From Brachyhypopomus gauderio (Eukaryota; Chordata; Actinopteri; Gymnotiformes; Hypopomidae): a stretch of 64,000 nt of DNA. The stretch lies in assembly GCF_052324685.1 (NCBI RefSeq), contig NC_135222.1:2495173-2559172 (forward strand), read 5' to 3'. Numbering within the stretch: the stretch's first letter is position 1; each line of letters begins with the position of its first letter. The notes below the pieces were generated by a model that worked only from the letters and a program-made list of their open reading frames with translations, was not told the origin of the DNA and made no database searches. Of the stretch, positions 1 through 64,000 are shown in pieces. The position numbers and the translations under genes were made by a program.

Positions 1-1073
1 GATTACATTATCTCAAAGCAGTTAAAAATTGTGCTGCGTTTTAATATTTTCTTATGTACCTTTTTCCTATGGAATACTTTCAGTTCATCTCAGGCTTTCT
101 TAAACCTTTTTCAGAACACCTTGTGTATTTTGGAAGTATTGATAAGAAATTATTAAACACGAAGAATGCAGAATCACATTTTATAATTATTTTCTGTAAT
201 TGTGATTGTATATATAGTTACTGTATAACTGTGTTCATGATGGAAAAACCTGTGACAGCACATGATGTATAAAACAAATCCTTGTAGTCTTTAATGTGTC
301 ATGTTAACTGCCCTCAAGGAGAGCTGTTGCGTGCATGCGTAATGTCTTATACTGAATGTATTGCTGCTTTATAACATTTGTTATTATTTCCTTTGTTTTT
401 GTTTTGACTTATTTTTAACCTAGCTAATATACTTTACCAATTTATTGTGTCCATGTGTAATATAATAATAGTGATATAAGGCAACCATTGCAAATTACAA
501 AAAGATGGAAAGACATTTTCCCTTTGTCAGCAAAGACTGAATACATAAGTGTTTTTAATCATGAGGGCATGTCCCTAATGTTGGCAAATGGACTTGATAG
601 ATCTGTAAATGTTTCTCTCTTTCTAAATATATAATCCTGTCTCACTTTTCTAGTGGGTGGTCATATCACACTCGGGTCTTTTACCAAAGTTCTGGGAATT
701 TGAGCATGCGGTGCAGTATTGTATTATGACTCCTTCACGTTCGCTGGTCCCGCATCTGTGCTGTTCCTGCGTGTGTAGCTCATTGGGGCCGGGTTGTCTG
801 CCTCGCCATGCCGCAGCTACAGGACAGCTGTGCGGGACACGCTGGTCCTGCTACTCCACGGGGGTTTTGTGGAGGAAGTGTGTGTTCTCCCTGCTAGCAT
901 CTTGCATCCAACATGGAGCTTGGTGCTTGATTTTATGCTGGCATACGATCATGTATTTCATCCTCATCCTCAGGCTGCCTCATTGTGCCTGCTGGGTATT
1001 TGCTGACTGGCAGGGCATGTGTGTTTATGGCTTTAGCGTTACTGTTTCCATTTTGCTGATTCTTGAGGACTTG

Positions 1074-1168
1074 CCTTAACCTATGGAGCTAACAGCCTTA
1101 ACCTATGGAGCTAACAGCCTTCACCTATGGAGCTAACAGCCTTCACCTATGGAGCTAACAGCCTTAAC
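1074..1168. repeat. 22-bp minisatellite, about 4.3 copies
   Basis: Four consecutive near-identical 22-base units start at 1074, 1096, 1118 and 1140, followed by a partial fifth. The core CTATGGAGCTAACAG is identical in all. Copies differ mainly at one A/C position near the unit start, so the array is probably young. Confidence 0.9.
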
Positions 1169-1766
1169 CTAATTCTAATTCTAATTCTCTAATTGCCATA
1201 GATGTAGACCAGGAGATGCCTGATGGTAGATCACCTGGTCTTATTCACATGGTCTTATTGACTTCATAAATGGTTAGGCATTTGCCTGTACAGGTGCTTT
1301 CATGAAGTTAATGCTGGCAACATGTAGGTTTGCCTGGTGTTGAGTCTTGACGGAGGGAGCTACCTGTATGCACGTGGGTCTTTAAGCCTGTGGTGGTTCT
1401 TGCCAGTTCCCTTCAGAGCTCATTTAATTGACATATGCTTGTTCAGTCTAGTGGCCAGAAGATTCTGGTGAAGATTCAAGATGGATAGAAAGCATACAAG
1501 GATAAAAGCATACATTTTAAAAATATATCTAATGCTCAACTTTTGCTCATCAAAGCGTTTCTTAAATTAAGCCATTATGAAGTTTTGAATGAGCATCAGT
1601 ACCAATCAGTACCAATACTTCAGTTGTTTACTCCTTGCCATCTGATGGAGGTGCGAAGTATCTCCGCAGGTATCATAATGTTTGCGTTAAAGTTGCCTAC
1701 AATGTTTTGGTGCTAGAGCGTTAAACGTTTTTGGCGTGTTTTATGAATGGTCCGTTCATTAGACGG

Positions 1767-1780
1767 ACTACAACTCCCAT
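1767..1780 (+). promoter_or_regulatory. ZNF143/SBS-like promoter element of crtc1
   Basis: ACTACAACTCCCAT lies about 76 bases upstream of the crtc1 start codon. It matches the ACTACAA-TCCCA core of the ZNF143 (Staf) binding motif, common in vertebrate promoters. No TATA box is evident nearby. Assignment is by motif only. Confidence 0.45.
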
Positions 1781-1855
1781 AAGTCTCCTGGTGGTGACGA
1801 CGCCACAGCGCCGCTCACGTCTGGCGCAAAGGTCTGTTTTGGAGAAGAACGGAAG

Positions 1856-4800
1856 ATGGCGACCTCAAACAATCCGCGGAAATTTAGCGAGAAAATCGCT
1901 CTGCACAATCAGAAGCAGGCGGAGGAGACTGCGGCGTTTGAAGAGGTTATGAAGGACCTGAGTATTACTCGAGCAGCGCGGGTACGTGTCCGCTGATCCC
2001 CGCGATGTGTCGGTGTAGGTGGCGCACAGGCTGAGGCTCCCAGCTGGACCAGAACATGTATGACTGAACGACCTTCCTGCTGACCAGCATCCGAACCGAA
2101 CACACCTGAACACACACACACACACATCACCGTGTGCATGTTGTCTCCGCGAGCTTTGTTAGAGCAGCGAGTGCAGAAATGTGTGGATGCACAGAACCGA
2201 GCCGCCTCGACAAAATGGGCTGCAGCTGTGATGCACATCTGCACCGAGACTCCTCGCATGCTCCTCTCAGTTTCTCCTCTCTGTTTCTTCTCGTCTGTTT
2301 CTCCTCTCTGTTTCTTCTCGTCTGTTTCTCCTCTCTGTTTCTCCTCGTCCGTGTCTGCTGTTTATTTTTATTCGCCCGAGTTGTGCAACATTTTCACTCA
2401 CAGTAATTTTGTCTATTCACGTATGCAGCGATTATTATATTGGAGCCGAACTTGTTTTCTTTTGAGGATGCAGTTTAAACTAAGTCATGTAGGTTTTCAC
2501 ATCCATCCTCGGCAAGGCCAATATCTTCATCTGCTGTCTAACCTAAATCCAGGGGTGATGTGTGAGTCGTGCACACCGACACGTTAGTGTGTGATCTCAC
2601 GTTTATCTCTCATTTGAATACCCAGGCGTTTATACTCCGCCAATTTGCGTTTATCCTTATGCATCAATTATTTTATATTTCACCATGATGGTATTTATGT
2701 TAGGATTCATTCATTCATGCGTTCACGCTGTCATTCACTCTGTCACTCATGCAATTTTATTTCGCACAGTTGCAGTTACAGAAGACCCAGTATTTGCAGC
2801 TAGGCCAGAATCGTGGTCAGTGCTATGGAGGTTCACTGCCCAATGTCAATCAGATTGGAAATAGCAACATTGACCTGCCTTTTCAGGTGAGCTCTTAGAA
2901 ACCATATCAGTTGAACTCTTTTTGTTTTGTCGCTGTTTTTGTGGGTTGAGATTCTCAATGGATGAGATTTAGTTAACCCACTTATTACTGGAGAGATGTT
3001 TGTGTTGGTACATTCTGAGACCTGTTGTGACCACACACATATTAAAATAGTTTTGACTTGACTTAATTGTTTGTACAGAACTGTATTTGTAAACATAGCC
3101 TAGAAAATAAATAGTTTTAACTTAAACACGATTGTAAAATATTGACAAATATTTCATTTAATCGGAGAAAGCTGTACATCAGTTTAAGATCAGGCAAGTC
3201 AAAATGGAACTTTTCTTTCTTTCTTTCTTTCTTTGCACTATTGCTCTACCACCATCTTCTAATTTATGCATTGCTGATATCACTGCATATTGACTATTTT
3301 ACATACAAAACATATGTGTAAATAGTTCTATATAAGAATTACTTTTATTTTAAACATGTGCCTTTTGCGGTTCTTTCCTTATTCAAATTTATGGCGACAT
3401 TGTGGTTTGCATCTCTCTCATCTATTACCTTTTATTGCAGCAACATATTTTAAAAGGCTTTTTAATTGTTATATGCCATATGATTCATGCCCAAGCACCG
3501 CCCACCACTGGCACTATGTAGGAGAAATCTTCGCTTACATCTGGCTGTCAGTGGTTCTAGTACATCATCATAGTTTAGATTATCATTGCGTTTCATTTCG
3601 TATCATGATATGATACATTAGCCCGATTATGAACAGAAAAATCTGACGATCTCATTGCATTTTATGCTTACATATCGCCAGTCCACCTTCAATTAAAATA
3701 GCTGCAGAGTGTGATTTCTTGTTTGTTTGTTTGATTTATTTGTTTATTTTGTGGTCAGATTCACTTGGCACTGAAAGGAACGGAAATCGAGAATGTTTGT
3801 ATTCGGTATTGATGAACCTGTAACCGGGCTGCCTGGTCAGATAGAGCCCATAAACTTATTAGACCCCTTTACAGACTACCGTTTTGGACACCAGCCGAAC
3901 GAGCCGGCACCACGGCTTGGTGGACCGTGTGTATCGTGACAGGAACCGGATCACCTCTCCGCATCGCCGGCCTCTGTCTGTTGACAAACACGGGCGTCAG
4001 ATATCCTTTAATGCTGCAGTCACATTGATCTCTGAACAGCCCTGTAAATCTAAAGACTGCGTTTGAGCAAGTTTGGGATTAATGCTTGTTGGCTTCAAAT
4101 TTTCAGATCTACTTCAAATTTTTAAATCTATTTCTTTCTTTGTTTGTTTTTTTGCAGTTTAAGTCTTTTGAGAAATCTCAAAAGTTGTATGATGAAGAAC
4201 AGTTGATTAAATAATGGTATTACCTTAAATTCTGCAATTGCAGCACTGAAAATGAAATATTACATCAGGACAGCATCACAGGCAGCAATAGCTATAGAAA
4301 CCAGAGGTCTGTATTCCACATATCACATTTTTACAGGCATTACAGACAGAGCTCACTTAGCCTCATTCCCAAAAAGGGCTCGTTAATTGCCTGAATTTCA
4401 TCTCATTTTCTGACACCTAATAATAAAATACCTAATAATAATAAGAATACGAATAATAATAGCATATTTTTATATTCTGTGTTTTTTTTTTTATTTTAGT
4501 TGGTTTAGCATGCACTAGCTCACCATTGTGTTGGATACGTTGGAGGTTAATGTCTAGATATTTCTATTCACATTTGTACCTGCAAATGAATAATGAATAT
4601 CAGATGTTCAGATGCCTGAAACTGTTTGGAGGACCTCCACGTTACGTAGCATTGTCCTTAACGCTGAGGAATACATTGATAGTTGTCCCTACGGCTCTGT
4701 GTATCTCTCGCCTCCCCCCGACACCAGCTGGAGAAGGTAAGGCTGCGTTCACTGCTGCAAACCATGTTAGAACGTACCTGGTGCACACCTTCAACATACA

Positions 4801-7800
4801 CCCCCCCCCCCAAACACTCACGCTTTCACTATGGTCGTGCGTCCGTTGCAGGACAAATTCAGACTCCGCCCTGCATCAGAGCGCCATGAATCCCGCCCCG
4901 CAGGACTCTTTCGTCGGAGGCTCCCAGGAACTACAGCCAAAACGAGGTAACGGGAGCAGTGGTCCAGATTTCCTGCTTGTGTCGGGCACCCCAGATAGAG
5001 GAAACCCACGTCTGACTTTCTTCCTCTCCTTTTCTAGTCCTGTTGCTCACCCCTCCAGATACAGAGGAACCTGAAGGAGAAATGGAGAAAGATGACCAGA
5101 AGGCATCACTCTGTCCCAAATCCCACGACGTTCCAGGGATTAAGTAAGAATTTGCTATACTGTATTTTATCGCTTTCCAGTCATTATCAATATTACAGCT
5201 TTGGGTTTTTTTTTATTGTGAGCAGTGGAATAACTAATTGGAGGATCTTAAGATTGCTTAATCAGACGTTTCAGCTCACTTTTGAGTGCCTCACGTGCGT
5301 TTGCTGATGTGCGCTTGCTGACGTGCGTTTGCTTCCACAGCATATTCCCGTCGCCTGACCAAGAGTTGACCACCTCCTTGATGCCTGCTGCGCACAACAC
5401 AGGGGGCTCCCTGCCCGACCTCACCAACATCCAGTTCCCCCCACCGCTGCCGACACCGCTGGACCCAGACGACCCGGTGGCCTTCCCCACCGCCTCGGGC
5501 AGCACGGGCAACCTGAGCAGCAACCTCACCCACCTGGGCATCGGCGTGCCCGCCTCTCCCCCGGCGCTGAGTGGACCGGCCCAACACGTTCCGCCCACCC
5601 TGGCGCTGAACATCGACGCGCAGCAGCCTCAGCCGTCCTGCCCCCAGCAGCTGTCCCCGACTCTCTCTCCCACTCTCTCACCTCAAATGTCCATCACCCA
5701 GGTGAGGTCCCCTCAGCCTCAGTGCTCGGCCTGTGCTGCTCACAACCGTACGATAATAAGGTTGTTGTCTCACCCAGACTATTTATTACTAGATTCTAAA
5801 TATTTGGCCATGAAAGCCCGTATTTCACTTTTGTATTTATTTGTTATGATAAATAGCACTTTTAGGGGAATTTACATCACCTGTTCAAATCACAGTAAAC
5901 ATTCATACACACACAGTAAATGCAGGTGCCTGATGTGGTGAGCAGTGTTACAGTGGCTGAATGTCATTCTTAGTTTAAGGGCATAATAGAGACCCTGTGA
6001 TGGGAGTTTAACCCCATGACAACACCATCAGTAAAGCCATCTTAATGCACTAGCACATAATTGTGATTCCTTGCCTGGAGGCACTTGAGTGGGAAACTCT
6101 GTCGGGACCCGGCCGGCACCAGTTCTGCGGGACGGGGGACGCGTCCTGGGAGGCAGCTTCCTCTGTCCTGCACATTGGCAGCGGTGTGTTTGTCCTGTCC
6201 CCCAGCCCATGGCGGTGGACGGCATGTCCCTGGAGCAGCAGCTGTCTCAGTACTCCCTCCTCAGCCTGCTGAGCGACCTACAGAAGCAGCAGCAGACGCT
6301 GCCTCAAAGCATCCGCCTCATCCAGCTGCCTCCGCTCACCGTCACCTCCGCCGCCCCGCCCTCACTGTCCAGCCAGTCGCCCACGGCCACCAGCGCCCCC
6401 ATCAGCTCGGTGAGTGCCACGCCACAACCCCCCCCCCCCTTATTGTCGCCCGCCGCAGCTGACCTAGCGACAGCTAATACGGTCACACCTTCAGCACCAA
6501 TCAGGATGCCGACTGCATCCGCCCACGGGGTTTGTTTTTGTTTTTGTTTTTGTTTTGTTTTATTTCCCCCACTTTGAACGCATGTAATGTTCCGACGAGC
6601 TCCTGCGAGCTACGGGCACGCCAGGCTCGGCCTCCGGACGCTGTCCTCGCTCCGGGGGGGGGGCGCACCCGCACCTGGACGCTGTGTCATTCTGAAAGGC
6701 CTCTTCCTTCCAGCAGTATCGCAGTCAGACTGGGTCTCCGGCCAACCAGTCCCCGACCTCCCCCGTCTCCAACCAGGGCTTCTCACCTGGAGGCTCGCCG
6801 CAAGTAAGGGCGGACCCCACCCCGCTTAACCCCGCCTCCCCGCTTAACCCCGCCTCCCCGCCATCCCGCCCTCCCCCGCCGCCTCTTCTGCTTTGGCCGC
6901 CCATCGCCCCCCCAGCATCCGTGTCTGCATTCCCTCCCCCTGCAATCGTTGCCCGGGTGACGCCGTGGTTTGTTTTTATGGGTACCATTTATCATGTCTT
7001 CAGCCGCCAGCGTGCGACAGGCGAAATAAATGGGCGGGGCTTAAAACATCCACCGTGTTGTTTGTAGATGTGTGTCGTGTATCGGGACGATGGCTCTGTG
7101 GGTAGGAGTTAGCAACCCAGCAGCCAGAAACCTGTTTAAGGTCCAGGGATTTGGGGGTGTTGAGTGTCAGGGACTTGGGGTGTTAAGGTCAGGGACTTGG
7201 GGGTGTTGAGTGTCAGGGATTTGGGGGTGTTGAGTGTCAGGGATTTGGGGGTGTTGAGTGTCAGGGATTTGGGGGTGTTAAGGTCAGGGATTTGGGGGTG
7301 TTGAGTGTCAGGGATTTGGGGGTGTTGAGGGTCAGGGATTTGGGGGTGTTGAGTGTCAGGGATTTGGGGGTGTTAAGGTCAGGGACTTGGGGGTGTTGAG
7401 TGTCAGGGATTTGGGGGTGTTGAGGGTCAGGGATTTGGGGGTGTTGAGGGTCAGGGATTTGGGGGTGTTGAGGGTCAGGGATTTGGGGGTGTTGAGGGTC
7501 AGGGATTTGGGGGTGTTGAGTGTGGCTGTTTGCTAACGACACAAGGGTTGCTGTCATAGCAGTATAATCCAATTATATCCAGTCTCTCCGCCATGCATAC
7601 ACTGACATGCAGGCCCGTCCCGCCTGGTGTGTATTTGCTGCAATAACAGAAATAAGTCCTCTAACTCCGCCCAGTTCCGCCGTCTACGTCCCAGAAAACG
7701 TTGGGGGTGGAACTGGGTTGGGAAACGGGCAGATTTAGAGGACTTGACGTTATTCAAAGTCAAAACTTTTCTTTTTTATTATTTTTATTTTATTGCAGTA

Positions 7801-10569
7801 GCATGTTGGCTATCCCTGTCTGTTTGCCTGAACGAACTTCAGTGTGTCCAGGAAGTGAAGAGAATCGTGCAGCTTGCAGTATGTTTGATTTCTTTTGCCT
7901 GCTGCTTCTGTTTCATGATGTCATGCCTTCGTGCGTGATCGTCCAGATTACATGTGGGTAGCAGGGTGGTTCCTGCAGGACGTAGACTCTTGAGGTCCAT
8001 AAACACTTGTTAATCCTGTTTATAATATAGGAGCAGTAGGTGTGAAGATCGTTATGTGGGCTTAGAGGCATAGTAAACATAGTAAACAGCATAACAATAA
8101 CATGCGTGTACATTCAATATATTAGCCATTGGTCTTTCATTCATTTAGAAAAACATTTGTTCTCGTTAAGTTGAGTTAGTGCGGCAGTAATGCTCACTGT
8201 TCATTTTAATATCAGTCCAAACCGTTTTGCATATGGAATGACCTCAGATGAGTAATTATGTAGCTGTAAAGAAGCACAGTTGCCTTTGAGGGTCATTCCA
8301 TATGATGTGAATGGTTAGTTGGCTGTGTTTTGTACACGCTCTGTCGCTTAGCTAAGTGCTTTGCTCTCATTGGTTTATAAATATCTCTGTGACAGTCAAG
8401 TGTCAACTTATGATTGGTGACTTTACCTATAACCGTCATGAAACGTACAATAAGTACTGTAGGAAGGTCTGAGTTTCTGAGTCCACTGTGAATACGTTTT
8501 GTATTTCATAGTTTGTGAAAAATTACACTAAATTACACAGTGGGTTACTGACCATCATTTTTTGTATCCTTTTCACACATTTTGCATGCTATTTTTAAAA
8601 GTTGCTGTAATATCATACATTTATCTTGAATAGAACTTTACCATGGTGTGTGGTAACATGTTATCTACAATACACTAATTGCTGATATTAACTGATATTG
8701 GTTAGCAAACCTGGTTTCATCCTAGATGCTAGAACTTTTTATTTTGAGGAACGTCTGTTAAACACATAAATTATTCTCAGGCATTATTGAAGTAGTTTGA
8801 GGTCTAGTAATATGTAATATGAGATGTATCCCAGTACAAAATTACAGCACAATTGTAGTGGACTCAGATTTTGGACCCTACTGTATTTATCTAGAAATTC
8901 CCTATTTAATTATGAAAGTTTATTCTCAAAAATGTGTGTAAGATTAAAGGTGCACTGGTTAACATTTTCCTTGGCTTTTCTGGTGGCTTTTTTGGTGTTA
9001 GGCAGGCTAACAGTTTTGAAATTTGATCTGATTCTTATTTACTCTATGTGTCTGTTAAAAAACGACACAAAAATAGGCCTTTTAAAAAAATAGGCTTTTT
9101 ATTTTATTTCATTCTTTTATGTACTTGAATTTCACTAGCCTGGGACTTTGTTATTAGGACCTAAAAGTGACTTTTATTGTGTTTATAGCATACTGGATTC
9201 ATTTATATTATTTCAATTTAAAAAGTCCCTGAGGAAATTTTAACTACTGCACCTTTAATGTTGACCGTCAAGTAAGGTAGCTTCATCATGTGTTGCCTCT
9301 AATCACTGGCCCAGTGCAATCAATACAGTGCTTTCTACTCCCATTTTGTGGTCTAGGACCATATTTAAACTGTATTGTTTTGTACTCCGCACACGCTAGA
9401 TGAGTCCTCTTAAATATGCCTCTACATAGAGCTTCTTATCTTTCTTCCTAGTCATTTCTTGTCGTTCTTGCCTGCGTGAAGCTTGAACTTAATGTTGACC
9501 CTTAACTGTTTGTTTCCATTTGGCGAGTGTCTAAAGTCAGAGCTGTGTGTCTAAATAACATTACGCCACGTCGCTTTCGAGACTGTGTCACCGCTTTTTA
9601 ACAGATGTCCTCAGATCCTTTGCGTGGACATTCCAGGCGTATGTCAGCGTCTCGCACTTTTGTTTGCACAAACATTTGAAAGGACGGCCATCGTCCTGGT
9701 GTGTGTGGAGTAAACCGAGGCCTCTCTCGCTGTCTTCGTAGCACATTCCCGTGGTGGGGAGCATCTTTGGCGACGCGTTCTATGAGCACCAGCTGGCCTC
9801 CAGACAGACCAACGCTCTGTCCCATCAGGTCAGTGCTCAACTTTGGACCATGTCCCTCAGTCCCTCACCTGGTTCACCTCGGAGCTTCCCTGCCGATATC
9901 GAGCCGTCTAGTGATCCTGAGTGTTTTTGGACTGTGTTGAAACTGGCCTGTTTAAAGAAGCTTTGGTGAACTATGATATTTGCTAGTGCACTCATTACAA
10001 TGGCATTTGTTATTCCCTAGCTTGAGCAGTTCAACATGAACATGATCGAGAACCCGAGCAGCTCTAACAGCCATTACAACCAGTGCTCCACACTCAACTA
10101 CACGCAGGCGGCCATGATGGGTCTGACTGGGAGCCACGGCAACTTGCAGGACACCCAGCAACTAGGCTACAGTAACCATGGCAACATTCCTAACATTATT
10201 CTCACAGGTATATTCTTTTCATCTGATCTTGTATGTCCACCCAGGGTCATGATTGTGGTCTCGGGTCATAAATCACACAGTGCTGGGTGATTGAGTAAAC
10301 TCTGTCCTTTATGAATCCTTTTGTTTGTTTGGTTGTGTTCTGAATGGTGAACGTCAGTGACCGGCGAGTCTCCACCCAGCCTCTCCAAGGAGCTGAGCAG
10401 TTCGCTGGCCGGCGTGGGCGATGTCAGCTTCGACGCAGACTCACAGTTCCCGCTCGACGAGCTGAAGATTGACCCGCTGACCCTCGATGGACTGCACATG
10501 CTCAACGACCCAGACATGGTGCTTGCCGACCCGGCCACTGAGGACACGTTCCGCATGGACCGGCTGTGA
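1856..10569 (+). CDS. crtc1: CREB-regulated transcription coactivator 1
   Basis: Coactivator that binds the bZIP of CREB and shuttles from cytoplasm to nucleus after dephosphorylation. Twelve exons: 1856-1981, 2770-2886, 3875-4000, 4675-4736, 4852-4946, 5038-5143, 5341-5701, 6206-6409, 6714-6803, 9742-9828, 10021-10207, 10358-10569. Phases agree throughout and give 590 aa (human 634). Exon 1 encodes the CREB-binding domain ([20 protein letters not shown] at the start). Exon 2 has the [11 protein letters not shown] phosphosite region. Exons 4-5 join to [10 protein letters not shown], the SIK-phosphorylated 14-3-3 site, near residue 149. Exon 7 has [10 protein letters not shown]. The last exon encodes the acidic transactivation domain ending [13 protein letters not shown], which identifies CRTC1 rather than CRTC2 or 3. 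The mammalian poly-Pro/Gln stretch is much reduced around exon 8. Intron 3 is U12-type AT-AC. Whether this is the a or b teleost duplicate is not decidable here. Confidence 0.96.
2270..2350. repeat. 27-bp pyrimidine-rich minisatellite, 3 copies
   Basis: Three copies of a 27-base CT-rich unit at 2270, 2297 and 2324 lie in crtc1 intron 1. The third copy has a few substitutions. Open frames through it are a by-product of the unit length being a multiple of three. Confidence 0.85.
4001..4674 (+). other. crtc1: U12-type AT-AC intron (crtc1 intron 3)
   Basis: The donor is ATATCCTTTAA right after the GGGCGTCAG codons, a perfect minor-spliceosome 5' splice site. TCCTTAAC at 4655-4662 is a near-perfect U12 branch point. 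The intron ends in AC at 4674, about 13 bases after the branch adenosine, which is the spacing U12 introns require. No GT-AG pair here restores the protein. With the AT-AC boundaries, exons 3 and 4 join to [16 protein letters not shown], matching human RQADSCPYGTMYLSPP. Confidence 0.93.
7141..7524. repeat. 24-bp G-rich minisatellite, about 16 copies
   Basis: This array lies in the 2.9-kb crtc1 intron 9. Each unit contains GGGATTTGGGGGTGTTGAG, with T/C and short indel variants; a few units are shortened to GTTAAGG forms. Every unit offers two G-runs on the sense strand, so DNA or pre-mRNA quadruplexes are possible. Long open frames on the minus strand through it are artefacts of the repeat. 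Confidence 0.9.
7654..7745. repeat. Imperfect inverted repeat in crtc1 intron 9
   Basis: The outer 11 bases are perfectly inverted (AAGTCCTCTAA and TTAGAGGACTT). Pairing continues imperfectly inward for about 14 more bases. The internal sequence is GC-rich compared with its surroundings. It could be a short fold-back or MITE remnant; no clear target duplication was seen. Confidence 0.55.
8230..8304. repeat. 75-bp hairpin with 14-bp perfect arms
   Basis: CATATGGAATGACC at 8230-8243 is perfectly inverted as GGTCATTCCATATG at 8291-8304, around a 47-base loop. Weaker pairing extends outward. It lies in crtc1 intron 9 and matches no RNA family I know. A small MITE or an intronic hairpin are both possible. 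Confidence 0.7.
8948..9254. mobile_element. piggyBac-type MITE (non-autonomous)
   Basis: A 307-base element is flanked on both sides by TTAA (8944-8947 and 9255-9258), the piggyBac target duplication. Its ends are inverted: AGGTGCACTGGTTAACATTT on the left and, read inward from the right, AGGTGCAGTAGTTAAAATTT. It has no coding capacity. Similar AGGTGCA-ended MITEs are common in fish genomes. It lies in crtc1 intron 9 between exons 9 and 10. Confidence 0.8.
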
Positions 10570-11830
10570 CCGGACGGGCCCCGCCCCCGCCCCTGAAGAG
10601 GAGGAGGCCGGAGAGAGCGCTTTGTTGTGCAGCTGCATGGCCACCCAGTTCATCGTCCAATCCGCGGACCCCGCCCCCGCCGCGGACCCCGCCCCCGCCG
10701 CCTCCCCTGCACGGCACCTTCAATAGCATGCTGCCAAAGCCGTCCGGGGGAGGGAGGAGCCCCAGCGCAGAGGCGGAGTGGCGTTGCTAGGTTGTGAGGC
10801 GGCCACTTCAAGGCCGCACCCTATGTACAAGTGTGCGCTACACCCCCCCCCCCCCTCCCCCCTTAAGGCCTATATAACAATTTTTTTCGTTGTTGTTGCT
10901 TTGTTTTATTTATTTTTTAAAGTTTATACTATTTTTTTGTCTCTTTTGTGCCATGTGTTTAAGTATTTGCTCTGTTTTTGAAGAAAAGCAAGTGTTGTCA
11001 TGTGAGTATATTGAACCTTATCGAACCTAAATATTGAACCTCCATGATGCCCCCTCGTCCAAAAGATTCACATTTATTTTTGCATACCATTCATACTTTA
11101 TTTATTTATATATGTTTTCTGTGTTTCATATTCATATATTTGGCATTTGGCCAGATTTTCTTGTCGTTTTTCTTCTTTTTTATGTAATACCATGTTTTTT
11201 TTTTATTAGTATTGTTCATTTGAGTGTGGGTGTTGATGGGAGTGTGTGTGGGTGTGTGTGTTTTGTGTTTCTGTATATTTAAAATTTTGTTATTATTTAT
11301 TGAACCTTTTATTTAATGCTAAGGAGTACTACTCCCCCCTGTACTACTGTTACACGTATAAGAGAGCATCGCTTGCTACTGTATGTACTTTATAACTGCT
11401 AAAAGTCTAATCATAACACTAGGCGCCCTCCACAAAACATTTTTATTTCTCTTACATAAACCTAAACCACAAGGTGATGGTGCATGTGCTGGCGTTTTTT
11501 GTTTTTTTGTTTGCATGGTTCTTGGTGAATTCGCAGATCTTCTTGCTGATCACGGAACCTGACCAAACGTCACCGCAGCTCATCTTCTGGGCATCGGTGT
11601 TGTAAAGCGTTTGTAGAAGTTACGACTCTGTGCGCTTTCCACCGGGTTGCTTGTTCAGTTGCGAATCGAAGACGTTAGCGGCGCCGTGGGCTCCTGGTTT
11701 GGTGTAAGATGGCTTTTCTCGTGCCGGGCCAGCGCGGTTAAAGGGAGCTTCAGAAAGCTGCTGAACTCATCACTGTGAGCTGACCTGATTTTGCCTTATG
11801 AACAAAAATAAAATGCTGTATTTAAGCTGT
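10570..11830 (+). other. crtc1: crtc1 3' UTR
   Basis: The stretch from the stop codon to a canonical AATAAA at 11807-11812, followed by a T-rich region, is the likely 3' UTR. It begins with a GC-rich segment that includes a duplicated GGACCCCGCCCCCGCC block, then turns T-rich. Longer isoforms using later signals cannot be excluded. Confidence 0.7.
11807..11812 (+). terminator. crtc1: crtc1 polyadenylation signal
   Basis: AATAAA lies about 1.24 kb after the crtc1 stop codon, with GT-rich sequence within 60 bases downstream. Confidence 0.6.
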
Positions 11831-11978
11831 CGGCGTGATGTCGGGTTTCGTACCGATAACGTTTATTCTTGTATCCAAAAAGATTCACGACCATGAGCAG
11901 TTGGTGTTCTGTTTTTATAAATGCAGTTTTTTGGATTAAGTACTGTATGGCATGTGGGTCAACTGTCCGAGTGAAGAG

Positions 11979-12082
11979 GAGGTCAGGTCTGTTGTGAGGT
12001 CAGGTCTGTTGGGAGGTCAGGTCTGTTGGGAGGTCAGGTCTGTTGGGAGGTCAGGTCTGTTGGGAGGTCAGGTCTGTTGGGG
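11979..12082. repeat. 17-bp minisatellite, 6 copies
   Basis: Six head-to-tail copies of a 17-base unit carrying AGGTCAGGTCTGTTGG start at 11979. Copies are nearly identical. Each contains AGGTCA, the nuclear-receptor half-site, but the 17-base period does not match a classical DR1-DR5 spacing. Confidence 0.9.
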
Positions 12083-14599
12083 AGGGTACTGCTCCTTACT
12101 TTTGGTGGTGTTTACGCAATTGTTGTTATTGTCAATCGTATATGTGTATATATTTGTGTATTTGTTTTAGTCTTGTCTGACGTTCTTTGATGTCTTATGT
12201 GTTGTGTCCCCAATGCAAATTTTTTAGGAATCACATCTTTATATTTATGTACACTGAATTTACAGAAAATAATACTGTTATTCACTGTTAGATGCCACAT
12301 GAATCAACATTATCATCCTGCATTTGGCAGCCTGGAAATTAAAGCACTTGGTCACTGCACAAAAATGCATTAGTACCAAATCATTAGTGGCAGATGACTC
12401 CATTAATCGTTTGTGAACAATAATATTGACAGTATTGTTTACAAAAAGGTCTTGGCTCTAAGGTCAGTTCAATTTGACTTTCTTGAAAGATTATTTTATC
12501 TATACAGTATATATTTTTGTTTTAGCTAAAGAATGGTTCTATAAGTTTTAATTGAATTTAGTCAAGAGTCTTGGTCTTGTCTTTGCTGTATACCAGGCAG
12601 TTCATGTGTAATTGGACAGTCACAGAATTTTTGTCTTGGCTCTGCAGTGCATTGGGTTTAAAGTTACACAATGATCGTGAGATTAAAGTGCCAAATACCC
12701 TCGCTGTTTTAAGAATATTTGCATGTATATATTTTTTGGCAATTTCACTTCCTCTTACACTTGGTTGGGACAAATGAAGCTAAATTGCCACTATTAGTAT
12801 TTGGTCACAAAATGGTTTCAGTCTATACAGTTTGTGACTCATATGAACCACCAGACACTGAGGACCTTTTCTGGTTATGGTTTGCCATGACTTTAATTCA
12901 CCAAATATATTTCTGCTTCTTTCAGAGGTTTTCTTGTCATTAATAAGTAAAATGCATGCATGAGTTTGGGTTATTCACATGGCCAGATGAAACCTTAATG
13001 TTGTTAAACCCTTGACTACATCATAGCTAGTGTTGCTGTTGTGTTCAGAAGATTTTTGTCGTGATTGAAAAAATCCACTCACTGGGTCTCTGGCATCCCA
13101 TGGTCTACCATGATGTTGACTCACTGTAGCAGTTGGCAGTTTTTTCAGCCTCGTGATCGTCTGCTTAGTGTAATCAAAACATTTATGGTCATTTTGTGCA
13201 GCAAAAATATCAAGAGACTTTAGAATGAGATGCTACATTTAGAATCAATATTTTATTAGCTCTCTTATGCATAAAGTAATAACGACGCACAACTGTCCAC
13301 AAACACAGCTGACCAGCCAACAGTCTCATTATTTTTGTTTGTCTGAAATAGAGGTGATTACTCTGTAGTTGTCCAAGTACATCAGTAAATGTCTTTGATT
13401 TACAGTAGACGAGTTGCACTTTACTCACATGGTCGTTGGTTCAGTTCAGATTCAATATCCCGAGGCACAGAGCTAAAACAAACAAATATTGTACCTCCAT
13501 CCAATTACTTACAGACTGCATAATATTTGGCCTTCAGTGTGAAGCCAGATGTGTTACAAATCTTTGTAAGGGTTATGACTTTGAAAAAATTGTGAAATGT
13601 GAACTGTACAGATGTGTGATTCCTATGCAAACAAGAGAAATTTATTGATTTAAAAATTCAAATATATCTTGTCAAACTATGTGAAATGGTTGATATATTG
13701 TAGCTGTAAAGCTTTTAAAATAGCAGTGCACAGATGATGTAGTTGGTTTATTTTGGCATTTTAAACAGGTCATACAAAAACCACTACTGGCATCTAAGAC
13801 AAGCAGCAGTTTACAGTGTGCAGTGTTACAAACAAGGTTGCGTTTAAACTCTGGTTAAAATCTCTTTCCTTTGCCCTCGGTCCATGTTATTCATAATCGC
13901 CTTCTTTAAAAAGATCTGTCGAGTTCCATTTTCCTTTTTGAAGTGTAATACTCGAAACACTTGTATGGTAAATACTGTACATAGAGCTTATCACTAGGTT
14001 ATGACGACTGCATGTCAAAAACAAACGGTTCTTCAGTAAGGGGCCTTCTTACGCCTGGCTGATCTTATTATATCAAGAAAAAAAAGGCAAAATGTGCTGC
14101 ATAAGATACACTATGGACTCGTTAGCCAGATGCAGTGCATGTACTGATCAAAGCAGTGTGGTTTCATTTGACTGAACATCAATCACATTTACATATATGG
14201 TGGTAGATCACCTATGGAAGTACAGTGTATGGGGCTCCATATAAGATGTTGTGCATCACACCAAATTACCTATTGCTTGACCAAAGCAAGTTAGTTCTTT
14301 ATTTTTCCACATTGTAACTGCTAGTGTTCCCTAATGGTTGTTTCTTTTTATTCTTTTTCTTAACTATATTTTGTTTTACTGAATCTTCTATGTGTGATTT
14401 ATTTTTCTTTGGCATGGAGTTCTGTTTTGTTGTCATGATTGTAGCCAGCTTGATCTGTTTTCTTCTTCATTTGAAACGTCAACGCTGACGCTAAGCTTAG
14501 CTCCTACATCTGGAGTCGTTCAACATCACAAGTCCTTATCACAATCACTGATATATATCACAACATGAGTCACTGATATATATGGCAGCTTTTGTGCTT

Positions 14600-14621
14600 G
14601 TGTGTATGTGTGTGTGTGTGT

Positions 14622-14655
<34 letters not shown>
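14600..14655. repeat. (TG)n(TC)n compound microsatellite
   Basis: About 25 bases of TG repeats run directly into about 30 bases of TC repeats. Confidence 0.95.
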
Positions 14656-14659
<4 letters not shown>

Positions 14660-16018
14660 GTATCTTTTCTCAGTGTGTTGCTTCGCACTTTTACCAGTGG
14701 CTATATGGCATTAAATCTGGACTGTTTTACCCTCTGAGAACACTGACTGTTTAGCTCTGTAGATTTTTATCAGATTTTCTTTCTTAAAGAATGGCTAGTC
14801 CCTGTAATCAAGGCTATTTTTCCGTAATGTGAAATTCCTCTGGATGAATTCTCCACTGATTTGCACTGATAATGTTGAGGGATATAACACTTTTGGGAGC
14901 AAATATGTAACTTCTCAATGCAAACTTTAAAAAAAAGGGCTCGGTCTTTGTGCTCTGTTGTATAAAATTGGGAGATGCAACCAGAATGTATGTTTTACTT
15001 TTGTCCACGGTTCTACAGTACTTTTCCTCGTGCATGGTAATAGCAGTTCAGCAGGCCATTTTGGGCTGTGTACTGAATTGTTTCCGATCTCAGCAGCAGT
15101 TTCTTTACGAATGCAAAGCCCCTTTAAAGGAGCTTCAACTTCCCCAATAAGCCTTAACAGGACTGCTGAGCAGTTGCTCCTCATGTATCTGCCAACGTTC
15201 CACCATTATGATCAATTAATGAGCAAGTGGTTCTCTTATACCAGAACTTTTGTTGATCAATCTTTAGAAACAATAGAGTGTGGCCTATAAAAAAATTAAA
15301 AAAAAAGATACAGCATATACGATCTGCCAAACGAAAGTGCCAACTACACTGATTTACTATTTAAAAAACTACATTTTGAAAGTATGTCTGGTGGGGGAGA
15401 GAGAAGTTTGTGAAGCTATAAGAACAGGCTAAAGGATATACTTAAACTGCGGTAACTCCGATCAGAAACAGTGCCCTTTATATGCAGTCTAAGTACTCGT
15501 GAGAGGAGAGGAAGCCTTCGCTGACTGGCACTTTTCACTAGCCCGCATGTGGCCGGGTTTTTTCGAAAGGCAACATTATTCACAGGTGTAGAACTCTCGT
15601 GTAACTATAGATTTTCTGGTGTGCTCCGTGTGTTTGTGGAGGTCAGTAGTGGAAGGCCACTTTCTCTCTATACATAGTCTCCGTGACCGTTTCATGGATG
15701 TTTTACGTTCCAAAAGTATGCTAAATATGGACATGCATGGTGTCTGCTACATATATCAGATCGTTCTTATTACATCCTTTATATTTTGTAATCTGTATTT
15801 CTGTACGTGTTTTTAAAATATATACATTTAAACTGCCTTGTTTGTGATTTCAGTGCCAATATATCACCAAGTCTCGTCACTCTTAGATTTTTAGTAATAT
15901 GCAGAATAACTGAAATTACTGTAGTCTAATGGAAAATGAGGTATGAGTTTCTGGATTTGCTTCATTTTTCTGATAAAACAAAATTGTTCATCAGTGATAA
16001 AAATACATCAGTTAAATG

Positions 16019-16024
16019 TTTATT
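16019..16024 (-). terminator. comp: Candidate comp polyadenylation signal
   Basis: TTTATT on the plus strand reads AATAAA on the minus strand, about 330 bases after the comp stop codon. It gives a reasonable 3' UTR length. Confidence 0.5.
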
Positions 16025-16354
16025 GCCATCCATATTACTGTTCCACGTTTACACCAGACATCACAGAAAAACAAGCATTCTGAAGTACAAAACACCTATT
16101 TCCACCTGTACAGTAATGACACATTTAATATGACACTGTCAGAACATAGTACAAGTTGTTCACTTCATGATGAAAAGGCATCAGAAAGTAAAGGAAGTCA
16201 ATGGAAGCATGTAATGAAAATACAGGCACACTTCGTTCATATTTTTCATGACATTCATCTTACAAGTATATCTTCTAAGTTATTTACAGTAGTCTGATGT
16301 CATTATGATTATAGTCAATATGATGTAATAAATGACTGGGCCTTTGGTAAAGCG

Positions 16355-22715
<6,361 letters not shown>

Positions 22716-22796
22716 TTTGTCTGTGTTCTCCCTCTACCAGTTCAGAACTGTGAGAGCGGCTACCAGACTGTGAGGTGCCTGCAATGTCCTCACACG

Positions 22797-22802
22797 CTTA
22801 TA
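22797..22802 (-). promoter_or_regulatory. comp: TATA box of comp
   Basis: Read on the minus strand, CATATAAGC lies 82-87 bases upstream of the comp start codon. A start site about 30 bases further would leave a 5' UTR of roughly 50 bases. A TATA promoter fits a strongly tissue-restricted gene. Confidence 0.6.
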
Positions 22803-22991
22803 TGTGAACCTGGCCCTCTGACATCACCATAGTCAGGAATGTGGCTCTTCTCATGCTGAAGACAGCATCCAATCCAACATGAATCAGAGAGACAAACAGT
22901 TGCTGGAAGATTAGCAGTTTTCACATGTAAGAGCTGTCTTGACTAGTGGGAAGCTTTACTTTAATACCGGTGAAGCAAACTGCTTTAATTC

Positions 22992-23204
22992 TCCGCACAA
23001 ACACAACACTTAATCCCGCACAAACACAACACTTAATCCTGCACAAACACAACACTTAATCCCACACAAACACAACACTTAATCCCGCACAAACACAACA
23101 CTTAATCCTGCACAAACACAACACTTAATCCCACACAAACACAACACTTAATCCCGCACAAACACAACACTTAATCCCGCACAAACACAACACTTAATCC
23201 CGAT
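22992..23204. repeat. 23-bp minisatellite upstream of comp, about 9 copies
   Basis: Nine tandem 23-base units share the core CACAAACACAACACTTAAT and differ only in the CCCG/CCTG/CCCA junction. The array lies about 280-490 bases upstream of the comp start codon, in the promoter-proximal region. Confidence 0.92.
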
Positions 23205-24007
23205 GGGAAACGTTCATATTCTGTTTAATATGTAGTTACTCAACGTAAAAGTAGAAACATTTAAAGAGAACCATCCTTGGTTTTGTTTTCATGTGTATTT
23301 TTCAGGACATAAGGAGAACACATGCAGTTTGCTTGTGTTGGTGTGTTTATACTGTGTTGAGTGTTTTGGTTGCCAGTGATTGCATCCACAGATGTTGGTT
23401 CCATTCCATGTCCAAGGCCCTCAGGGTTCTGTGGTGCACCCTGACATGATGTCCTACCCTCCATCACATTCAAACCTTTTCCCTCTTTCTCAGTGTGAGT
23501 TTAAGACATGGAAACACAAAGAAAAGAATTGAGTCCCACCAGTACCATACTTGTGAAGACAGCATTACATTTCATTAACCATTTACTTTTCCTAAGTAGG
23601 TTGTACAAGTATGTGGGTTTCACAAATTTACTCCAGTTACTAATATAGAAGTTGCAATGATTCGTCAGCACAAAGAATAGTGGAACAACCTGGTTTAAAT
23701 ATACTGAGGTTCCTAGTCAAACTCAGGATTTCAGGATTTTGACTTTCAAATTTAAAGTATTAGCACTGATTCATCCAAAACAAATAAACAGAATGGGGGA
23801 CTTACACACAAACATACTGATGGTCATTTTTGTGCTTAATTTACAACTTTTTACCTAAAAAGAGGAAAGTGGAACCTGTGTGAGTTTCTAAATAGCATGA
23901 AACTATCTATGCATTCAATTCTTCATTAAATCTTTTCAATACATTCTAATAAAGATTATTAAGAGATTATTAATCTACAAGAGAAACTGTTCTGATTGGA
24001 AAATATA
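23205..24007. other. Intergenic region between comp and tmem38a
   Basis: Single-copy AT-rich sequence with no recognised exon. It separates the comp 5' flank from the 3' end of tmem38a; both genes are on the minus strand. Confidence 0.6.
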
Positions 24008-24013
24008 TTTATT
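24008..24013 (-). terminator. tmem38a: Candidate tmem38a polyadenylation signal
   Basis: AATAAA on the minus strand, about 500 bases after the tmem38a stop codon. Confidence 0.45.
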
Positions 24014-24512
24014 TTTGAAAATATGTTGTCAAATGAAGCATGACATCAAAATGCTGCCTCATACTTTAGACTTGAGGCCAGGACCTCATGGGATCATTCT
24101 GTTTCCTCAGGTTGTCTCAAGTGTGATTTGTTGCGTAGACGAGCTAGGACAGATTCACTTTCATTGGGCTCAGTAATCCGGGGACTTAACGTCCAGATGT
24201 TACATCAGAACACGCTTTAGCTGACAGGAGGATGGAAGTCCACCAATGAAAAACCACATAGTAAACGGACTTGCCACATATTAGCAGGACACACTTGCCA
24301 CATATTAGCGGGAAATACTGATGAGCTATTTACAGAGTCCTTATAGTACCTGTCATTTAAAGCACCATGAAAAAAGGAAACTGGCATCATCACACTCCCC
24401 CTCTTTCCAAATAAGAAATGGAAACGTCTGTATCAAAACAATGGCCTGAGGGGAGTTGAGACATGAGTAGCTGGTTGGAGGTGTTTGGGCCTTTTAACAA
24501 GGAGCCAAGTAT

Positions 24513-25962
24513 CTACTCGGCTTTCTTGGACTTCCTCTTGCGGGTGCCTTCACTCAGGTCCTCCTTGGTCTTGGCTGGAGAAGCGGGAGCAGCCGCCGGT
24601 GCAGTGTGATGGTGGTTGTGGGTGTCTTCAGCCTCGAGAGCAGAGCCAAACAGCAGGTGGCACGTCCACGACTCCACAAAGGCGAAAGGTGATCCATGAG
24701 AGTGACGGGCCGTCATAATCACCTACATAACAGTTAAAGAAGAGCCAGAGAAACAAACAGCACAATTACACTAAGTCCATGTCACGTTTGTCACTGGTTG
24801 GGAACCAATGGTTCTGTGTTATTTTTTACTGTTAACTTTCAATGAATTTAACATTGTCATAACATGAAAGTTACTTGAGGTTACCTACTTTAGTAGTGAG
24901 GGTTTATGGGACAGAGTTGAGCCTATACCATACCTTGAAAGTAGCCATGAAAAGAGTGAATAAACAGATGAGGATGCCCTTGGAAACAGGTATCCAATGC
25001 ATCTCCTGAAGTGTAAACAAAATGGCTCCATACAGACTGGCTTTGGTTGGGCTGGAAAGACAAACAAAATGGGATTCAACAACATTACAGGACCTAAAAT
25101 TTAATTACAAAGTTTTTGTAATTCACTAAAAATGTAATACAAAACATAAAGAATTCCATATCCCAAACAATAGATTAAAAATTATTTTATATTCATCAAG
25201 AGCATAAGGGTAACAGTCAAGAGGCACATGGCACAGAAGGCCAACTGGAAGGCAGGAGCACTCACAATGACATATTGAGAATTTCATTGGTCTCCGGCCT
25301 CCACACTCCTCGCAGCAGCTGCTCAAAATTTGACATGAGAGCCACTCCCGACCCTAGAAGGGCATCGGCAGAAAAAGAAACTGTCAGAAGAAGTCATCTT
25401 GCCTCGGCAGCCATATCAGGATTAACATGCTTGGCCACATGTGCCTTCTGCTAAGATCATCTCAACTGAGTGCTTGAAGCCGTGTTGTCTTGACCATCTT
25501 TTTATAATCTTAGCTCAAGGTCACTTTCTGTAAACAAGGCCCAGTCGTGACTCTATTTGGCATTACTAGATGCAACAGTAACCTAGCATGCAAACAGCAG
25601 CTGACTGAGCAAAAATGCTGGTGATAATTACGAACGGCATCGATTTAAAGACATCTCAGGCGTACCCTTGACGTAGCCAGTGATGACCATGATGAAGCAG
25701 CCATGGTGGTAGGCATGGTGAGCGTGATGGACTCCAGCAGCTATCTTACGAGTGCGCACAACTTCCTTCATAGCCACCAGCACAAGCTTGACAGGCAGGA
25801 ACGCCACGCATTTGTAGAACAAGTTAAGGGGACAGTAGAAGATGAGATACCTGTGGTGTGTAAACAGTAGAAGATGAGAAGAATTATTAATTTAAAAGTA
25901 ATATTTCTAATAGTAAAACATCTAGATATGAAGAACACACACACCTATATATAATATACAAC

Positions 25963-26040
<78 letters not shown>

Positions 26041-28035
26041 ACATACAACAGTGGGTTTATTATTATTATAATAAATTATTACTTTAATACACACTCCACT
26101 CATTTCAAAGTTCTTTGATTTCACTTTGTGAGCTGTGAAGAAAGGCAAAATGAATAATTGAAATTCCTACAGTGCAAAGCCACTTTTGGAAGTCTTTACA
26201 GTAACATTTAGTATGTCTGCATAAAATGGCCACCCAGTGTAACATCTCTATACAAAAAGAAGCTTATGTAAATGTTCATGCAAATCCACCTGCCCCCATA
26301 CGTGTGGGCAGCAGTTTGTGCTTCCCGGACCATTCTAACTCTCACCAGACAGCGGAGGCCAGAAGGATGTGGCTGTTGTTATGGAAGTAGTCAATTGGGC
26401 TGTGGCCCAGCATGATGTCTGCCAGGATGTAGCTCCCAAAGCAGTAGAGCATAGCACAGAGCCACGAGGCTGCGGGACTTTTGCGGGACACCTCCACTGC
26501 ACCTGCACACAACATAGATTCTCAGAATCACCTCAAAGTCTTTCAAGACCTCAAGAGCCCTGAGATCTTCTGATCAGCGTGCCCTAAGGTCTGGGCCCAG
26601 ATATGCATGTGTATCGTTTAATCTTCTTCATTTTTAAGACAAACATTAAAGGGAAATGAGAGATCTAAAGAGAGTAGAGGGACAGATCTTATGGAACAGG
26701 TGTCTTGATCAGCCATTTTAAAGGGGAACTGATCCTGATGGCTAAAAATAAATGACAGCCTATTGCAGGACATTCATAGCAACTAGAAAGCTGGGTTCGA
26801 CCTTTGACCTCCAACACACCTAAAGGGTTGGAGCTCATTGGTGGGAGCTGTCAGAAGCATGCGAGGTTGACAGCCACAATGACCATGACAACCAAAGGAA
26901 ATACTTGTCCATGCTCTGTAGTGTTCTGAAAATACATTGGCTAAAAGGACTTCATGAAAACTAAATTTCTAAAACAGTCTTTTCAAAATTACCAACAAGC
27001 AAATCATGAAAGTCAAATAAGTAAAGACAGTTTAAAATGAAAGTGTTGACAAAGATGCTGTCAGCACTCTGAAGTACATAACGTATTTGATTACTGAATA
27101 TTAATGATAGCCTATATTAATGTAATAACATATCTAATCTTAAATTACATATTTGAACATTAGGTAAGCTATACTATTAATAGAACGTGCAATAATATGA
27201 CTGTAAATGCCACAGTTCATGACCGGGAGTCAAATGTCTACAGTTTACTCCTAGATTAAATAGTATCTTGATCTTGATAGTAAAGTGTCAAAATATACTA
27301 CTCATCAAATCTAAATGATCATATTCATATAATTAGTTATATTATGCATGAAACGTTGAAGAATATTAGATCTAAAACTAGATTTAACCAAAGTGCTACA
27401 AAATCAATTAACTACGAATATTTACAGTATATAGTTTTTTGTGCATGTACTGGTTACTGAGGAGCCTAAATATTCTATAATCTCTTCCTAGGCTACAGTA
27501 GACAAGGTACCGCTGCTGTCTATTAAGGGTAGGTCTATTAAGGGTAGGTCTATTTATTGCGCACAGGCTCGAACTCTGGTATGTTCCGAGCGTCTATCAG
27601 ATTTCGAAGAGGGTTCTGAATTTCGTCTTAAACCTGCATAAGGAAGCAACGTTTAACAAAAAAAGAACAACAAAACATAATTGCGTGTTCATGGAGATTT
27701 GGGCATAAGGAATGCCACTAAGTCGAATGTAATTTACTACAACTATCCCGTGGTCTTCTTTAAATTCATTGCAAAATAATTCAGAACATTTTGTAGAATT
27801 TACTCATGAGAGTATATATCGGAAACTCAAATGTCCCATACGTGTGGCAACTTGGTTCCTAATAACACAAGTGAGATTCTAATATGATGTAAAATATAAC
27901 ACCCAACTTACCCGGTTCGTATTTGAGGTAGAGTATGGACACGATGTAATACGCCAGATCAAAAACTGGAAACATAGCCATTTTTGCAAAATACTGGGTA
28001 AATTCACCCAGATTTAGGATATCCAATACCTCCAT
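24513..28035 (-). CDS. tmem38a: TRIC-A, trimeric intracellular cation channel A
   Basis: Monovalent cation channel of the sarcoplasmic reticulum and nuclear membrane that supplies K+ counter-current during Ca2+ release. Six exons in transcription order: 28035-27912, 26502-26346, 25850-25666, 25353-25266, 25051-24934, 24722-24513. Phases agree, giving 293 aa (human 299). The N-terminus has [21 protein letters not shown]-type sequence of the first membrane segment; the KEVVRTRK motif near residue 122 matches the family's conserved KEV basic/lipid-binding motif; [10 protein letters not shown] and [11 protein letters not shown] follow; the tail is the lysine-rich KRKSKKAE, as in human SRKKKAKKAD, which separates TRIC-A from TRIC-B. 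The gene starts head-to-head with smim7, as in human. Confidence 0.95.
25975..26034. repeat. (TA)n microsatellite in tmem38a intron 2
   Basis: About 60 bases of alternating TA between tmem38a exons 2 and 3. Confidence 0.95.
26503..27911. other. tmem38a: tmem38a intron 1
   Basis: A 1.4-kb AT-rich intron without recognised repeats beyond a short direct duplication of TCTATTAAGGGTAGG near 27.53 kb. No coding or RNA gene was seen in it. Confidence 0.6.
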
Positions 28036-28592
28036 GGTTTCGGATATGGAACTGACAGCGCTACCACATCAAAAGCGATCTTATTATGTTTATGTTATGT
28101 TCCGGTCCGGTCCAGTCCGGCGTCTCGCCGCGAAGCCTCTCGTGTCCACGAGTAAAAGGATCGCTTCACACATGTACCCTCCTATTAATATACAGTACCT
28201 CATCTGACCCACTGGGCTTAGATGAAGACAGCCGGGTGGCACAGAGCCGTAGTTTTGTGGTGGAGTGGTGCTACTGCCCCATGTCGGTGGTCCCAAGAAA
28301 TAGGAATACAAAGCCTGAAGAACTGCACATGATCATACAGCTTACATACAGCCTGACTAATGACTCACAAAATATAATACATCTTATATAGTTGGGTGTC
28401 CGCATTTCCGTATATTTGTTACAGATTAGCATGTGAGGTGCACAAATTCTACAGATAGATAAATACGCAGTTGGCGGTGTCACGTATTAAAACCATAAAT
28501 GTGCAAATAGGCAGTATCAGATGTATGACTGATGTCATCAATACTTTATATCATATCAGAACATTTTAGAATTACGTATTTTCGGGTTTTTT

Positions 28593-28691
<99 letters not shown>

Positions 28692-28824
28692 TATAATCTT
28701 CATAAACGTCGTTGTTCATATCCCTTTAGTTTTCTTTCTAACCGCCAGGTGGCAACAGTAGGTTTTACAGCCCTTGCAATAGTCGCAAGAAGAAGAAGAG
28801 TTGAGGTTAATGTAGTGCGGCAAA
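28036..28824. promoter_or_regulatory. Shared tmem38a/smim7 promoter interval
   Basis: The start codons of the two divergent genes are 789 bases apart. The half near tmem38a is GC-richer (CCGGTCCGG block near 28.11 kb). A 100-base GATA tetranucleotide array lies in the smim7 half. No TATA box is obvious for either gene. A bidirectional promoter is possible but the interval is long enough for two separate ones. Confidence 0.4.
28593..28690. repeat. (GATA)n microsatellite
   Basis: About 24 uninterrupted GATA units lie 130-230 bases upstream of the smim7 start codon. Confidence 0.97.
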
Positions 28825-29600
<776 letters not shown>

Positions 29601-31477
29601 CATACTAGAGTGCCAGTCTGAAGAGAAGTCTGAACATAAGGGAATTCCTCAACACTTTTATGGGTGCTGTGATATAGGTTTAAACTTCAGCAAAGCCCTT
29701 CCAAGAGATCAAATGTAATAATCAAACAGAGCTGAATGCTTTTAGATATTTCCTAGATTCTACACTAGATTCTATCACAGTAATCCAGTCTCTTATGGGT
29801 CATCTAAAATTCATTTAGAAAGTATATGATGATTAATATTTGCCATATTGTCTTTGTTAACGATAAACTGACATGTCACCTAAATGTTCTTATATGTGCA
29901 TTTGGACAGGCATAAGTGTTTTGATCAATTTGTGCTGCACACTATATATGGATGAATAGAGTAAAATAAATAGTTTGGTTGTATTCCATTTGCTTTAGCC
30001 TTCAGTAGGTTGCTTTGTCAATGTTAGCGGTTGTTTACCTAGAAAGAGGCAAATTAAGAATGTAAATGATACTTTTATACAAAGATGCTTACCTCAACAT
30101 ATTTGACATGTGCTGAGATATTTTGTTTTAATTTAACTAAATGTTTGAAAATGCACAGAATACATAAAGGTTTATATTGCTTTAATATTGTATTTAAGTT
30201 TATATACAATTGCTAAGGTTTGCAGGTGAGTTCACTTGTTTATTTATGTAGAAAATACACTCCTTTATTAAATGTAACCTCAGCTCATGCAATCTGGTAA
30301 TTTAAACAAAATGAATAAACACACTTGTCAAAGTATAACAACATATCCATGTTACATGAAATTTACATTATTCGAACACATCTGAAAATTCAAGGCTACT
30401 TGAATGACAAACCATAAAATAATTTATTTCAGATTTTCAGCATGAACTAAGATTCTGGTTCCACTCAGTGTTTTTTCTTTCAATGTAAAACAAGCATTTT
30501 GAGCAACTGAGCATGCGTCAAAACTGCATTACAGTAATATTGTCAGAGTGTGCATTACATGGAGCATATTCATATATACTGAAATTAATGCTTTGTTGTG
30601 ACTCTAATCACTGATTTTAAAGAAGCCAGCCTGGCTGGATGAATTGAGGGGAAACTAAAATCAACAGGCCTTCACACCTCGAGCAGGAATTTCAGAACAA
30701 ACTGGAAGTTGGAGCTGGGAGCTTCAGCTATGCTAACAGTTTTAACTCGCTGGTCTGCAGGCTCGAGTATAGAGGATGTATTCTAGGTTTTTCAACAATA
30801 CACCAGCACTTATGAAAGCCACTCTAAATAAGATTAATTGCTAAAAATTGTAAATATAATGAAATCTAACCTTGCTATGATGCGGTTGGAATGCCATGTC
30901 GCCTCTCAAATTTTCATATAGGATAGCGTGGAAGAACAATTAATCCAACAACCTAATAACGTGGTTTATTAGCTTATTTTGCATTGTTTGTAAACGTGGA
31001 ATCAAAACCATTTTGTTAGAAAGGAGATGACAAACGAGGAATAGTCTGCAAATATTGTCTAGTATTAATGTAGTATAACATCCTTTATACATAATTGAGG
31101 TTTAAATTATTCTAAAGTCGTTGTCGATACTATATCAAAGCTTTTTTCCAGAGTTTTGTAGTCGAGTCGTTTCTAAAAATAGTATGATGTTGGACTGAAA
31201 CTTCCCATCATGCAACTGGAGGATGTGTGCTAGGTTTACACGAGACACCTGGCGGAAGGAGGATGGCTTGTAGATCTACTAAAACCACTCACATATGCGT
31301 TCCAGCTCTCGGTCTCCAGTTCCAGCTCTCCTGTTTTCAAGAAATGGGCCCTGACAGTCAAACAAGCAAACGTTCAGTTATGGAGCATGTACTCCTACGC
31401 CTTGCAAAAAGATTGTAGTTTGTTGCAGATTTCTCTTTGGAGAACTAACCTAACTCATTGTTTTGCTGTCTGACTGT
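29601..31477. other. smim7 3' UTR and med26 5' flank
   Basis: AATAAA occurs at 29965-29970 and 30314-30319 and either could end smim7. The rest is AT-rich apart from a single-copy GC-richer block at about 30.60-30.78 kb whose origin I cannot name. The last 300 bases include the probable med26 promoter. No coding exon was recognised. Confidence 0.5.
31199..31213 (+). promoter_or_regulatory. ZNF143-like element upstream of med26
   Basis: ACTTCCCATCATGCA lies about 265 bases before the med26 start codon and resembles the 3' part of the ZNF143 (SBS) motif TCCCA-ATGC. The ACTACA half is absent, so this is a weak match. Confidence 0.3.
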
Positions 31478-34400
31478 ATGGCCATGACAACAGCATCGGT
31501 AACAACACCGCAGCAAATGAGAGACCGATTGCTTCAAGCCATTGATTGTCAAAGTAATGTAAGTAAAACGTGCATCTTTTTCTGGGGCAAAATACGTTTA
31601 TCCAACGTTCCATACGATTTTATTAACTGAGAAGTCAACGTTTGCTAGCTTGGGGTTTTGAACGTTACTGTCTCAACAATCCAGCTAGCTAGCACTTCCG
31701 TGTTAGCTGGCTACCTATATATTACGTAGGGCGTGATGAGTACAACTGTTCCCAGAGCTCGCGCTAGCTGTGTGTTCGACTACCTGTAACAGATGGAATA
31801 ATCACGTTACTTTGTGTAACATGCTCCGACGTCATAATGGATATTCTTCATCCTGAATTACCTGTGTCTGTGCACGCGCTTTAAATTGATGTTGGAAGTT
31901 TAGCCGGATTTGTCAGTTAATAGCTGTGTGCTACAAATATAATTAATTAGATTTTATGGTGACATTATTATGGTGGGTAAAGTGTAGTACTTGGTTATCC
32001 TCCTCCCAGACAGTTGAGTTTGTTACATCACTGCAAAATTGTAATTTTAGGTGTTTGGGGGACATTGTCGATATGAGCTCTAATTTATATCAAGGTATTT
32101 AGCTAGTGACAGAACGATTGCACTATCCATGCAATAATGATATAAACATAAGAAGTTCCTCAAATCTAGCAAATGAAGGACCTTTCCAAATTGAACCGTT
32201 TTCAGCTACAAATTGAAAAAGAAGCCCATTGAAACTTATTTTAGTTGACATATACTGTAGCTTAGGCTTGGCTAATAATATCTAGCTAAGTATTTTTATT
32301 TTCATATGGTAAAATTCACATCGGAACGTCACACTGCTAATCGGTTTCTTCTTGCAAACTCTCGTCACCCGCCTAACTGAAGTCACTGGCCAATAAGGAA
32401 GGCATGACCACCAGTGTTGGGAACGTTACTTTTAAAAAGTAATTAGTTATAGTTACTCACTACTTGTTCAAAAAAAGTAACTGACTTAGTAACTGAATTA
32501 CTCTATAATAAAAGTAACTTGTTACCAGGGAAAGTAACTATTTGCATTACAGTTAAAAAAGTTATATGCCAATGAATAAGGATTTTTTGAAAAAGCAGTT
32601 TTCACAGTCAGTTGAAATGAGTAGATCAGAAAGGTGTTTAACTTTTGATATTTATTGCACATCAACAGACCAGTGCAGGATAAAATCCTTTAAAATCCCA
32701 AATCTTTGTAAAAAAAAAAAAAAAAAGCAAAAGTAAACAGTTACACTATATAAAGTGCATTTAAATCTATCAAATTAAATTAAATTCTCTCAACCTGAGA
32801 CAACTGGTTTGTTCAGAACAGAAGTAAACTTAACAATAAAACCTCTTCTTAAATAAATCAAATACCCAGTCTGGTAGACATTCAGGAACTTCAAGTATTT
32901 TCTTAAATATTGTTTATATTGCCACCTTGAAAATGATCATTTTTCTTCGGCTTGCTCCTGACTCGCCATTTCTGCCTCTTCTCCATTTGTGTCGTGTCAC
33001 TGGTGTGCTTCGGCACGCGTGTAAAAACACTGGCTCTGATTGGCTACCATAACGCTGCCTCAGCCAATCGCTTACTGACTTGTTAAGTTAAACAAGTGTT
33101 ACACCGAGAACTGTGACCTATCGAGATCTGTTACTCCTCACTAGCCTGGGCAGCGGTCCGCTCAGATTACTGTTAGTATATCAATATATAGTAACGCACC
33201 GCTTTTAATGACCAGTAACGTCAACGGCGTTGTAACGACAGGAAAAGTAATTAATTATATTATCCCGTTACTGACAAAATGACGCCGTTACCTAACGCCG
33301 TTATTTTTAACTAATAAAAATCTCAGTGTATTATGTGGTATTCAGCATCAGGTTTACATCATGAACATTTGTATGAAGAGTCCCAAAAATGTAAACAGTG
33401 CATTAATACAAAGGACAAGTAAACTGTTTTTTTTTATGCACTGCAACGTTTTTGTAGTATCTTACAAGTCTGGGGTTGTCTTTTGCATAGTTCTCTCATA
33501 AATAGCCTACTTACTGGAATATGACTCAAATGTGCATTTTTGAGCAGAATGGTGAACAGAAAACTGAAACATTTTAAAGAAAAAAGTTTCAAATGCACAT
33601 TTGGGTGTTAATTCAAGTGTGTAAAGGTCCTTTCAGATTTCACATCTGGCACCATTTTTTCCTCAGGCTCAGTAAGCATACAATGACTAAGCAAATATCT
33701 GTCACAGTCATTAGACTGTTACCTTTATATGTTGAGTAAAAAATGTGTCTTTTTGTTCTGAGACAGAACAAAGTGTGCTAGTTTGCAGCAAATAAAAACA
33801 CCATTTGGGACTCGCCAGTTATTTGTTAACTGCAAATTTATCAGCCTATTAATGTATATTTGAGGTTACATTAGATCTAGAATAGGCAGGAAATGAAGAC
33901 AGCTGCAGAGAAGATGGGCTGGTAGAATATTACCAAGAAAGCAGCACAGCAACTGATGATGATTGTGGGTTACAGACTTTAGGTAGTTGTTTATTGCAAA
34001 GAATTTAAAACAAAGTATTAAAATTGCAACTTTATATTAGATGTTATTTAGCTTAATAACTTGTCAGTATTAAGCTGAAAGTATACACTTTGAGCTCACA
34101 ATTCTTAATTTCAACAGCAACATTGACACCAATCAAATCTTTTTTTACCTGACTATATAATTCATATTTCATATTCAGATTTTGAATAGAACTGTATTAG
34201 TACCAAGTGCAGCGTGCTACTATAATAAATGGTCATCTATGAAATTAAGTGTCCTCAGTATAACTTTGTGTTAGCAGATCCATAATATGGTAGCAGTGCT
34301 GGATGTAATTTCCAGTTTAGAGAAGTACCCGATCACCAAGGAGGCACTTGAGGTAAGATGTCTTTACTGTCCTGCTAAAATCAAATTTGTTTGGATCCTA

Positions 34401-36402
34401 CTTCACATTAGGTATGCAAAGTACATGGGTGCAGTATAACATGTAATTATCATGAAAGCAAAATGATAAGTACTGTATTACCATGTTGTAATCCAAGTAT
34501 AATTATAAGTATAATAAGCTTTTCTGTATCTTGAATGTATTTCAGTTTTGGTTGATGTCCATAGATTGTGCATGAAAAAAAGAAACCATATTATCGGTGT
34601 AAGTTATTCAGATATGTAGTGAAATCAATTATACTGATGTTTAATCAGTTGAAGTTAACTGATTACATTTTACATGAATGTACACAGCTACATTTTATTT
34701 ACATTTTATTTTACATTTTTTTACATTTTACACAGCTTGATGTTCAAAAACATTCTGTGGAAGTTATATTTACATCAGAATACTAGACCTGAATGTATGG
34801 AGCAGACCTCAAATCTCAATGAATCATGTGAATGAATTATGTATCTATTAAATACAATACCAGTACAGTAGATGAGGTGTACTGAAACTGACAATGTCTG
34901 CTTTGTTGTTTAAGGAAACCCGGCTTGGCAAGTTGATCAATGACTTGAGGAAGAGGACCAGGAATGAGGATCTTGCCAAGCGTGCGAAGAAGCTTCTACG
35001 TAACTGGCAGAAGCTGATAGAGCCACAAGAAAATGAAGTATTGCCAAAAGAACTTTCTAGCACTGCAAACACTGCTGTCAGACGCAGTCAGACTCCGTCT
35101 CAGCCCGTTTCAAGAAACATTCAGACTGTAACTGATATTGATGAGAAGTTGACCATATCCAGCAGTTTCTCACAAGCAGAAAGATTGTGCCCTGTCAATC
35201 ACAAAAGTGGGCAGAAAGCAGATGAGAACCTATCAAAATTAAAGGTCTCAAGAACATTGGTCTGTGGACAGATATCAGCAGTGTCCTCAACCAGTCAACA
35301 TGTTGTGGGTCCAGAGGTTTTTTCTGGTGTAGCTCTTGCCACTGCCAAACCTCACCTCAGTTATTCAGAGCTCAACAAACAATCCACTACTTCCACAGTG
35401 CTCAAGACCTCAGTACTGCAACAATATGGACAGAGGGACAGAGCTGCTTCTGAGAGAGGACAGCACAAATGCCAGAGCCACTACACACCTGCGGGTCTTA
35501 GAACAGTCAAGCAGTTGGTAGCAACTAAGTGGCCAAAATCTCTTGCTGTCTCGGAGTCTGAAACTTTTTCTGCGCTGTTGTTAAACTCTTCCATCCAGAC
35601 AAGTCACACTGAGAGTCTACAACCAACGGAGACCTTGCCACAATGGGAAAATGAAACCCTCCAAAACAGTGAAAAGACACGCGAGCAAATAAATAGCTTG
35701 CAAAATAAGTCCAAATGTTTAGCACGGCTCCAGTCAGGCTTGCTCAGTGAGGTTACCAATGTGGAAACTGAAAAAGATGGAACTTCTTCTGAAGGAAGGA
35801 GGAGAAAGCATCAGCTAAGAGACTATTCTGCCAATCTGGAGGAGAGCTGTAAATCCGCTCGAGTGAAAAATCGTAAACTAACTTTTGATCCCTTCACACA
35901 ACAAATCAGACCCACAGTGGTGGGTCAGAGCGAGGAGCAATACACTTCAGTGGTTGATGTTAACGAGGCAGACAGCCTTAAACAGAGCTCTTCTGTTTCT
36001 TCGCCCAGTTCTTTGCACAAGACAAGCTGGAAAGAGTTGTCTCAAAATGAAATTGTCAAGTATTATTTAAACCTTCAAAATAATTTGTTAAAAACATCTG
36101 GAAATCAATCCCCAGGTTCACATTTTTTTGTGAATGAAAATGTAAAACATGAAGATGATCATGTGAGAGACTCCAACGAAACCTGTGTCCTGGTGCCAAG
36201 CATCACTGAGACAGTCCTGCCAGGGATAGATCGGGACATTACAGTAGAAGACCTTGATAGAATACACAGTAAGCACTGGCCAGGGGTTAATGGCTGTTAC
36301 GACAGCAAAGGTCATTGGTATGGCTGGACTCGATGCATATCCTTAGAGCCATATGTGGATGGAAGTAAACTAAATATTTTGCCATATGTTTGTATAGACT
36401 AA
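31478..36402 (+). CDS. med26: Mediator complex subunit 26
   Basis: Metazoan Mediator subunit that docks TFIID and the super elongation complex to promote Pol II release. Three exons: 31478-31558, 34278-34352, 34915-36402; 547 aa (human 600). Residues about 10-90 form the TFIIS N-terminal (LW) domain: TPQQMRDRLLQAIDCQSN, then SSLEKYPITKEALEETRLGK and LAKRAKKLLRNWQKLIEP. The middle is low-complexity and Ser-rich, followed by RKLTFDPFTQQIRP and WKELSQNEIVKYYL, the conserved short motifs. The C-terminal Mediator-binding domain has HWPGVNGCYDSKGHWYGWTR and ends NILPYVCID. Nearly all the protein is in the last exon, as in mammals. The two ATG codons at the start (MAM) leave a two-residue uncertainty. 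Intron 1 (2.7 kb) carries a hAT-type repeat. Confidence 0.96.
32412..33310. mobile_element. hAT-type non-autonomous element, old copy
   Basis: The left end CAGTGTTGGGAACGTTACTT and the following AGTAATTAGTTATAGTTACT belong to a widespread fish hAT family. The right side repeats the characteristic TAACGCCGTTA sequence, but a clean terminal inverted repeat and target duplication are not visible there, so the right boundary is approximate. No transposase frame is present. It lies in med26 intron 1. Confidence 0.7.
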
Positions 36403-37061
36403 AAGTATTTACGTAATTGAAAGTCTCAGCATCAAACATGATGTTTTGGTCCGTATTTATGGTTGTGTTAATAATTTTGTAGCTATTTATTTTAACTTTA
36501 ACCATGTTGGGTGGGGATCAAATAATTTAAAATAATGATTGTAAGCCATTTTATACACTCAGTTTACCCATTGCATGTTGACATTGTTCACTTTCATGCT
36601 TCAAACATTAATGACTTGTGTATGTGGCCAAAACTGGACGTCTATTTAAGTTAGTGCGCGTTTACTAGCCCATGCTGTCTGAGACGATACGTTTTCTATG
36701 TACGTATTAAAGACGTTTTTGTGATACCTAATGGGTTGTAATACAAGTTCTCTTGTGCTTCTATATCCTGGTGCGAATGAGTTTTTCAGGAATCGCATTC
36801 TTGATTATCTTATCAGGGTATTGTTTTGTATTACTATAATCTGCTTTTCCACAATAAACGGCCAGCAATGTTCCTACAAATTCAATTCGATCGCGGTTTT
36901 CTTTTCATTAAATCTACAATTTACGACGCATGAAAGGAGTTCAGACAACCTTTTGCAACAGATGAAGGTCTTGAATGTGGCCTGCTCTCTCCCCCCACCC
37001 ACTGTGACCAGGTTGTAGCTCCACGTATGAAGCTGCAGTCGCCGGTGAGTCAGGCTGGAAG
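36403..37061. other. med26 3' UTR and slc35e1 promoter
   Basis: Only 659 bases separate the med26 stop from the slc35e1 start. AATAAA at 36853-36858 is a likely med26 poly(A) signal. The last 80 bases turn GC-rich and are the probable slc35e1 promoter and 5' UTR. Confidence 0.55.
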
Positions 37062-41528
<4,467 letters not shown>

Positions 41529-43130
41529 GCCGGGACACGTTTAGACAAACCTGTTTAACTGTAAGAGGACACTGTCTCTTGTGTGGGACTGAAGCTCTGA
41601 GTCCACGGAGGAAAGTTTCCTTTCACATGTTTGTGTAACAGCTTTTCTGTGCCACGTCCTCATATTTATTTAGCCTTTTTATGCAGATGATTTTTTTTAA
41701 ACCATGGTGGAATGTCTTTACGTAGTAGCTTAGTTCAAATCAAGATTTTGTTTTGCACAAGAACTCAACCTTACAATAATAATGTATTCTGTCATAAAAC
41801 TATATATAAATTGAAGATGTGATTGTTGCTTTCAGCATCTTTTGGCGGGGGGGAAATGGGGAGGACCTCAGAAGTTGAAATGCTTCACTAACTACCACAC
41901 ACTGGGACTACATACATGATCATTTAACGTTCATAAAAGGTTTCCTAAACTTGGAGTATTCTAGTTTGTAACTGTTATCTTGTATTTATTTTTGTAGAAA
42001 TTCTGAGCAAGGCATGTCTTGTGTCATGGGAGAATACATTTTGATTGTGTAATGTCTCCTAAAGGATTACCATGCTCTCTTCTTGATGGTTAGTTGGTAC
42101 TTTCTGGTAATTGATGTTTGAGAGTTAGTACTGTCCTCATACAGACCCACCTGAATCATGTAGCAGTTCTGATATTTGCTCGTCATTAACTGTCTGGGCT
42201 TTATTTATTTTATTTTTGGGGGGACTGTATAAAAAGCTTTAATTGTTTTTGTTTATTTTTGTGTTTTTGAGTGGGAGGAGACTTGTGTGTCTAGGCCTAC
42301 AATTGTGATGTGGAGAACCAAATCTTTGAAAAATATAATTTTTCAAAGTGATGGTGGATTCTGGCTCAGCCTTATAGCCTCAATGTTTGATAGGAGGTCC
42401 AGCCTTACAAAGTTCTTACAGCTACTGTATTTTTGGGGACCTTGGTCTGTCCAGATTATTGATTGGTGGGTCATGAGTATTAAACTAATTCTCGGCATTA
42501 AGCTTGTTTTTTCCTCTTCCATGTCAACAACAAAGTTTCTTTGATGCTGGTATTAATTTACCTGTGTAGGAAACATGAAACATGTGGATTAGAGGTGTCT
42601 TCACATCTTCTGAGGAACAAAATTGTTAAAAGCTTCCAACTATGACTCAATGAAAACGTTTGAGGCAGTGAACATGCAGTGTTGCCTGCAGTACAGATGA
42701 GTAGAACAAATGGCTTGATTTCCCGTCTAAGAATCAATTATGGATATCTTATATCTTTATATGTTGCACCTACCTTAACAAAATGAACCTGCTGGCATTA
42801 TGTACTGTTCAAATAGCTTGGCTCAGAAAGTTGCCTGTCTTATCATGGCCTTGTGATGAAGGGTGCGATCCAGGAACTAGCATAACTAGCATTTGTATTT
42901 GTTTTTTTGTTAGTTTGTTTTTTGACATAATACAAATATGTAATTTAGCTCCCCAACTCCTACAGTGACCCGGTTTTGGCTCATACTGTCTGCATTCTGT
43001 TCCATGTTTTGGAAGTGTTTGTTTTTGTATTCATTTAGGTTTTTGTTTTTTCTTGGGGCAGTGTTCCCTTGTTAAATAGTCTGACTGCAGGGAAGTTGGA
43101 CTGAATTTTAATAAAGAGTATGGACATTTT
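41529..43130 (+). other. slc35e1: slc35e1 3' UTR
   Basis: About 1.6 kb of T-rich sequence from the stop codon to an AATAAA at 43110-43115. No repeats or competing coding frames are evident. Confidence 0.6.
43110..43115 (+). terminator. slc35e1: Candidate slc35e1 polyadenylation signal
   Basis: AATAAA about 1.58 kb after the stop codon, just before a TA microsatellite. Confidence 0.5.
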
Positions 43131-43166
43131 ATCTCTGCAGTGTGAAGGGAGACTGGTCAGGGTAAT

Positions 43167-43169
<3 letters not shown>

Positions 43170-43232
<63 letters not shown>
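43170..43232. repeat. (TA)n microsatellite
   Basis: About 62 bases of alternating AT downstream of slc35e1. Confidence 0.95.
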
Positions 43233-43236
<4 letters not shown>

Positions 43237-45545
43237 CATTCATTTTAAAAAAAATATTTTTTTTTGCCAGTGTAAACAATTGGAGAAACTGTGAGATTTT
43301 AGACTTTCCAACTAATTTAATTTTAGGAGGTTTTTTCAACAAATTTAATCTTCAAAGAGAATATTGTTGGATGTGGGAGCTCTTTCAAAATTGTATATGT
43401 GAATGTATGAATTAAAGGCACACTCATTAGGCCCACTTACAGTATTACAGAAGTGTAATACTGTACTGTGCTTCATAAAATAGGGATGAGGTGTTCAAAG
43501 AAAAGACATCCTGTTGAAATGTTTCTAGTAAAGGAAAGGGAGCTGGTTCACATAACTTGAAAATCATGTTACCTAAAGCTCTCTGCAAAATACAAGTTAA
43601 AATATCTCCTGTTCTTGATCATTTATGGACTGTAGGGTTGACAAACTTTGTTTTGAACACAAATTGGAGAAATGAAATAATCCTGTGCTTTCTCTTTATT
43701 TGTAATGATTTATTTTTTGGCATTCTAGCTCTTCCTTGTGCTGGTTTTCCCACCCACTTTTGAATATGTGCTTTGCAATGTACTCTGTAGTCAACCACAT
43801 GGTTCATCTGTATTATTTTTTAACTGTGTAAACATTTTTGTTGATTACTGTGAAGTAGGCTTGGTATTTATTTTTACACAGAGATTACAAGGAAGTACGT
43901 GCAATATTTATTAGATCCCACATACATAAATTCTACATTTTCACTGAATCTCTAATGCTAAAAACATGAACCTTCTGTTTTTTGTAAGTTGCTTCATCTC
44001 ACTATTGGTGTCATGGCAGAACACGTAGCCTGTTCACTGGAACTTAAAGATATGTGCAAAACCACACTGACCCCTGTAGAAATGGCCAACAATAGCCCGA
44101 TCCTTCCTGCCAACGTGTGCTGCTGTACGGCCTTGTTTGATGATGTCCAGACTTACATGTCCAAGCCGAGGAGGATCCACCACACCAACACCATCAGCTC
44201 CGCCTCCTGAGCATATTTGGTGCGGTTGATTGGCTCTGAGTGCTACCAATCTCAAACGCTGAAGTCAGAGGAGCAGTTTAAATCATGTCTATGGTTTAAA
44301 CCTCCACCAGAGAAACCTTCCTGTTGTGATGGTTATGCATGCTTTTCCTCCAACACCGCCAGGAAGATCACATTAATATTCTACTTTATGGTCGCACCTG
44401 TGCCGAGCACTACTACATCTGGGAGCCTACATTTAGTACATTTCCCTTTTTCATTTATATTTCTGAACCTTCAATGCTGAAGTAAACATTTTCAGGTCTC
44501 GGCACCAAAAAAATGTAATCAATTTTTACTCATGTTTTTTAAACTAGAAGATTTTTTTCAAAAGCGTAGGCTTCTATGTGCATGTGTTTAAAATTAAAAT
44601 AATGTGGTTAATTTAATTATGTTAGTAATATTTTGAAAAAGATTCTTAAAGAGTATATCCTAATAATACTCAAGATTTTCCGTTCTGCGAAAAAAAGCCA
44701 TGCAATACACTATGTGAACGACAGAGAGAGCCAAAAACCCGTACAATGCAAACAGAACGCAAACTGCCCTTCATATTAGACAACGTAGATTTCACTAGCC
44801 CTTCTTTTACAAAGGCTGTTTCCGTGGAAAAATGACATGACTTTTTAACAACCTAAAGAATCTGTCGTCATTACATATAGGTAAGGCTGAGTAATGGAGA
44901 CGGACTGACATCGTTTGTATGGCTGCAAAGTTGCAGAAAATAACCACTTTTCCATTAAAGTAACTGGAGCAAAATAAGAGGTATACTTTAAAAAGATGCG
45001 CATGTTTGTAAATGTATTTATATATTTTGTTGGTTTGTTTTATTTTCGCCTGGGAGCCTAGAAAAGCTCGTTTCACCGCACGTCTTTGTGCACTTGCACC
45101 CTGCGCGCTGCTCAGGATGACCAATGATTTCTTCCCTCGGTAATTTCTAGTCTGTTACTTCCTGCTGTGCACAACAGTTAGATGAAGTGACCTAACTCAT
45201 TCTTCTGGAAACAGTGCTGCATTTTGAACCCCCACGTTGACTTCATGACCATTCAGGAGATGTTATGGAACTTTAATGAGAATACAACTCTACAGTGATA
45301 TCAATGGTACGTTTAATCATTTATGTTGCAAAATGTTTCTGGAAATTGTGGCTGTCGTTTTGTATTATTTGTAGTATTTTGATAATGTGTGCTGTCGACA
45401 CAACAAAATAGAGGTGAGCTACAGTTAGGTTACTCAAAATGATGAAGTACTGATTTTCGTCCAGAATGTAAGGTGTTTGTTTTCGCATAGGCAGGTTTTC
45501 AGATCACGTTTTGTTTTAGTAAGGAGAAAACAATGCTTTTCATTG

Positions 45546-45606
<61 letters not shown>

Positions 45607-46780
45607 CGTGTGTGCGTACGTGTGCGTGTGTATGCATACATGCATATATTTATAGTTGTAATAAACTTGGTAGTTAATTTCTGCTTTGTTCATAATAAGC
45701 TACCTGAGTGTCCTCCTAACAAAATAAACATTTGTATTGTGTGATGTAACTTTCAGGCATTGTCGGGCATATAAAGAATCTGCCATTTCCTTTCTGTCTC
45801 TTTCTCTTTCTCCTCTTTTTTCAAAGAAAAGCGTGTGTAGCAAAGCATGCTTCTGATTGGGTTATCTGTGAATCCGACTTCTATAGCAACCCTGGCTGAC
45901 TGATGTGTGCCTTACTGTAGACGTAAAGGTGTGTGGTTGGGGTTATTTCCTGTGCCTCGCTATTGTTCTGAACTTGCCTTTAACCTCTTTTACAACAAAA
46001 GAAGATGCAAACCATGTAAACACCATTGATATTTGTGCAAAAATCACCTACTTTAATGTTTGATAGAGCTGTCAAAAGATGATTGAGAACAGATTCAGTA
46101 TCGCGTCTTGAAGTCACTGCAGTTCACAACACCTTTTGGCATCACTTCCCTTAAGACAAGAGAAAATACTGGGAAACAGTTTTAGAGGTCCGGATACTCA
46201 TTTTCACACCTACAGTATACATTCTGTTTGTTCCTTCTTGGCTGGTATAAAGAGGTCTTAGTTAAGAAACTAGCAAGAATAAATAAAACTTGCTTACAAT
46301 AGTCTCCACACCCTATTCAGTCTCCAATATTCAGAACTAAGCATCCCTATGATTCAGAACTATCATACCTATGGCTAATAGCTTTCAACCACTATGTGTC
46401 ACACAAATATATACAATTTATATACAAAATAGTCCATTATAAAATGTCTTGTAGAGCACAGGAATTTTGCCCCACCACTTACAATATAACACACTACAGT
46501 TTGTTACACCAGACGAGGTATTGGCATCTTTAGGTAAGAAAAACTACAGCAAACTAAATGTTCAGCTGGGGGAAGGAACACTTCTTCAAAAGGTCTGTGT
46601 CTCCTTTAAACAATTAACTATGCCTCTATTATGTGCCAGTGCAGGTCACTCGGTACTGAAATTACAATGATACAATGAAAAAGTGGAGGACAGAATTATA
46701 TCATTCAATAATGAACTTGTGATTGTTCAGTTTAGAAAATAAAAACAAGTATCACATCGACCACAGCAGACTGTTTTTCC
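43233..46780. other. Intergenic region, slc35e1 to FYB/PRAM1-like gene
   Basis: Mostly AT-rich single-copy DNA. A GC-richer block at about 43.99-44.40 kb has a 73-codon open frame on each strand and no family I can name. At about 45.15-45.31 kb there is a candidate first exon and promoter for the downstream adaptor gene. A GT microsatellite occupies 45549-45630. Confidence 0.5.
45549..45630. repeat. (GT)n microsatellite
   Basis: About 52 bases of pure GT followed by an imperfect GTGC/GTAC tail. Confidence 0.95.
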
Positions 46781-46782
46781 TT

Positions 46783-47000
46783 GCCAAAGTCAAAGTCAAT
46801 TTTATTTATATAGCGCTTTTTACAACACGTTGTTACAAAGCAGCTTTACAGTCGTATGGGTCCAGATCCCTAATGAGCAAGCCAGAAGCGACGGTGGCAA
46901 GGAAAAACTCCCTATGATGGTGGGGAATAGGAAGAAACCTCGGGAGGACCAAGATTCAAAAGGGAACCCATCCTCCATTGGGCGACCCGTTAGCAGTATT
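46783..47000. repeat. Dispersed fish repeat (TTTATTTATATAGCGCTTTTT)-type
   Basis: The segment runs from CAAAGTCAATTTTATTTATA through AAAGCAGCTTTACAG and GGCAAGGAAAAACTCCCTA to GGGAACCCATCC. I recognise this word order from a dispersed repeat frequent in fish, especially otophysan, genomes. It has no coding capacity. Its class is not clear to me. Confidence 0.6.
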
Positions 47001-47040
47001 CCTACACTACAGCTCCACATATAAAGATTAGTAACTGGGT

Positions 47041-47331
47041 TGTATCACCAACACTCCATATATATAGATCAGTAACTGGGCTGTATCATCACAGCTCCAC
47101 ATATATAGATCAGTAACTGGACTGTATCACCACTCTACACATATATAGATCAGTAACTGGGCTGTATCACCACTCTACACATATATAGATCAGTAACTGG
47201 ACTGTATCACCACTCTACACATATATAGATCAGTAACTGGGCTGTATCACCACTCTACACATATATAGATCAGTAACTGGACTGTATCACCACTCTACAC
47301 ATATATAGATCAGTAACTGGGCTGTATCATC
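47041..47331. repeat. About 40-bp minisatellite, about 7 copies
   Basis: Units carry ATATATAGATCAGTAACTGG followed by (A/G)CTGTATCACCACTCTACAC. The alternation of ACTGG-A and ACTGG-G units suggests an 80-base higher-order period. It directly follows the dispersed repeat and probably grew from its end. Confidence 0.85.
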
Positions 47332-48743
47332 ACAGCTCTCATCCAGACAAAAAAAGTAAATATCTGCTTTGTTTTGCAGCTGAATGTCCCCTCCATCCGT
47401 TTAGTTGCGGTTCACCTAGAGAGGGACACGTTTGCAAACGTTTCCTTTTTCTCAGGACAAATTAGCACTGCAAAGACCACCAAACATCCCATCAGAGCAT
47501 GTGTGACACAGCTGCTCCCGACTGCTACGTCCCTGGACGAGTGCAGTTCTGTACAAACTCCTTGCTGCCTTTGCAGTTTTGCCAGCACATTTTCAGATGT
47601 GTCAGCTGGTCACGTATCAGTACAAGTTCTTGTATTTGTCTGTGTGTTTACTCTCGAAATGGCTATTCAAATAGTAATCCTTAAACACAGCTAACTGCTC
47701 CACAGATTTTTAACTAAGCACACAGATTTTACTTCAGTAAATGAATATTGAGAAGTCAATTCCTTGTTAAAAACTGCATTCTGTCAATCTCTCTTTCTTC
47801 TGTCAATCTCTCTTTTTTACTGTTCACTGACATATAGAGCTAAGAGCTCATTTCTTGAAAGCTGCCCAACACATTTACATATATTCATCTGTTGGGACTT
47901 GCATCGTTGCCTCTCGAAGGTTAAAAACTCTTCAGAGTAAAATAAATAAATATATTTAAATTTCATTCACCATTGCTTTTGAACTACAGCCTGTCTGCTG
48001 TATTCGTTTTCCACACCTGCAGTAGTACATGTAGTACATATTGAATATAATTCACTTCAGAATTTGGCTTACGGCAGCTAAATTAAACTTAATTGATGAT
48101 TACATACGAATGCTCTGTGGGGATGGTGTACAGGTAACCCCTTTCTTCATGATTTTATGTCTGCTCCACCCAATACACCCCTCCCCCGTGCACCTGGTAT
48201 GATTCTGTGGTCTCCAGTAAGGTCACATGTTTTAGTACTCAAAAAATGAGTAAATGACCCAGTTGCCTAACTGACGGGTTACAATCCTGTTTCAGATGTC
48301 ACCCATAAAGAAGGAAATGGGGCCCCACGGAATATATTTGCTAGTCAGATGAAATATAATGAATTAAATATAATGCAAAATGATGTAAAATGTCAGAGCC
48401 AATCACAAGTCCTTTATTTCTCTTTCTGGAATTGCAGTATGTTGCTTACTGTAGATCTTAAAGGATCTCGGCTTGCAGCGGAGATATTCCAGTCTGCAGC
48501 TGGTTTGGTTTTGTTTTATATCTGACCACAAAGGCTCAGACACCATCAAGCACATATTTATTAATAGAGAATGAGACCAGAGTTGTGCTGGATTGTGATG
48601 TAACACCTTCACACCAATTCATAGGAGGATTGCAAAACGGTTACATGTGTTTTCACAGAGGTAGTGTAGTGTAATTGTAGTGTAATTGTAGTGTAATTCC
48701 TGTCTTATTTTAATAGGGGGAGAATGTGGACGTTAAGGCCCTC
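47332..48743. other. 5' flank of the FYB/PRAM1-like coding exon
   Basis: No coding exon was recognised up to the acceptor TTTTAATAG at 48716. A short TGTAATTGTAG triplication lies at about 48.66 kb. If the real first exon is near 45.3 kb, this stretch is intronic. Bases 48717-48743 are open in the frame of the gene and encode GENVDVKAL, which resembles the alternative human FYB1 start DVKSLMAKY. Confidence 0.45.
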
Positions 48744-50565
48744 ATGGCCAAGTTTCATGCCCAGGCAGAGAGGGCCATGTCTGAAACCTGTGCTCCCTCA
48801 AGACCTCAAGCGATTGGTCCTATGTCAGAGTCATCAGCCAATGGGGTGGTCCGTAACAAGGCTTCACCTGTGGTTCCAAGGTCAGTCCTTCCAGTGAATT
48901 CACCCACTGAACCCAAGAGGCTGGGCCAGGCTCTGCCTGGAGTGTTTCCTAAACCCCCACCGTCTCATTACTCTGGTCTCAAAGAAGACTCCAAAGCACC
49001 CACTGCAAACCCTAAGAACATTGGGAAAGTAAAACTGACCGAGGAGGTTCTGAAGATCCAGATGTTAAAACACGGCGAGAAGAAGCAACCAGTGACTAGC
49101 AGACCTCTACTGCCAAGCCAGAGGAGCATTTCAGAGGTCCCACCTCTGAGAAAACCTCTTCCACCCCTTGGGCCAAGACCCCTGAAGCCCAAACGACCTC
49201 CAAATGTTCGCCTGGATCATTTGCGAAAAAAGGCTCTGGTACCTGTGCCTCAAGGAAGCTCAGAGAAAAAGACATTTGATGGTAAGTACATCATGCTGTT
49301 GTATATAGTTTTGGACCAGTAGATTCTGGCATGGACACATTACCAGCTAATTGCTGTGTTCACATTTTTGCATGTTTAGTGGAATAAACTTGAAAAGCAT
49401 GACACACTGTCCATGAGGAGAGGGCTTATTACACAACTCTGATTTGATTCAGTTCACAGATTGATTCAAAGTGATTTTCACAAATCATTTTAAGCAGGTA
49501 CCTAAATGAATGAATTAATGTTCGATTTATATAGCACCTTTCAGAATACCCAAGGCGCTTTACAATTTTAACACAGGTACAAGTCACAGACAACCAATCA
49601 CACACACACAGGCGAGAAGCGGCAGCCAATCACACACAGCGTACTCTCTAGCGCAGGGGTGGCCAACCCGCGGCTCGCGAGCCGCATGCGGCTCTTTGCC
49701 TGGTTTCATGCGGCTCCCCAGCCGGTCCGCGGGCTCACCTGCACAAACGGGGCGAACACGCATTTGACTGTCTTCACAGCTAATAATTTACACTCGCCAC
49801 CCCCCCCTCAACAGATTACACTCGCCCATGTACGATGTGGCTCTTTGCCGTAACACAGTAAGAAAAGTGGCTCTTGGTCTATGACGGGTTGGCCACCCCT
49901 GCTCTAGCGGGACCCACAGCCCCCTGGGGGACTGAATGGGGTGCAGGAAGGGGAGAGAGGACAGACCCTAGTGGCAGAGCACCATCCACCACTGGGCATA
50001 CAAACACAGACACTACTTTTTATTGAACATAGAGACACAGACACACACTCAGGGAGAATTTGGGACTGCCAATTTACCTAAGCTCCATGTTTTTGGACTG
50101 TGGGAGGAAACCGGAGATCCCGGAGGAAACCCACGCAGACACAGGGAGAACATGGAAACTCCACTCAGATAGGGACTTGAACCCAAGACCCCAGTGCTGA
50201 GAGGCAAACGTGCTAACCACCAAGCCACCGTGTTGCACAAATGGTTTCAATGAAATGTTAAAGTGTGCCATTTTTGGAGCATAGATTTGTAACCTCATTA
50301 CAAATCTACCTCATGTAACCTAATTATAAACGAATACTATAAGAGTATAACCAACAGAAATGCTTTCAATAGAGAAATGGCAGAAAACTCAAAAAAGAAG
50401 AGATGAAGCCAAACATCTATAATACATTACTAAAGACAGTAATGCCTTACTGCCCATTATTTAGATCATTATTCTTATTTATTCACTCATTAAAATTTTT
50501 TTGTTTGTTGTATTTAGTGGGCAAACATATTACATATAAGTGATGTATAATAACTTATCTCACAG

Positions 50566-50614
<49 letters not shown>

Positions 50615-51817
50615 GTGTATGTGTGTGTATTTATATGTTTAACAGGACCAGTACGGCCACCAAATAAACCCACCATGCTCTCACAGTCGTTTTCAAAGCT
50701 GTAAGTTTGTTAATAAATGCTTCTTAATGTTTTTCATTGAGCCTCAGTATGGAACATCTGAAATGCTATTGTGTGTCAGCGTAACATTAATACCATACTC
50801 ATTGCGACAAACACTGCTTTATTATGGCACAGAAAAACAGGCAAAAATGTCATTTTTTTCTTTACTCCTGGAGTGTGTGGGTGCATGTTTGCTAACTGCA
50901 CTGCAGATTCTGGAATTTCCCGAGACTTATGCACATCAAAGTCAATGGCATGCTGTGTGCACTGTAAAATCACCACTGTTGAATTCAATCTTGTTTTCAG
51001 CAGTGCTCAATAATAAAATGAAACATCTTTCTTTCTTTCTTGATTTTTTGTTAGAAATGTCTACCCTGATCAGGACACGTATGATGACATTGATCTGCCG
51101 CCTCCCCCTCCTCCCCCTCCCAAACCGTCCTCCAGAGGTAAACAACACCGTCTTCCACACCATCACTATCAACACCGTCTTCCACACCATCACTATCAAC
51201 ACCGTCTTCCACACCATCACTATCAACACCGTCTTCCACACCATCACTATCATCACCGTCTTCCACACCATCACTATCAACACCGTCTTCCACACCATCA
51301 CTATCAACACCGTCTTCCACACCATCACTATCAACACCGTCTTCCACACCATCACTATCAACACCGTCTTCCACACCATCACTATCATCACCGTCTTCCA
51401 CACCATCACTATCAACACCGTCTTCCACACCATCACTATCAACACCGTCTTCCACACCATCACTATCATCACCGTCTTCCACACCATCACTATCAACACC
51501 GTCTTCCACACCATCACTATCAACACCGTCTTCCACACCATCACTATGAATGAACTCTTACCTTTCGGTGAATGAATGAACTCTTACCTTCTTTCGGTGA
51601 ATGAATGAACTCTTACCTTTCGGTGAATGAATGAACTCTTACCTTTCGGTGAATGAATGCATTTGTCTTTGTTCAGTCATGTTACCTGCATGCTGAATAG
51701 CCTCTGCACAACATGCAGAAACCATCAACAGATGCATCATGTGGGTGTAGACAGATACCAAACATCCCGCAGAATGGCTTTTCTTTTTCTCCTGCACTTA
51801 ACAGCAGCTTGGATATC

Positions 51818-51848
<31 letters not shown>

Positions 51849-54800
51849 TGTATATATATTCACAAGATAATTTTGTAGTTGATTTAATTATGGAATCAGC
51901 TGTATTGGTTGCTATAATTACACATGCTCTTCCTATTCAGAATCATGGACAGGAAGTTTCTCATCTCAGGCTGAAGAGGTGAGTGTGTTATTATGTTCCA
52001 TTATTTCTCGACCAAGCAGTTTCTTTTGTGATTGCCAAATGTGCATATTAATGAATTTACTATCTTGTTTTAATGTTTAGGAGAGTGATCAAGATGAAAT
52101 TTATGAGCATATTGAAGAGTAAGTCATTATTACGTGGTTATAACTAACATTTAAGTTCCTATTATTTTGCCCAGGGGTATGCATTTGATTTCACAAAAAC
52201 AGTAATACTTCATAGAGTTTGGAGGTGTCTGATGGATCCAGTTTATTTGATATTCTGCAGTCAGGAAATGACGGAGAAAAAACAGAAGGAGCTGAAGCGA
52301 CAACAAGAACTGGACAAGAAAGAGCAAAAAGAAAGGATGAAAAGAGAAAATGAGTACCGCAAAAAATTTAAAGTGAGTTCTAATGCCTAAAATCAGTGGT
52401 GATTATACCAGTTATTATAAACCACGTCGTCCTGTCGTGTGAAAAGTGGCCACTTGCATATTTAAGCTCCGAGATTTGTGTCGCTGAAATGTAGCATTTG
52501 TCACATTTTGAATGGCACACAGTGCAATAAACGTAATTGCTTTTCGTGCACCCGAAACATTTACAGCGATCTGTGCTCGGCTTTTGACTTGTTCCGCTGT
52601 CAGCTGCAGCTGTCGGGAGACGTGGAGGTGATCCACACGGCGCGCGCGCGGGTTGACATGCCGGGAGGGAAGATGGACCTGCGCGTGCGGCAAGGCGAGC
52701 TCGTGGACATCATCCGCGTCAAAGACAACCCGGAAGGCAAATGGTTGGCCCGAAACATGACTGGGGAATGTGAGCTCAGCCTGTTTCACTACTTCTATTT
52801 CCTTAAAGCCCCCGGACCCTGACAATAACAAGTGTGCTAGAGAGCTCTAATAAATATAACTGTTACAACAAAAACATTTTGTTCACCCTACGAAATTATC
52901 AGTCGAGTTGCTGTGGTTGTCTGGTGTAAAATGACATTATAAGCCCATAGCATATTGCATAGATATTGGGGAAATGTGAGATCAGACAGATGGCTGATGT
53001 AACGAGTGCGTTTCCGTATTTTTGTGAAGGCGGTTACATAAGTAACGCGTGTGTTGATGTGGACTATGAAGCTGTGAAGCGCAAACTGGGCGTGGCCACA
53101 CCGTCCTCCCCGGCGCCCGTTCACGACGACGACGTTTACGACGACGTCACTTCAGACGTTGTGAACAGGTACTTCACACCTGCTGCATTTCTGTGTTTTG
53201 TAGAAAGTAGAGGACTTGTTAAGGCATATTTAAAGATTTATGTCTTGAGTATTGTCTTTTTTTCTTTTATAGCAGTTTCAGTATGAGCAATGGTAAGTGA
53301 TTGGACAGTTTGAAAAACTATATTTTAGGTATTTTAGGTATAAACTATATTTTAGGTAGTGTCAATTCATAAATGAAACGTTTCACTGTGTCTCTCTCGT
53401 CACATCTCAGAGTTGTATGATGACGTAGACCATGCCATACCAGATGAATTCCCCCTCCCCCCACCTGAGATAAGGTACCATGAATAATGAAACTTAATAT
53501 AATTGTTTATATTCCATGTTTCATCTTTCTTTTATTCAGTTAATTCTCTGTTGCAATATTCATTTAGCCATTTAACATTTATAATAATAATTAAAAGCCT
53601 GCATTAGTACAAACAGAGTGGAAGTCATTTTCACATTTGCTCTCACGTTCACATAACCCAGTAAAGAAAATCTCCCATGATTAATAAGGACGGCTCATGA
53701 AACAAGTGATTGGAATGGGACTGGTTACATTTTAGCTGAATATTGACTCTTCTCTTCCCCTATTAATAGTTAACTTTATGGTCATGGTTCGTAGAAAGAA
53801 GCTTTGTTTCTTGCATTGATGTTAACTTCTGCAATCTCTTTGCTGCCATCGTAGTAGCATTAACAGAATATAACAGGGAGAGGCCATCCAAAATAGAGAG
53901 GCCATGTTGCATGATGATTTCTTATTTCTATCTTTTTGATATTTTCTTAGCCATGATCCCAAAAGAACCAAGAAGCTTGAGAAGGAGGAGAAAGAGTTCA
54001 GGAGAAAGTTCAAGGTACAGTGACCTCCACACGTACAGGATCAGCTAACGTCCTGTTAACATGGTTACTGTTGTCTATGATCATAGACGTCCCTCCTTTA
54101 ATACATACAACTGTCACGAATGGGAGAGCCCTTAAGTAGAAGAGTCTTGTTTTATTCTTGTGACAGTTTGAAGGACCCATCAAGGTTCTTTTCTACATGA
54201 TGGTCGACCCAAACGCCAGCATTAAGAAGAGTGGCGCAAAGGACCTGTCTGTCGTGCGGGGAGAGATTCTGGAAGTCATTGAACAGACTAACGAGAAGAA
54301 AGTTCTCTGTCGCAACGAACAGGGCAAATGTACGTGGTAATGCGTCCTCTGGTGGCCAACACTATAATCACAGAGTAGGGCTAGGAATAGCTACAAATGT
54401 AATAAAAGTACTTTAGAGGCACTCTTCATTTATTAAACGAGAAAGGTACTTAACCGAGAAACATACGAATGCACTGAATGGTATAAATAATTTAACCTGA
54501 TTATATATTTTTTATTTACTTTCAGATGGATATGTACCCAGACGTTACCTTCTACTGCCGTATATTTCATTCTTTAATCATTATTATAATTTTAGTATAT
54601 TATTTCTATTAATATTAGCTAATATTAATATTAAACGCATGTTTTCTCTTTCATTTCAGGGAGAATGAAGTATATGATGATATTGACAACATGAAAGGTA
54701 AGTGAGTTCACATTTAATTTTTATGATAAAAATTTTAAATTTAAATTTTATGATGACATTTTTTTTCTGTTCAGTTAACCTTGTATGAAAGTAATACGGT

Positions 54801-55390
54801 TTTAAGGATTTGTCACGTAGGGCCACGCCTCCTCTCCTAGCTGTCACTCCGGATCCACCTGTGTTTCCCTTCTCTGTTGATCCCGCCCTGTTTCCATGGT
54901 TTCCGTCTGTCTGTCATCATTGTTCCCACCTGTGTCTTGTTAGTCCCTATTTGTTCTGTGTATTTATAGTCCCTGTGTTTACCTAGTGCGGTGTCAGTTA
55001 TTCATTGCTGTATTTCTCCTGTGCTCTGTTTCCCTGTCATCTTCTTCATCTTGGCTCTCTAGTTGGTTTTGAGCCCATTATGCCCATATATCTTTCATAT
55101 ATGCCCTCCCGTTATGGCCCATGCCTGCTTTAACGACCATGATCACAGATTCCCCTTCATTAAGTCTGGCTCTCCTCAGCGTTTGTGTCCGTCTCCGCAC
55201 GCTGCCTTACAGCATTATGCCTTAAAGTGATTGCAGAGGCTAACACAGATAGTTTGTCTTATATCTATGTGGCATGTCCATTTAAAGTTGTATTTTTAAT
55301 TAATGTTCATACTGTAGACTTGTTATTGATGTTCTTATCTTAGATATATATGATAATGATGCCAGCCTAAGTGGACAGCTGAGGTCTTGA
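48744..55390 (+). CDS. ADAP-family adaptor (FYB1/PRAM1-like), two hSH3 domains
   Basis: Cytosolic scaffold of haematopoietic cells linking antigen-receptor signalling (SLP-76, SKAP) to integrins. Fifteen exons: 48717-49281 (ATG 48744), 50646-50700, 51055-51137, 51941-51978, 52081-52118, 52261-52372, 52610-52769, 53030-53168, 53273-53292, 53411-53474, 53951-54014, 54167-54329, 54526-54559, 54660-54697, 55344-55390. Phases agree; about 530 aa. It starts MAKFHAQAERAM, like FYB1 MAKYNTGG. Proline-rich KPLPPLGPRPLKPKRPPNV is the SKAP-binding-type segment; lysine-rich coiled segment about 251-288; hSH3-1 about 284-355 (DIIRVKDNPEGKWLARN); hSH3-2 about 432-505 (MMVDPNA, GEILEVIEQ, VLCRNEQGKYGYVPRRYL). 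Tyrosine motifs YDDI, YEHI, YDDV recur; the end IYDND is FYB1-like. hSH3-2 resembles PRAM1, but PRAM1 has only one SH3. At the first SH3 junction the frame gives CGYI where FYB1 has YGYI. Zebrafish fyb-type paralogue or pram1 are both possible; the true 5' end is uncertain. Confidence 0.85.
49505..50240. repeat. Composite fish dispersed repeat, host of a MITE
   Basis: The element reads from GATTTATATAGCACCTTTCA through CCAAGGCGCTTTACAA to TTTTTGGACTGTGGGAGGAA and AACCCACGCAGACACAGGGA, ending near CTAACCACCAAGCCACCGTG. This is a very common non-coding repeat of teleost genomes. It is interrupted by a hAT MITE at 49654-49901. It lies in the first intron after the long proline-rich exon of the adaptor gene. 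Confidence 0.75.
49654..49901. mobile_element. hAT MITE with perfect TIRs and 8-bp TSD
   Basis: A 248-base element begins CAGGGGTGGCCAACCCG and ends with its exact reverse complement, so both 17-base terminal inverted repeats are perfect. It is flanked by the 8-base duplication CTCTAGCG at 49646-49653 and 49902-49909, diagnostic of hAT insertion. The interior has GCGGCTCGCGAGCCGCATGC and no coding frame. It interrupts an older dispersed repeat, so it is the younger insertion. Confidence 0.95.
50568..50630. repeat. (GT)n microsatellite close to an exon
   Basis: About 60 bases of GT with a few interruptions end 15 bases before the acceptor of the exon at 50646, in the place where a polypyrimidine tract would normally be. 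Confidence 0.9.
51138..51546. repeat. 27-bp minisatellite abutting a splice donor
   Basis: About 15 copies of a 27-base unit (core CGTCTTCCACACCATCACTA) start directly behind the donor of the exon ending at 51137. Units are nearly identical, with only an A/T variant (CAACACCG or CATCACCG). Because 27 is a multiple of three and the unit lacks stops, several frames are open on both strands; the long plus- and minus-strand open frames here are by-products. Confidence 0.95.
51547..51659. repeat. About 26-bp minisatellite, 4 copies
   Basis: Four units carrying GAATGAATGAACTCTTACCT and TTTCGGT follow immediately after the 27-base array. The second unit has a 4-base CTTT insertion. Confidence 0.9.
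51821..51848. repeat. (AAT)n microsatellite
   Basis: About nine AAT triplets in an intron of the adaptor gene. Confidence 0.9.
54811..55211. mobile_element. Probable solo LTR of a Ty3/gypsy-like element (fossil)
   Basis: A compositionally distinct, pyrimidine-rich block of about 400 bases starts TGTCACGTAGGG and ends CTGCCTTACA, the TG...CA form of LTR ends. It contains a TATTTATAG box in its middle, as LTR promoters do. The flanking five bases (GGATT and GCATT) agree at four of five positions. No internal region or coding remnant is present, so this would be a solo LTR. It lies in the last intron of the adaptor gene. Family and age are uncertain. Confidence 0.4.
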
Positions 55391-55537
55391 TGGCCCAGAA
55401 CACAACTGGAGAATGTGGATGTGAAGGAGGAAGAATGACAGACCACATGTGTTTGAAACACACTGCTCAGTCCTGAGAACAGACAAGCCAAAGAACACCA
55501 GTGGAGAATAATGAAATGAATACAGTTTTGTACATTG

Positions 55538-55543
55538 AATAAA
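55538..55543 (+). terminator. Polyadenylation signal of the FYB/PRAM1-like gene
   Basis: AATAAA (overlapping a second AATAAA) about 150 bases after the stop codon. Confidence 0.7.
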
Positions 55544-56330
55544 TAAATGCATATTTTTAGTAATGATTGACATGGGCCTATTTATTTCATTTTCTTTATT
55601 AACAGTTCGTTAATTTGACTAATCCGAGCCTTCATCTACATAATATTCTGATGAAAATAAATCAAGATAAGAAGTGTTTGCATTGGTCAGAACTGACGCA
55701 CAACATGACAGGACTCTTACCCACATATTGAGATCTTCCATCATATTCACTGACGGTGTGCAAGACGACATGATCTGTCTTGTAAAGATTTGAATTTGAA
55801 CGATAATTTGCATGCTTTATTTCTTTGCTTTCGTTTGTGTTGATGTAGCCTACATATCTTATATTTAGAGAAAAGTGTATCTACATATTTTAAGTCCGTT
55901 ATTTGCAAACAATACATTTTTTAATGTATATACCTCTTTTTTTGAGAGAATCGTAGCTATATAGTTTAACTCCGTTCTTAACAATGCAGATCTATAAAGT
56001 AGCGTTTGAAGCTTGTTTGAACGATAGAATAGGCGATCTATTATTTTTGTCTAGAGGAAAATCATTTCCTGTCCAAAGTTCAAAACAATCGTTTCTCACT
56101 GTGTTGCCTGCTAGTCTGCACTGCAGTTTTGCAACAATCTGATAATTGCAAGCGTAATACTGTTATATATTTTTTATTACATTGCTAAATTATTCAAACA
56201 AGAATAATGACCTAGTGCTGTCTTACCTGAGTAATAATTTTATATATGACGTTATCTACACGAGAAGGAGCACCAACTAGGTAGCTAGCATAGATAATTA
56301 AATACCAAACTAGAATAACCCAATATAGCC
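55544..56330. other. Intergenic region before pex11g
   Basis: AT-rich single-copy sequence with the pex11g promoter presumably in its last few hundred bases. No exon or repeat was recognised. Confidence 0.55.
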
Positions 56331-58037
56331 ATGCAGAATGCCTTTGAGTCACTGGTGAATTTGCTTGAGTCCTACAGAGGAAGAGATAAAGTGGTGAGTG
56401 TTTGCCACGACTGATCCATTTGTTTGTTTGTTTGTTTGGGGTTTTTTTTTTTTTTTTTTTTTTTTTTTTGAGTCAGAATAAAATGAAGTTAAAACCTGCC
56501 CTGGCATATGATGCGTGTGCATTGTAATTTCTTAAATGACATACTTTAGTATTGCTTTTGTAGCTATGTGTCTAGTTATCTCCCAAAGATTATTTAAGTT
56601 TAATGAGATATAACAGCTTCAAAATATCCTATCTCTAAAATAATTAAGGCTGCAATACAGACCAGACACTACTACTTAATCATCAGGGTGTGCCGTTGTG
56701 GTGTTTCAGAGAATCTTGGAACACAGCATATGCAACACATTTAACATTATACCTTATTAAACACGTCGTTTTCAATTGACGTGACCTCTGAGAGTTTTTT
56801 AACGTCTGTTTTTGGCAATGCGGTCAGATAAGGACACTTTGCTATGGGTCCCAGCTGGTTGGTGGAGTCATATCCCAAAAGACTGCCAACACCTCCCAAC
56901 TTGGCAAGAGTCTCCTGCTCTTTTCAGCTCAACTCAGTCACTGTAGGACAGTCCTGCGGCTGTTTGACGACCTGTCCATGGTTGCCTATTCATGGGGCTA
57001 CGGTCTCGGAGCTGCGGTAAGGTCCAAGCACCGGGCCACTCAGCTGGTGTTGGTGCTGTCCCGTTTTGTGGCGTGCAGTACTTTACTTGATTTTGCAGTA
57101 TCTTTCACAACTTACAGCTGCATTTTCTTTAGGAGGAGGACAAGGTCATACGCTGGATGTCTGTTCTGAGTAACATTGCCGACCAGCTGTATTACCCCTG
57201 TGAGCATGTTGCATGGGCAGCAGACACAGGACTCATTAAGGTCCGGTCAGACAAGTGGTGGACGCTGAGCACTCTTCTCTGGGGTCTGTCTTTACTGCTG
57301 GGTACTCTCAGGTAAGTAGATCTAGATAATGTGATCATGTGGTTGCTCAGTAATTTAATTTGTTGGACAGTATAGGAATAGTGTGGCAATTATTCAGATT
57401 TGCACAGTTTCCTTCCATAACACACATGTAGTGGTCATGTACACAAATGTGTGGTGTGTCAGTCTTGCGGCTTTGGTTTTGTAATGTTTGGTTTTGTAAT
57501 GTTTGGTTTTGTGTGATTTACTAGATGAGATACAAAAATTGTGTACAAATATTTATTTATATACTACTCCCCCTAGTGTGTTCTTTTAACAACATATTGA
57601 ACTGATTTCAGATCTCTCAGAATAATCCTGACATTAAGGAGGAAGGCACTAAAACGCAGACAGGTGGCTCCCTATAATGACAGGTGCGTTTGGTTATTGA
57701 GCTTTTTTCGTCGTCATATCTAATTGTTGAGATTTTATTACTCATTTTGTGTATGATTACAACAGAGATTCTACTTAAATTGTTTGTCTGGGTTTGTGTG
57801 TGTTTTTATAGACAAGATGGAATGATCAACACTGCTGATATTCAGAGACGGATTCATGGAGAGGTTCTGAGTGTTCTTGGCAGTCTAGCAGATCTGAGCA
57901 ATGCTATTCATTGGATGCCACCTGGGTTTCTGTGGGCTGGCCGGTTCCCCCATTGGCTGGTGGGGCTAATGGGAACCACCTCCTCTCTGATTGGTATGGT
58001 GCCTATATGTTCCAGTGACCAAAGTGCCAGTCTCTGA
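56331..58037 (+). CDS. pex11g: Peroxisomal membrane protein PEX11 gamma
   Basis: Peroxisomal membrane protein that helps elongate and divide peroxisomes with PEX11B and FIS1. Five exons: 56331-56393, 56828-57016, 57133-57311, 57612-57683, 57812-58037. Phases agree; 242 aa (human 241). Landmarks: LESYRGRDKV at the start, SAQLSHCRTVLRLFDDLSM, LSNIADQLYYPCEHVAWAAD, WWTLSTLLWGLSLLLGTLR (a membrane segment), then LGSLADLSNAIHWMPPGFLW and AGRFPHWLVGLMGTTSSLIG near the second membrane segment. The central GYGLGAAEEDKVIRW joins across introns exactly as human GLGAQEEDAFVRC. Intron 1 contains a long T run. Confidence 0.95.
56417..56470. repeat. GTTT repeats and T-run in pex11g intron 1
   Basis: Four GTTT units lead into GGGG and then about 29 consecutive T residues. 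Confidence 0.95.
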
Positions 58038-59926
58038 GATGATGAACGATCAGTTCCTGAATAAGCTGCCTCTGTTTTGCATATAGTTTACTGACTGTAT
58101 TGCTCTGTTTAATTTCACATTGTAATATTGATTATTTTACATTTTTGCATAGTAAAAGAAATTGGTACCTTAAAAGTTAGTTTTCACCAAATCATCAGTG
58201 GCTCTCAGCTGGGCAATGTCATGCAGTGAAGAAGTGCTACAATAGTGAAGAAGTGCTACAATAGTGAAGAAGTGCTACAATAGTGAGTTCACTTGTCACA
58301 AGTGTTGGATTTCTAGCTGCAGAAATACATCTTGGATCTGCACTGGATGACGGCAACAAATGTCCCTAAACAATGGCACAACGTAGTGGCGTTATGGCAG
58401 TTCTGCAGTCTTAAATGAATTAATCAAGGCTTTGAATACGAGCAAAATATGGCATAATGATATATTTAGATATCATAAAATGAATTAGCATTTAAGAGGT
58501 TTGACAAATCCTTGATTCTTATAATCTTGTTTTATCTGTAGGCTTATTTTTATTTTAACTGTTATGTCATAAGGTCATTCACTGTTGCCTTTTTTAAAAA
58601 TAAGAATCAGCACTAAGTTATTTGTATCACTGTGAAAGTATGACAAGGATGTGTATCACAAGGATGCTTGTGTATTAAATGGCCAACCTTGAAAATATAT
58701 GTACATTGGTCTTCAGGAATTAATTACATTGCTAGTAGTGCCAGTTTTCAATGTTTTTTTATATATATATTATATTTTTATAACGTATGCCGTTTATTAC
58801 ATCTAACATTAATTATATAATAAATAATTGAATTAATGAGTTATTGTATGGTTTGAGCATCTGTTTTAAATTCATGTGTATGGATTCCGTATAGACTCCC
58901 CTTGTGTCCAACAATAGATTATGGTCTGTTGATTTTAGTAAAAAGTTCTGTTACTTTCAAAATGCAGAAAAGTGGGAACGTTTTAATAACTGTGCAGCGA
59001 TTGATTGTGCAATCGATTAGTCATGACTTCGCTGTACAGACATGCGCAATCAAGCTTCGTATTAGCGTATGTTTAGAAATTGAGCTAAACTACTTCAAGA
59101 TTATTTTGGCTTTCTAAGTTAATCAACTTAGACAAACAAATGACATGCGGACAGTTAAAGTGTTTTTAAGATGAACCCCGTCAACTTTCTTGAGAGTTGA
59201 GCTGCTCAGGTCAGTTTCCTTCATTTCGTCTCGTCGCTTCATTGTAATTGAGTTCAAGATCAACACTGTCCAACCTGCCAACTAGTACAGTGTTTTACTG
59301 CTGTGTGGCAACAATCCCCGCTATATCCACACTGTAGATGTTAATTCGGGTTATTACTTTTAGATAAACAGACCCGTAATATTTATATGGTCTTGCGGTT
59401 TCCCCTAAATATGAACCGTTTTGCCAGGGCTCCGTGTAATATCTAAACTGGACATAAAGCCCGTTGGCCTTGAAGCTGCACGGGAGAGTTAGTGAGTTAA
59501 CTATGGTAGAAAAGTCAGAAAATAAGAGGACTGAACCTATGTCACGGTTTTTGATGGAGTCGTGACTGTTGTACATAATCTATAGAAACTACTGTAGGAA
59601 AACTACACTTATACGCTTGCAGTTGAAGTCTGTATAATCGAGGCCCTTTCTTAAAAGTCTAATTTTCTGAGATGTAGTTAGTCGTTATGAGGAGATTTAG
59701 CGTTACCTTCAGCTTTTACATTTTTAAGTAGGTTAAGGAGATCAAGTGAGACACATACAGCAAGTGCCATTTTGGGAACTCCGTTACTATCTGAAAGTAA
59801 CACTAAGCACTCAGCTTATTGTTCATTTGTGAGTTGTTGATTTTATTATGAGTCAAGGAAACATCAGCTTGAGGAGAATGTGTAGATTATAAAGGAGCAA
59901 TCCTTTGGTTTTGCTTTTCTTCTCAG
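58038..59926. other. pex11g 3' UTR and apba3 5' flank
   Basis: Mostly AT-rich. AATAAA at 58819-58824 is one possible pex11g poly(A) signal. A 19-base unit (GTGAAGAAGTGCTACAATA) is repeated three times at about 58.23-58.28 kb. A 93-codon minus-strand open frame at 59295-59576 has no recognised family. A non-coding first exon of apba3 must lie upstream of the acceptor at 59926; a GCTGCTCAG/GTCAGT donor-like site at 59202-59213 is one candidate for its end. Confidence 0.45.
58227..58283. repeat. 19-bp tandem triplication
   Basis: Three perfect copies of GTGAAGAAGTGCTACAATA downstream of pex11g. Confidence 0.9.
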
Positions 59927-59946
59927 TCACACTTTATCAGCCTGAC

Positions 59947-62900
59947 ATGGAAGATCTGACAGACATCTGTAGTGATCAGGTAGCATCGTTTGAAGATGAG
60001 GTTCTGAAGAGCTCGAAACCTTTTCCTTACAAAACAGCCTTAGCAGACACAATCAGAATAAGCAGTGCTTCAAGCACTGTCATGGAGATGAGAGGTGTCC
60101 CTGCGGGTGATCAGTGGGAGTCAGGAGGTGACCGTAAGGTGGAGGATCTGGATTCTTTCAACCTAATAGAACCCCCTCCACTGGATTGGAGGTCTGATTC
60201 TTCCAGTGAAGCATGTTCGCTTAGAGATATCGATGAACCTGGATCTTTCCAGACTGACTCCTTGGAGGCACCAATGGAGGAATTAAGTGATTATGAAGTT
60301 CAGAACACAAGTTCCACACCAACAGAGGTTGAAGATCTCACAAGTCAGGAGATGGGAATAAATGAGTCTGACATAGCCAAAAAAATGGAGGAAAAAACTG
60401 AGAAGAAAAATGAGGAGAAGCCAGAAGATCCGGTTGGGCCGCCTGATGTGGACCATTCTCACATCCAGATGTTGCTTACTCAACTTCATCTCTTCCACCC
60501 GACACCTGCACCTGCGGGCCCACCTCAAGATCTACAGCAGCAATCATCCACCCCCGATGCTTTAACTCACAGTCATTTTGTTCCATCCGTTGTGCCTGAA
60601 GTTTGTTCTCACCAGACCTGCCCTGAGACAAGCACAGTCTCTGGCCTCCTTTTCACAGAGAGTCATCAAAAAGATCTGCTACAACTGCTGGAGGAGACGG
60701 ATCCCAAGGACCCCATCACTACATATATGGACCAGGCTACCAGCAGCCATAACTGGCACAAGGCCAATCTCACTGATCCAATATACAGATCGGACAGTGC
60801 AGAGACAGATGACATGGTTGCTGTTTCATATGGTCAAGATATCTGGCACAGCTGTTTGCAGGATGAGTTTATGATGTTGGGCTACTCAGAGGAGCAGCTT
60901 CTAGAACCGTGTCAGCAGGCCAAAGGTTTGTCTTCAGACGAGGCCTCCCGTAGTGCTGATGTGGTAGGTCAATGTTCACTTGCCTTCATTCAAGACTCTC
61001 TTAACTATAATTCTGCCACTAATTTTGTGAAATGTTTTCTTTTTTTTTATCTTTTTTGTTTGACATTTTACTATTTTATTTAACAGGAAACTGAACCTGA
61101 ATCTCAGCCTTCCTATAAAAATGGTAGTAAAATTTAATATAAAGGTTTTTTAGCTCAGTTGTTAAATGAGGCCGAATGTGCTACAGGTAATAAATCTGCT
61201 GTATTTGTTGGTTAGTTCCCGGTCCTTGTGATCCTGAGGACCTGCTGGATGGCATCATCTTCGGGGCAGAGTACCTGGGATCCACACAGCTGCAGTCGGA
61301 TCGTAATCCCTCCACCAGTGCACGTATGGTTCAGGCCCAAGAAGCTGTAGATCGTATCAAGGTCAAATAAATAATCTGTTCACCAGTTTACCCTTTCAAA
61401 TCTGACTGTGGTTTTCTTCACTCTTACATTTGGGATCCACTGAAAGGAGAAGGCGAAGTTTCTGTGTGTCAGTGATTATTCTGACGGATCTCTTATGAGT
61501 CCTGCTGTCTGTACCTTTGGGAAACATTTGGATTCTGTCAGCTTTTAGCGTATGGCTGCCTTTTTCACAGTACAGGACTCCGTCCAAATGCAGACTTCAT
61601 CTTAGTTGAGTGCAGTGAATTGTAATTTTGTCTCTCTGTCTACAATAGGCCCCAGAAGGAGAGTCTCAACCAATGACTGAGGTAGACCTGTTCATCTCCA
61701 CTAAAAGAATTAAAGTTCTGACTGCTGACACACAGGTTTGTGACAGCTGTTGGTCAAGTGAGATAGAGTTCCTTTCAGAAAATTCATACTTGCCAGCTAT
61801 GTCATGCATAAATGTGGTTTGTCTATTTCCATGAGTCTGTGGCATTTTCATTTCTTTTCTATATTTAGGAGGCCATGATGGACCATTCCCTGCAGATGAT
61901 CTCCTACATAGCGGATATTGGGAGTGTTGTGGTCCTAATGGCACGCAGGAAGCCAACAGGCCATAAATCTACAGAGGCAGAAGAAAAGTCTTCTTCACCA
62001 CCCAAAAAATGCTGGATGATCTGCCATGTGTTTTCTTCTAAGGACGTGAGTAAAAAAACAAAAAAAAAACTTCCATCAGTAAAACTTTGTTCTTAAACTG
62101 CCCGTGTTCAACTAGACGTTGTATGAAGACTATAACTGATTGATGGTTCCTGTCCATATGTGCTTTGGTCTGCTGTAGGCACAGGTTATAGCTCAGGCTA
62201 TTGGCCAGGCATTTGGTGTTGCATATCAGCAGTTTTTACAAGCAAATGGAATTAAGGCCAGTGACATACGGCCAGGGGAGCACTGCCTCGGCTCAGAGGA
62301 ACTGTATAATGGAGACCTGGTTCACTTCTCACGTTCTGAAAACATAAGAGAGGTAAAATTGCCTTTATATGAACAAAATATGAACTAGCTTGTCATCATG
62401 GAATAATAAAATAGTACATTTTAGAAAGGTGTTTATGTCTAGCATTTCACATCAGTATAACAAAGAGAATGAGCCAAATTGCAACAGCTGTGTGTCAAAA
62501 GAACTGACTTTTTCCCTCTCACTTTTCCTAAGGTTTGCATATCGAAGCAAGCTGGGGAGATCCTGGGTGTGGCGGTGGTGGAGTCTGGCTGGGGCTCCAT
62601 CTTGCCTACGGTGGTAGTGGCCAACCTGCTGCATGGAGGTCCGGCGGAACGTTCCGGAGAGCTGAGCATTGGGGACCGCATCATGTCCGTAAACGGCACC
62701 AGCCTGGTGGGACTGTCTATCTCTGCTTGCCATGACATTATCAGGGTAAGATGCTGTCAGAGAGTTCGGATCACAGCTGTTCTTGAAACGTCTTCTTGCA
62801 TACAATTAAAGCAAGACGACCTCCAGTACTTGCAGATTCATCAAGGACAAACAGGATTGGAGTTTTAATCTTATAATTTATTTAAGCTCTTATTCATTTG

Positions 62901-63484
62901 CAGCACTAGAGCGATCCCTGTATCTATAATAAAGAGAGTGATATTAGAATTACATTTTTTGCTTTATGTAACAGGACTTGAAGAACCAATCACAGGTCAA
63001 GCTCAGCATAGTCCACTGCCCTCCGGTCACCATGGCCATCATAAGACGACCTGACCCCAAATACCAGCTGGGCTTCAGTGTGGAAGATGGGATTGTACGT
63101 TACTGAATTGGTTAAGCTTATTAGAAAGTTATTAATTATAGCATAATGTATATGTGAAGCATTTGTAACTTAAACATTCTCATTAGATTTGCAGTCTTAT
63201 GCGAGGAGGTATTGCAGAAAGAGGTGGAATTCGGGTTGGCCATCGCATTATTGAGATCAATGGTCAGAGTGTAGTAGCAACACCCCATGACAAAATTATC
63301 CACCTCCTGTCCAGTGCTGTAGGAGAGGTGAGAGTTGGATCCAGCAAACCTAAATCTTTTTACTTTACAACCAACTTTGGCATTTTGATGATTTATTTTG
63401 CTTTGAAAATAGATTCATTTGAAGACGATGCCAACATCAACATATCGCCTTTTAACCGGACAAGAGCAACCCGTCTTCCTCTGA
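59947..63484 (+). CDS. apba3: APBA3 / Mint3 / X11-gamma PTB-PDZ adaptor
   Basis: Adaptor of the trans-Golgi that binds the NPTY tail of APP and related cargo and, in mammals, sequesters the HIF inhibitor FIH-1. Ten coding exons: 59947-60963, 61087-61123, 61216-61361, 61649-61735, 61869-62045, 62179-62352, 62533-62745, 62975-63094, 63187-63327, 63413-63484. Phases agree; 727 aa (human 575, longer because of its acidic N-terminus). PTB about 355-540 ([48 protein letters not shown]); PDZ1 from about 547 ([19 protein letters not shown]); PDZ2 from about 637 ([36 protein letters not shown]); end [13 protein letters not shown]. The short exon found between these domains in APBA1/2 (KLAKSRKK) is absent, as in APBA3. 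The exon ending at 61123 has a weak donor (GTAGTA). Exon 1 of the coding region starts after an acceptor at 59926. Confidence 0.93.
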
Positions 63485-64000
63485 AAGGGATGAGGTTCCA
63501 GAAAGAACCAGTAGAAGACTTCAGGAGAACCAGTAGAGGACTTCATCACTGGAAACATGACTCCATTTTAATGCCAATCAGACACAGAATCACAGTAAAT
63601 GATGAGTATCGTCACTGCACTTTTTCAGTATTTTGCAAATAGGTGCTGAAATCATGGAAATCCACTCCTGTCACTCTGAGGTATGATTACAGTAGAAATA
63701 CAGTTACACTGCAAGAATCTCACTAATTCATGAACTAAACCTTTACACAGTTCACAGAATGCACGTTTGTATTCCACTGTGCCTTCAAGAACCCAGATGA
63801 TGGAAACGTGTATAAACATGCTCAATTGACCACGCTCATGACCGCGATAATGACCACGCTCATGACAGCGCTCCACTCCACCAGCACTTCGCTCATATTT
63901 GAGTCATTCAGCCTTTTGCGCTGGACCAGTTCGAGTGACTTTGGTTATGTCAAGGCATCTGCTTTTAGCAATAGAATAGATATATTTTAATAGTTGCTAT
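63485..64000 (+). other. apba3: apba3 3' UTR, runs off the window
   Basis: No AATAAA occurs between the stop codon and the window end, so the transcript probably continues. A short internal duplication of GACCACGCTCATGAC is present near 63.83-63.86 kb. Confidence 0.5.

Follow-up and report, generated by a model that had tools for sequence, protein, structure and literature searches.

The window analysed here, a 64,000-nucleotide stretch of the Brachyhypopomus gauderio genome (C12:2495173-2559172), carries a CRTC-family gene of 12 exons, taken to be crtc1, on its forward strand. Exon 1 (1856..1981) opens with the ATG and supplies 42 codons of the TORC_N domain, the end of which is encoded by the 39 codons of exon 2 (2770..2886). 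Exon 3 (3875..4000), also of 42 codons, closes in phase 0 with the residues KHGRQ and is followed by exon 4 (4675..4736) and by exon 5 (4852..4946), in which the sequence TNSDSALH and the start of TORC_M are found. Exons 6 to 12 and their intervening GT-AG introns occupy 5038..10569, the protein ending in TFRMDRL and the stop codon lying at 10567-10569. Spliced with an AT-AC join between exons 3 and 4, the 12 exons give one open frame of 590 residues and a stop. A Pfam scan of the protein, covering the first five exons, returned TORC_N at 88.4 bits and TORC_M at 48.6 bits (positions 1-31 of 158), both above cut-off. The assignment to the CRTC family and the placement of the intron between exons 3 and 4, both proposed in an earlier, sequence-only reading of the window, hold.

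In the last two exons 8 of 16 CRTC1-type words match in frame, the words being those of human CRTC1 apart from one taken from the window. Against solved structures, the 176 amino acids of the first five exons scored 73.4 bits with the CRTC2 chain 5zko_G, and the 71-residue N-terminus of a paralogue on contig C13, described below, scored 97.4 bits with the same chain. The strong matches of these two queries are three CRTC2 N-terminal fragments, none of which reaches the exon 3-4 junction. Three unrelated chains matched by the five exons at E values of 0.48-0.75 were set aside, as was chain 5h7b_A (E 2.2e-4) from the search with the C13 N-terminus. In viral_contigs and genome_contigs, 4 and 54 stretches respectively matched the search pattern and none was confirmed as a relative. 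Within intron 9 of crtc1 there is also a minisatellite (7144-7523) of 16 copies of a 24-bp unit with a higher-order period of 95 bp.

Intron 3 (4001..4674, forward strand, 674 nt, phase 0) has the elements of a U12-type AT-AC intron. The 10-nt donor word ATATCCTTTA at 4001-4010 lies directly after the final codons of exon 3 (AAA CAC GGG CGT CAG), and within it the U12-type 5' splice site ATATCCTTT (4001..4009) agrees at 9 of 9 positions with the consensus used for scoring, RTATCCTTT. The branch site TCCTTAAC is found at 4655..4662, with A4661 (or A4660) as the candidate branch nucleotide, and scores 8 of 9 (GTCCTTAAC against the consensus TTCCTTAAC). The intron terminates in the AC at 4673..4674 and exon 4 begins at 4675 with ATT GAT AGT TGT CCC, such that the AT and AC termini yield the conserved peptide GRQ/IDSCPYG, where the slash marks the junction. 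The distance from A4661 to the last base of the intron is 13 nt, which falls within the 11-13 nt described as optimal for U12-type introns (PMC3584512). By eye, no distinct polypyrimidine tract precedes the 3' end in the last 16 nt, TAACGCTGAGGAATAC. The other 10 introns of the gene provide an internal control: all 10 begin with GT and end with AG, their donors score 2 to 6 of 9 against the U12 consensus, and their best branch-like words score 4 to 6 of 9 where there are any. The U12-type AT-AC class, the exact coordinates and the minor-spliceosome type of spacing between donor, branch site and AC claimed in the sequence-only reading are all upheld.

The same reading had suggested a comparison with CRTC2 and CRTC3. 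In the 796.5 Mb of the genome (840 contigs) four TORC_N exons were found, all over cut-off, on C12, C1, C13 and C6. A protein search of the genome led to the same four places, and also gave a weak match on C18 (E 0.913, 16 matches, three stops), which was left aside. The TORC_N search scored 7 of 7 candidates, and since it rested on these a very diverged CRTC copy could be missed. From human sequences we take the gene on C1 to be crtc3-like and those on C13 and C6 to be crtc2-like. All three have a U12-like donor at the site of crtc1 intron 3 and likewise in phase 0. In the C1 gene the intron (L025 3502-5778, 2277 nt) reads ATATCCTTC ... TTCTTTGAC ... AC, with a branch score of 8 of 9 and a distance of 9 nt from the branch A to the 3' end. 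In the C13 gene, on the minus strand, it reads GTATCCTCA ... GTCTTTAAC ... AG (L026 6022-6315 from the minus-strand end, 294 nt; branch 7 of 9, distance 13 nt), and in the C6 gene GTATCCATC ... GACTTTAAC ... AG (L027 2059-2228, 170 nt; branch 6 of 9, distance 13 nt). The flanking peptides are GRQ/AESSPYG, RRQ/MDSSHCS and RRH/TDSAPYL for C1, C13 and C6, compared with GRQ/IDSCPYG in the window. The probability of RTATCC at a fixed place is 3e-4 to 4e-4 in each paralogue locus.

These copies are not equally strong. In the C1 intron the distance from the branch A to the 3' end is below the 11-13 nt optimum. The AC end there was preferred for its gapless alignment; an AT-AG end 6 nt downstream also stays in frame. 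The C6 copy is the weakest, since its exon 3 has diverged and had to be identified from the open frame and the exon ends, not from similarity. At this common site the subtypes are split, with AT-AC in crtc1 and the crtc3-like gene and GT-AG in both crtc2-like genes. The comparison fits an ancestral U12 intron: as a U12-like intron stands at the same place and in the same phase in the other CRTC genes, intron 3 most likely predates the CRTC duplications.

To define which boundaries restore the protein, 25,200 joins between exons 3 and 4 were scanned, corresponding to 180 donor and 140 acceptor places. The gapless peptide GRQ/IDSCPYG is given by four of them, 4000/4675 to 4003/4678, which are mutually equivalent shifts, and only 4000/4675, as AT-AC, has accepted termini. 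With termini restricted to GT-AG, GC-AG, AT-AC, AT-AG or GT-AC, and with GRQ and DSCPYG kept and 0 to 6 residues allowed between them, three joins pass: AT-AC 4000/4675, AT-AG 4000/4669 and AT-AC 4000/4663, the last of which adds AEEY and uses the AC of the branch site itself. Pfam scores were rejected as a judge of the junction, because the models end before it and start after it; TORC_M scores 48.6 bits with the AT-AC join and 48.5 to 48.8 with three rival joins. A conventional U2-type GT-AG intron with other boundaries could draw on the 20 GT-AG joins that preserve the reading frame, but every one of the 20 deletes or inserts residues, none keeps GRQ and DSCPYG within the permitted 0 to 6 residues, and the paralogues carry U12-like donors at the same place, so that we regard such an intron as extremely improbable. 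A GT-AG pair giving the conserved peptide, which the sequence-only reading had named as evidence against itself, is thus absent from the 25,200 joins. A U12-type intron that has AT-AG termini and stops at 4668, either in place of the AC form or as a lesser isoform next to it, is marginally easier to entertain and still very unlikely. The join 4000/4669 is in frame, adding Glu-Tyr (EY), but its AG ends only 7 nt from the branch A at 4661, AT-AG termini are described as disfavoured (PMC3584512), and the joins chosen in the paralogues align with no counterpart of this dipeptide. The earlier statement that only these boundaries restore the protein therefore needs qualification: 4000/4675 is the sole gapless join with accepted termini, but 20 GT-AG joins and AT-AG 4000/4669 also keep the frame and four joins encode the same peptide.

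Whether the motifs at intron 3 might coincide by chance can be judged from their frequency in the window. On both strands RTATCCTT occurs 6 times against 4.38 expected and TCCTTRAC 3 times against 4.21 expected, and loose sets of donor, branch site and end number three on the forward strand and two on the reverse, where 20 simulated sequences gave 2.1 per strand on average. By themselves, then, U12 motifs are about as frequent over 64 kb as chance predicts. Since the number of rows equals that in simulated sequence, the further U12-like rows (4001 with 5374-5395, 41376 with 42771-42788, and 39421 on the minus strand with two ends) were taken as chance. The second of these contains another donor word, ATATCCTT at 41376-41383, which lies within apparent coding sequence of another gene, in an open frame running from an AG to a stop that resembles a last coding exon, and which is probably a chance U12-donor word. 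The weight of the motif evidence in crtc1 is in the exact placement at coding-exon edges, where donor and branch site would occur together at fixed positions with a probability of about 1e-8 under a first-order Markov model, a value uncorrected for the 11 introns of the gene. Coincidence is further contradicted by the recurrence of U12-like donors in the three paralogues, and we consider its probability negligible.

The genome also encodes the RNAs of the minor spliceosome. Matches over the gathering scores were found for U11 (112.9 bits), U12 (127.9) and U4atac (87.2), one each, and for U6atac, with one strong match (130.6 bits) and two weak ones (34.6 each); each search scored 40 to 49 candidates out of many thousands, and these gene counts are lower bounds. 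An Rfam scan of the window itself gave nothing at gathering threshold. Positions +4 to +9 of the crtc1 donor can pair over 6 bp with AAAGGG of U11 and over 6 bp with AAAGGA of U6atac, and TCCTTA of the branch site with TAAGGA of U12, the latter having been computed without a control. When 4 of the 10 available control donors were paired in free register, they reached 3 to 5 bp with U6atac. Two of the four did reach 6 bp with U11, for which reason free-register U11 pairing was rejected as a discriminating test. The paralogue donors pair less well with U11 than the crtc1 donor, over 5, 4 and 3 bp, the last being that of C6. Overall the pairing agrees with the U12 reading without being proof of it.

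With the join scan and the paralogues taken into account, intron 3 of crtc1 is almost certainly a U12-type AT-AC intron, and one that most likely already stood at this site and in this phase when CRTC1, CRTC2 and CRTC3 arose by duplication. On this interpretation U11 and then U6atac would pair with the donor, U12 would pair with the branch site and bulge out an A, and 4000 would be joined to 4675 by the minor spliceosome to give GRQ/IDSCPYG. We infer from the sequence that splicing of the intron would depend on U11/U12 splicing. Were the intron retained, the frame would stop after 21 codons of intron, giving at most 144 amino acids, a product that would hold only the N-terminal CREB-binding part; in each of the four CRTC genes found, a stop comes 17 to 26 codons into the intron. 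It would seem more likely that transcripts retaining intron 3 are decayed or kept in the nucleus. A regulatory role, in which minor-spliceosome activity would set the balance between full-length Crtc1 and the 144-residue retained product and low U6atac would lead to a dominant-negative Crtc1, appears improbable. If it were true, the product would keep the CREB-binding N-terminus and be without the activation domain and the SIK/14-3-3 site region, which is presumably at TNSDSALH.

In its donor ATATCCTT, branch site TCCTTAAC, AC end and short branch-to-end distance, intron 3 is like U12-type AT-AC introns as defined in the consulted parts of PMC2831892 and PMC3584512; the minor snRNA genes are present in the genome as expected and no difference from such introns was seen. 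It is a genuine and ordinary intron of a kind already known, the CRTC family being listed among minor-intron genes. In the sections of their human analysis consulted, Baumgartner et al. (2019, PMC6865273) count three minor-intron genes in the CRTC family, which in our reading are CRTC1-3, and treat them as a single gain in an ancestral gene, the dating there being of genes and not of introns. The four CRTC genes described here agree in that several members have a minor intron, a likeness at the level of the family as those sections do not give the position or termini of the human introns; compared with the three human genes, this genome has two that are crtc2-like. Vertebrate intron type is reported as remarkably conserved in the portion of Lin et al. 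(2010, PMC2831892) consulted, where 36 clusters hold both U12 subtypes. Both subtypes of the AT-AC to GT-AG switching treated there occur at one site here too, the difference being that they are found between paralogues of one genome, and without a direction being assigned. Our literature search returned nothing joining CRTC1 with U12-type, AT-AC or minor spliceosome, nor CRTC2 or CRTC3 with a minor intron, and CRTC1 was absent among the matches listed for intron retention and minor introns. The data support, in this genome, one shared site for the CRTC minor intron in each copy found, with its AT-AC and GT-AG forms seen side by side, and the exon 3-4 junction of crtc1 is worth checking by annotators.

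Elsewhere in the window, a tandem array of 8.3 copies of a 32-bp unit (40917-41182, 100% matches) lies shortly before the apparent last coding exon of another gene. An array of 15 copies of a 27-bp unit with 98% matches is found at 51143-51547, with an array of a 26-bp unit directly after it.
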